Shown: one piece after another, positions 1 through 43,404 of the stretch | Position numbering within the stretch: the stretch's first letter is position 1 | Layout of the letters: each line of letters begins with the position of its first letter | Origin: an uncultured Bacteroidota bacterium | GTDB taxonomy: Bacteria > Bacteroidota > Bacteroidia > Flavobacteriales > Flavobacteriaceae | Assembly: GCA_902515565.1 (NCBI GenBank) | Contig: CABXVR010000010.1 | Span: 1-43,404, forward strand | Direction: 5' to 3' | DNA length: 43,404 nucleotides | Translations under genes and position numbers: made by a program | Notes under the pieces: model-generated | Databases searched by the model: none | The model's input: the letters and a program-made list of their open reading frames with translations, nothing else | Told to the model about the DNA's origin: nothing

Positions 1-29
1 ATACAGATTTCATTAATTACTGGTTAAAT

Positions 30-1262
30 TTATATTTCAAATTCTTTTAGAGTTTCCTTTATAATTGACAATGCGGATAAAAGCTGATCCTCATTTATTA
101 CTAATGGAGGAGCAAATCGAATAATATTTCCATGTGTTGGTTTGGCTAATAAACCTTTTGAAGACATTGATTTACATATATTTAATGCTGTGTCACTATC
201 TTCAGAATCATTAATAACTATAGCGTTCAATAGACCTTTTCCACGAACTAACTTAGCAATATTGCTAGTTTCAATGTATTTATTTATATGATCTCTAAAT
301 ATAGACCCCAGATATTCAGCATTTTTTACAAGCTCTTCATCTCTGATAACTTCTAAAGCTGCCATAGCAACTTTACATCCTAAGGGATTACCTCCAAATG
401 TAGATCCATGTTCTCCTGGTTTAATTGTAAGCATTATTTCATTTGAAGATAAAATTGCAGATACAGGGAAAACACCCCCTGAAAGTGCTTTGCCTAAAAT
501 AAGTATATCTGGCTTGAAACCGTGATGATCACAACATAACATTTTACCAGTTCTACCAATTCCAGTCTGAACTTCATCTGCAATAAATAGTACATTATTT
601 TCTTTACACAAATTATAAGCAGATATCAGGTAGTCATCATCAGGAACAACTACTCCAGCCTCACCCTGAATAGGCTCAACCATAAAGGCAGCTACATTAG
701 GATCTAATAAAGAAGCTTTTAATGCATCAATGTCATTGTAGGGAATAATTTCATATCCAGGCATAAAAGGACCAAAACCAATTGTACTAGAAGGATCAGT
801 TGATGATGAAATAGCTCCCAAAGTTCTGCCCCAAAAATTACCTTCAACAAATATAATTTTCGCTCTATCTTTAGGTATTTTTTTTACTTCATAACCCCAT
901 TTTCTAGCTAATTTAACAGCAGTTTCACCTCCCTCTACTCCTGTATTCATAGGAAGAACCTTATCGTAACCAAAAAAAGAAGTGATAAATTTTTCATATT
1001 GACCTAATACATCGTTGTGAAAAGCTCTTGATGTTAGAGTTAATTTAGATGATTGATCTATTAGTGCTTTAATTATTTTTGGATGGCAATGACCCTGATT
1101 AACTGCTGAATAGGCAGATAAAAAATCATAATACTTTTTACCTTCCAAGTCCCAAACATGAACACCTTCACCCTTATTCAACACAACTGGTAATGGATGA
1201 TAATTATGAGCTCCAAATTCATTTTCTATTTCAATTGCTTTTTCAGATAAAGTTTGATGCAT
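30..1262 (-). CDS. rocD: Ornithine aminotransferase
   Basis: PLP-dependent class III aminotransferase, 410 residues, predicted to transfer the delta-amino group of ornithine to 2-oxoglutarate, giving glutamate semialdehyde in arginine/proline metabolism; cytoplasmic. Visible hallmarks are the [19 protein letters not shown] cofactor-binding stretch (about 106-124), EPIQGEAGV (196-204), the pyridine-nitrogen Asp in FIADEVQTG (D229) and the Schiff-base lysine in LGKALSGG (K258). Length matches the ornithine aminotransferase family (about 400-415), and the VEGGE/DEVQTG wording is more typical of it than of acetylornithine aminotransferase. It stands alone, divergent from rlmD, with a Bacteroidota-type -7 box 30 bases upstream of the ATG. 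Function is inferred from family motifs; acetylornithine transaminase is the less likely alternative. Confidence 0.93.
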
Positions 1263-1291
1263 ACAAATCGTTTAGTTTTATTAATTTTACA

Positions 1292-1299
1292 CAAATTTA
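1292..1299 (-). promoter_or_regulatory. Putative -7 promoter box for rocD
   Basis: Read on the minus strand this is TAAATTTG, a full match to the Bacteroidota sigma-A -7 consensus TAnnTTTG, ending 29 bases before the rocD start codon. No convincing TTG -33 element is seen at the usual 17-19 base spacing, so the call rests on the -7 box and position. Confidence 0.4.
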
Positions 1300-1356
1300 A
1301 AAATATTTAGTACAGAAATATAAACTGTGACAAATAAATGTCAACAATTTCGATTA

Positions 1357-1450
1357 ATGAGAAGAAAAAAAAATAAAGAGTTTAATAATGTAACAATTGA
1401 AAGAGTTGGATCAAAGGGAAAATCCATTGGAACTGCTGATGATGGAAAAA
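1357..1450 (+). pseudogene. rlmD: Out-of-frame N-terminal fragment of rlmD (TRAM domain start)
   Basis: From the ATG at 1357 a frame reads about 31 residues, MRRKKNKEF followed by NNVTIERVGSKGKSIGTADD and then GK. This is what a flavobacterial RlmD N-terminus and first strands of its TRAM domain look like. The frame then runs into a stop (TGA) shortly after a run of six A at 1446-1451. Removing one A from the run joins GTADDGK directly to TIIIEGGAPGDIV in the frame of the downstream gene. It is therefore the detached 5' end of rlmD, separated by a +1 indel, and not an independent gene. Confidence 0.8.
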
Positions 1451-2764
1451 ACAATCATAATTGAGGGTGGTGCACCTGGAGACATTGTAAATATTCTAAC
1501 AACCAAACAAAGAAAGTCTTACTACCAAGGAAAAATCACAGAATTTCATAAGTACTCAGACATTAGAACACAACCTAAATGTGAACATTTTGGAGTTTGT
1601 GGGGGATGTAAATGGCAACATATCACATATAATGAACAATTAAAATTTAAAGAAGAAGAAGTAAAAAACAATTTAGTTAGAATTGGAAATTTAAAGCTCC
1701 CTAAAATAACTCCTATAAAAGGAGCCATTAATAGCTACTTTTATAGAAATAAAATGGAGTATTCTTTCAGTGATTCAAGATGGTTAAGTCTAAAAGAGAT
1801 TAAATCAAAAAAAATAATTAAAGAAAAAAATGCTTTAGGATTTCATATTCCTGGAATGTGGAACAAGGTAGTTGATATCAACAAGTGTTGGTTACAAGAA
1901 GATATTACAAATACTCTGAGAAATTCTATAAAGAATTTTTCTATCAATAATAATATTCCTTTTTTCAATCATTCTAATCAAACTGGTGATCTAAGAACTT
2001 TAATGATTAGAACAACTAGTACCAAAGAAGTAATGGTATTATTACAATTTTACTCAGATAATAAAAAAAACAGAGAATTACTTTTAGATTTTTTAATTGA
2101 ACAATTTCCAAATATAAATTCATTATTATTTGTAGTTAACAATAAAGCAAATGATACCATATATGATCAAGAAGTAAAAACTTATTATGGAAATAGTTTT
2201 ATTACAGAAAAAATGGAGGGGCTTGAATTTAAAATTAATGCAAAATCATTTTACCAAACAAATTCTGATCAAGCTTATGAATTATATAAAATAATTCGAG
2301 AAGTTAGCGATCTTAAAAAGACTGACATTGTTTATGATCTTTACACAGGAACAGGTACAATTGCCTTATTTATTTCTAAAAGCGTTAAAAAAGTTGTTGG
2401 AATTGAAGCTGTTCCAGATGCGATAGTTGCAGCAAAAGAAAATGCAACGAATAATAAAATATTAAATACTGATTTTCACACTGGAGATATGAAATTTGTT
2501 TTGAATGATGAATTTATTAGACTTAACGGAAAACCTAATGTAATCATTACTGATCCACCAAGAGACGGAATGCATAAAAAAGTAATTCAACAGATAATAA
2601 ATATTTCACCAAAGAAAATAATATATGTCAGTTGCAATAGTGCTACTCAGGCAAGGGATCTAGAACTATTAAAAGATAAATATGATATTATTAATTCACA
2701 AGCAGTTGATATGTTTCCACAAACTCATCATGTAGAAAATGTTGTACTTTTAAAGAAAAAATAA
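1397..2764 (+). CDS. rlmD: 23S rRNA m5U1939 methyltransferase RlmD (RumA type), 5' end frameshifted
   Basis: SAM-dependent rRNA uridine-C5 methyltransferase of the TrmA/RumA family. The open frame shows the [4Fe-4S] cysteines CEHFGVCGGCKW (C62, C68, C71 of the 455-residue open frame) plus a later Cys in DINKCW, a Rossmann motif YDLYTGTGTIALF, the ITDPPRDGMH motif and the catalytic cysteine in IYVSCNSATQ. The first 16 or so residues of this frame (a TTG start giving a sequence unlike the family) are a shadow: the real start is almost certainly ATG 1357, and the TRAM domain is split by an extra base in the A run at 1446-1451. The stop is one base before the next gene, so rlmD and the two following envelope genes probably form an operon. 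Whether the indel is real or a sequencing error cannot be told here. Confidence 0.9.
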   Translation: MKELDQRENPLELLMMEKTIIIEGGAPGDIVNILTTKQRKSYYQGKITEFHKYSDIRTQPKCEHFGVCGGCKWQHITYNEQLKFKEEEVKNNLVRIGNLKLPKITPIKGAINSYFYRNKMEYSFSDSRWLSLKEIKSKKIIKEKNALGFHIPGMWNKVVDINKCWLQEDITNTLRNSIKNFSINNNIPFFNHSNQTGDLRTLMIRTTSTKEVMVLLQFYSDNKKNRELLLDFLIEQFPNINSLLFVVNNKANDTIYDQEVKTYYGNSFITEKMEGLEFKINAKSFYQTNSDQAYELYKIIREVSDLKKTDIVYDLYTGTGTIALFISKSVKKVVGIEAVPDAIVAAKENATNNKILNTDFHTGDMKFVLNDEFIRLNGKPNVIITDPPRDGMHKKVIQQIINISPKKIIYVSCNSATQARDLELLKDKYDIINSQAVDMFPQTHHVENVVLLKKK

Positions 2765-2765
2765 C

Positions 2766-3293
2766 ATGAAGATTCATTTTTATATTTGTCTAATAATTTC
2801 ATTTAGCCTACTAGTAGCATGTGAAAAAGATGATATTTGTGCTGAAACTACTCCCACTACCCCGCAGTTAGTAATAAAATTTAAGGATGCTAATAACATC
2901 AATGAAAGTAAAGCTGTAGAATCACTTGCAGTATATGCAATTGAAAATAATGAGTTAACTTTAATTGAAACAATTAATGGTATCAATGCGGACTCTATAG
3001 CTATACCACTTAGAAATGATATAGGAATTTCAAACTTTAAATTTTATAAAAATCATTCTCAAATTGATGGAGTAATTCAGGGGGAAGAAAATCACTTTTA
3101 TCTTGATTATAACATAGTTAATAAATTTGTTTCAAGAGCTTGTGGATTCATTAATAATTATATTGATTTGTCAGTACTTAATTATGATCCAAATATATTT
3201 GGGACTCCAAATGGAGTTTGGATTAGTGGATATGAAGTTATTAACCAAATAGTAGAAAACGAAAACCAAGCGCATGTCAACATTTTTCACTAA
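2766..3293 (+). CDS. DUF6452-family lipoprotein
   Basis: A 175-residue exported protein. The N-terminus MKIHFYICLIISFSLLVACEK is a lipoprotein signal with the lipobox LLVAC, so the mature protein probably starts at C19 and is anchored in the envelope. The sequence and the location, directly behind rlmD and in front of a DUF6048-type gene, match the flavobacterial DUF6452 family of unknown function. The body has one further cysteine pair (in DDICAET near the N-terminus and in VSRACGF near residue 125). It starts one base after the rlmD stop and overlaps the next gene by 20 bases, so translational coupling in a three-gene operon is likely. No function is known. Confidence 0.8.
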   Translation: MKIHFYICLIISFSLLVACEKDDICAETTPTTPQLVIKFKDANNINESKAVESLAVYAIENNELTLIETINGINADSIAIPLRNDIGISNFKFYKNHSQIDGVIQGEENHFYLDYNIVNKFVSRACGFINNYIDLSVLNYDPNIFGTPNGVWISGYEVINQIVENENQAHVNIFH

Positions 3294-3972
3294 AATATTA
3301 TTGCTCTTAATAATTCCAGTCAGTGTTTTTTCTCAAAAAAATGTAGTTTCAACTGACTCAGTTATTCAAAAGCAAAAATTTGGACTTAGAGTTGGTTTAG
3401 ATTTAAATAAACTTATAAACTCTTCTATAAATAATAATTATGATGGTTTTGAATTAAATGCTGATTATAGAATAAGTGATAAACTATATATAGCTTCTGA
3501 AATTGGTTTAATAGAAAATACTGAGGATGAAGAATATTTAAATTTTACATCTAAAGGAACATATATTAAATCGGGTATTGATTATAATATGTATACCAAC
3601 TGGCTTGATATGCAAAATATGATTTTTGCAGGTTTAAGAGTTGGCTACAGTGATTTCGATCAAACAATAAATAATTACACTATTTATGACACTAATAACC
3701 AAACATGGGGTCAAAGTTTCATAGGTACGTCAATTATAAATGAAAATTTATCTTCACTGTGGTTAGAATTAATAATTGGAGTAAAAGCCGAAATTTTTAA
3801 TAATTTATTTTTAGGCTTTAACCTAGAAGTTAAAAGAATGGTTAACTCAGAAATTAAAAATAATATTCAAAACATGTATGTACCTGGGTTTAACAGAACC
3901 TTTGAAGGAAGTTCCTTTGGTGTTGGTTTTGGTTATAAATTATCTTACCTACTTCCCATTGCAAAGAAATAG
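3274..3972 (+). CDS. DUF6048-family outer-membrane-type protein
   Basis: A 232-residue protein with a cleavable signal peptide (MSTFFTKILLLLIIPVSVFSQ) followed by alternating hydrophobic/polar segments such as GLRVGLDLNKLINSS, MIFAGLRVGYSDFD and GSSFGVGFGYKLSYLLP, which suggest a small beta-barrel in the outer membrane. It matches the DUF6048 family that follows DUF6452 in flavobacteria. It overlaps the preceding lipoprotein gene by 20 bases in another frame, implying coupled expression. The start at 3274 is supported by the intact signal peptide. No biochemical role is known; porin-like or structural roles are only possibilities. Confidence 0.78.
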   Translation: MSTFFTKILLLLIIPVSVFSQKNVVSTDSVIQKQKFGLRVGLDLNKLINSSINNNYDGFELNADYRISDKLYIASEIGLIENTEDEEYLNFTSKGTYIKSGIDYNMYTNWLDMQNMIFAGLRVGYSDFDQTINNYTIYDTNNQTWGQSFIGTSIINENLSSLWLELIIGVKAEIFNNLFLGFNLEVKRMVNSEIKNNIQNMYVPGFNRTFEGSSFGVGFGYKLSYLLPIAKK

Positions 3973-3975
3973 AAC

Positions 3976-4062
3976 TTATAAGTTTTTTTTTGCTTTTTTA
4001 CTACCGTCGTAAAGTTCGTATTTAGCAAAAGTTGATTCTAGCTTAGCATTAAATAGTTTTAT
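3976..4062 (-). pseudogene. Out-of-frame C-terminal tail of the THUMP rRNA methyltransferase
   Basis: Immediately past the T9 run at 4062-4070 (A9 on the coding strand), the neighbouring frame reads IKLFNAKLESTFAKYELYDG plus SKKAKKNL and stops at 3976-3978. Flavobacterial RlmL-type proteins normally continue '...GLRPS(R/K)KIKLFN..LE' to a K-rich end, so these 28 residues are the missing tail of the gene at 4059-5135. The run needs one base more or two fewer to restore the frame. Confidence 0.78.
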
Positions 4063-5135
4063 TTTTTTTTGGATGGTCTTAGTCCAACAAATTTTAAAGC
4101 TTCGTTGTTTGAAGTAATAAACCATGCTGTACTATTTGAATAATTTCTTTTTAATGTATTTCCAATATCAGCATAAAGATTTTCCATGTTTATTTCTAAA
4201 CGCTCTCCATAAGGTGGATTAAAAATTATTTGTAAAAAATCATTACTTGATTTTGAAGTTTTAAAAAAATCATCGTGTCGAATTGAAATAAAAGATTCTA
4301 AGTTTGCATTTTTTACATTGTCTTTTGCTTTTGAAACAGCACTTGGTGCCTTATCAATTCCGTAAATATTGTAATGGAAATCTCTAGTTTTATCCAAAAG
4401 AGAGTTTTCTATTTTTTCAAATAAATCCACATCCCAATCTTTCCATTTTTCAAAAGCAAATTCATTTCTCATCAAATTGGGAGGAATATTACATGCAATC
4501 ATTGCTGCTTCAATTAAAATAGTTCCACTTCCACACATGGGGTCTAACAAATCTGATTGTCCATCCCATCCACTTAGCATTACTAAACCAGCTGCTAAAA
4601 CTTCATTTATTGGAGCTATGTTAGTAGCAGTTTTATATCCTCTTTTATGTAGTGATTCTCCAGATGAATCTAAGGAAACATTACAAAATAATTTATCTAT
4701 GTGAATATTAATTTTTAAATCAGGAAATTTTAAATCAACTGAAGGTCTTTCTCCAGAAATTGATCTAATTCTATCTACAATAGCATCTTTAGCTTTTAAT
4801 GAAATATATTGAGAGTGAGTAAATTTATTTGAATGAACAGTAGAATTTATAGCGATAGTAGATGTTTGATCTATATAATTTTCCCATTTAATTTTATAAA
4901 TTTTATCATACAAATCTTTTTCATTAATAACTTTAAAGGATGCAATTGGTTTTAAAATTTTTATAGCAGTGCGAAGTGCTAAATTACACTTGTACATAAA
5001 ACCCGTATCTCCAAAGAAAGTTACATTTCTTACACCTTTTTTAACTCTTTGAGCACCTAACTGAGTTAACTCTTTTACTAATAGATCTTCAAAACCAAAT
5101 AATGTTTTGGCTACCATCTGAAAATTATTTTCCAT
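4059..5135 (-). CDS. THUMP-domain RNA methyltransferase (RlmL/RlmK-type 23S rRNA m2G), 3' end frameshifted
   Basis: SAM-dependent RNA methyltransferase of the RlmL/YcbY N-terminal half type, expected to make N2-methylguanosine in 23S rRNA. Order of parts: N-terminal ferredoxin-like/THUMP region (about 1-160, TLFGFEDLLVKELTQLGA onward), then a Rossmann methyltransferase with DLLDPMCGSGTILIEAAMIA (motif I, near residue 195-215) and the catalytic NPPYGERL motif near residue 310. The open frame ends artificially at GLRPSKKK because of an A9 run; the genuine last 28 residues are in the adjacent frame down to 3976. The start ATG at 5135 shares a symmetric promoter region with the divergent methyltransferase gene. 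Family assignment is firm; the exact modified nucleotide is inferred. Confidence 0.9.
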   Translation of the reverse strand: MENNFQMVAKTLFGFEDLLVKELTQLGAQRVKKGVRNVTFFGDTGFMYKCNLALRTAIKILKPIASFKVINEKDLYDKIYKIKWENYIDQTSTIAINSTVHSNKFTHSQYISLKAKDAIVDRIRSISGERPSVDLKFPDLKINIHIDKLFCNVSLDSSGESLHKRGYKTATNIAPINEVLAAGLVMLSGWDGQSDLLDPMCGSGTILIEAAMIACNIPPNLMRNEFAFEKWKDWDVDLFEKIENSLLDKTRDFHYNIYGIDKAPSAVSKAKDNVKNANLESFISIRHDDFFKTSKSSNDFLQIIFNPPYGERLEINMENLYADIGNTLKRNYSNSTAWFITSNNEALKFVGLRPSKKK

Positions 5136-5152
5136 AAATTTTAAATAACAAT

Positions 5153-5175
5153 ATCAAAAATACTTTATTTTTGAT
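5153..5175. promoter_or_regulatory. Perfectly symmetric divergent promoter (two -7 boxes in a palindrome)
   Basis: The sequence ATCAAAAATA, a CTT spacer and TATTTTTGAT form a perfect inverted repeat with 10-base arms. Each arm contains a TATTTTTG -7 box matching TAnnTTTG: 5166-5173 faces right toward the methyltransferase at 5194 and 5155-5162 faces left toward the THUMP methyltransferase start at 5135. Leaders would be about 15-20 bases on both sides. The symmetry may simply reflect two back-to-back boxes or may be an operator. Confidence 0.5.
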
Positions 5176-5193
5176 GATCATTAAACTTATTTA

Positions 5194-5922
5194 ATGCCTA
5201 TTAATAATAATTTATATAAATGCTGGTTTGACACGCCTTTTTATCATATTCTCTATAAGAACAGAGACTATAAGGAAGCTGAAATGTTCACTAAGAAATT
5301 AATGAGATTTATCAAGCTCCCACTTAAATCAAAAATTTTAGATTTGGCTTGCGGTAAAGGAAGGCACTCAATTAATTTAAATAAAATGGGATATGATGTA
5401 ACTGGGGTGGATAATTCAATTGAAAGTATAAAAAAAGCAAATGAATATAATAGTCAAACTTTAAAATTTAAAGTTCATGATATGAGAAAACCCTTAGGTC
5501 AAAAATTTGATTTAATTGTTAATCTGTTTACAAGTTTTGGATATTTTGATGATTTTAATGATAATTTAAAAACATTAGAAATTATAAAATCAAGTTTAAA
5601 CGAAGAGGGTTTAGCTGTAATTGATTTTTTAAATATTAAATACGTAAAAAATAATTTAATTAATGAAAACATAGAAGAAATAGATGGAATAAAATTTTAT
5701 CTCAAAAGATTTATTAAAAATGGTTTCTTAATAAAAAACATAAGTTTTAAACATGAATTAAATGAGTATAATTTTCAAGAAAAAGTAAGATCATTAGACT
5801 TAGATGATTTTAAATCAATGTTTAAACAATCTAAAATTGAAATACTTCATATATTTGGGGATTATAAGTTAAATAGTTTTGATATAAATAATTCTAAAAG
5901 ATTAATTTTTGTGTTAAAATAA
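5194..5922 (+). CDS. Class I SAM-dependent methyltransferase
   Basis: A 242-residue soluble protein with a classic Rossmann methyltransferase core: motif I in ILDLACGKGRHSINLNKMGY (about 48-67), the acidic motif II residue in VTGVDNS, a DMRKPLGQKFDLIVNLFTSFGYF segment covering motifs III-IV, and a post-motif strand LAVIDFLNIKYV. The substrate is not indicated; similar flavobacterial proteins are annotated only as methyltransferases. It is divergent from the THUMP methyltransferase, sharing a symmetric promoter, and is followed 6 bases later by the ZIP transporter gene, so the two are probably co-transcribed. Confidence 0.85.
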   Translation: MPINNNLYKCWFDTPFYHILYKNRDYKEAEMFTKKLMRFIKLPLKSKILDLACGKGRHSINLNKMGYDVTGVDNSIESIKKANEYNSQTLKFKVHDMRKPLGQKFDLIVNLFTSFGYFDDFNDNLKTLEIIKSSLNEEGLAVIDFLNIKYVKNNLINENIEEIDGIKFYLKRFIKNGFLIKNISFKHELNEYNFQEKVRSLDLDDFKSMFKQSKIEILHIFGDYKLNSFDINNSKRLIFVLK

Positions 5923-5928
5923 CAACAA

Positions 5929-6609
5929 ATGTATTTATACCCATTTCTTTCTGTAATAATTGGATCTATAATTGTTTTATTTCTTTCAAAAAAAGCTATC
6001 CAAATAAACTCACAACTAACATTAGCTTTTAGTGGTGCATTTCTTTTATCTATTACACTTTTCGACTTATTACCCAGTATTTATTTAGAAAACATCTTAA
6101 ATAATAAATCTGATCAAAAATTAATAGGTTTAATGATTATGACTGGAGTTTTATTTCAAGTAATACTAGAGTTTTTTTCAAATGCTAAATACGATGAATT
6201 AGATTCTAACAAAAATAAATTACCTTGGGTTTTACTTATAAGCTTAAGTATACACGCTTTTATTGAAGGTTTTTCAATTAGAATTGATCAAAATATTTTA
6301 TACGGGATTTTCATACACAAGATTCCAATTGCATTTATTATAACTACATCTTTACTAAGTACAAAAATTAAAAAATTAAAAATTTTGGTTTTTATAATTT
6401 TCTTTAGTCTGATGACTCCATTTGGAACATTCGTCTCAAATAATTCTAGTCAATTTCTTAGTTATTCTTCACTAATTGACTCACTGGTAGTTGGAGTATT
6501 ATTACATATATCAACAACTATTTTATTTAAAACCAGCGAAGGATATAAATTTAATCTAGTAAAAATGGCTTTGGTTGTAGCAGCAATTATTTTAGCTTAC
6601 TTTCTTTAG
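5929..6609 (+). CDS. ZIP-family metal transporter
   Basis: Integral inner-membrane protein of 226 residues with about seven or eight hydrophobic helices, related to ZIP (zinc/iron permease) transporters that import divalent cations. The metal-site signatures of helices 4 and 5 are recognisable as SIHAFIEGFSIR (near residue 100) and IHKIPIAFIITT (near residue 126), corresponding to the HNxxDG and HExP motifs of the family; the second glutamate is replaced by lysine, so ion selectivity may differ. The gene lies 6 bases behind the methyltransferase gene and its 3' end overlaps the convergent DUF4294 gene by 23 bases. Confidence 0.8.
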   Translation: MYLYPFLSVIIGSIIVLFLSKKAIQINSQLTLAFSGAFLLSITLFDLLPSIYLENILNNKSDQKLIGLMIMTGVLFQVILEFFSNAKYDELDSNKNKLPWVLLISLSIHAFIEGFSIRIDQNILYGIFIHKIPIAFIITTSLLSTKIKKLKILVFIIFFSLMTPFGTFVSNNSSQFLSYSSLIDSLVVGVLLHISTTILFKTSEGYKFNLVKMALVVAAIILAYFL

Positions 6610-7258
6610 ATGCCCATATTTTCTTTAAGTAAAATAAATCAGGAATAGATTTTTTGGGAGACGAATATTCTAATATTCCAGATTGAAAAGCTTTTTGTAA
6701 AATATCCTCAATAAAATAATCTTCTTTTACTTCTAACGGAGAATAAGTTTCTTTTAATGATAAATTAAAAGCTTTTGCTGTTACATTAAATATAAATGCA
6801 TTAAATCCCCTTTTAAGATCTTTAATAACCTCAAAAACCGTGAAGTCAGTTTGCCTATTAATTAATTTAATTAGTATTTGTCCTTCAGTTCTAGTTAGCT
6901 TTTTTAATTCATCTGTTAACTCTCCTTCATAATATCTCTGAATCTGTTTGATGTACTTTTTTTTGCTTCTCTTTCTTTTTATATTATTTAATCTTGAATA
7001 TAGAGTGTCAAGTCTAATAGAGGCTAACTTAGCATAAGGATATACTTTAATCGTCTTTCTTTTTAAAATTAAATACTTGACAAGTTTTTCTCTGTTAGAA
7101 AATCTAATTTTAGGCAAAAGAATTACTTCATTTAATTCAATAAAATTTTTCATAATTGAATCATCCTTGATAAGTAAATAATTTTCTTCTATTTGATTTT
7201 TTTGAGAAAAAGTCAATAGACTGTAAAAACTAATAAATATTAATAAATAATTTTTCAT
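6587..7258 (-). CDS. DUF4294-family exported protein
   Basis: A 223-residue protein with an N-terminal signal peptide (MKNYLLIFISFYSLLTFSQKN). The central region, VYPYAKLASIRLDTLYSRLN followed by a basic stretch (KRKRSKKKYIK), then YYEGELTDELKKLTRTEGQI and LIKLINRQTDFTVFEVI, is characteristic of DUF4294, an uncharacterised Bacteroidota family frequently found next to M42 peptidase genes. Secreted or periplasmic location is inferred from the signal peptide. It is divergent from the M42 peptidase gene and converges with and overlaps the ZIP transporter gene by 23 bases. No function is known. Confidence 0.85.
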   Translation of the reverse strand: MKNYLLIFISFYSLLTFSQKNQIEENYLLIKDDSIMKNFIELNEVILLPKIRFSNREKLVKYLILKRKTIKVYPYAKLASIRLDTLYSRLNNIKRKRSKKKYIKQIQRYYEGELTDELKKLTRTEGQILIKLINRQTDFTVFEVIKDLKRGFNAFIFNVTAKAFNLSLKETYSPLEVKEDYFIEDILQKAFQSGILEYSSPKKSIPDLFYLKKIWASKESKLK

Positions 7259-7272
7259 GTATTAATTTGTCA

Positions 7273-7280
7273 CAAAAATA
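7273..7280 (-). promoter_or_regulatory. Putative -7 promoter box for the DUF4294 gene
   Basis: On the minus strand this reads TATTTTTG, matching TAnnTTTG, 14 bases upstream of the DUF4294 start codon. The transcript would have a very short leader. No clear TTG -33 element is seen. Confidence 0.35.
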
Positions 7281-7395
7281 CCTATAAATCACTATAACAG
7301 AATATTGAAAGTTAATTAATATTGAAAATACTAAACAATTAAAATAATTCATATTATTTTTACCTTGTATCAAAATCAATAAAAAATATAATTAA

Positions 7396-8484
7396 ATGGC
7401 TAAAAAAAGTTTATTAAATAAAAAATCTTTAGAGTTTTTAAAGAAATATTTAAATAACCCATCCCCTACTGGATATGAGTGGGAAGGGCAAAAGATTTGG
7501 ATGAAATATTTAAAACCTTATGTTGACGAGTTTATAACTGATACTTATGGTACAGCTGTTGCTGTTATTAATCCAAATGCCAAATATAAAGTTGTAATTG
7601 AAGGGCATGCCGATGAAATTTCATGGTATGTTAATTATATTAGTGATAACGGTCTTATATATGTAATTAGAAATGGAGGAAGTGATCACCAAATTGCACC
7701 GAGTAAAATAGTTGATATTCATACCAAAAAAGGAATTGTCAAAGGGGTCTTTGGATGGCCAGCAATTCATACTAGAAAATCTGGAAAAGAGGAAACTCCA
7801 AAGATCGATAATATATTTATCGATGTAGGTTGTAAAACTAAAGAAGATGTTGAGAAATTAGGTGTTCATGTTGGTTGTGTTATCACTTATCCAGATGAAT
7901 TTCATATTTTAAATAAGGAAAATTTCGTTTGTAGAGCCTTAGATAATAGAATGGGAGGTTTTATGATTGCAGAAGTAGCAAGATTAATTAAAGAAAATAA
8001 GAAAAAGCTACCTTTTGGTTTATATATTACAAATTCTGTTCAAGAAGAAATTGGATTAAGAGGAGCTCAAATGATAACAGATACAATAAAGCCTAATGTT
8101 GCGATAGTAACTGATGTAACTCATGATACAACTACACCCATGATTGACAAGAAAAAGGAAGGGTTTTGTGAACTAGATAAAGGTCCTGTAATTGCTTATG
8201 CACCTGCAGTTCAGCAAAAATTAAGAGATTTAATCATTCAGACTGCGAAGAAAAATAAAATTCCCATTCAAAGAGCTGCTTTATCAAGAGCTACTGGTAC
8301 TGATACTGATGCATTTGCATACAGCAATGGAGGTGTTGCTTCAGCATTAATTTCACTGCCTTTAAGGTATATGCATACAACTGTTGAAATGGTCCACAGA
8401 AATGATATTGAAAATGTTATTAAATTAATTTACGAATCTCTCCTTGAAATAAAAAACAATGAAGATTTTAGTTATTTTAAATAA
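7396..8484 (+). CDS. M42-family metallo-aminopeptidase
   Basis: Dinuclear-metal aminopeptidase/endoglucanase-like protein of 362 residues, cytoplasmic, expected to remove N-terminal amino acids from peptides. The five metal ligands and catalytic pair are visible: H71 and the supporting D73 in IEGHADEIS, bridging D183 in CRALDNRMGG, general base and ligand E217/E218 in VQEEIGLRGA, D240 in VTDVTHD and the C-terminal His in RYMHTTVEMVHRND. The N-terminal NNPSPTGYEW motif is typical of M42. Length is normal for the family. It is transcribed alone, divergent from DUF4294 and convergent with the symporter gene (3-base gap). Confidence 0.93.
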   Translation: MAKKSLLNKKSLEFLKKYLNNPSPTGYEWEGQKIWMKYLKPYVDEFITDTYGTAVAVINPNAKYKVVIEGHADEISWYVNYISDNGLIYVIRNGGSDHQIAPSKIVDIHTKKGIVKGVFGWPAIHTRKSGKEETPKIDNIFIDVGCKTKEDVEKLGVHVGCVITYPDEFHILNKENFVCRALDNRMGGFMIAEVARLIKENKKKLPFGLYITNSVQEEIGLRGAQMITDTIKPNVAIVTDVTHDTTTPMIDKKKEGFCELDKGPVIAYAPAVQQKLRDLIIQTAKKNKIPIQRAALSRATGTDTDAFAYSNGGVASALISLPLRYMHTTVEMVHRNDIENVIKLIYESLLEIKNNEDFSYFK

Positions 8485-8487
8485 TTT

Positions 8488-9846
8488 TTAATTTTTATAT
8501 TTTTTAAGAGCAACGATCACTTTTGGAGATAACAATAATGTTGCAAGCATTGTAGGAATTGCCATCAGTGCAAAAAAACTATCGATTAAGTTAATCATTA
8601 AACTGAGTGATGTTGTAGCTCCTAAAACTATACTCATTATGTATATGTAGTTATAATATTTCTTATTGTTTACTCCAAACAAAAAAGACATACATTTAGT
8701 CCCATAATACGAATATGTAAATAGTGATGACATACTAAAAATAACTATACAGAATAAAAGCAGGTATTTTCCAATAATTGGTATTGAATGTTCAAATGCC
8801 AAAGCAGTTAGTGTAACTCCACTAACACCTTCATTTTTCCACACTCCTGTAACTAAAATTGCTAAAGCGGTTAAAGTACATACTATTAGGGTATCAATTG
8901 CTGGACCAAGCATAGCAACTAACCCTTCTTTGATTGGGGAATTAGTTCTAGCTGCTCCGTGAGCCATTGGGGCAGTACCAATACCGGCTTCATTAGAAAA
9001 TGCACCTCGTCTTATTCCTAAAATAATTAGAGCACCTAATACTCCACCATAGACTTGTTCTCCGTTATAGTTTTCAGCAACAAATGCGTCGGTAAAAATC
9101 ATTTTTAAATATGTGGGCAAAACATCAATATTAATTATCAAAATAAACATTACACATAACATGTAAATTGCTACCATAAATGGCACTAATCTAGTGGCAA
9201 CCAAACTTATTCTTTTTAATCCTCCTAAAATCACCAAAGAAGTAACTACAATTAATACAAAACCTATAATAATATTTGAACTAAAACTAATTGTTAGACC
9301 TGAAGGTATCAATAAAATATCGTTTATAGCTTGGGTTAACTGATTAACATTAAACAACGGCAAAACCCCAACTAAACCACTTAAGCTAAACATAACTGCT
9401 AAAGGCTTCCACTTACTTCCCAAACCTTCAGTAATAAAATACATTGGACCTCCTTGAATATCTCCATTTGAATCTTTGCCTCTATACATTATCGACAAAG
9501 TTGATGTAAAGAATTTTGTAGACATTCCGATAACACCACTAATCCACATCCAAAAAATTGACCCTGGTCCTCCAATACTAATAGCAACAGCGACTCCAGC
9601 TATATTACCCATTCCAACAGTCGCAGATAGAGCGGTAGACAAGGCACCTAAATGACTAATTTGGCCTATGTCATTTTCATCATCATGCTTACCTCTTAAA
9701 ATATCTATTGCATGAAAAAAATATTTAAATTGAATTAATCTAGAATATATTAAAAGAAAAAGTCCACCACCAATCAAAATAAATAATAAGGGGAAACCCC
9801 AAAGGAATGAAGCTAAATTAGACACAAAAGATTCAATTTCACTCAT
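8488..9846 (-). CDS. Sodium:alanine symporter (AGCS family)
   Basis: Inner-membrane transporter of 452 residues with about 11 hydrophobic helices. Family hallmarks include [20 protein letters not shown] (about 68-87), [31 protein letters not shown] and the signature [20 protein letters not shown] (about 279-298). Members import alanine or glycine with Na+ or H+. The start overlaps the end of purC by 8 bases (ATGAG/TGA arrangement), making it the last gene of a phoH-purC-symporter operon. Substrate assignment is by family; other small amino acids remain possible. Confidence 0.92.
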
Positions 9847-10795
9847 AAGAATCTAAAAAATTATCTACATTAGATTGAATGCGATTGACAATACTTGAAG
9901 TATCGCTTTTTATAAAACTTTCACCCGTAATATTTTCATACAATTCTATATATCTGTCGCTAACAAGATTAACATAATCATCAGACATAACAGGAACTTT
10001 TTGATTTTCTAGTCCTTGAAAATTGTTTTGAATTAACCACTGTCTTACAAACTCTTTAGATAGTTGTTTTTGTGGCTCATCATTTTGTTGCCTCAGCTTA
10101 TAACCATCTTTATAAAAATACCTCGATGAATCAGGAGTGTGAATTTCATCAATTAAAACAATTTTACCAGAGTTAGTTTTTCCAAACTCATATTTTGTAT
10201 CAACTAATATTAAACCTCTCTGATTTGCAATTTGAGAACCTCTTTCAAATAATTTAAAAGTATAATCTTCTAAAGTTTCATAATCAGATTTTGACACGAT
10301 TCCTTTAGAAATAATATCCTCTTTTGAAATATCCTCATCATGTTCTCCAAAATCAGCCTTTGTAGCTGGAGTTATTATAGGATTGGGGAATTTATCATTT
10401 TCTTTCATTCCGTCAGGCATTTGAACACCACAAATTAAGCGTTTACCATTTTTATATTCTCTAGCCGCGTGACCAGACAAATAACCTCTTATAACCATTT
10501 CAACCTTGAAAGGTTCACAACAGTGACCAATAGCTATATTTGGGTCTGGAGTCGAAATCAACCAATTTGGAACTAAATCTTCAGTATCTTTCATCATTTT
10601 AGTAGCAATTTGATTTAAAATTTGACCTTTATAGGGGATTCCCTTTGGCATGACCACATCAAATGCTGATAGTCTATCAGAAGCAACCATTACAAGTAAA
10701 TTATTTTTCAACTTGTAAACATCTCTTACCTTTCCTTTATAAACTGAATGCTGATTTTTAAAATTAAAATCAGTTTTTATAATTGTACTATTCAT
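9839..10795 (-). CDS. purC: Phosphoribosylaminoimidazole-succinocarboxamide synthase (SAICAR synthetase)
   Basis: Cytoplasmic ATP-dependent ligase of de novo purine synthesis joining CAIR and aspartate. Recognisable segments are [20 protein letters not shown] (ATP-binding strands, about 19-38), [39 protein letters not shown] (CAIR/ATP site), [17 protein letters not shown] and [13 protein letters not shown]. At 318 residues it belongs to the longer purC form common in Bacteroidota. It starts 3 bases after phoH ends and its 3' end overlaps the symporter gene by 8 bases, so the three genes are probably one transcript. Confidence 0.95.
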
Positions 10796-10798
10796 ATT

Positions 10799-11752
10799 TT
10801 ATTCTAAATTTTCAATATTTTTATATGCATCAATAACGTCTTTGACAAGCTTGTGACGTATGACATCATTATCATCTAAAAAAACCATTCCAACGCCTTC
10901 TACATCTTTTAAAATTAGTAAAGCTTCTTTTAATCCAGAAATTGATCGCCTAGGCAAGTCAACTTGTCCTGGATCACCAGTTAGTAAAAACTTAGCGTTT
11001 TTGCCCATCCTAGTAAGAAACATTTTCATCTGCGCATGAGTTGTATTTTGACCCTCATCTAAAATAACAAATGCATTATCTAATGTCCTCCCCCTCATAA
11101 ATGCCAGTGGTGCAATTTGGATTGTTCCTTTTTCTATGTAATCATTTAATTTTTCAGTTGGTATCATATCTCTTAAGGCATCATACAAGGGTTGCATATA
11201 AGGATCTAACTTCTCTTTTAAGTCTCCAGGTAGAAATCCGAGATTTTCTCCAGCTTCAATTGCTGGTCTTGTTAAAATAATTCTTTTAACTTCTCTATCC
11301 TTTAAAGCTTTAACAGCTAAAGCTACACCTGTGTAAGTTTTTCCTGTACCAGCTGGTCCTATTGCAAAAACCATATCATTTTTTATAATGCTATCAACAA
11401 TCTTACGTTGATTAATAGTTTTTGCTTTAATTGGTTTACCACCTACTCCGTGTAAGATTGCTCCATAGCTCTTTTTAGAAGTTCTTACATCATTAATAGA
11501 ATCACTTTTAATTAAAGCTTTTATTTCATTTTCGGAAATAGAATTATACTCTAAATAATAGTTAAAAATAATTTGAATTTTTGATTCAAATTCTAATAAT
11601 AACTTATCATCTCCGAAAACTTTAATTTCATCTCCTCTGGTTATGATTTTTAACTTGGGAAAGCTAGATTTAATAAAATCTAGATTCTTGTTTCTTAATC
11701 CAAATAATTCTTTTGGATCTATATTTTTAATTTTAATTATTTTTTCGTTCAA
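10799..11752 (-). CDS. phoH: PhoH-family ATPase
   Basis: Cytoplasmic P-loop NTPase of 317 residues of the PhoH/PhoL family, associated with RNA metabolism and phosphate or stress responses in other bacteria. It has an N-terminal KH-like region (about 1-90), Walker A GPAGTGKT (132-139), the ALTRPA-like segment IILTRPAIEAGENLGFLPGD, Walker B AFVILDEGQNTTHAQMKMF and the sensor-like FLLTGDPGQVDLP. It is the first gene of a predicted operon with purC and an alanine symporter, and is divergent from the S-adenosylmethionine hydrolase gene, an arrangement that appears conserved in flavobacteria. Biochemical role remains loosely defined for the family. Confidence 0.93.
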   Translation of the reverse strand: MNEKIIKIKNIDPKELFGLRNKNLDFIKSSFPKLKIITRGDEIKVFGDDKLLLEFESKIQIIFNYYLEYNSISENEIKALIKSDSINDVRTSKKSYGAILHGVGGKPIKAKTINQRKIVDSIIKNDMVFAIGPAGTGKTYTGVALAVKALKDREVKRIILTRPAIEAGENLGFLPGDLKEKLDPYMQPLYDALRDMIPTEKLNDYIEKGTIQIAPLAFMRGRTLDNAFVILDEGQNTTHAQMKMFLTRMGKNAKFLLTGDPGQVDLPRRSISGLKEALLILKDVEGVGMVFLDDNDVIRHKLVKDVIDAYKNIENLE

Positions 11753-11792
11753 TAGAAATTTATGTTTATTGATTTTATAGAGATGATTTTAC

Positions 11793-11800
11793 TAAATTTG
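11793..11800 (+). promoter_or_regulatory. Putative -7 promoter box for the SAM hydrolase gene
   Basis: TAAATTTG matches TAnnTTTG and lies 58 bases before the start codon at 11859. A TTG occurs at 11769-11771, giving a 21-base spacer, slightly longer than the usual 17-19. Confidence 0.4.
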
Positions 11801-11858
11801 TAATAAATGTACATAATTTTAAATCATATATTTTAAAAAAAATATTAACAATTTATAA

Positions 11859-12689
11859 ATGTCAATAATAACGTTAACCACAGATTTTGGAATAAAAGAT
11901 CACTTTATAGCAAATATAAAGGGTGCTGTTTTGTCAGAAATTCCTGAAGTTAATATTGTTGATATATCGCATCAAATATCTCCGTTTAATATTTTAGAAG
12001 CTGCCTATATAATTCAAAACTCATACAGAAGTTTTCCATTAGGTACAATTCATATAATTGGTGTTGATTCTGAGTTAAACCCAGAAAACAAACATTTAGT
12101 AGTAAAATTTGAAGGTCAATATTTTATATGCGCTGATAATGGAATAATGAGTATGGCTTGTTTAAACATTGAGCCTGAAAAAATTGTTGAAATTAATATT
12201 CATGATAAATTAATTACAAATTTCAGTGTTCTAGATGTATTTGTAAAAGTTGCTTGCCATATCTCCAGAGGAGGTAAACTAGAAGTTATAGGTAAAGCCA
12301 TTAGTAAAATTAAGTCTGTAAAAAATCTTACTCCATTTATTAATGAGTCTAAAAATCAAATTATTGGAAACGTTATTTATATAGATAATTACGGAAATGT
12401 TATCACCAACATCACAAAATCATTTTTTAAAGAAGTTTCAAAATCAAGAGAATTTGAGATTTCAGTTAGAAATTACAAGTTTAAAAAAATCCATTCAAAA
12501 TATAGCGACATTGTAAATTTTTCAATTGATGAAAGTAAAAGAAATAATGATGGGCAAGCGTTAGCAATATTTAACTCTAGCTTAAATTTAGAGATTGCAA
12601 TCTATAAAAGTAACCCGGTAAATTTTGGGACTGCCGCATCATTAATGGGACTTAATATTTTAGATACAGTTACTGTAAACTTCAAATAG
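11859..12689 (+). CDS. S-adenosyl-L-methionine hydrolase (adenosine-forming), DUF62 family
   Basis: A 276-residue member of the SAM hydroxide adenosyltransferase/fluorinase fold family, expected to cleave SAM to adenosine and methionine. Landmarks are the N-terminal ITLTTDFGIKDHFIANIKG with the conserved Asp (D9), IVDISHQISPFNILEAAYII (about 34-53), the TIHIIGVDSELNP segment and the C-terminal-domain IGNVIYIDNYGNVITNI. Chlorinase/fluorinase activity is rare and not suggested by context. The gene is divergent from phoH and followed 84 bases later by dnaN, which has its own promoter-like box. Confidence 0.88.
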   Translation: MSIITLTTDFGIKDHFIANIKGAVLSEIPEVNIVDISHQISPFNILEAAYIIQNSYRSFPLGTIHIIGVDSELNPENKHLVVKFEGQYFICADNGIMSMACLNIEPEKIVEINIHDKLITNFSVLDVFVKVACHISRGGKLEVIGKAISKIKSVKNLTPFINESKNQIIGNVIYIDNYGNVITNITKSFFKEVSKSREFEISVRNYKFKKIHSKYSDIVNFSIDESKRNNDGQALAIFNSSLNLEIAIYKSNPVNFGTAASLMGLNILDTVTVNFK

Positions 12690-12740
12690 TTATAAAAAAA
12701 ACTGTTAATAAGTTTCTTTCCTTTATTTATCTGTTTACGA

Positions 12741-12748
12741 TATATTTG
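12741..12748 (+). promoter_or_regulatory. Putative -7 promoter box for dnaN
   Basis: TATATTTG matches TAnnTTTG and lies 25 bases before the dnaN ATG, leaving a leader of roughly 18-20 bases. A -33 TTG is not evident. Confidence 0.42.
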
Positions 12749-12773
12749 TAACTATAAATCTAAATTTCCAAAT

Positions 12774-13892
12774 ATGAAATTTATTGTTTCTAGCGTAGCG
12801 CTTCTTAAGAAATTACAAATTGTTGGTGGAGTTATTAATTCTTCTAACACAATACCTGTCCTTGATCATTTTCTTTTTGAACTAGAAAATTCTAGTTTAA
12901 CAATTACTGCAAGTGATCTTGAGACTACTATGAGCACTACAATTGATGTAGACAGTGAAAGTAAAGGTAAATTAGCAATACCATCTAAACTACTTTTAGA
13001 TACCTTAAAAACGTTTCCAGAGCAACCTCTAACATTTGTTATACTTGAAAATAACATAATTGAAATTAATTCCAATCATGGAAAGTATGCATTGGCATAT
13101 TCAGACGGAGAACAATTCCCTAAAACAATACAACTAGACAATCCCTCTTCAACCAAACTCTCTAGTGATGTTTTACTTAAAGCAATTAATAATACTTTAT
13201 TTGCTGCTGGCAATGATGATTTAAGACCTGTTATGAGTGGTGTGTTTTTTCAATTGTCTAACAATAATTTAACTTTTGTTGCTACTGATGCACATAAACT
13301 AGTTAAATATACAAGATCTGATTTTTCAGCATCTGAAACTGCAGAATTTATAATGCCTAAAAAGCCACTAAATCTACTTAAGACTATTTTAGGTGATAAA
13401 GAATATGAAGTGGCGGTTGAGTACAATAATTCAAATGCTAAATTTATTTTACCTGAAACATTAATAATATGTAGATTAATTGATGGCAATTATCCCAACT
13501 ATGAAGCTGTAATACCAAAAGAAAATCCTAATGTCTTAACAATTGATAGAGTTCAGTTTTTAAATTCAGTTAAAAGAGTTTCAATTTTTTCTAACAAAAC
13601 AACTCATCAAATAAGGCTTAGAGCTGCTGGTGCTGAACTAAATATTTCTGCAGAAGACTTAGATTTTAGTAATAAGGCTGAGGAGAGATTAACATGTGAT
13701 TATCAAGGTGATGATATACAGATTGGATTTAATTCTAGGTTTCTGTTAGAAATGTTGAATAATCTTGAATCATCTGAAATAAGGCTTGAAATGAGCTTAC
13801 CTAATAGAGCCGGAATTTTAAAACCAACAACTGGGAATGCAGATGGCGAAAGCATAACAATGTTAGTTATGCCAGTTATGCTTAATAGTTAA
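12774..13892 (+). CDS. dnaN: DNA polymerase III beta subunit (sliding clamp)
   Basis: The ring-shaped processivity factor of the replicative polymerase, 372 residues, the normal length for the family. The three clamp domains are readable: N-terminal MKFIVSSVALLKKLQIVGGV with NTIPVLDHFLFELENSSLTI, central RPVMSGVFFQLSNNNLTFVA with TDAHKLVKY, and C-terminal FNSRFLLEMLNN with the closing ITMLVMPVML. The C-terminal strand forms part of the hydrophobic peptide-binding groove. It is not next to dnaA or gyrB here, which is usual in Bacteroidota. It converges with a short exported-protein gene after a 2-base gap. Confidence 0.97.
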   Translation: MKFIVSSVALLKKLQIVGGVINSSNTIPVLDHFLFELENSSLTITASDLETTMSTTIDVDSESKGKLAIPSKLLLDTLKTFPEQPLTFVILENNIIEINSNHGKYALAYSDGEQFPKTIQLDNPSSTKLSSDVLLKAINNTLFAAGNDDLRPVMSGVFFQLSNNNLTFVATDAHKLVKYTRSDFSASETAEFIMPKKPLNLLKTILGDKEYEVAVEYNNSNAKFILPETLIICRLIDGNYPNYEAVIPKENPNVLTIDRVQFLNSVKRVSIFSNKTTHQIRLRAAGAELNISAEDLDFSNKAEERLTCDYQGDDIQIGFNSRFLLEMLNNLESSEIRLEMSLPNRAGILKPTTGNADGESITMLVMPVMLNS

Positions 13893-13894
13893 TT

Positions 13895-14542
13895 TTATTT
13901 TTTAAATACAACTAATCTAGCTTTATAACCTGTTGTTATCAACCATTTATTATTAGACAAATTAACTCCGTTTTCATCGAAAACACTAAGCTGAGCTGTG
14001 TTAGGGCTGGATTCACCTTCATTTAAAGCTACAAATTCAATATTATTATAACCTTCAATAAGATCAATATCAATTGTGTAGTAACTTCCAGTTAAAGTGA
14101 TATTGGGGTGTATAACTATGTTATTTAATAATAATTTAATTCTATCACCATCAACATATTCATGATCTCTACATTTGATTATTATATATTTTGAATCTGT
14201 TTCTAATTCTCCTAGGTAATAATCCTTTCTAAATTTTGTTGAAGTAGAATTACCCTCTTTAAAAGTTTGTTTTATATCCCATGTTGGTGTTACTAAATCA
14301 GTCTTTTTAGTTATATCTAAATCAGGTTTTTTTAACGCATTATTTAAATTATAATTAAAAAAAGGAACAACTAATTTATTAGTTAAACCCCTAACTAGAG
14401 GTACTTTAACAGGAAATGTGTTTATTGGAATTTCATTGTCCTCTAACGATTTAATAATTAATGTTTTAACAGAGGTATCTTGTTGAGAATAAGACAAGTA
14501 GTTTACGTAAATAAATATTAATAAAAAAAGTTTATATCTCAT
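13895..14542 (-). CDS. Exported hypothetical protein with C-terminal beta domain
   Basis: A 215-residue protein with a signal peptide (MRYKLFLLIFIYVNYLSYSQ) and a mature part that looks mostly beta. The C-terminal half contains DGDRIKLLLNNIVIHPNITL, IDIDLIEGYNNIEFVALNEG and ESSPNTAQLSVFDENG, a pattern seen in several secreted flavobacterial proteins with an apparent immunoglobulin-like or jelly-roll beta-sandwich. No catalytic motif is visible. The gene converges with dnaN after 2 bases and is divergent from the TauE/SafE gene. Function is unknown; envelope or extracellular location is inferred from the signal peptide. Confidence 0.65.
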   Translation of the reverse strand: MRYKLFLLIFIYVNYLSYSQQDTSVKTLIIKSLEDNEIPINTFPVKVPLVRGLTNKLVVPFFNYNLNNALKKPDLDITKKTDLVTPTWDIKQTFKEGNSTSTKFRKDYYLGELETDSKYIIIKCRDHEYVDGDRIKLLLNNIVIHPNITLTGSYYTIDIDLIEGYNNIEFVALNEGESSPNTAQLSVFDENGVNLSNNKWLITTGYKARLVVFKK

Positions 14543-14559
14543 TAAGTAAATAATAATTC

Positions 14560-14567
14560 TAAATTTG
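14560..14567 (+). promoter_or_regulatory. Putative -7 promoter box for the TauE/SafE gene
   Basis: TAAATTTG matches TAnnTTTG and lies 63 bases before the start codon at 14631. No -33 TTG is apparent, so support is moderate. Confidence 0.3.
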
Positions 14568-14630
14568 TTAAAGATATTTAAAATTATCGTTTTGAAAATT
14601 TATATTAACATATATTTAATATTGCTATAG

Positions 14631-15431
14631 ATGGATATAAATATAATATTGGGCTATATAGGAGCTCTTTTTGTTGGAATAACTTTAGGTCTGATAGGAA
14701 GTGGGGGCTCAATTTTGTCTCTTCCAATATTTGTTTATTTATTTGGTTTAAATCCAATCATAGCTTCTGCTTATTCATTATTTACTGTAGGTATTACCTC
14801 ATTAATTGGTTCAATAAAAAATATAAAATATAAACTTATAGACATTAACACTGTACTATACTTTTCATTCTCAGCTGCTATTTCAGTTTATATCACAAGA
14901 AAATATTTAATTGAGTTAATCCCAGATGAAATTATTTCTATTGGAACCTTAATAATTACTAAAGAAAAATTTTTAATGCTATTTTTTTCTCTTTTGATAT
15001 ATTTTGCTGGAATAGCTATGATTAAAAAAAGAATTGATAAAAGTCAAAATCTAAGAAGAAAGTCAAAATATGACAAAGTTTTAATTCTTGTCGAAGGTGC
15101 TGTTGTAGGAGTTATTACAGGACTTGTGGGTGCAGGAGGTGGGTTTATTATAATTCCTGTATTAGTTCTTTTTAGTAAGCTTAATATGAAGAATGCGATT
15201 GCGACATCTTTAGTTATAATTTCTATAAAGTCTTTAATTGGTTTTATTGGAGATATTGAAAACCATACAATAAATTGGGAGTTTTTAATAAGGTTCTCAT
15301 TAATTTCAATTTTAGGAATTTATATAGGCCAAGCAATAGGCTTAAAAATTGATGGAAGCAAACTAAAAAAAGGATTTGGCTACTTTATAATTATCGTAGC
15401 TAGTTCTGTAATTCTTAAAGAAATATATTAG
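14631..15431 (+). CDS. TauE/SafE-family sulfite/anion exporter-like permease
   Basis: Inner-membrane protein of 266 residues with about eight helices. The internal duplication typical of the family is clear: GLIGSGGSILSLPIFVYLFG (about 21-40) in the first half and GLVGAGGGFIIIPVLVLFSK (about 164-183) in the second, each followed by an A(I/T)S helix. Members transport sulfite, sulfoacetate or other small anions. Nothing in the neighbourhood (no sulfur genes) specifies the substrate. It is a single gene, divergent from an exported protein and convergent with the outer-membrane-type gene after 3 bases. Confidence 0.88.
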   Translation: MDINIILGYIGALFVGITLGLIGSGGSILSLPIFVYLFGLNPIIASAYSLFTVGITSLIGSIKNIKYKLIDINTVLYFSFSAAISVYITRKYLIELIPDEIISIGTLIITKEKFLMLFFSLLIYFAGIAMIKKRIDKSQNLRRKSKYDKVLILVEGAVVGVITGLVGAGGGFIIIPVLVLFSKLNMKNAIATSLVIISIKSLIGFIGDIENHTINWEFLIRFSLISILGIYIGQAIGLKIDGSKLKKGFGYFIIIVASSVILKEIY

Positions 15432-15434
15432 CAA

Positions 15435-16253
15435 TTAAAAGCTCCATAAATAACCAAATGCTAAGTTATACTGAATAAAAAAAAAGTTTTGACTAGCAGT
15501 GTCGGATTTATTAGCAGTAGTTCTAATTGCAGGCAGTGATGTATATCCTCCTTTAAATTCTGTCTGAACAAAGAAGTTTTTAAATAAACTCACATTTAAG
15601 CCCATTAAAGCATGGACTCCATAACCAGATAAATAAAAATTATCATTTCGATCATTAGTTAATAATTTAGCATTAGTTTTAGGTAACATAAACCCAAGAC
15701 CCAGACCGGTAATTGAAGAAAACTTAATATTGTTTTGATCAAGAAACATATTATGTTTTCGTATTTCGAAATTTATATAATTTAATCCATCACTGTGTTC
15801 GTATTGTAAAAATCCGTCACTTATAGGAAGCAGAGTATTGTCATATACACCATCATATACAGTGCCAGAGTTTTCAATAAATCCTGAAATTCTAGAAAGC
15901 TGGTCTTGCTCCAATACATATTTCATATGATCTATTCCAAAAGAAATATCTATATTATCTTTTATAAAATAACCAACTCTAAAATTATATTGTGGTATGG
16001 TCATTGAAGATGGATTCAAATATTTATCAAGTGTAAATGCAGTTTGTCTGTCTTGAGCGGTTGCATTATGAATTGTAAAATTATAATTATCTCCTTTAAA
16101 ATGAATATCAGACTTAGAATACCATGACCAGTTCCAACCCCAGTATGAATAAACATCTCCTTTGTTATAGTCTCCTGTATTTTGAGCTGAAGAATTTGCA
16201 AAAAATATAATTGAAAAACATAATAAAAGAAACTTGGTTGGTTGGATATTCAT
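15435..16253 (-). CDS. Putative outer-membrane beta-barrel protein
   Basis: A 272-residue protein with a signal peptide ending in ANSSAQ and a C-terminus YNLAFGYLWSF whose final aromatic residue is typical of outer-membrane barrel proteins. The body alternates short amphipathic strands such as YNFRVGYFIKDNIDISFGID and GVHALMGLNVSLFKNFFVQT, with an early Trp/Tyr-rich segment (YSYWGWNWSWYSKSDIHF) that may sit at the membrane surface. No specific family function is recognised. It ends 3 bases from the convergent TauE/SafE gene and has a -7 box 23 bases upstream of its ATG. Confidence 0.72.
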   Translation of the reverse strand: MNIQPTKFLLLCFSIIFFANSSAQNTGDYNKGDVYSYWGWNWSWYSKSDIHFKGDNYNFTIHNATAQDRQTAFTLDKYLNPSSMTIPQYNFRVGYFIKDNIDISFGIDHMKYVLEQDQLSRISGFIENSGTVYDGVYDNTLLPISDGFLQYEHSDGLNYINFEIRKHNMFLDQNNIKFSSITGLGLGFMLPKTNAKLLTNDRNDNFYLSGYGVHALMGLNVSLFKNFFVQTEFKGGYTSLPAIRTTANKSDTASQNFFFIQYNLAFGYLWSF

Positions 16254-16275
16254 TATATTTTAATAAAATTCTCGG

Positions 16276-16283
16276 CAAATATA
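16276..16283 (-). promoter_or_regulatory. Putative -7 promoter box for the outer-membrane protein gene
   Basis: The minus strand reads TATATTTG, matching TAnnTTTG, ending 22 bases upstream of the start codon at 16253. No -33 TTG at standard spacing. Confidence 0.42.
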
Positions 16284-16448
16284 GTTTATAGTTAACATAT
16301 AATACGACAAACGAAGGATGTTTTACATAATAATTTATTATGGAAGTATTACAACAATTAACTTTGGTCATTAATAGGATAAATTTAAAAACAAATCATT
16401 AGGCGCATCTTGAGTTAAAAAGAGATAGTTTAAATTTTATTTAAAATT

Positions 16449-16466
16449 TTGTATATTGATATACAA
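16449..16466. promoter_or_regulatory. Perfect 18-base palindrome upstream of lipoprotein pair (possible operator)
   Basis: TTGTATAT-TG-ATATACAA is a perfect inverted repeat with 8-base arms and a 2-base centre, lying 18 bases before the start codon at 16485. Its size and position fit a repressor or activator binding site overlapping the promoter of the two-gene lipoprotein operon. A transcription role is inferred; AT-rich palindromes of this length do occur by chance, but rarely. Confidence 0.4.
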
Positions 16467-16484
16467 TCAACTAATTAAAATATT

Positions 16485-17054
16485 ATGAAAAAATTTAAAA
16501 CAATTTTTACAATTTTATTATTTGCTACTATTATATATTCATGTAATAATTCTACTGGTATTATAGTAAGTGATGAAGAAAATGCAAAGTTTCAAGCTCA
16601 AATTGAAACTTTCAAAACATTTACAAATGGATTCTTAAATGAAGATATTGACCTTCTGATGAGTGTGATGGCCGATTCTGTACAATGGAGTCCTCCAAAT
16701 TATAATGGAAATCAACTTATAGACTCTGATGGCTTACGTGCTGCTGGAATAAGTTATTTTGAAGGTTTTGACGGAATAACTTTCAACGAAGGTGATGGTT
16801 TAGTAGGATCTGACAATGCATATTGGTCTGGCTCACTTTACTCTGCAGGTGAAACTAACACAGATCCTAGCGTAATGAGAGTTTATGGAACATGGTCAAT
16901 GACTCATACAGAAACAGGTGCTCCAGTTTCCAATAAATGGTATGGCGTTTTAACGTTTAACGAAGATGGCAAAATTGCTGTTTTTTCTGATTGGATGGAT
17001 GTAAATGGTATGCAAGTACAAGTAAATAATTATGTAGAATCTAATAAACAATAG
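16485..17054 (+). CDS. NTF2/SnoaL-like lipoprotein
   Basis: A 189-residue lipoprotein: MKKFKTIFTILLFATIIYSC gives a lipobox ending at C20. The mature domain (about 35-180) has the NTF2-like layout: an initial helix (AQIETFKTFTNGFLNEDIDL LMSVMADSVQWSPP split here for length), a middle strand MRVYGTWSMTHTETG and a final WYGVLTFNEDGKIAVFSDW strand pair. Such domains form a cone-shaped pocket for small ligands or simple isomerase/hydrolase chemistry; no catalytic residues are assignable. It precedes a Met/Trp-rich lipoprotein gene by 2 bases, and a diverged paralogue lies at 24363. A palindrome sits just upstream. Confidence 0.72.
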   Translation: MKKFKTIFTILLFATIIYSCNNSTGIIVSDEENAKFQAQIETFKTFTNGFLNEDIDLLMSVMADSVQWSPPNYNGNQLIDSDGLRAAGISYFEGFDGITFNEGDGLVGSDNAYWSGSLYSAGETNTDPSVMRVYGTWSMTHTETGAPVSNKWYGVLTFNEDGKIAVFSDWMDVNGMQVQVNNYVESNKQ

Positions 17055-17056
17055 CT

Positions 17057-17692
17057 ATGAAAAATTTTATATCAATAATTTTATTTACTGCATTACTTTT
17101 TAGTTGTAATAACTCTGCAGTAAACAATCTAGTCGATTCTGTGACTACTGAACCTGACGGTCCTCATACATCTGTAGAATGGCGAGTTTGGGCGTATAGT
17201 ACAGCTGCTCCATCATTTATTGCTGAAAATTGTTCAGTAATGGCAATGGACGGTACAATGCTTAGAGTAGGAACTAATGGATGGACTGCGATGGCTGCCA
17301 ATCCTCGAGGAATGTCTGATCCTGAAAATGGATGGAAAGATCCACATGAAGCAATGCCAATGGTTGGAGATGGTCCAGCAATGCAATGGGCAATGGCTTA
17401 TATGGGTGGAAAAACACCAAAAATGGATACAGATGGATGGGCATGGATGTTACATGGAGATATGGGTGAAGACAATACTAAACACCTTGTTTTTAACGAA
17501 GAAGATGCTGCTGAAGGTCAATGGATAGAATCTGGAGCGCATTTAATGTTATTTCCAAAAGATCCCGCTTCATTAGATGGTCAAACTACAGATTTCAATA
17601 CTGGAGCTCCTTACGTGATGTTTAAGGGTACTGGATATGATCATTTAATGATACCTGTTGAAGGATATTACGATTATCAAGATCCAAAGTAA
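17057..17692 (+). CDS. Met/Trp-rich lipoprotein of unknown function
   Basis: A 211-residue protein with a lipoprotein signal (MKNFISIILFTALLFSC, Cys17). After a short linker the domain begins at VEWRVWAYSTAAPSFIAENC and continues through ENGWKDPHEAMPMVGDGPAM, WMLHGDMGEDNTKHLVF and PYVMFKGTGYDHLMIPVEGY. It is strikingly rich in methionine and tryptophan (for example AMQWAMAYMGGKTPKM). I do not recognise a named family. It is co-transcribed with the NTF2-like lipoprotein (2-base gap) and followed by a strong hairpin terminator. Met/His clusters would permit metal binding, but that is speculation. Confidence 0.68.
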   Translation: MKNFISIILFTALLFSCNNSAVNNLVDSVTTEPDGPHTSVEWRVWAYSTAAPSFIAENCSVMAMDGTMLRVGTNGWTAMAANPRGMSDPENGWKDPHEAMPMVGDGPAMQWAMAYMGGKTPKMDTDGWAWMLHGDMGEDNTKHLVFNEEDAAEGQWIESGAHLMLFPKDPASLDGQTTDFNTGAPYVMFKGTGYDHLMIPVEGYYDYQDPK

Positions 17693-17711
17693 ACAAACTT
17701 AATATTTAGAT

Positions 17712-17741
17712 AAAAAACCCGTAAGTACTACGGGTTTTTTT
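17712..17741. terminator. Bidirectional intrinsic terminator
   Basis: AAAAAACCCGTA and TACGGGTTTTTT form a perfect 12-base-pair stem around the loop AGTAC, with A and T tracts on both sides. It lies 20 bases after the lipoprotein operon and 25 bases beyond the stop of the convergent ammonia-lyase gene, so it can serve both. Confidence 0.9.
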
Positions 17742-17765
17742 ATTTCAAAAATTTAAAAAATAAGT

Positions 17766-18881
17766 TTAATTGAGTTTAATAATTTTATTAAAATCATTGA
17801 TGTCTGTAGCTCCTTCTGTATTAAATAATAATACATTAGATGTAGAATTTAAATTAATATGTTTCCTCAGTTTATCAAAAGTAGAATCTGATGTAACTTT
17901 CAGCAATCCAGCTAATCCAGCTGCACCAGATTCACCCGAAATGATTCTAACATCATTATTGTTGGGGTAGTAATATTTATTCATGGCCTTTATAGCATAA
18001 TCATCACAAATTATAATCGATGCATCACATCCATTTTTTATTATATCCCATCCGTTTTTTGAAGGAATCCCACAGTTTAAGCCAGCCATTATAGTTTTAT
18101 AATTACCATTTGGTGACGATCTATAATCTAAATTAAATGACTCAAAAACCCCAGCAGATTCTTGAGGTTCAACAATTACAATTTTAGGTCTATCAGCTCT
18201 ATATTTATTAAGAAAATACCAAATACAAGATGCTGGCCAACTTCCAACTCCACATTGTAAAAAAATTATATCAATTTTAGCATTAAAATTTAATTTCATC
18301 TGATTTTCTAACTCATGGAAATGGGTTAAATATCCAGACATAATTAGAGCTGGTATTTCTTCATAATTATCCCAAGAAGTATCTTGTATTAAGGTCCAAT
18401 TATTTTTTAAACTCATTTTTTTAGCATAATCACAAGTCTTTTCATAATTCATTTTTAGCTTATAAACCTCTGCACCTTCATTGGCTATAGCATTCATTCG
18501 TAACTTTGTAGTATCCTCAGGAACATAAACAACACATTTTTTATTCTCTTTTCTTGCAGACCAGGCTACTGCCCTGCCGTGATTACCGTCTGTTGCAGTA
18601 CAAAAAGTAGTGATATCAGAATCAGTATTTAAAAGTTGATAAACTGCATATGAGGCGCCAAGAACTTTAAAAGCATTTAGCCCAAATCTTTGACTTTCAT
18701 CTTTAACAAAAAGATTGTTAATTTTTAACTCATTTGCAAGTGACTTTAAACTAACAAAAGGAGTACAATTATAATCCTTCAAATTAGTATGAAAATCCAT
18801 CGAATTACTATTTGCCAGAACTTCAGTAGAAATAGAAGGAATTATTTTATTATTAGGATGATTTAAAAAGAAGTCTTGCAA
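17766..18881 (-). CDS. Diaminopropionate ammonia-lyase-like PLP enzyme
   Basis: Fold type II PLP enzyme of 371 residues resembling diaminopropionate ammonia-lyase (YgeX), which converts 2,3-diaminopropionate to pyruvate and ammonia. Features: the Schiff-base lysine in GLNAFKVLGASYAVYQLL (near residue 71), FCTATDGNHGRAVAWSAR, VYVPEDTTKLRMNAIANEGA, QDTSWDNYEEIPALIMSGY, the phosphate-binding LQCGVGSWPASC, VEPQESAGVFESF and the C-terminal ISGESGAAGLAGLL. These match the ammonia-lyase better than threonine dehydratase. It is slightly shorter than the E. coli enzyme (398). It is a single gene; no diaminopropionate pathway genes are adjacent, so the physiological substrate is open. Confidence 0.85.
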   Translation of the reverse strand: MQDFFLNHPNNKIIPSISTEVLANSNSMDFHTNLKDYNCTPFVSLKSLANELKINNLFVKDESQRFGLNAFKVLGASYAVYQLLNTDSDITTFCTATDGNHGRAVAWSARKENKKCVVYVPEDTTKLRMNAIANEGAEVYKLKMNYEKTCDYAKKMSLKNNWTLIQDTSWDNYEEIPALIMSGYLTHFHELENQMKLNFNAKIDIIFLQCGVGSWPASCIWYFLNKYRADRPKIVIVEPQESAGVFESFNLDYRSSPNGNYKTIMAGLNCGIPSKNGWDIIKNGCDASIIICDDYAIKAMNKYYYPNNNDVRIISGESGAAGLAGLLKVTSDSTFDKLRKHINLNSTSNVLLFNTEGATDINDFNKIIKLN

Positions 18882-18972
18882 AATTTAAATATTATAAGTA
18901 CATATACATAAAATTAAAAAATAATTCAACGTATTAATAACTTAATAAAGTTAATTAAATTAAGTCTACAAA

Positions 18973-20202
18973 TTATCTTCTTGATCCTCTTCTAGGAAAT
19001 CCTTTATTTGGGTTTCTTGATCTATGCTTTACTCTAGATCTTTGAGTTTTTTCAGCTGGAACATAATTTGGATCAGGCTCGAATCCTTCTACTGTACTTA
19101 TTTGAATTCTGTTGCCTATTAGTTTTTCTATATCTCTTAAATAATTTTTTTCCTCAACAGAAACTAATGACAAGGCTTCTCCTTTGGCCCCTGCCCTACC
19201 TGTTCTCCCTATTCTATGAACATAATCTTCGGGAATATTTGGGAGTTCAAAATTAATTACATGTGGAAGTAATGGAATATCTAAACCTCTTGCAGCTATG
19301 TCAGTAGCGACTAAAACTTCAACTGCACCACTTTTAAATCCAGAAAGAGCTTTTGTTCTTGCACTTTGACTTTTATTCCCATGAATTGCAGCAGCTTTTA
19401 TGTTAGATTTAATCATTTTCTTACATAAATTATTAGCTCCATGTTTAGTCCTTGTAAATACTAGTACTTGAAACCAGCCTCCTTCTAAAATTAGCTTGAT
19501 TATTAAAGCAGCTTTCTTATTTTTATCAACTCTATAAGCTTTTTGAACAATTGCCTCAACAGTAGTATTTTCAGGTGTTGCTTCTACAATTTCAGGATTA
19601 TTTAATATTTGTCTAGCTAAAACTTTAATTTCTTTAGAAAAGGTTGCTGAAAATAATAGATTTTGCCTTTGTCTTGGAATAATACTCATTATTTTATCTA
19701 AATCTCTTTTAAAACCCATATCTAACATTCTATCTGCTTCATCCAAAACTAAAATATTTACATTTGAAAGAAATAAAACTTTTTGATTCACTAAGTCTAG
19801 TAATCTTCCTGGTGTGGCTATTAATATATCAACAACTTGACGAAGTGTAGCTACTTGAGGTCTTTGATTAACCCCTCCAAATATAACTGTAGAGCGTAAA
19901 TTAAGATGTTTACTGTATTCTAAGACGTTATCATAGATCTGAGCAGCTAATTCTCTTGTTGGGGTTAAAATCAATGCTCTAATATTTCTTTTTCCATTTG
20001 ACGGATTAGATGACAACCTTTGTAATAAAGGCAGAGTAAACCCTGCAGTTTTACCTGTTCCTGTTTGAGCAGATGCTAAAATATCTCTTCCTTTTAAAAT
20101 TAATGGAATTGCTTTTTCTTGAATTGGAGATGGCTCCAGGTAGCCTTTTTCTTTTACTGCTTTTAATAAAGAGGGAATAAGACCTAAATTGTCAAAATTC
20201 AT
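18973..20202 (-). CDS. DEAD-box ATP-dependent RNA helicase (RhlE-like)
   Basis: Cytoplasmic RNA helicase of 409 residues. Motifs in order: Q motif [12 protein letters not shown]...[10 protein letters not shown], Walker [23 protein letters not shown] (Ia), [10 protein letters not shown] (Ib), [13 protein letters not shown] (DEAD), LFSATF (SAT), [11 protein letters not shown] (V) and [16 protein letters not shown] (VI), then a basic Arg-rich tail ([20 protein letters not shown]). I chose the ATG at 20202 because the Q-motif begins directly after it and because a good -7 box at 20228-20235 would put a longer start (20238) ahead of the transcription start. RhlE-like helicases act in ribosome assembly or RNA decay. 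Confidence 0.94.
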
Positions 20203-20227
20203 ATGTATATATTTATTTAAACTTGTG

Positions 20228-20235
20228 CAAAGATA
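20228..20235 (-). promoter_or_regulatory. Putative -7 promoter box for the DEAD-box helicase
   Basis: On the minus strand TATCTTTG, a match to TAnnTTTG, lying 25 bases upstream of the chosen start at 20202. It helps decide the translation start. No obvious -33 TTG. Confidence 0.45.
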
Positions 20236-20347
20236 CAATATGAAAATATGGTAAAATGTATTATTTATATTTAATGGGTTAGATAAATAAATTTAAAATT
20301 ATTAGGGAGATTTTGTTTACTTTTAATTAGTTACTAAAACATAATAA

Positions 20348-20797
20348 TTGGAAACATTTGTTGAGTGGGGTTATTTAGGATTATTTATCGCTAGTTTTTT
20401 AGGTGCTACTATTATTCCCTTCAGCTCAGAACTGGTACTTAGTCTTTTGATTATAAAAGGTTATGACTTCAATTTGAGTCTTTTAGTTGCAACAACTGGA
20501 AATTGGTTGGGTGGCTTAAGTAGTTATTTCTTAGGTAGAATAGGGAAATGGAGTACTTTGGAAAAGTATTTTAGACTCAAAAAAGAAAAAATAGTTAAGT
20601 TTAAAACTAATATTGACAAATGGGGTAGTTTGTTAGCTTTTTTTTGTTGGCTCCCCATAATTGGAGATCCAATTGCAGTAGGTTTAGGATTTTTTAGAAC
20701 AAATTATATCCTTGTAGCAATATGGATGTTCATAGGAAAATTTATTAGGTATATTCTGTGGGCATTTGTTACTTATTGGGGAGTCTCTATTTTTTAA
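20348..20797 (+). CDS. VTT-domain (DedA/YqaA-like) membrane protein
   Basis: A 149-residue integral membrane protein of the SNARE-associated/VTT (DedA-like) superfamily, YqaA subgroup. Visible marks are the N-terminal WGYLGLFIASFLGATIIPFS followed by SELVLSLLI, the reentrant-loop ATTGNWLGGLSSYFLGRIGK and the FFCWLPIIGDPIAVGLGFFR segment typical of the family. Such proteins act in lipid scrambling/recycling or membrane potential maintenance. Translation must start at TTG 20348; no in-frame ATG or GTG precedes the conserved start. It ends 7 bases before the convergent hydrolase gene. Confidence 0.85.
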   Translation: METFVEWGYLGLFIASFLGATIIPFSSELVLSLLIIKGYDFNLSLLVATTGNWLGGLSSYFLGRIGKWSTLEKYFRLKKEKIVKFKTNIDKWGSLLAFFCWLPIIGDPIAVGLGFFRTNYILVAIWMFIGKFIRYILWAFVTYWGVSIF

Positions 20798-20804
20798 ATA
20801 CAAA

Positions 20805-21374
20805 TTAATCTAAAAGACTAAATAGCTCCTCGGAAGATAAAATTGTAGCAAATTCTTCACTTAAATTTGCCAAAGAGGTATTGTAAATAACTTCACAATC
20901 TATCATTTTACCATTTAACCCCAATGTATTGTACGCAGCAGTAGCATCTGACACTAGGTAAGTTTGATAACCTAAGTTTCCTGACATTCTAACTGTTGAA
21001 GAAATACAATGATTAGTTGTCATTCCAGCAAACACTAACGATGTAACATTTAAATCATTTAAAATACCACTTAGATTAGTACCGATAAAACCACTATTAA
21101 CCTTTTTTGTAAGTACAGTTTCAGATTTTAAAGGGATGACATGATCATTGAATAAAAAGCCTGGTTTGGATTCATGAAGCTTAGAGTCAGGGTTAGTTGA
21201 ACTATGTCTAATATGTATAACTGGAAGATTAAGCTCTCTCCATTTATTTAATAAACGTCCACACAATCTTTCAGCATTAATATTGTTTCTTTTAAAACCT
21301 GGATAATCTTTGTCTAAAAAAGCCTTTTGTACATCAACAAGGATTAGCGCTGTGTTGTTGTTAATTTTTTTCAT
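20805..21374 (-). CDS. Isochorismatase-family cysteine hydrolase
   Basis: A 189-residue alpha/beta enzyme of the isochorismatase/nicotinamidase superfamily. The catalytic triad is complete: D14 in ALILVDVQKAF, lysine (K90) in LTKKVNSGFIGTNL and C123 in GMTTNHCISSTVRMSGNLGY. Substrate (isochorismate, nicotinamide, ureidoacrylate or another amide) cannot be read from the sequence; flanking genes give no clear pathway. It is followed upstream, in transcription order, by the homoserine-kinase-like gene with a 24-base gap, so co-transcription is possible. Confidence 0.88.
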   Translation of the reverse strand: MKKINNNTALILVDVQKAFLDKDYPGFKRNNINAERLCGRLLNKWRELNLPVIHIRHSSTNPDSKLHESKPGFLFNDHVIPLKSETVLTKKVNSGFIGTNLSGILNDLNVTSLVFAGMTTNHCISSTVRMSGNLGYQTYLVSDATAAYNTLGLNGKMIDCEVIYNTSLANLSEEFATILSSEELFSLLD

Positions 21375-21398
21375 CGTTGAAAATTAAAATTATTTAAT

Positions 21399-22337
21399 CT
21401 AATTAAGTAACTCAAAGTGACTGCTTGGCATATCTCTAACTTTATCTGCTAAATTTTTCATCTTCAAGTAAGAGTCTTTTAAATTATTATCTGGAGCTAT
21501 GTAATTAAAATTCTTGTGTCTCCAGAAAGCAACACCTGCTGCAGCATAAACAATTAACGGCTGCAGAGCTTGTTTTTCAGATTTGACAAGTTTATTTATG
21601 CTGTTGTATCCTTTTAAAATTAAAGAAGCTCTTAAAAAGTCAATATTTTCATCTCTACTACAAAGACTAATGATCAGTATAGCTATATCAAATAATCTGT
21701 AATAATAGCTTGCCTCTTCAAAATCCATAATCGTAGCTTTTGTTTTTTTATCATTTACAATTATATTACTAGCAAAAATATCAGAATGAATAAATGCTTT
21801 TGGTAAATCTGATGTTATATGATTGTCAATGTAACTGCTAGTGCTTTTCAGCCAAAGATCAAATGATGAATTTAGTGCGTATTGTTCAACCTCACCAAAT
21901 AGCTCTATTCCACACCACATAATTTCTCTAAGAAAATCAGGAGGTTTAATATTATGTAAAGTTGCGGTGTCTTTACCAATTTTATCTAACAAATGGTTAG
22001 GTATATCAGTCATAATGCTTCCATTAATAAAACTTTTTAACATAACAGGTTTATCCTTAAATACAGAAATGCTTTTATTATTTGTAGTAAAAATAATTTC
22101 AGATGTTTCAAAGGAATTTTTTTTCAGATAGATCAGTAATTTAGTAAGATCTTGAGTCTCCTTTACAGTCTTTTGTTCTATAATAGTTAATACAAAAGTT
22201 CCAATTTCAGAATCAATTTTATAATTTGAGTTTTCGGATCCACCATCTAAAATTTTAATATTTTTTATTATAAAAATTGAATATGGTTTTAATATTTCAA
22301 GAACTTCATTCTTACTTAAAACTGAATTATGAGCCAT
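21399..22337 (-). CDS. Homoserine kinase type II-like phosphotransferase (APH family)
   Basis: A 312-residue member of the aminoglycoside phosphotransferase/choline kinase superfamily. The N-lobe reads GGSENSNYKIDSEIGTFVLT, and the catalytic loop AFIHSDIFASNIIVND (near 201-216, with the catalytic Asp and Asn) is followed by the metal-binding IMDFEEASYYYRLFDIAILI. This layout fits homoserine kinase type II or an uncharacterised small-molecule kinase. It sits between the isochorismatase-like gene and a four-helix membrane protein gene, all on the minus strand with gaps of 20-24 bases, so a small operon is likely. Substrate unproven. Confidence 0.8.
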   Translation of the reverse strand: MAHNSVLSKNEVLEILKPYSIFIIKNIKILDGGSENSNYKIDSEIGTFVLTIIEQKTVKETQDLTKLLIYLKKNSFETSEIIFTTNNKSISVFKDKPVMLKSFINGSIMTDIPNHLLDKIGKDTATLHNIKPPDFLREIMWCGIELFGEVEQYALNSSFDLWLKSTSSYIDNHITSDLPKAFIHSDIFASNIIVNDKKTKATIMDFEEASYYYRLFDIAILIISLCSRDENIDFLRASLILKGYNSINKLVKSEKQALQPLIVYAAAGVAFWRHKNFNYIAPDNNLKDSYLKMKNLADKVRDMPSSHFELLN

Positions 22338-22357
22338 TTTTATAATTTAAAGTGTTG

Positions 22358-22804
22358 TTAATTTGATATTTTTATGTGATTGTAAAGACTTAGACAAAAT
22401 AAAGCAATAGCACACCACATTACATAGATAAAGTGTGAAGAAGGTATCCACATATAAGCTAAAACTAAATTTGATAATAATAATACACCCAAAACAATTA
22501 AAAATCGTTGTCTAAAACTATCTATCTTCAAAAATTTATTAGATGAAAAAGACAAAAGAGAAAAACCAATTCCAAGCACATATAATCCTAAAAATCTATA
22601 GATTTGAGTTAGATATGCGCTAAGGCTATAATTCCCGTCAATTAAAAATAGATCTACAAATGTCATTTGTAATCGTTCTTCATTAGCTACCTGATCTAGC
22701 ATCCATGGCTCCGAGCTTACCAACCATCTTAATCCTGAAATACAAAGTGAAATACTGATTAAGATTAAAGGATATCTAATATATTTTATAGATTTATTTG
22801 TCAT
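22358..22804 (-). CDS. Four-helix membrane protein, unknown function
   Basis: A 148-residue protein with four predicted transmembrane helices (about 10-27, 66-84, 98-114 and 119-137), including YPLILISISLCISGLRWL and FLGLYVLGIGFSLLSF. Between helices 1 and 2 is a soluble loop with EPWMLDQVANEERLQMTFVD. The layout is reminiscent of DUF4345-type small membrane proteins, but I cannot confirm the family. It is the first gene of a probable three-gene minus-strand set with the kinase-like and isochorismatase-like genes. Confidence 0.6.
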   Translation of the reverse strand: MTNKSIKYIRYPLILISISLCISGLRWLVSSEPWMLDQVANEERLQMTFVDLFLIDGNYSLSAYLTQIYRFLGLYVLGIGFSLLSFSSNKFLKIDSFRQRFLIVLGVLLLSNLVLAYMWIPSSHFIYVMWCAIALFCLSLYNHIKISN

Positions 22805-22883
22805 AATAAGTTAATTTATATAATATTTAAGTTATGAAAATAGATTAGATTATAAAAACTAAGATCAATTACAATTAAAACAC

Positions 22884-23603
22884 ATGAAAAAATTCACTGT
22901 TCTCTTATTATTATTAAATATTCTGTTTTTTTCCAATAAATCTCTAGCACAAAACAATACTAGTGATCAAAAATATATTTATAAGAAAGGAGATTATAAC
23001 GGAATTGGAAAGTGGTATATGGATAGAGAAATCGCATACGTAATGGGGTATGAAGGAATTGGTTGGCTTGAGCGGTCCGAGCGAGAAAAAGAAGAAAACG
23101 TTTCAAAATTAATTCAAAACATGGGTATAAAACCCAATGATACGATTGCAGATATCGGAGCAGGTTCAGGGTATCACGTGTTTAGAATTGCACCTATAGC
23201 CAATAAAGGCATGGTCTACGCAGTTGATATTCAAACTGAGATGTTAATGGCTATTGAAAACATAAAAGAAACAAGCAAAATAAAAAATATTAAAACAATT
23301 CTAGGAAGTGAAGAAAGTGTGTATTTGCCTGAAAATTCGGTTGATAAAATTTTAATGGTTGATGTCTATCATGAATTTAGTTTCCCAATAGAAATGATAA
23401 CTTCAATTAAAAGTGCCTTAAAGCCTGAAGGCGAGTTATTTTTAATTGAATACAGAGCTGAAGACCCAAATGTACCAATTAAAAAAATACACAAAATGAG
23501 TGAGAAACAAGCAGTTAAAGAAATGAATGCTGCTGGCTTTAAACTCAAAAAAAATATCAATAATTTACCCTGGCAACATTGTATGATTTTTGTAAAAAAA
23601 TAA
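22884..23603 (+). CDS. SAM-dependent methyltransferase with an export signal
   Basis: A 239-residue protein combining an N-terminal signal-peptide-like segment (MKKFTVLLLLLNILFFSNKS, cleavage likely after LAQ) with a class I methyltransferase domain from about residue 80: motif I TIADIGAGSGYHVFRIAPIA, acidic motif II YAVDIQTEM and motif IV ILMVDVYHEF. Between them is a conserved lead-in (WYMDREIAYVMGYEGIGWLE). Similar exported methyltransferases occur in Bacteroidota and Planctomycetes, but SAM is not normally available outside the cytoplasm, so location or activity is puzzling. It is a single gene, convergent with the HAD phosphatase gene after 11 bases. Confidence 0.8.
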   Translation: MKKFTVLLLLLNILFFSNKSLAQNNTSDQKYIYKKGDYNGIGKWYMDREIAYVMGYEGIGWLERSEREKEENVSKLIQNMGIKPNDTIADIGAGSGYHVFRIAPIANKGMVYAVDIQTEMLMAIENIKETSKIKNIKTILGSEESVYLPENSVDKILMVDVYHEFSFPIEMITSIKSALKPEGELFLIEYRAEDPNVPIKKIHKMSEKQAVKEMNAAGFKLKKNINNLPWQHCMIFVKK

Positions 23604-23614
23604 ATATTTCTCTT

Positions 23615-24277
23615 TTAAAATAAAACTACAGATTTAATTTTATCGTATTTAATAAGACTTAAGTCTTTTACAATTAAATCTGCTTTAGAATAGTCTTGAT
23701 TTTTGGAATGAATACTATCAAAACCTATACAGTATATTCCAGCAGCTTTTGCAGCCTTTATTCCGTTGGTAGAGTCTTCTATTACTATGCATTCATCTTT
23801 TTTAAAACCTGATGATTGAGCGGCTTTAATAAATATTTCTGGGTGTGGCTTTGATGCATGTAGATCTGCACCACTGAGCTTGGCAGTAAAATACTTATCT
23901 AAATTAAATCTTTTAAAAATATTATTTATTGTTACCATTGAAGCAGAAGATGCTAAAACAAGTACTAAGCCATTTTTTATATAATCTTTTATTAAATCTA
24001 AAACTCCATTAATTAATTTAAAATCTGTATCATTCTCAAAAATATATTTAAAGTGCTTTCTTTTTAAATTAACTAAATATTTAGGTGAATTATTTAATGA
24101 AAAATGATCACAAAGAGTTTTACATATTTTTAAAGTTGACTGGCCAGTAAAAGATTCAAATAATGTTTCAGAAACATCAATTCCTACATCATTAAACATC
24201 ATATAATATGCTTTTTTATGTAAAGGTTCACTGTCAACAATTACTCCATCCATATCAAACAAAACAGCTTTTAACAT
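23615..24277 (-). CDS. HAD-superfamily phosphatase (beta-phosphoglucomutase-like)
   Basis: A 220-residue cytoplasmic HAD hydrolase with a helical cap. Motif I is FDMDGVIVDSEPLHKKAYYM (catalytic Asp pair at the N-terminus), motif II LASSAS, motif III lysine in SKPHPEIFIKAA and motif IV CIVIEDSTNGIKAAKAAG. The sequence resembles beta-phosphoglucomutase or sugar-phosphate phosphatases of subfamily IA. I start it at ATG 24277, because the family begins one or two residues before the first beta strand, an AAAAAAAGAG purine stretch precedes it, and a longer frame would overlap the promoter of the divergent gene. Substrate not defined. Confidence 0.87.
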   Translation of the reverse strand: MLKAVLFDMDGVIVDSEPLHKKAYYMMFNDVGIDVSETLFESFTGQSTLKICKTLCDHFSLNNSPKYLVNLKRKHFKYIFENDTDFKLINGVLDLIKDYIKNGLVLVLASSASMVTINNIFKRFNLDKYFTAKLSGADLHASKPHPEIFIKAAQSSGFKKDECIVIEDSTNGIKAAKAAGIYCIGFDSIHSKNQDYSKADLIVKDLSLIKYDKIKSVVLF

Positions 24278-24362
24278 CTCTTTTTTTGATAAATTTATAG
24301 TAATTATTTTTATATAAAAACATATAAGATGTATATTAGAACTTAATCTTAAAATAAATAAA

Positions 24363-24848
24363 ATGAAAAATCTTATTATGTTGGTTTGTATTTGTGTTTT
24401 ATCATCATGCAACCAACCAGCTCAAAACCCAGATTTCGAAAAAAATGTTGAACTAGCAAAAAATTACTTTGAAACATTTACCGCTGAAAATTCAATTTCT
24501 GATTTACTGTCAGATGATGTTGAATGGAGAAGTTGTTTCTATGGTGCTCCAGCTATGAATAAAGAACAAACAATTGAATATGCTAAAGGTTGGCAAGGAG
24601 CAATGGAAAACATTACATACACAGCAGAAAACTTTTTACCTGGTGTTGACCCAGAAACTGGGCAGTTAAATGGTAGCGTTAGAACTTATGGAACTTGGAC
24701 AGGAACTAATACAGCATCTGGTAAAAGTTTTGAAATTTACATGTATCACTATTTCACATTTAATGAAGAAGGAAAAATCATTAATTCAGGAGATTTTGGA
24801 GACGCCACTGGTCTGATGATGGCTGTTGCTCCAGATGCAGCTAAATAA
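24363..24848 (+). CDS. NTF2/SnoaL-like lipoprotein (paralogue)
   Basis: A 161-residue lipoprotein with lipobox VLSSC (Cys16). The mature domain begins with a helix (VELAKNYFETFTAENSISDL) and follows the NTF2-like pattern with VRTYGTWTGTNTASGKSFEI and YHYFTFNEEGKIINSGDFGD. The last part aligns by eye with the protein at 16485 (VYGTWSMTHTETG; LTFNEDGKIAVFSDW), so the two are diverged paralogues. The function is unknown. It is followed by a strong terminator and is divergent from the HAD phosphatase gene. Confidence 0.72.
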   Translation: MKNLIMLVCICVLSSCNQPAQNPDFEKNVELAKNYFETFTAENSISDLLSDDVEWRSCFYGAPAMNKEQTIEYAKGWQGAMENITYTAENFLPGVDPETGQLNGSVRTYGTWTGTNTASGKSFEIYMYHYFTFNEEGKIINSGDFGDATGLMMAVAPDAAK

Positions 24849-24867
24849 TTATACACTTCTATAATTT

Positions 24868-24904
24868 AAAAAAACCTAATTAAATAATAATTAGGTTTTT
24901 TTTT
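24868..24904 (+). terminator. Intrinsic terminator after the NTF2-like lipoprotein gene
   Basis: The arms AAAAACCTAATTA and TAATTAGGTTTTT pair around an AATAA loop, followed by a run of nine or more T. It sits about 20 bases past the stop codon at 24848. The A tract on the left could let it work in both directions. Confidence 0.85.
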
Positions 24905-24941
24905 ATGGGTTTAACAAATTGCACGATTTTAAATATTAATT

Positions 24942-25823
24942 ATGAAAAAAATATTTATTTACTCAATCTTAATTAGTTTGTTTAATGCTAGCTGCGACAA
25001 TAGTGATAATGAAACATTTTGTTCTCAAAACGAAAACGCAATCACTTTATCCCACGACAATATTACAAGAGAATACATTTTGTATGTACCGCAATCTTAC
25101 AGCAATCAATCCGTACCATTATTATTTAATTTTCATGGTTTTGGGGATACCGCTGAACAGTACATAAACTATGCGGATATGCGTTCATTAGCAGAATCAG
25201 AACAATTTATTTTAGTTTATCCCCAAGGTAGCTGCTTAGATGGGTCTACTCATTGGAACCCATGTCTTGTTGAAGGAGATAATAAAAGTACAGCGGATGA
25301 TTTAGGGTTTGTAGAAGCTATGATTGATGATATTTCATCAAATTATAATATTGATTCTGAGAGAGTTTACGCTAGTGGATACTCAAATGGTGCAATGATG
25401 GCATATGGACTCGCAAATTATAAAAATAATTTAATAACAGCCATTGCTTCAGTCTCTGGAGCAATGCTTGATTGTGCTGGGACTCTAAGTCGGCCAGTGC
25501 CTGTTATTCATCTTCACGGAACATCAGATGGAGTGATTCCTTTTAATGGAAATTCAGATTATAACTCCGTACAGAGCACGTTAGATTATTGGATTAATTT
25601 TAATAATACATCAGTAAATCCAATAATAAATACTTATTCAGACCAAGGATTGAATATTGAACATTATTTATATGATAATGGAGACAATAATGTATCAATT
25701 GAGCATTACAAATATATAGATGGAGGTCATGAATGGTTTAACAATTCTTTTCAGGGTCAAAACACCAGTGAGTTAGTTTGGAATTTTTTATCAAAATATA
25801 ATATTAACGGGTTAATAGATTAA
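24942..25823 (+). CDS. Secreted PHB-depolymerase-type / CE1-like esterase
   Basis: A 293-residue exported alpha/beta hydrolase with a lipoprotein-type signal (LFNASC, Cys18). The domain starts REYILYVPQSYSNQSVPLLF, has the oxyanion segment NFHGFGDTAEQY, nucleophile elbow ASGYSNGAMMAYGLAN, Asp in HLHGTSDGVIPFNG and the catalytic His in YIDGGHEWFN. These are the features of the LpqC/PHB depolymerase family, which includes feruloyl and acetylxylan esterases acting on plant or algal polysaccharide esters. Surface or periplasmic location is inferred. It is followed 28 bases later by a MORN-repeat gene. Confidence 0.87.
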   Translation: MKKIFIYSILISLFNASCDNSDNETFCSQNENAITLSHDNITREYILYVPQSYSNQSVPLLFNFHGFGDTAEQYINYADMRSLAESEQFILVYPQGSCLDGSTHWNPCLVEGDNKSTADDLGFVEAMIDDISSNYNIDSERVYASGYSNGAMMAYGLANYKNNLITAIASVSGAMLDCAGTLSRPVPVIHLHGTSDGVIPFNGNSDYNSVQSTLDYWINFNNTSVNPIINTYSDQGLNIEHYLYDNGDNNVSIEHYKYIDGGHEWFNNSFQGQNTSELVWNFLSKYNINGLID

Positions 25824-25851
25824 ATCCAATTAACTACTAAATTCATAAAAA

Positions 25852-26259
25852 ATGTCTAATAAAAATTCAAATTTTAAAAACCATAAACTTGAAGGCTTAT
25901 ACAGATCATATCACCAAAATGGAAAATTACAACAAGAAGGCAACTATTTAAATAACAAAAAACATGGCTTGTGGAAAGTTTATAATGATAAAGGTCAATT
26001 AGAGCAAGAGGTAAGTTGGAAGGAGGATATTCAAGATGGAATTACAAAGTTTTATAATAATAATGGGCACTTAGAAATTGAAGAAACTATAAAAGATGGT
26101 AAACGTAATGGTATTTTAAACTGGTTTCATAAAAATGGAAAGATTTCTAGAGAAGGTCATTTTAAAAACAATAAAGAAAATGGAGTTTTTAAATATTATG
26201 ATGAAAATGGTAAATTGGAAAAAGAAATTATATTCCAAGATGGTGATATAATAATTTAA
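25852..26259 (+). CDS. MORN_2-repeat protein (YwqK-like)
   Basis: A 135-residue protein built almost wholly from about five MORN-type repeats of roughly 22 residues, each of the form G-xW/Y-(F/Y)-x2-NG-x2-(E)-x5-G: GLYRSYHQNGKLQQEGNY, GLWKVYNDKGQLEQEV, GITKFYNNNGHLEIEE, GILNWFHKNGKISREG and GVFKYYDENGKLEKE. No signal peptide, so probably cytoplasmic. The family is often labelled 'YwqK antitoxin', but no toxin partner is visible here, so the label should not be taken as function. It converges with the SGNH hydrolase gene after 10 bases. Confidence 0.82.
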   Translation: MSNKNSNFKNHKLEGLYRSYHQNGKLQQEGNYLNNKKHGLWKVYNDKGQLEQEVSWKEDIQDGITKFYNNNGHLEIEETIKDGKRNGILNWFHKNGKISREGHFKNNKENGVFKYYDENGKLEKEIIFQDGDIII

Positions 26260-26269
26260 TTATCAATTT

Positions 26270-27364
26270 TTATTCAATTATGTTAAATTCTTCAAATTTT
26301 TCTAACAGAAAATCTGCGTATCTAATAAAACCTAAATCTGTAAAATGTACAGAATCAACAGTCCCCTCTTGATCCAATCCTAAAGCATTGTCACTTTCTA
26401 CATAATAAATATTATTATAGCCATTATTAATCATCTTATCATACTCAGTTTTTAAAGCTGTATTCATTGCTTTGTTTTCCTTTTGCTTGTTTTTATCTAA
26501 AAGAGATGTAGATGAAATAAATAGTTCAACAAATACTATTGGAGCTTGAGAATTATTTTCTCGAATCTTATCAACTAGTGGAATTGTTTTTGTTGTTACA
26601 TTTTTTGCAGGATACATGTTTGGCATACATTCGATGACATAAAGTATTGGGTCAGACATGGAGATTAATTCAGCTATTGGCTGTTCCATTCGTCCATTAC
26701 CACTAAAGCCAAAGTTTATACAATCAACATCTAATTTTCTCGAAATTATATTTGTATGAGCCATTCCAGGACGAGATGCGCATGCGCCTTGGGTTATACT
26801 AGTTCCGTAAAATATTATTGGTTTTTTGTGGTTCTTTTCAGGTTTCTTTATAAAACTTTCTGAATCTATACCTACTTCAATGTTTTCAATACCATCATAA
26901 AGTGGTAGAAATATTTTAAACTCTCTTAATTCCTTTGACATATTGTCAATAAAGAGATACTCATTTTCGATCCCTTTTGGCAAACCAGTATTTAAATATT
27001 GCCAGCCATCTTCATTCTTAAAGTATAGATCAACTCCTTTAATTCCAGATTCAGCCATATGATTCATCTTCAAATCATGTAAAATCTTCCATTTAACACT
27101 AATTGAAGTGGAATTAGAGAGAAAACGAATAGATAATCCAGCTGAAGATTTTGATAGGCTCCATACTGGCTCTCTGACTATGTTCTTATATGAAACAGGC
27201 AACCTATCGTAACGGTTCTCTTTAAGTGAATCAGAAACTTCAGTTCCTTCAAGTATAAAAAAATCTTTTCCATAATATTTTTTATGATCTAAAATAACAT
27301 TACTGTTTTGGGAAAACAATAATAGAGGGGTTAATAATATTATTATTAAATTGAGTTTTTTCAT
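26270..27364 (-). CDS. Secreted SGNH/GDSL hydrolase with N-terminal beta domain
   Basis: A 364-residue exported enzyme with a signal peptide (LLTPLLLFSQNS). Residues about 40-175 form a beta-rich N-terminal domain (SLSKSSAGLSIRFLSNSTSI). The catalytic domain begins KPIIFYGTSITQGACASRPG (block I Ser in GTSIT), then NFGFSGNGRMEQPIAELI (block II Gly/III Asn) and ends with DSVHFTDLGFIRYADFLL (block V Asp-His). Two-domain SGNH proteins of this type are often carbohydrate deacetylases or esterases in Bacteroidota. Cleavage of a polysaccharide ester is a fair guess but not shown. It precedes no obvious operon partner; the GAF-domain gene lies 37 bases upstream. Confidence 0.87.
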   Translation of the reverse strand: MKKLNLIIILLTPLLLFSQNSNVILDHKKYYGKDFFILEGTEVSDSLKENRYDRLPVSYKNIVREPVWSLSKSSAGLSIRFLSNSTSISVKWKILHDLKMNHMAESGIKGVDLYFKNEDGWQYLNTGLPKGIENEYLFIDNMSKELREFKIFLPLYDGIENIEVGIDSESFIKKPEKNHKKPIIFYGTSITQGACASRPGMAHTNIISRKLDVDCINFGFSGNGRMEQPIAELISMSDPILYVIECMPNMYPAKNVTTKTIPLVDKIRENNSQAPIVFVELFISSTSLLDKNKQKENKAMNTALKTEYDKMINNGYNNIYYVESDNALGLDQEGTVDSVHFTDLGFIRYADFLLEKFEEFNIIE

Positions 27365-27401
27365 ACATACAAATTAAACAATAAATATTGATTGGTTGAT
27401 T

Positions 27402-27866
27402 TTATTTACTCAAAGCTATAAGAACTGCAACTTTTTCACATACAAACTCAAGTAATTCTTCGTCTTTAGAGCTAAAAATATTTGCTGTATGCGAATCAAT
27501 ATCTATTTGGCCAATATTTTCATCATTAATAAAAATTGGTATTACAATTTCAGACTTTACTTTCCAACCACAAGAAATATAATTTTCTTGCTCAGAAACG
27601 TCTTGTACAACGAAGTTTTTATTACCTACAGCTACTTGACCACATATACCTTTACCAAAAGGAATAATTGTGTGTTCGGTTTCTTCCCCTGTAAATTGTG
27701 CTAATTTAAGTTCTTCCCTATCTCCATTTTTAAAATAAAAACCAACCCAATCATAATAAGAAACCTCACTCTCAAGTAAGTCACAAATCTGCTGCAATTT
27801 AAATCCAAGATTCTCTTTTTGAAGAATAATTTGGTCAATTTTTATTTTTAATATTTCTGTTTTCAT
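27402..27866 (-). CDS. GAF-domain protein, probable free methionine-(R)-sulfoxide reductase
   Basis: A single GAF domain of 154 residues, similar to the free Met-R-sulfoxide reductase (fRMsr, YebR-type) that repairs oxidised free methionine using cysteine chemistry. Two of the family's key cysteines are visible: IIPFGKGICGQVAVGNKNFV and NYISCGWKVKSEIVIPIF, with IGQIDIDSHTANIFSSKDEE closing the domain. The third, often auxiliary, Cys may be C27 (LQQICDLLESE). A simple ligand-binding GAF protein is the alternative. No signal peptide; cytoplasmic. Confidence 0.82.
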   Translation of the reverse strand: MKTEILKIKIDQIILQKENLGFKLQQICDLLESEVSYYDWVGFYFKNGDREELKLAQFTGEETEHTIIPFGKGICGQVAVGNKNFVVQDVSEQENYISCGWKVKSEIVIPIFINDENIGQIDIDSHTANIFSSKDEELLEFVCEKVAVLIALSK

Positions 27867-27936
27867 TTATTCTAAGTAAATTTATAAAAAATAAAATTTA
27901 AGAATGTATTTTATTTATTTTAACTAATTTTATATT

Positions 27937-28431
27937 GTGAGCAATAAATTTGAAAAATCATTATGGGGTGTTAGATATATTACCATTCTACCAGTTTTAC
28001 TATCAATAATTTCATCTGTAGCGCTATTAGTTCTCGGTGGATGGGAAATTATTGAAGCAATCATATTTTACAATCCACTATTTGATGATTCTATTACAAA
28101 TAGCAATGAATTATTATTTAAAATAATTTCTGCAATTGATTTGTTTCTAATAGCTATTGTTCTTTTAATTTTTGGTTTTGGTATATATGAGCTTTTTGTT
28201 AGTGAGATTGATTTTGCTAACTCAAAGTTTAATGAATCAACCCTTAAAATTAGAGATTTAGATCAATTAAAAAATAAAATAATTAAGGTTATTATTATTG
28301 TTTTAATCGTAAAGTTTTTTGAAAAAGTTCTAAAGTTTTCAGAAAACTTTAAGGACCCAATGGACATACTTTACTTTAGTATATCGATACTTTCTATTTG
28401 TTTGGGGTATTATCTTATAAACAGAAAATAG
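27937..28431 (+). CDS. YqhA-family (UPF0114) membrane protein
   Basis: A 164-residue inner-membrane protein with three or four helices. The family pattern is clear: FEKSLWGVRYITILPVLLSI at the start, then SAIDLFLIAIVLLIFGFGIY with ELFVSEIDFA, followed by LKIRDLDQLKNKIIKVIIIV and a C-terminal FSISILSICLGYYLINRK helix. The start is a GTG at 27937, as no suitable ATG precedes the conserved N-terminus. The role of UPF0114 is unknown. It converges with the alpha/beta hydrolase gene after 10 bases. Confidence 0.85.
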   Translation: MSNKFEKSLWGVRYITILPVLLSIISSVALLVLGGWEIIEAIIFYNPLFDDSITNSNELLFKIISAIDLFLIAIVLLIFGFGIYELFVSEIDFANSKFNESTLKIRDLDQLKNKIIKVIIIVLIVKFFEKVLKFSENFKDPMDILYFSISILSICLGYYLINRK

Positions 28432-28441
28432 TTTATAAAAA

Positions 28442-29155
28442 CTAACTTATATGAATGCTTAGAGCGTCTAACAACTCTTTTTCATCTCCAATTAAATCAT
28501 GTGTTTTATTTGGGATCTCAACATAGCTTTTTTTACCGTTTATTGAATTATAAAACTTTTTTGCAAGTTTCGGTTCTAATACTTCATCATTAGTAGATTG
28601 GATGATAATAATATTATTTTTAAGTTGTTTTACAAACCCCATTGGATTAAGATCACTAATTACCCTTTTTGACTCCTCTTCGTAAATTTGAGGTGTTTTT
28701 AGGCACAAAATATTTTTTGCATGCATCCATAATTCATCCATTAAAAGCTTATTAGAGAACAATGCCATAGAATCAACAACTGGGTTTAAGAGAATTACTT
28801 TATCAAAAAAATTAGAGTCATTTTTTATGATATTGGAAACATAAAAGCCGCCCATTGAGTATCCCAAAGCGAAAAGTGGTAATTTATATTTTTCTTTTAG
28901 AAAATTAGAAGCAGTTTTTATATCCTTTATAGAGCCCAAAAAACTAAAATTTCCTTCACTTTTTTTATCACCCCGATAATTCATTTCAACAATCGAAATC
29001 GAATTGTTTTTTAAATTATCATATAAACTTACAAGTCTACTTGATCCAGGAAAGCCATGACAAAAAAGTAATATTTTTTTAGCATTCTTTATATCCCCAT
29101 ATTCTTCGCATACAATAACGGAACCGTCAACATCTATTGAGAAATCCTTTTTCAT
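28442..29155 (-). CDS. Alpha/beta hydrolase
   Basis: A 237-residue serine hydrolase of the alpha/beta fold. Visible are the oxyanion strand ILLFCHGFPGSSRLV, nucleophile elbow ALGYSMGGFYVSNI, the acid-bearing segment IIIIQSTNDEVLEPKLAKKF and the His in NKTHDLIGDEKELL. I start it at ATG 29155 (MKKDFSIDVDGSV), two bases after the stop of the upstream DUF2891 gene, rather than at an upstream Met that would overlap that gene by 40 bases; the tight spacing points to translational coupling. Substrate unknown. Confidence 0.85.
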   Translation of the reverse strand: MKKDFSIDVDGSVIVCEEYGDIKNAKKILLFCHGFPGSSRLVSLYDNLKNNSISIVEMNYRGDKKSEGNFSFLGSIKDIKTASNFLKEKYKLPLFALGYSMGGFYVSNIIKNDSNFFDKVILLNPVVDSMALFSNKLLMDELWMHAKNILCLKTPQIYEEESKRVISDLNPMGFVKQLKNNIIIIQSTNDEVLEPKLAKKFYNSINGKKSYVEIPNKTHDLIGDEKELLDALSIHIS

Positions 29156-29157
29156 GT

Positions 29158-30240
29158 TTATCTCAAGAAATTGTAGAGAGCAAAAGTTGCTAGCCAATGC
29201 TCACCTCCATAACCGCTTTCAAACATAATATCGTAACCTTTTTTTGAATGTAAATCTGAGATTTGTAAAAGAAAGGTTTTTTCGGAGGTTTTATTCAATT
29301 TATTGGCAATATCTTTAAGTGTCCATGCTCTGTGAAACATAAGGCCTATTAAATGACCAATTCCAGGGTCTTTAGGGTCTAAAACAGTAGGAGGATTTAT
29401 AATATTATTAAATTCAGGTTCTTTCAATGATGGTATGAAATTTTTGAACCACTCATTAAACTCTTTTTTTTCTAAAATACTTGACATTAAAGCTGCTTCT
29501 GCAAGACATGGTGAGAGAAAGTCTGTACCAGAGGGTTCGTAGTTGACAGGACAGTTAATATCAGTTGAAAAGTTTATAATGCTATAATCTTTAATTTTGT
29601 TATATAGTTTTGTATCATTAGCAATTAATGCATATTCTATCATTAAGGAAAAAGAAAACGCAGTATTAGCATGGGTACCAGGCCTGAGAGGGGTTGAAAG
29701 TTTATCGAGAAATGTAATAGTTCTTTCACTAAGTAGCTCTACAAGAGGTTTTAGATTAGATGCCCACTCTTGTGCATTTTCATTATCCCAGCTTAATAGT
29801 TCTGAATATAGTTTCATTAACCATGCCCAACCATAAGTTCTCTCAAAACTTTTTGCAAAATCATTTTGAAAAAACTCATACTCCTTATCAAGATTATTTT
29901 TTGATAGATTAATTTTTAATTTTTTTAGGATAATTTCCTTCTCAGGAATATTTGGAAATTCTTTAATCACTTTAACCATCGCCCAGTGACCATGAACAGC
30001 AGAGTGCCAATCCCAGCAGCCATAAAATGAAGGTGTCAACTCATAGTGTGGTCTTACCCAATTTTCTCCATCAAAACGAAATCCAATTTTATATGGAAAT
30101 TTTTTATCAACGCAGTCAATTGATAAATCTATAAGTTTACTTGCCTTAGATTCATCTATTGTAAATATTTCATACTTAATTTCTGGTTCTGAGGTTGAAC
30201 AACCAATAAATAAACAGAATAATAGAATTAGCTTTTTCAT
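29158..30240 (-). CDS. DUF2891-family lipoprotein
   Basis: A 360-residue protein with a lipoprotein signal (LLFCLFIGC, Cys14), probably anchored in the periplasm or outer membrane. The sequence shows the DUF2891 signatures: ELTPSFYGCWDWHSAVHGHW near residue 67-86, FERTYGWAWLMKLYSELLSW, NYEPSGTDFLSPCLAEAALM and FESGYGGEHWLATFALYNFL at the end. The repeated helical hairpins and aromatic/His motifs suggest an (alpha/alpha)6-barrel like those of glycoside hydrolases, but activity is unproven for the family. It is co-transcribed with the alpha/beta hydrolase (2-base gap). It lies 114 bases beyond the end of the Hsp70 cluster; no clear terminator is visible between. Confidence 0.85.
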   Translation of the reverse strand: MKKLILLFCLFIGCSTSEPEIKYEIFTIDESKASKLIDLSIDCVDKKFPYKIGFRFDGENWVRPHYELTPSFYGCWDWHSAVHGHWAMVKVIKEFPNIPEKEIILKKLKINLSKNNLDKEYEFFQNDFAKSFERTYGWAWLMKLYSELLSWDNENAQEWASNLKPLVELLSERTITFLDKLSTPLRPGTHANTAFSFSLMIEYALIANDTKLYNKIKDYSIINFSTDINCPVNYEPSGTDFLSPCLAEAALMSSILEKKEFNEWFKNFIPSLKEPEFNNIINPPTVLDPKDPGIGHLIGLMFHRAWTLKDIANKLNKTSEKTFLLQISDLHSKKGYDIMFESGYGGEHWLATFALYNFLR

Positions 30241-30354
30241 AAAGATAAATCTACAAAATTTAGTTTTTACTTAAACAAATTGCTTTAAAATTAGATTAAT
30301 AAAAGTTGAGATCAGCAAAATTAAATTCTGTATATCTTAATTTAAACTCAGAAC

Positions 30355-30978
30355 TTACCATTGTTTGTATTTTTCAAAGCTTATGAGTTTACCGTCTTGA
30401 AAAGTAAGTTTTTTCATATCACTCCAGCCAATTTTATGAACTGGTGATTCAAAAATTATTTTTTTTCTGCTATGCCCATCATACATTAAATATTGATCAG
30501 TCAGTAATTCAGCAGGACAACCCTGAGTTACCCAAAGTTCCCTTTTAGTGTTAAACATTTCGATAGTCATTCCTTTAAAAATTCCAACTTTTATAATTTT
30601 ATTAGCTACTGATTTTCCAAATTTATTAATTGCTTCCAGTCTTGTATTTAGTATTCTTAAAATCCTCAATATATTAGATTGTGTACCCTCCAATGAAATG
30701 TGATCAAGATGTAATTTTAATAAAGCGTCATAAAAATCTATCGAATTGTCAATTTTATCAGGACAGTCAGCTGGTACGATGCAATTAACAATATCTGGAT
30801 AATCATTAATAATATCCTTAAATTCCGCAAGATCATTCAAAAATTTAAGTTTTTTTTCATTTTCCAATTTAATTTTTTCTTCTCTCTCTTTAAGTTCACT
30901 TAATTTCCTCTCCTCCTCTTTTTTAAGTCTTAATTGGCTTCTTTTTTCTATAATGTCTTTTATGTATTTGATTATCAT
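30355..30978 (-). CDS. Coiled-coil protein with possible BamE/SmpA-like C-terminal domain
   Basis: A 207-residue protein, last gene of the Hsp70 cluster. Residues 1-50 are an extremely charged helix (KEEERKLSELKEREEKIKLE) likely to form a coiled coil, preceded by a short hydrophobic start (MIIKYIKDII) that might peripherally attach to the membrane. The middle (55-125) is helical. The end (about 130-207) reads VGIFKGMTIEMF...TQGCP...LMYDG, then KKLTFQDGKLISFEKYKQW; the GMT-x-G-x-P-...-F-x-DGKL order resembles SmpA/OmlA (BamE)-like small alpha/beta domains, usually seen in the envelope. That resemblance is by eye and weak. Starts 20 bases after the preceding gene. Confidence 0.6.
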   Translation of the reverse strand: MIIKYIKDIIEKRSQLRLKKEEERKLSELKEREEKIKLENEKKLKFLNDLAEFKDIINDYPDIVNCIVPADCPDKIDNSIDFYDALLKLHLDHISLEGTQSNILRILRILNTRLEAINKFGKSVANKIIKVGIFKGMTIEMFNTKRELWVTQGCPAELLTDQYLMYDGHSRKKIIFESPVHKIGWSDMKKLTFQDGKLISFEKYKQW

Positions 30979-30998
30979 AATCTATGATTTAGCGGCAA

Positions 30999-31742
30999 TT
31001 ATCTATGATATTGTTGCATAACATTTCTTTTTATTTGATTAGCATGGATTTCAATAGTATCTAGGTAGATGCTACACATTTGTAACTTAAGTTGCAAGTA
31101 ATTTTTGCGTTTCTCATCGTCACCTGAAGATTTAATTAATTCCTTTATCGCTAAAATATTTGCTGAAACATGTTTAGTAAATGCATTATATGAAATAATT
31201 TTTTTTATGGTTTCTTCATTTTTAAATTGGACCTTCAATTTATTTATGTCTTCAAGTTTTAATGGTTGTTTTTCATTGTATGTTGGACAATCTAATATTG
31301 CAGGAAAAACCATTAAAGGATATCTAGTCCAAGGGTTTAGAAAATCTAATTTATCACTGTTTAGGAATTCAACCATTTCTTTTTCTGTTAACTCTTTATC
31401 TTTATCTTCCTCGTAAGTATCTGTATATTTTTTTTGTAATTTATCAATTATATCATCATAAGTTATACCAATTTTAAATTTAGCTAAGTCATATCCTAAT
31501 GAATCAAGTAACAATATTGTTAAAGGATCTAATATTTTGAAGTATTTATAATATCTTTTTTCTTTATTAAAAGGGAATGCATCAAATATAGATATAAAAT
31601 CATCTAAGCTTATATAATTATGTCCTCTATTAGATATTCTTCTTTTTACAGAAAGGTAATCAAATACTGTTGCGAGAATATATAAACCACCAATAATTAA
31701 TACGCCATAAAAAATTAATTCAGGAATGATGTTTAGAAGCAT
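30999..31742 (-). CDS. Single-pass membrane protein of the Hsp70 cluster, unknown
   Basis: A 247-residue protein with one N-terminal hydrophobic helix (ELIFYGVLIIGGLYILATVF, about 8-27) followed by a basic stretch (SVKRRISNRGH), which predicts an inner-membrane anchor with the rest in the cytoplasm. The soluble part is mainly helical, with acidic segments (KYTDTYEEDKDKELTEKE) and a helical C-terminus (YLQLKLQMCSIYLDTIEIHA). I recognise no family. Position between the 192-residue and coiled-coil proteins, with gaps of 60 and 20 bases, implies it belongs to the same operon. Confidence 0.6.
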   Translation of the reverse strand: MLLNIIPELIFYGVLIIGGLYILATVFDYLSVKRRISNRGHNYISLDDFISIFDAFPFNKEKRYYKYFKILDPLTILLLDSLGYDLAKFKIGITYDDIIDKLQKKYTDTYEEDKDKELTEKEMVEFLNSDKLDFLNPWTRYPLMVFPAILDCPTYNEKQPLKLEDINKLKVQFKNEETIKKIISYNAFTKHVSANILAIKELIKSSGDDEKRKNYLQLKLQMCSIYLDTIEIHANQIKRNVMQQYHR

Positions 31743-31802
31743 TTTTAAAAAAAATTTATGATTAGTAATTAAATAATATACAAAATTTATATTTCACTAG
31801 AA

Positions 31803-32381
31803 TTATCTATTTTTTAAAAATTCAGTCAAAACTTTTGCGTCCTGCATTGGAGGTGTGTCATCTCTGTGAAAAAATCCTTTTGGTACTTTATCTGAAACAC
31901 GTAAAGAATATGAATTAAGATATATTTTAGCTAACTTTTTCCCACCCAAAGAGTAAAGATTGTATACATCGATATTGCCTGAAATATTTGGTGCAGTTAC
32001 AGATGAAGCAACTGGGTCAGTTTCAGGTTTATCAGATCCAATTGGTGTATTGTCGGAGTCTGATGTTCTAACATAAATAACTGGGTTATATGTTTTCGTT
32101 TTTGATTCAGATTTAGAGGTGTATTCGTATCTTAACTTATCCATATATGCAGGAAGATTATCTATTCCGTAAACAGGAATAGGATTTGTTTTTTCCAATC
32201 CAAACTCACCTACCCCTTTTGGATTCTCATCATTTAATGAATTATCATGAGGAGCCATAGTGATCAAAGAATGCATTAAACTTTTTTTCTCTTTTACTTT
32301 AGAGCTTTCCCTAATTTTTAAAAAATTCTCTAATTTTTTTTCCTCAGGTGTTTTACTTTTAAAAAAATCAAATAATCCCAT
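31803..32381 (-). CDS. Hypothetical cluster protein with GEFGLxxTNPIPVxGI motif
   Basis: A 192-residue protein without signal peptide or membrane helix. The N-terminus MGLFDFFKSKTPEEKKLENF is an amphipathic helix. Its core has a conserved-looking block GVGEFGLEKTNPIPVYGIDN followed by LPAYMDKLRYEY, and a second block IDVYNLYSLGGKKLAKIYLN with SYSLRVSDKVPKGFF. I believe similar short proteins (GEFGL...NPIPV...PKGF) exist widely in Bacteroidota and other bacteria as 'hypothetical proteins', but I do not know a function. It lies 30 bases after the large J-like protein gene. A small beta-rich substrate or adaptor protein is one possibility. Confidence 0.6.
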   Translation of the reverse strand: MGLFDFFKSKTPEEKKLENFLKIRESSKVKEKKSLMHSLITMAPHDNSLNDENPKGVGEFGLEKTNPIPVYGIDNLPAYMDKLRYEYTSKSESKTKTYNPVIYVRTSDSDNTPIGSDKPETDPVASSVTAPNISGNIDVYNLYSLGGKKLAKIYLNSYSLRVSDKVPKGFFHRDDTPPMQDAKVLTEFLKNR

Positions 32382-32411
32382 AATTTTTTCTTTTAATTTA
32401 CAAAATATTAA

Positions 32412-34202
32412 TTAAAACGCTTCATTTTTATTACTTAGCTTAGGTGAGAAATTACCATTTACCGAGGAATACAATGTGTAAGACATTGTGCTGTTATTTA
32501 GAAATATAACATCTGATTTATCTACGGACTCATTATTAACAAAACCACCAGTAATTTTTCCACAACTAGCATTTTTCATGAATTTATTTGGGTTCCAACC
32601 GCTACCGTAATAGAAAAATGTTTGAAAACTTCCATTACCTAACTTAAACTTATGATATCCCCCAGCTTTAATATATGCATGAGAATAAACAACATTATTT
32701 TTTTTAATTATAACGATAACATCTGAGGTACTTGAGGCTCTAATATCTATGAAAGAACACTCTTTATAGCCAGATGGAGGACTGCAGTATGGATTAATTC
32801 CATAACAATAGCGATATGGTGTGCTTCCGTTTGTTAAAGAGTTCGTTTCATAAAAATCGTTAAAAACATCATTACTTATTTTTTCCAACCTTTCCTTGTT
32901 AAATTTTTTCTTTACAAAAGAATAATTTATTACTCCCAAAGTTTCACCACCAGAAAAAGTAAAATCAACTTTATTTTGAGTAAGTACAGGCTTGTTTTTT
33001 AACTTGGAATCTAGATTTACAGTTAAGGAACTATTCATATTGCGACTTAGTGAATTGAATTTAGAATTATATTCTTTTTGAACATCTTTATTGCTGTTAT
33101 CAATTACTCTTTTATTTTTAAAATAATCTTTAATAAAACCATCAAAGTCTTTAATCGAAAAGTCATCTAAATCAGATGCTGTAATATAATTTGAAATACA
33201 TTTTTTACACTCAATATCAATATTATTTATTGAGTTTAAAAAAGGAAAACCTGAATTTTTTGAAGAACTTTGTTTCACAATATTTATCAAATTATTCATT
33301 GTCTTAGATCCTAATCCAAATCTTTTTCTTGTTTTACTGAACCAAGATAAATATTCCTTATTGTATTTATTTTTGTAACGATTAATTTCGTGATAATAAG
33401 CACATTTAAAATATTCTTTATCTAATCCGTTAAAACTTATTTGTTTTGAAAAAAATAAAAGCTTAATTAAAGTGTCTTTACTTACAATAGCATCAGCAAA
33501 ATCAAGATTTCCTTGCTCTTTATTTCCTGAATCTTTAAAGTATGACTTAAGTCTTGGGTAATCTTTTTTGAGCTTTTTAGTCCAATAATCCTTTTCCACA
33601 TCCATCATAGCCACTTCATTGGCTTCAATTTTAGGTATATTTAATTCAAATTCATTTACTTTATTTTGAAATAACAAATAAGTAATCCCAACAGAACCTA
33701 TTAATAATAGTATAATTACATATCTCTTTTTTAAAAAACTACTTTTAGGCTTAGGGGTATTGTTTTTATTCTTGTTTGGTTTTTTGGGTTTATCATCATC
33801 AATACTATTTCTTAATTGAAACTCTCCAATAGATTTAATTTTTTCATTTTTAAAAATCATATTAATGGCTTGATTAAACCTAGAGTCGACTTTATTATCT
33901 TCTAAAAAAGTTAAGATTTTAAATTTATCTTGAGTATTTGAAGATCTAAATCTTTTCATTATAGTTACTATAGTATCTTCTTCGTTAAACAGTTCATTTA
34001 ACAGATCACTTTTTTCTTCTTTTGGTTGATTCCCAGTAAGTTCTTTATATGCTTCTTGAACTAACGCATACTCCTCTACAAAAAACTCTAAATTATCATT
34101 GTTAGCTGGGTCAAGTTCTTTTGAAAGACGTATGTAGGCCGCTTCAATTTCTTCTTTTGAAGCTCCTTTTTCTAAACCTAAAATTTTATAATATTTAATC
34201 AT
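32412..34202 (-). CDS. Membrane J-like protein (no HPD) with large periplasmic C-terminal region
   Basis: A 596-residue protein. Residues 1-60 form a J-like domain (YYKILGLEKGASKEEIEAAY, then LSKELDPANNDNLEFFVEEY); the invariant HPD of true J-proteins is replaced by DPA (residues 31-33), so canonical stimulation of Hsp70 is not expected. A linker rich in Lys/Pro/Asn precedes one transmembrane helix (YVIILLLIGSVGITYLLF, 161-178). The remaining 415 residues are then periplasmic: a helical region with CKKC-type cysteines (IECKKCISNY) and a C-terminal beta domain with PYRYCYGINPYCSPPSGY, TFFYYGSGWNPNKFM and VNGNFSPKLSNKNEAF, a pattern I recall in other secreted-type Bacteroidota proteins. Gap to the upstream gene is 117 bases, where a secondary promoter could lie. 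Confidence 0.78.
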   Translation of the reverse strand: MIKYYKILGLEKGASKEEIEAAYIRLSKELDPANNDNLEFFVEEYALVQEAYKELTGNQPKEEKSDLLNELFNEEDTIVTIMKRFRSSNTQDKFKILTFLEDNKVDSRFNQAINMIFKNEKIKSIGEFQLRNSIDDDKPKKPNKNKNNTPKPKSSFLKKRYVIILLLIGSVGITYLLFQNKVNEFELNIPKIEANEVAMMDVEKDYWTKKLKKDYPRLKSYFKDSGNKEQGNLDFADAIVSKDTLIKLLFFSKQISFNGLDKEYFKCAYYHEINRYKNKYNKEYLSWFSKTRKRFGLGSKTMNNLINIVKQSSSKNSGFPFLNSINNIDIECKKCISNYITASDLDDFSIKDFDGFIKDYFKNKRVIDNSNKDVQKEYNSKFNSLSRNMNSSLTVNLDSKLKNKPVLTQNKVDFTFSGGETLGVINYSFVKKKFNKERLEKISNDVFNDFYETNSLTNGSTPYRYCYGINPYCSPPSGYKECSFIDIRASSTSDVIVIIKKNNVVYSHAYIKAGGYHKFKLGNGSFQTFFYYGSGWNPNKFMKNASCGKITGGFVNNESVDKSDVIFLNNSTMSYTLYSSVNGNFSPKLSNKNEAF

Positions 34203-34319
34203 TTTTATATTTAATTAATAGTAAAACTAAAGTTCTTATGTATTTTCTTTGCTCTCATTTGTTAAGATTTTGTTTTAAATAAACTTATGAACAATGTTTA
34301 ATGTATTAAAAAAAACACA

Positions 34320-34892
34320 TTATTGCGGTGCATATGTTGGAAGTAAAAAATATCTTCCATCTTGTTTATAGAAAACTGATGACATTCCATTTATTTGTTC
34401 AATATTAATATCTACAGTTCCATCAACCTCAGTTGTAATATATCCTCCATCAACCTCTACACTCCCATCAACATCAACTGTATTTACAACTCTCACTTCC
34501 TGTGTATAATCATCCGTTGCAATTAATCCCATATTTTGTAAAAAAATTCCCCAAATACCTGTTGCAATGAAAAATAATAATATTCCAAATGCAAAATCTT
34601 TTGAAAAGAAACTTTTCTTTTTTTGATTTGAATTAGGTTCCTCATTACTTGTTTCATTTGGATGCAAATCCTTCTTTTTACTTGATTTATCGAGCACTTT
34701 TTTTGTACTTAAAATCGAACTATTCATCAGTTTTTCATAAGCTTCTTTAAGTTTCTTTGTTTCTTCGATAAAAAAATCTTGATTATCATTCTTTTTTGGA
34801 TCTAGTTCCTTTGATAATTTATTAAAAGCTTTTTTAACTTCTTGTTTTGTAGCCCCTTCTTTAAGGCCTAGTATTTCATAATATTTTTTCAT
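34320..34892 (-). CDS. Small membrane J-like protein (no HPD)
   Basis: A 190-residue protein whose first 60 residues (YYEILGLKEGATKQEVKKAF, LSKELDPKKNDNQDFFIEE) are a close paralogue of the J-like domain of the next gene. HPD is replaced by DPK (31-33). A hydrophilic linker (60-95) leads to one helix (DFAFGILLFFIATGIWGIFL, 99-118); the C-terminal 70 residues would be periplasmic and contain short V-D-G beta repeats (VDVDGSVEVDGGYITTEVDG) and the ending INGMSSVFYKQDGRYFLLP. With HPD missing, the domain may dock Hsp70 or another partner without triggering ATP hydrolysis. It lies 20 bases behind the TPR gene. Confidence 0.75.
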   Translation of the reverse strand: MKKYYEILGLKEGATKQEVKKAFNKLSKELDPKKNDNQDFFIEETKKLKEAYEKLMNSSILSTKKVLDKSSKKKDLHPNETSNEEPNSNQKKKSFFSKDFAFGILLFFIATGIWGIFLQNMGLIATDDYTQEVRVVNTVDVDGSVEVDGGYITTEVDGTVDINIEQINGMSSVFYKQDGRYFLLPTYAPQ

Positions 34893-34912
34893 TTATATAA
34901 TTTTTGTTAATA

Positions 34913-36661
34913 TTAATTAGGTTTTAGTTTACTTAGTGTCTCTCCCAAACCACTTTCAAACAACGTGTCTAGAAACATTTTATGCTGAACAATATGAAAA
35001 TTTTCAGGATCATTTTCAATCGCAATATTACAATCATCTAAAGAACCTTTAAAATCTCCTAGAGATTGCCTACACTTACTTCTATTAAAATAAATATTTG
35101 GAATTGTATTATCAATATCAATAGCTTTATTTAAATCATCAAGAGCTAATTCATTTTCACCTACCTGCATGTAAGAAAACCCTCTATTCATGTAAGTAAG
35201 GGCTCTAGAATCATCGATTTTCAAAGCCATATCAAAGTCTAAAATTGCATCTTCTTCGTTTTCTAAATATGATTTAGCTAATCCTCTATTATCATAAACC
35301 TGTGCATAATTAGTATCTTTTGTTTTTTCAAATCCTTCAAGTTCAATAATTTTTGAAGTTATTTCAATAGTACTGCTGTAGTCTTGGTGTATATTAATCA
35401 TTAATGCAGAAAGAGAAATGTAACATGGTAATATGTACGGATCTAAATCAATTGCTTTTTGGAAATCTAAAATTGCACCATCAAAATCTTGAGATTTTAA
35501 TTTTTCGCCTCCACTATTGTTATATTTAATTGCTTCAGAATCGTAATCTCTACTAGCGCCACTCACATTGGTCTTTACAGACAGGCTTGTGGGACGATCA
35601 TTTAAGTCGTTTGGCATATCACCAATTAAAGATTTTCGCAGCTCTATGGCTCTTGAATTAGATTCATTTACCATATCATTAAATAATATTTCTATTTCAG
35701 ATTTATTAAGTTGTTTAAATACAGATTCATCACTCTGATTCATAGAAGCAAATAATAAAAATTCACCATCTTTAATTTTAAAATATTTATTCATTCTTAT
35801 CTGAAAATATGAGACAACATCTCTAATCTCCATTTTCTTTAGTAATACTTTTAAAACGCTATTTTCAACTTTTTTAACAGTGGCTTCATTTTTAGTTGTA
35901 TAAATTAATGCTAGGGAAAGTTTTAGTAATTTAAATTTCGAAGAAGATTTAACAATTGTATCAAATACTTTTTTTAATGCTGGTGTTTCAAAAATATCTA
36001 TAGATTTATTAAATACATTAAATACAAAGTACATTATAAAATCTTTAAAAGTTTTTGTGTTTACAAACTCTTCAAATTCCATTTGGCTATAAAAGGATTT
36101 CATTTCTGAAAATTCTAAAGAACCTCTACTATGTAATTGGTAAAATATAGATAAAAGCATTACACATTGATTTAAACTTAATTCATTTTTAAGTTCAGGT
36201 AAATTATAGTTTATTGGTGAAGAAAAAGGATAACTAAATTCAATATTTTTATTATTAGTGTTACCATTAATATTACTCCAGACTAATGGTTTTACAGGCG
36301 AAATATCTATTCTAAAAAGACTTACCCCTTTTGAAAACATAATCTCACAATTTTCTAAATTATGACATAAAATGTCACCCTTATATTTTTTAATCCAACT
36401 TGAAATAGTAGAAACATCTATTTTTATATATTCTAGACTTTCATTAAATCTTAATATTAGGTTATTGAATTGACCCAGCCCCTCCTCTACTGTATTAAAG
36501 AAAATAAATATTCTATGATCATTATTTGTTAAGTTAGATTCTAAATAATATTTGTTAACCTCAATTTTTCCATCAATTATTTTTGATAGACTTTCAGAGC
36601 TGTCTACGTATCTTTTAAAAAAACTAGAAGCAGAAGAATTAAAAGCATTTTCAAAAGACAT
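34913..36661 (-). CDS. TPR-repeat protein
   Basis: A 582-residue soluble protein. The last 200 residues (about 380-560) contain four to five tetratricopeptide repeats, for example KLKSQDFDGAILDFQKAIDL, YDNRGLAKSYLENEEDAILD, TYMNRGFSYMQVGENELALD and IYFNRSKCRQSLGDFKGSLD. The N-terminal 350 residues have no recognised domain; they start with MSFENAFNSSASSFFKRYVD and mix strands (HRIFIFFNTVEEGLGQFNNL) with helices. TPR proteins commonly bind the C-terminal ends of Hsp70/Hsp90, so a scaffolding or client-selection role in this cluster is a reasonable inference. Gaps of 6 and 20 bases tie it to its neighbours. Confidence 0.82.
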   Translation of the reverse strand: MSFENAFNSSASSFFKRYVDSSESLSKIIDGKIEVNKYYLESNLTNNDHRIFIFFNTVEEGLGQFNNLILRFNESLEYIKIDVSTISSWIKKYKGDILCHNLENCEIMFSKGVSLFRIDISPVKPLVWSNINGNTNNKNIEFSYPFSSPINYNLPELKNELSLNQCVMLLSIFYQLHSRGSLEFSEMKSFYSQMEFEEFVNTKTFKDFIMYFVFNVFNKSIDIFETPALKKVFDTIVKSSSKFKLLKLSLALIYTTKNEATVKKVENSVLKVLLKKMEIRDVVSYFQIRMNKYFKIKDGEFLLFASMNQSDESVFKQLNKSEIEILFNDMVNESNSRAIELRKSLIGDMPNDLNDRPTSLSVKTNVSGASRDYDSEAIKYNNSGGEKLKSQDFDGAILDFQKAIDLDPYILPCYISLSALMINIHQDYSSTIEITSKIIELEGFEKTKDTNYAQVYDNRGLAKSYLENEEDAILDFDMALKIDDSRALTYMNRGFSYMQVGENELALDDLNKAIDIDNTIPNIYFNRSKCRQSLGDFKGSLDDCNIAIENDPENFHIVQHKMFLDTLFESGLGETLSKLKPN

Positions 36662-36667
36662 AAATCA

Positions 36668-37141
36668 TTATTTAGTTTCCAGTTGACTAGAAGTGTCTTC
36701 TGGTTTTTTAAGTCCAGTGAAGTTTTGCTCAAAATCTAGTAATCCTAAGTACTCAATTTTACCAAATCTTTGAAAAAGAATCAAATCAGAAATAGTTAAA
36801 CATTTCCTTAAATTTATAATAAACTCCCTTTCAGAGTCTTCTTCAATTTTATCAGCAGCAATAATTCTTAATGAGATCTCCATCAAAGTAAGTTCTTGTA
36901 CTAAATTTAATTTTGCTTTTTTAATATCACTAAAAATTGATTTCTGAAATTTTATAGCATCTAAACTACATTTATCTAATGACTTTTCTAGGGTTTCAGA
37001 TAAATCTTGCGATGAAAAGTATGGAGAATTTTTTTCAATGTTTTTAAGTGCATCAATTTCACGCGCATCTACATCTCCGTCACATGCGATCGCACAAACT
37101 GCAGTGTTTAATAAAATATTTTTGTAGTTTATTGGTTCCAT
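36668..37141 (-). CDS. TerB-like protein
   Basis: A 157-residue helical protein. The N-terminal half carries the TerB signature helix-loop AVCAIACDGDVDAREIDALK (14-33) with the acidic D-x-D-x-D-x-x-E metal-binding pattern, repeated in degenerate form as IIAADKIEEDSEREFIINLR (about 93-112). TerB domains bind divalent cations, are associated with membranes, and occur in tellurite-resistance and phage-related operons as well as in many conflict-type gene clusters. Here no other ter genes (TerC, TerD) are visible, so tellurite resistance should not be inferred. It is flanked by the AAA+ gene (11 bases) and the TPR gene (6 bases). Confidence 0.72.
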   Translation of the reverse strand: MEPINYKNILLNTAVCAIACDGDVDAREIDALKNIEKNSPYFSSQDLSETLEKSLDKCSLDAIKFQKSIFSDIKKAKLNLVQELTLMEISLRIIAADKIEEDSEREFIINLRKCLTISDLILFQRFGKIEYLGLLDFEQNFTGLKKPEDTSSQLETK

Positions 37142-37152
37142 AATATTATTTT

Positions 37153-38898
37153 TTAATTTCTATTTTTCTTAAAACCTATACTTGGTTTTTCTGTTTTAGT
37201 ATTATTATCCTCATTCACAAAATCTTTATGAGCCTGGTTATAAGAATCAATTATAGTCTTTGATACTGATGGTTTAAATGTTTTTATTATGTCTTCTATA
37301 ATCTTATTTGAAATTCTTTTATCTGCAATAGCTGCAGCGTGAGCTGCTTTATTTACTATGAAATCAATATCACTTGAGACTAAATTTTCAGTTAAATTAG
37401 AGAGTTTGTTGTAGTCTAAATCAATTTCAGAGTATCGTTTATTTAAAAATATTTCAAACATACTTTTTCTAGCTTCAAAATCAGGAGGTCCAACATATAA
37501 CTGTATTTCTAAACGGCCTGTTCTAAGGATAGCGTCGTCAATTAAATCGGGTTTATTAGTAGTTGCTATGACAAAAATTCCTCTCTCCGAACATTTATTT
37601 ATTTGAGCTAGAAATTCATTTACTCTAGAAGAAATTGATTGATGACTGCCTTCAGTTCTTTTAGGCATAACTGCGTCTACCTCATCAAAACATATTACAC
37701 TTGGAGAGTTTTGTTCAGCTTGTTTAAAGAGGTTTCCAATTTTTTCCTCACCTCCACTGACATAAATAGAACTTAAATCAGATGGTTTGATTAAAAAAAA
37801 GTTGTATCCAGCCTCCTCACAAAATTTTTCAGAAATGAATGTTTTTCCACAACCTGGAGGGCCATATAAAAGCATGCCATTTGGTACAGTAACACCATAT
37901 TTTTTAAAATGTTCAGGTTTATTTAAAACATCCAGAACTTTAGTTTTGAGTAATTCTTTTAGAGAATCCATTCCTCCAATATCATCGAATCCGTTCCCTA
38001 ATTTTTTATATTTTTTTACAGGATTAGTACTTTGTTTCTCCAACAAGGTTTCTCTATTCATGTACTTTAACATACTGTCTAATGAATCAAATCTGTTATC
38101 CGAATTTGAATCTAAAGATTTTGTAATAATATTTTTTAAATGATCGTCTTGATTATTTAGAAAATTTAATGGAGTATTCCTTTTATCTAAAAAAACATCC
38201 ACCTCCTCAGAATTATTCAGATTAGTATGTTTTTCAACAAACCATGGAGGGATTCCTTCTATTAAATTAAATAATAGTGCACCTATATTAAACTGGTCAG
38301 ATTTAGGAGTAAAAACGTTATTAAAGGATTCAGTAGAAATCAAGAAAGGAGATACTCCGTCAATATGATTAAACTTAAAAGAACTTTCGAAATTTCTTAA
38401 ATTAATTAAATTTCTAAGCATAATTTCCTCTGATCCAGAAGATAAATCAAACATTATATTATCTAAAGAGAGTCCATTTAAAAGAATTGGAGGCTTAGAT
38501 TTGTGTAACGAATCACAAATATTAGTTACTTTTTCAATAATACTTACTGCTTCAATATCACTCAATGGTCCAACCCTTTTTATTCTATCTAAAGCGCTTT
38601 CCCCACTAATAAACTTTGTAATGATATATCTAAACTTTTCAAGGTCATAATTAAATTCCCCATGATCAATTAGAACTGGAAGACCAGAAATACCTAAATT
38701 TAAAAATGATATTTCTTTGAGATTTCCATCCATATCCAAATCATCTCTGGATATTTTTGAGGCATTATAAATACTTACATTTACAAGCTTAGAGTCTTTT
38801 AAGTTTTTAGCGCTATAAGTTTCACAATAAGTAAAAGAATCTATAAAATGTTTTATGTCATATTTGTCGTTAATTATATATCCCTTTTTAAAACTCAT
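37153..38898 (-). CDS. Pseudokinase fused to a Cdc48/FtsH-type AAA+ ATPase
   Basis: A 581-residue fusion. Residues about 5-280 follow a Ser/Thr protein kinase fold: N-lobe [20 protein letters not shown], hinge [15 protein letters not shown]-lobe [37 protein letters not shown] (T-loop and helix F). All catalytic motifs are lost: the VAIK lysine is Tyr44, HRD is LNG (140-142), DFG is NLR (166-168). Residues about 300-560 are an AAA+ module with [19 protein letters not shown], Walker A GPPGCGKT (346-353), pore-loop-like [16 protein letters not shown], Walker [10 protein letters not shown] (401-409), sensor-1 Asn in [11 protein letters not shown] and arginine finger region LRTGRLE. An active hexameric ATPase regulated by a dead kinase sensor is implied. 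No membrane segment is present. Confidence 0.88.
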
Positions 38899-38906
38899 AA
38901 CTTAAA

Positions 38907-41432
38907 TTAATTTCCTAAAATATCATCTCTACTCGATCCTTTTGGGTTTGGCAAAAGTTGCCATAGTTCCCTACAATACGATAAAATTCTTTCTTTAGTT
39001 GGATTTGAAGCTGCTTCTGTTAAACCTTTATCCAAAATTGTTCTTGCTTTTGATTTATCACTCCAAGGTTGAGAATCAAAATCATCATTAAAATTTTGCA
39101 GTAGACTAATGTAGAGTGCTACACCATGCTCACTTTCGAATAAACTAAACATTAAGCTTGTTAATTCAGTTGTTAATTCTTCTGCCATTTTACTGTCTTT
39201 GTTGTTGATGACAGTCAACATTTGCCCCTTTATTCTAGATAATTCTCTTTCAATATTGTCATTTTTACTTTCATTATTTTTTTCTTCTAGCTTGTAATAA
39301 GCATCTTTCAAAGCTTTTTCTTTATTTGGCCATGAAGCATCTTGTTCTAATTTATCTAGTTTATTAAAAGATTTTCTTAAATCATCTCTCGTTTTCATTC
39401 TAGTATCATAATCATTTTTTCTAGACTCATAATTTTTTTTAGCTTCTTCAACTTCAGATTTAATTTTATTTATTTCTAATGAATCTAAACTTTCATTATT
39501 CTCCTCGAGTTGATTAATTTCTTGTTCAATTTCAATTATTTTGTCATCAAACCAAGAGTCATCTTCATCTTTTTGTTTTTGAATATCAAAGTCAACATCA
39601 ATTGTATCGTTTAAATATGGAATATCAACAGAAATTTTCATAACTCCATCTCTAATAATTTCTAAAAATAAATTAACCTCAGAATGCTTTGGCAATAATT
39701 TAGATATGTCATTACCTAAAATCTTTACAGTGTGTACATAAATTTGATTAATAGCTCTTGTCCCCTCTGCATCATTTCCTCCTTGATATATAGATATATT
39801 AATTTCGTCATCTGTTCCAGGTCTAAGATCTTTAACTGTTTTAAGTCCAGTTTTTTCTCCGTTTGCAGGCATAGTAACTCCTTTTTCTAATCCTTTAAAA
39901 TAGAAGAAATTAGCCTTACCATTATCTCCTACAGCCTCAACACCATAGGAATATGCTAAAGTTGCATTACCAGCTTTAACTCCTTGAATAATTGTAATTT
40001 CGGATGGTTCACAGTCTAACCTATCCCCTGCTTCATTTGTTACTATGATTTCAAAAGTATTAGGTTTACCTTCAACTAAATTAAGATCAACAATTTCACC
40101 AGTAGCATCAAATTCACTTTTATCACTCTCCCATGCTCCATCTGATCTTTTAACAGATACATTTAATTTCACTGGAACATCTCCTTCAGTCTTCTCTTCG
40201 TTTAACTTAACTACTAGCATTTCCTCAACTTCAACACTTTGAGATTCATAGGAAAGTTCTAATTGAATTTTAGTTTTATCTCTAGTTTGGTCAACAATTT
40301 CTTCTGAAATTTCAAATTGAGTTGCATATATGGCAGCTCCTCTCGCCACTACTGTCATTGGATCAACAGATGTGTTTGGTTTTGCAATTTGTTTTTCAAC
40401 TAAAGATCTTAATACTGGTGAAAAAGTAGGGCCGCCGACTAAAATTAGTGAAGTCAAAGATTTTCCATCGATGTTATTTCGTTTCAAAACTTCTAAGGAT
40501 ATATTGATTGCCTTTTGAAATATAGGTGAAACAACTTTTTCTAGTTCAGATTGATCAATAGTATAATCAATTTCAATTTCCACTCCTTCATCATCGTTAG
40601 GGTAAACTCCAATATCAGAAATTATATCGCAAGTTTTATTGAATGATAATTCAATTTTTATTTTTTCAGCTTCAATTTTTAATGCATCTTTTAATAAGAT
40701 ATTTTTTTCATCGTCATCCAAATAAGATTGAATTGAATAATTATCTTTTAAATAAGGAATAAGCAACTCGTCAACAATGGCATTATCCAGTGTTTTACCA
40801 CCTAGCCAATTGTCTCCATCAGTATCCTTAACTTGCATAATACCATCTTCCATTTTGACCAGACATACATCAAATGTACCTCCTCCAAAATCAAAAATTA
40901 ATAGATCTCCATCTTTTGTCTTTTCATCTAACCCATAAGCCATAGCTGCAGCAATAGGTTCTTGAAGAAGTTCAGCTTGAGAAATACCAGCTAATTCAGC
41001 TGCTTTTAGTGTTGCAGATTTTTGATTATCATTAAACATTGCAGGAATGGTTATAACAGCAGATTTTACAATCTCGTCTTGTAAATAAGATTTCATTTTT
41101 TTTAAAACCTCTGATGATAATTCTTCTGAACTAAAATTTTCATCACAAATTGATGAATTGTATTTCTTATCTGAACCCATGGTTCTTTTGAATTCAACCC
41201 AGAAATTAGAGTCTGAAGATTTACCAGATTTTAAAGCCTTCAGCTTATCTGCCTTTAAAGTATTAAATGCTCTAACACCAGACATAACAGATCCTTTTTT
41301 TCTATAACCTACACAAGATGGTGTAGTATCACTTTGACTATCCGATTTGATGATAATGCTTTCACCCTTATCAATTTTGGTAATTGCAGAGTTCGTCGTT
41401 CCTAAATCTATTCCATATTTAATTCTTCCCAT
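38907..41432 (-). CDS. Divergent Hsp70 chaperone with extended C-terminus
   Basis: An 841-residue Hsp70, about 200 longer than DnaK. The nucleotide-binding domain (1-375) is complete: phosphate-1 GIDLGTTNSAI (7-17), catalytic-type lysine in EFKRTMGS (K82), connect motif QEPIAAAMAYG, phosphate-2 IFDFGGGTFDV (179-189) and adenosine motif LILVGGPTFSPVLRSL (329-344). The canonical hydrophobic linker (DLLLLDV-like) is absent; instead there is an Ig-like beta region (about 388-485), then a beta domain (GLEKGVTMPANGEKTGLKTV onward to about 620) and a long coiled coil (about 625-740) with a helical end. No DnaK/Hsp70 EEVD-type C-terminus. Flanked by the GrpE-like gene and the AAA+ gene, it is the likely core of the cluster. 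Not the housekeeping dnaK. Confidence 0.93.
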   Translation of the reverse strand: MGRIKYGIDLGTTNSAITKIDKGESIIIKSDSQSDTTPSCVGYRKKGSVMSGVRAFNTLKADKLKALKSGKSSDSNFWVEFKRTMGSDKKYNSSICDENFSSEELSSEVLKKMKSYLQDEIVKSAVITIPAMFNDNQKSATLKAAELAGISQAELLQEPIAAAMAYGLDEKTKDGDLLIFDFGGGTFDVCLVKMEDGIMQVKDTDGDNWLGGKTLDNAIVDELLIPYLKDNYSIQSYLDDDEKNILLKDALKIEAEKIKIELSFNKTCDIISDIGVYPNDDEGVEIEIDYTIDQSELEKVVSPIFQKAINISLEVLKRNNIDGKSLTSLILVGGPTFSPVLRSLVEKQIAKPNTSVDPMTVVARGAAIYATQFEISEEIVDQTRDKTKIQLELSYESQSVEVEEMLVVKLNEEKTEGDVPVKLNVSVKRSDGAWESDKSEFDATGEIVDLNLVEGKPNTFEIIVTNEAGDRLDCEPSEITIIQGVKAGNATLAYSYGVEAVGDNGKANFFYFKGLEKGVTMPANGEKTGLKTVKDLRPGTDDEINISIYQGGNDAEGTRAINQIYVHTVKILGNDISKLLPKHSEVNLFLEIIRDGVMKISVDIPYLNDTIDVDFDIQKQKDEDDSWFDDKIIEIEQEINQLEENNESLDSLEINKIKSEVEEAKKNYESRKNDYDTRMKTRDDLRKSFNKLDKLEQDASWPNKEKALKDAYYKLEEKNNESKNDNIERELSRIKGQMLTVINNKDSKMAEELTTELTSLMFSLFESEHGVALYISLLQNFNDDFDSQPWSDKSKARTILDKGLTEAASNPTKERILSYCRELWQLLPNPKGSSRDDILGN

Positions 41433-41443
41433 ATTGTTTTATT

Positions 41444-42484
41444 TTAATCATTTTGACTCACCTCAACTTGTGCGCCTTGAATCATTTTTCCTTTATAATT
41501 AATTTGAGGTTTTATAATTCTAGTTATAATTTGACTTCCTTTTTCGATATCCTCATCAAAAACAAAATTTGCTTCTAAGTTCATCCCTGAGGAATAGGGT
41601 TTATTTAATAATTCTACAATTTCGTATTCATTAATACTCAATGATTGAATTAACTTTCTAACTGAAGCTGATAGCTGTTTGTAGCCTCTAATTGATTCAT
41701 CCATTCTAGATAAATTAGTAGACATTCTTACTATTTCATCTGCCACTCTTTTAGCAAATGAGTGATCAGTGTTATTGGATTTAGAAGATAATTCACTAGA
41801 GCTTTTGTCAGAGAGCCAATCCGCTAACTTTTGGCTATCTTCGACTTGTCTTTCAAATACTTCTTTTTGTTTTAATGAAATCAACTTTGTTTTACTGTTC
41901 CATTTATTGTTCAATAAAATATAAATAATCAAGATCAATAACAGAGAGAATATTAAAGATATTACTCCCTTTTGTGCTTTATCTTGAAGATCATTATTGA
42001 CGGTAGATAAATTGTCCTTTGTAAAAACTAAATCTTTTGAATTGTTTGATATTTTCGTATTAGATTCAGTTAAATCATAATTCAATATTTTAGTTTTATC
42101 ATCTAACAAATCTGTTTTTTCTGACACTACAGAAATTTCCTTTTTTAGATTTGAATTATAACTTTCTATCAGCATAGTTAAGCGTTCTCTCAAGTTATTA
42201 TTAACTTCTTTTAAAGAGTCAATTGTAATCGATGAATTATCAATTCTTATATTTAATTTATTTATTGAGTTGTAATAATTATTTAAATTAGAATCTGATA
42301 ATTTAACTAATTTGTTAATTTCATAGTTAAGTAATTCATTGTTAGAATTAATTTTTTTAAATAATTTTAATTCAACTAAATTGATTAAAGAATCAACATC
42401 TGACTGATTTAATGGAGCATTTTTTTGAGAAAAAGAGGAAAAACTGAGTGTAAAAAAGATTAGTAATAATATTTTATTTTTCAT
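41444..42484 (-). CDS. Transmembrane coiled-coil protein with GrpE-like cytoplasmic domain
   Basis: A 346-residue protein with a signal peptide (FFTLSFSSFSQ, cleavage near 20), a predicted periplasmic coiled coil (about 25-170, heptads such as NELLNYEINKLVKLSDSNLN), one transmembrane helix (ISLIFSLLLILIIYILL, about 175-191) and a cytoplasmic part. The end (about 285-343: EYEIVELLNKPYSSGMNLEA, then IEKGSQIITRIIKPQINYKG, KMIQGAQVEVSQ) lines up with the C-terminal beta-wing of GrpE, where the conserved pattern is G-x-x-F-x-P ... G-Y-x-x-x-G-R-x-I-R-P-A-x-V-x-V. It would therefore act as a membrane-bound nucleotide-exchange factor for the Hsp70 encoded 11 bases downstream. The GrpE relation is my reading and should be tested. 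Confidence 0.75.
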   Translation of the reverse strand: MKNKILLLIFFTLSFSSFSQKNAPLNQSDVDSLINLVELKLFKKINSNNELLNYEINKLVKLSDSNLNNYYNSINKLNIRIDNSSITIDSLKEVNNNLRERLTMLIESYNSNLKKEISVVSEKTDLLDDKTKILNYDLTESNTKISNNSKDLVFTKDNLSTVNNDLQDKAQKGVISLIFSLLLILIIYILLNNKWNSKTKLISLKQKEVFERQVEDSQKLADWLSDKSSSELSSKSNNTDHSFAKRVADEIVRMSTNLSRMDESIRGYKQLSASVRKLIQSLSINEYEIVELLNKPYSSGMNLEANFVFDEDIEKGSQIITRIIKPQINYKGKMIQGAQVEVSQND

Positions 42485-42495
42485 AATTATAATAT

Positions 42496-43404
42496 TTAAG
42501 GCATACCAAAATCATATCCTTCTAATTTTAATTTTAATATCATTGGATGATGACTAATTTCATCATAATAGAATTTAGTTTTAATTTTTCTGAAGATCCA
42601 CTTAGACATTGAAAACCTTGCAAAAAAGAAGTCAATTCCAAGAAACCAACCAACAGTACCAGCAGATACTGCTGCCCAAATTAGAAAGCCTATAAAAAAG
42701 GCTTTTATGCTCTTGTTTGAATTAGAGCTTGAACATGATTTACAACATGGGACCTCAAGACCTCCATTTTTAAAATATGAGTAAGAATTATCCCAGTTCA
42801 TCTTATGCATTTTAACTCTCATACTTGAGCCTTTCATAACTTCATTAGAGTTGCAAAATCCACAAATTTTTGCTTTTAATTCATCTTCACAATGTTTGAT
42901 AGTTGTATTAGCTCTTTCTATAGTAGAGTCTTTAAAACTAATTGACTTAGCATATTTGTATGAACTCATGTAATCTTGATCGTCTGCAGTTTTATTAAAA
43001 TAAAGAATTCCACATTGTAAGATTTGATTAGCTAATTTATCAGAAATTGATTGATATTTAATATCATTTGTTCCTAATATATCTTTTAGTAATTTAAGTT
43101 GAGATACAGAATTTTTAATAAGATCTTTACCAATTTCTATTCCATTTGAATGATTGTCATTTAATAGGTTATTAGAATCATTAATTAAGACATTTAAAGA
43201 ATCTAAGGGTTCGCTAATTAGTGAAAAATTAAAAGACTGACTTAATTCATTATTTGAATCTTTAATTAAATTAGAAATTTCTATTGAAGAAAAATTTGTA
43301 TTAAATAATTGTGAAATATTTTCGTTGAAAAAATCTAATATATTTTCTTTATTAGTTGCGTTTTCATTTCCAGTTATTAAGCCAGATAGGTCATATAAAT
43401 GATC
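42496..43404 (-). CDS. Zinc-ribbon-like membrane protein, 5' end beyond the window (partial)
   Basis: The frame is open without a stop to the window edge: 302 residues are visible, and the Met at 42969 that begins MSSYKYAKSI is internal. The 145 codons upstream contain no Met, GTG or TTG start, so the true start lies outside. That part is helical and Asn/Ser-rich (ISEPLDSLNVLINDSNNLLN), then a TPR-like stretch (DKLANQILQCGILYFNK...). Next come cysteines in KICGFCNS and VPCCKSCSS (C181, C184, C220, C221, C224 of the visible part), probably a zinc site, one membrane helix (FFIGFLIWAAVSAGTVGWFL, 236-255) and a conserved-looking end, SHHPMILKLKLEGYDFGMP. It is the first visible gene of the Hsp70 cluster, 11 bases before the GrpE-like gene. 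I do not know its function. Confidence 0.78.
   Translation of the reverse strand, partial: DHLYDLSGLITGNENATNKENILDFFNENISQLFNTNFSSIEISNLIKDSNNELSQSFNFSLISEPLDSLNVLINDSNNLLNDNHSNGIEIGKDLIKNSVSQLKLLKDILGTNDIKYQSISDKLANQILQCGILYFNKTADDQDYMSSYKYAKSISFKDSTIERANTTIKHCEDELKAKICGFCNSNEVMKGSSMRVKMHKMNWDNSYSYFKNGGLEVPCCKSCSSSNSNKSIKAFFIGFLIWAAVSAGTVGWFLGIDFFFARFSMSKWIFRKIKTKFYYDEISHHPMILKLKLEGYDFGMP

Follow-up and report, generated by a model that had tools for sequence, protein, structure and literature searches.

GrpE, described in a 2015 review as the sole type of exchange factor known in bacteria and as present once per eubacterial genome, acts as a wedge in the cleft of Hsp70 and rotates subdomain IIB; its stalk is part of the dimer, and heat unfolding of this stalk is reported to limit activity (PMC4753570). 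Myxococcus has already been reported with two GrpE proteins, the second of which, GrpS (Mxan_6672) of Myxococcus xanthus, contains a GrpE domain, is 34% similar to E. coli GrpE, and is described with no mention of a membrane anchor (PMC10313047, PMC11019930). Genes for Hsp70, GrpE and J-domain proteins also occur together in the GAP1-N2 GTPase-centred conflict systems, which have a membrane theme and variable genes, are built around GTPases and FNIII domains, and display the HSP70/GrpE theme mainly in actinobacteria and firmicutes (PMC7159879).

The protein described here is encoded in a 43,404-nucleotide stretch of DNA from an uncultured Bacteroidota bacterium (hereafter "the window", meaning the whole stretch analyzed). 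Like GrpE (PF01025) and mitochondrial GrpEL1, it has a predicted stalk helix, two short helices, a beta wing and an Hsp70 partner, and the patches of that Hsp70 that covary with it lie at or beside published GrpE contacts. Unlike them, it adds a signal-peptide-like start, a predicted periplasmic region and a membrane helix, its partner is not DnaK, and it coexists with the GrpE of its own genome. It resembles GrpS in being a GrpE additional to the standard one where several Hsp70 proteins are encoded, and differs in its anchor. With the GAP1-N2 systems it shares the Hsp70, GrpE-like and J-domain-like genes, the membrane theme and the variable genes, but the Pfam and NCBIfam rows for the window's 8 operon proteins include no GTPase/GAP1 or FNIII domain. 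We found no membrane-anchored bacterial GrpE in the open-licence papers searched, in agreement with an earlier note on this DNA that knew of no standard bacterial protein with such a layout, and the main text of a 2025 review of GrpE-like factors contains none of the terms "transmembrane," "membrane-anchored" and "membrane-bound" (PMC12987570).

Domain layout and membrane topology

The gene occupies positions 41444..42484 of the minus strand, where the earlier note had placed it, and encodes a 346-residue protein from an ATG start codon; 110 relatives were confirmed in genome contigs, and the best 80 of these were fetched. The encoded protein begins with a signal-peptide-like, hydrophobic N-terminus that also occurs in relatives (residues 1-20; 42425..42484, minus strand), followed by a predicted periplasmic, mostly helical region in which a coiled coil is possible (residues 21-171; 41972..42424, minus strand), a transmembrane helix (residues 173-191; 41912..41968, minus strand) and finally a GrpE-like domain predicted to be cytoplasmic (residues 196-346; 41447..41899, minus strand). 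The membrane helix, recognized by hydropathy (mean 3.02), is the only strong one in the protein. Four lysine or arginine residues lie within 15 residues after it, compared with two before it, and this charge excess on the C-terminal side indicates that the C-terminus should be cytoplasmic.

We scored the layout in 80 proteins, comprising the window protein and 79 of the best 80 of the 110 relatives (L050, at 125 aa, was left out as too short). A membrane helix was found in 79 of the 80, the exception being L042. Among the 79 helix-bearing proteins, 75 have an excess of lysine and arginine on the inner side (two are ties), 73 have a hydrophobic N-terminus, and in 73 the spacing between the membrane helix and the conserved domain is 48-62 residues. 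Start codons were chosen by script, and some of the six proteins without a hydrophobic start look like wrong or cut starts. These data are in line with the signal peptide, the single membrane helix and the cytoplasmic C-terminal domain proposed in the earlier note, the last of these being predicted from the distribution of positive charge.

The same note had also proposed a long periplasmic coiled coil, which our analysis did not confirm. The region is helical at residues 27-154 in our first model, a low-confidence one built from a 4-sequence alignment (pLDDT 53.5) and left out of the fold analysis, and in a crude test the heptad pattern in residues 30-165 was not above that of shuffled sequences (247 of 1000 reach it). 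The predicted periplasmic part ranges from 18 to 236 residues across the relatives; L060 and L074, near 18, have almost no periplasmic region, which weakens the case for a universal sensing role.

Fold and family of the C-terminal domain

An AlphaFold2 model of residues 196-346 (pLDDT 89.8, from 71 sequences) contains a stalk helix (197-231), two short helices (242-260 and 268-284) and a beta wing (287-344). The earlier note had likened the last 60 residues to the GrpE wing; the wing is indeed there, and the GrpE-like part is larger, as it includes the stalk and both short helices. The 12 best Foldseek matches in the PDB are all GrpE or GrpEL1 (E values from 3.7e-5 to 0.089, nine of them at 0.001 or below), the first match that is not GrpE has an E value of 0.44, and BAG domains appear at 0.8 or worse. 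The comparison with GrpE that the note had called for therefore came out in its favor on both model and matches, with additional evidence from PF01025 matches in relatives. VIA-align added little, since its scores for GrpE (Z 7.4-8.4 over 99-108 residues) are equaled by those for BAG domains (Z 7.4-9.5) and for further helical bundles. The GrpE rows extend from model residues 39-45 to 148-151, the end of the wing, and the BAG rows stop at or before 139, these extents giving the first and last aligned residues only; the absence of other folds from the VIA-align list was not counted as evidence.

When family members were scanned singly, PF01025 was the family matched by most of them (37 of 71 at E≤10). 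Thirty relatives were checked row by row, in batches of ten that gave 0 (E≤0.05), 8 (E≤1) and 7 (E≤0.05) matches; 14 of these 15 matches run nearly end to end along the profile, and the other 15 relatives gave nothing for PF01025 at the limits used. The only one of the 30 to pass the curated cut-off was L028 (26.4 bits versus 25.8, profile positions 12-164 of 165). For the window protein, Pfam and NCBIfam gave no significant match, and PF01025 was not matched at a limit of E≤10 with HMMER filters on, so its membership in the GrpE superfamily rests on its relatives and its predicted fold. Comparison of profiles by hhalign with a narrow set of 30 Flavobacteriaceae GrpE sequences (31 were sought; L099 was left out as the wrong ORF) was not significant (E 0.44), and no GrpE was listed when PDB sequences were searched with a profile. 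No BAG family occurs in the Pfam rows shown. Five residues, I320, Q327, I335, Q336 and A338, all in the beta wing, are invariant in 78 of 78 aligned proteins; few parts of the family are as well conserved as the wing, the helix at 240-250 being about its equal. From the predicted fold and the matches of relatives, we conclude that residues 196-346 are homologous to GrpE and have diverged beyond easy detection.

Two very small proteins are wing-only. One, of 95 aa (L191:1982-2266, plus strand), matches the wing part of the GrpE-like family profile (E 1.5e-4), and the other, of 101 aa (L188:8325-8627, minus strand), is 43% identical to it. Both resemble the GrpE-like gene in lying just upstream of an Hsp70-like gene, but at 95-101 aa they are too short for a stalk, a periplasmic region or a membrane helix. 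We found no description of them in the literature; they are possibly the simplest exchange factor of the GrpE-like kind.

The adjoining Hsp70 and the gene neighborhood

The next gene downstream encodes a homologue of the window's Hsp70 in 75 of the 80 loci (best 80 of 110), with a gap of -20 to +26 bases. In the remaining five, the Hsp70 gene follows a 60-codon ORF (L059), the contig ends (L010), or there is none (L071, L079 and L082), the last three being cases of a GrpE-like membrane protein without an adjoining Hsp70. In the window, the partner is an 841-residue Hsp70-like protein (38907..41432, minus strand) with an ATPase domain at about residues 1-375 (PF00012, 237 bits, residues 7-371), in which the phosphate-binding motifs are kept, and a divergent remainder. 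Residues 491-620 gave an hhalign E value of 0.0015 with a probability of 16.7 in one comparison with a substrate-binding domain, which we treat as a lead only. Between the ATPase domain and this weakly similar region lies an extra segment of about 115 residues (approximately 376-490), for which Pfam gave no match. The partner is not DnaK, as it scores 249 bits against TIGR02350, whose cut-off is 822.55. The genome itself (1.27 Mb, 65% complete) also encodes a standard GrpE elsewhere (119 bits) as well as a standard DnaK (971 bits), and DnaK is above the model's cut-off in 60 of 61 phylum genomes. The window protein is therefore not a classical housekeeping GrpE in the sense of a soluble, cytoplasmic protein that serves DnaK, given its near-universal membrane helix (79 of 80) and its different partner.

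Other neighbors recur. Among the best 80 of 110 loci, a homologue of the kinase-AAA protein lies downstream in 69, a TerB homologue in 57 and a DUF6804 small membrane protein in 36, and the gene immediately before the GrpE-like one encodes an upstream-protein homologue in 69, all of these counts being lowered by contig ends. The window's kinase-AAA protein (37153..38898, minus strand; 581 aa) is a kinase-like domain fused to an AAA+ ATPase (PF00069 and PF00004, with Walker A and B motifs). The HxD kinase motif was not found in it, and HxD(I/V/L)xxxN is present in 30 of the 65 kinase-AAA proteins compared; against PADLOC models, the AAA part resembles IetA and the kinase part PD-T4-6. The TerB-like protein (36668..37141, minus strand) matches PF05099 with an E value of 3.3e-4, below the curated cut-off. 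The upstream protein, an ORF with homologues in the relatives, is cut by the contig end (42496..43404, minus strand). Its relatives start with a segment that is weakly J-domain-like and lacks HPD (hhalign E 0.002, probability 5.5, one comparison), a lead only, and no Pfam match backs this J-likeness.

The same run of genes contains a TPR protein (34913..36661, minus strand; PF00515) and two J-domain-like proteins (PF00226), each with one membrane helix and with LDP replacing HPD: a shorter one (34320..34892, minus strand) and a longer one with a C-terminal domain at residues 433-596 (32412..34202, minus strand; PF00226 and blastp). Some loci have an extra gene. A cluster of 16 such proteins, 15 of them encoded between Hsp70 and kinase-AAA, mostly have a lipoprotein-like start by eye, and the members of another cluster of 6 look by eye like secreted SH3 proteins. 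The C-terminal domain of the 16-protein cluster recurs as residues 433-596 of the longer J-like protein, after its membrane helix, and at the C-terminal end of the upstream-type proteins of L032, L042 and L067. The L058 cassette has two Hsp70-like genes, encoding 840 and 871 aa.

Covariation with the adjoining Hsp70

We compared pairwise identities of operon proteins in 65 sets, consisting of the window and 64 of the 80 loci (16 loci without a full-length segment were left out). The GrpE-like half follows the Hsp70 ATPase domain (r 0.86) far more closely than it follows its own front part (0.35), the part from the membrane helix to residue 235 (0.44), the kinase (0.36), the AAA domain (0.36) or TerB (0.44). 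The front part instead tracks the kinase (0.81) and the upstream protein (0.82). In four of nine close pairs inspected (L029/L086, L062/L084, L069/L084 and L035/L088), the GrpE-like protein loses its near identity from about residue 245 onward, and Hsp70 identity falls mainly at about residues 21-70, at the edge of IA and in part of IB (41223..41372 in the window, minus strand), and at 222-300, mostly in IIB (40533..40769, minus strand). In L081/L087 the drop starts at 282, and the pair ranks as unswitched by the threshold given below (0.77); L026/L080, L055/L080 and L081/L083 differ across most of Hsp70, and L066/L055 is unswitched.

Pairs were called switched when their GrpE-like halves were at most 65% identical and unswitched when they were at least 75% identical, which divided 156 close pairs into 44 switched, 110 unswitched and 2 in between. 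Identity in the patches 21-70 and 222-300 was 0.38 and 0.43 in switched pairs versus 0.82 and 0.84 in unswitched pairs, with kinase identity equal in the two groups (0.81 vs 0.81). Restricting the comparison to pairs with kinase identity of at least 0.9 left 5 switched pairs (patches 0.33 and 0.49, rest of the ATPase domain 0.83) and 12 unswitched pairs (patches 0.81 and 0.84, rest 0.94). The switches come from three groups only, L084/L086, L088 and L078/L080, and in the last of these the whole Hsp70 differs. Among all unswitched pairs, too, the patches are less alike than the rest of the ATPase domain (0.82 and 0.84 vs 0.92); they evolve faster in both groups, so that any test must correct for patch rate. 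This variability is a property of the neighbor Hsp70, where the patches (0.57 and 0.56 vs 0.71 for the rest) are the variable part; in housekeeping DnaK (29 proteins, from 30 loci) the same patches and the rest are equally conserved (0.79 and 0.79 vs 0.78).

With the rest of the ATPase domain held constant, the partial correlations of the GrpE-like half with the two patches, which were picked from the same data as tested, are 0.57 and 0.48, and none of 300 permutations, which ignore kinship, reaches either value. The corresponding values are 0.06 for the Hsp70 insert, 0.00 for the substrate-binding region, -0.30 for the kinase and -0.21 for the protein's own N-terminus, and are negative for the C-tail and the AAA domain; uncorrected, the insert and the substrate-binding region reach 0.79 and 0.76, and the rest of the ATPase domain 0.89 among close pairs. 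Divided by the residue limits that we assume for IA, IB, IIA and IIB on the window Hsp70, the partial correlations are 0.44 for IA, 0.43 for IB, 0.17 for IIB (3 of 300 permutations) and -0.07 for IIA. Random sets of segments did as well as the contact set in 14 of 300 draws. A global per-column partial correlation was noisy, rising in the insert and substrate-binding segments as well, and we therefore relied on the region tests. The mapping of GrpE-like residues onto IB or IIB is weak overall: 268-275, 300-307 and 316-346 lean toward IB, and nothing is clear for IIB.

Published contacts with GrpE include Gly32, Arg44, Asn56, Thr60, Glu236 and Tyr257 of M. tuberculosis DnaK (PMC10803776), a numbering that we took as that of E. 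coli DnaK, and IB and IIB of mortalin (PMC11685456). These contacts fall in or next to the patches; positions 32, 44, 56 and 60 relate to patch 21-70, and positions 236 and 257 to patch 222-300, although 236 is just outside it by alignment. The covariation points to the ATPase domain of the neighbor Hsp70 as the likely partner surface of the GrpE-like domain, at or beside the contacts published for GrpE.

Silent sites bear on how these combinations arose. For L029/L086 their similarity is high over the first 225 residues of the GrpE-like protein, lower up to about residue 600 of Hsp70, and high thereafter, which suggests that a whole tract was exchanged, as may also be the case, less clearly, in L062/L084; L035/L088 and L081/L087 have no such contrast. 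Because of this hint of tract exchange, physical linkage also needed to be addressed as a source of the covariation (see Discussion).

Distribution and genomic context

The relatives (best 80 of 110) are mostly from Bacteroidota, with other records labeled Aliidiomarina, Melioribacteraceae and Desulfobulbus (labels of metagenome-assembled genomes as given). Matches were found in 4 of 149 genomes of the same family, the own genome counted, and a profile of the C-terminal part matched 7 of 296 phylum genomes, including the own genome and two weak, partial matches, so the gene for the GrpE-like membrane protein is rare and scattered. No relative was among the 12 pattern matches in viral contigs, and phage records contained no match to the protein. 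The plasmid search gave one record with a relative, Haliscomenobacter pHALHY02. There (L194; NC_015512.1, 1254-20144) the cassette lies between SIR2/WD40 and BREX genes (brxL/pglZ), and its GrpE-like protein is annotated as "septum formation initiator."

Defense models matched at E≤1e-15 numbered 210 for 138 flanking ORFs (sampled from 310) versus 42 for 138 control ORFs (of 191) from 20 arbitrary regions, where strong matches also occur among the matches listed; since defense models overlap, these figures count models, not genes. They offer a hint that the flanks of the cassette may be defense islands. Elsewhere in the window, positions 24942-25823 encode an esterase that resembles extracellular PHA depolymerases in their catalytic domain (161 bits versus a cut-off of 150).

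Discussion

The predicted GrpE fold, the membrane layout, the pairing of the genes and the covariation with the Hsp70 ATPase domain are together best explained if the protein is a GrpE homologue with an inner-membrane anchor that serves the adjacent Hsp70 specifically, which we regard as probably correct. The earlier reading of a GrpE-like domain that acts on the neighbor Hsp70 is thereby supported, at the level of sequence comparison and structural models. A shared fold directed at corresponding Hsp70 faces suggests a shared mode of action: the wing would wedge between IB and IIB of the neighbor Hsp70 and open its nucleotide cleft, releasing ADP, and the cytoplasmic helix that follows the membrane helix would serve as the dimer stalk.

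A rival reading is a membrane tether, in which the GrpE-derived domain would bind the neighbor Hsp70 and keep it at the membrane but would not accelerate nucleotide release. The covariation and fold data speak for binding at most, not catalysis, and LDP replaces HPD in both J-like proteins of the window, so the Hsp70 cycle may be unusual. We nevertheless consider a pure tether unlikely: the beta wing, which in GrpE is the part that opens the Hsp70 cleft, ranks with the best-conserved parts of the protein, with five residues invariant in all 78 aligned proteins, and the window Hsp70 retains its phosphate-binding motifs. That the covariation merely reflects recombination tracts that span the boundary between one gene and the following one would agree with the silent sites of L029/L086 and, less clearly, L062/L084. 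It is improbable, however, as the insert and the substrate-binding region lie inside such a tract and have partial correlations near zero (0.06 and 0.00, vs 0.57 and 0.48 for the patches), and in four of the nine pairs inspected the break coincides with the beginning of the GrpE-like domain and not with that of the gene.

Two further readings concern the identity of the domain and of its partner. A GrpE homologue in a phylum where DnaK is nearly universal (60 of 61 genomes) might serve the housekeeping DnaK and bring it to the membrane, but a dedicated Hsp70 adjoins the gene in 75 of the best 80 of 110 loci, it is this Hsp70 with which the domain covaries, and the genome has a separate standard GrpE, all of which makes service to DnaK very improbable. 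It is hardly credible that the domain is a generic helical-bundle adaptor, BAG-like for example, that resembles GrpE by chance. VIA-align does score BAG domains as high as GrpE, but its GrpE rows, unlike its BAG rows, reach the end of the wing, Foldseek places BAG at E values of 0.8 or worse, and PF01025 is matched by relatives.

If the protein is indeed an anchored exchange factor for its own Hsp70, its stalk leads to a membrane helix and a periplasmic region, and by analogy with GrpE it is plausible that a periplasmic signal controls nucleotide exchange. With less certainty, the periplasmic region, possibly together with secreted operon proteins, may report an event in the envelope that alters the geometry of the dimer and hence how fast Hsp70 cycles on its client, which might be a further cassette protein such as kinase-AAA or TerB. 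A more ambitious proposal, which we offer tentatively and consider less likely than not, is a trans-envelope Hsp70 switch in which a membrane-spanning GrpE-like factor and HPD-less J-like proteins, one ending in a domain that is secreted separately at other loci, would bracket one cytoplasmic Hsp70, and a periplasmic signal would start or stop its cycle on kinase-AAA or another client. The exchange interface would occur in distinct specificity classes that can replace one another, as though kept apart from DnaK and GrpE or under attack, and the cassette might act as a stress or anti-phage alarm.

In the natural switches L029/L086, L062/L084 and L035/L088, similar operon backgrounds carry different GrpE-like halves and different Hsp70 faces. 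Because nearly the same front part is joined to one or the other of two GrpE-like halves, which go with different Hsp70 faces, such pairs are ready-made for the study of recognition between exchange factor and Hsp70. A membrane-anchored GrpE with its own Hsp70, if true, would add a route by which Hsp70 is controlled across a membrane.
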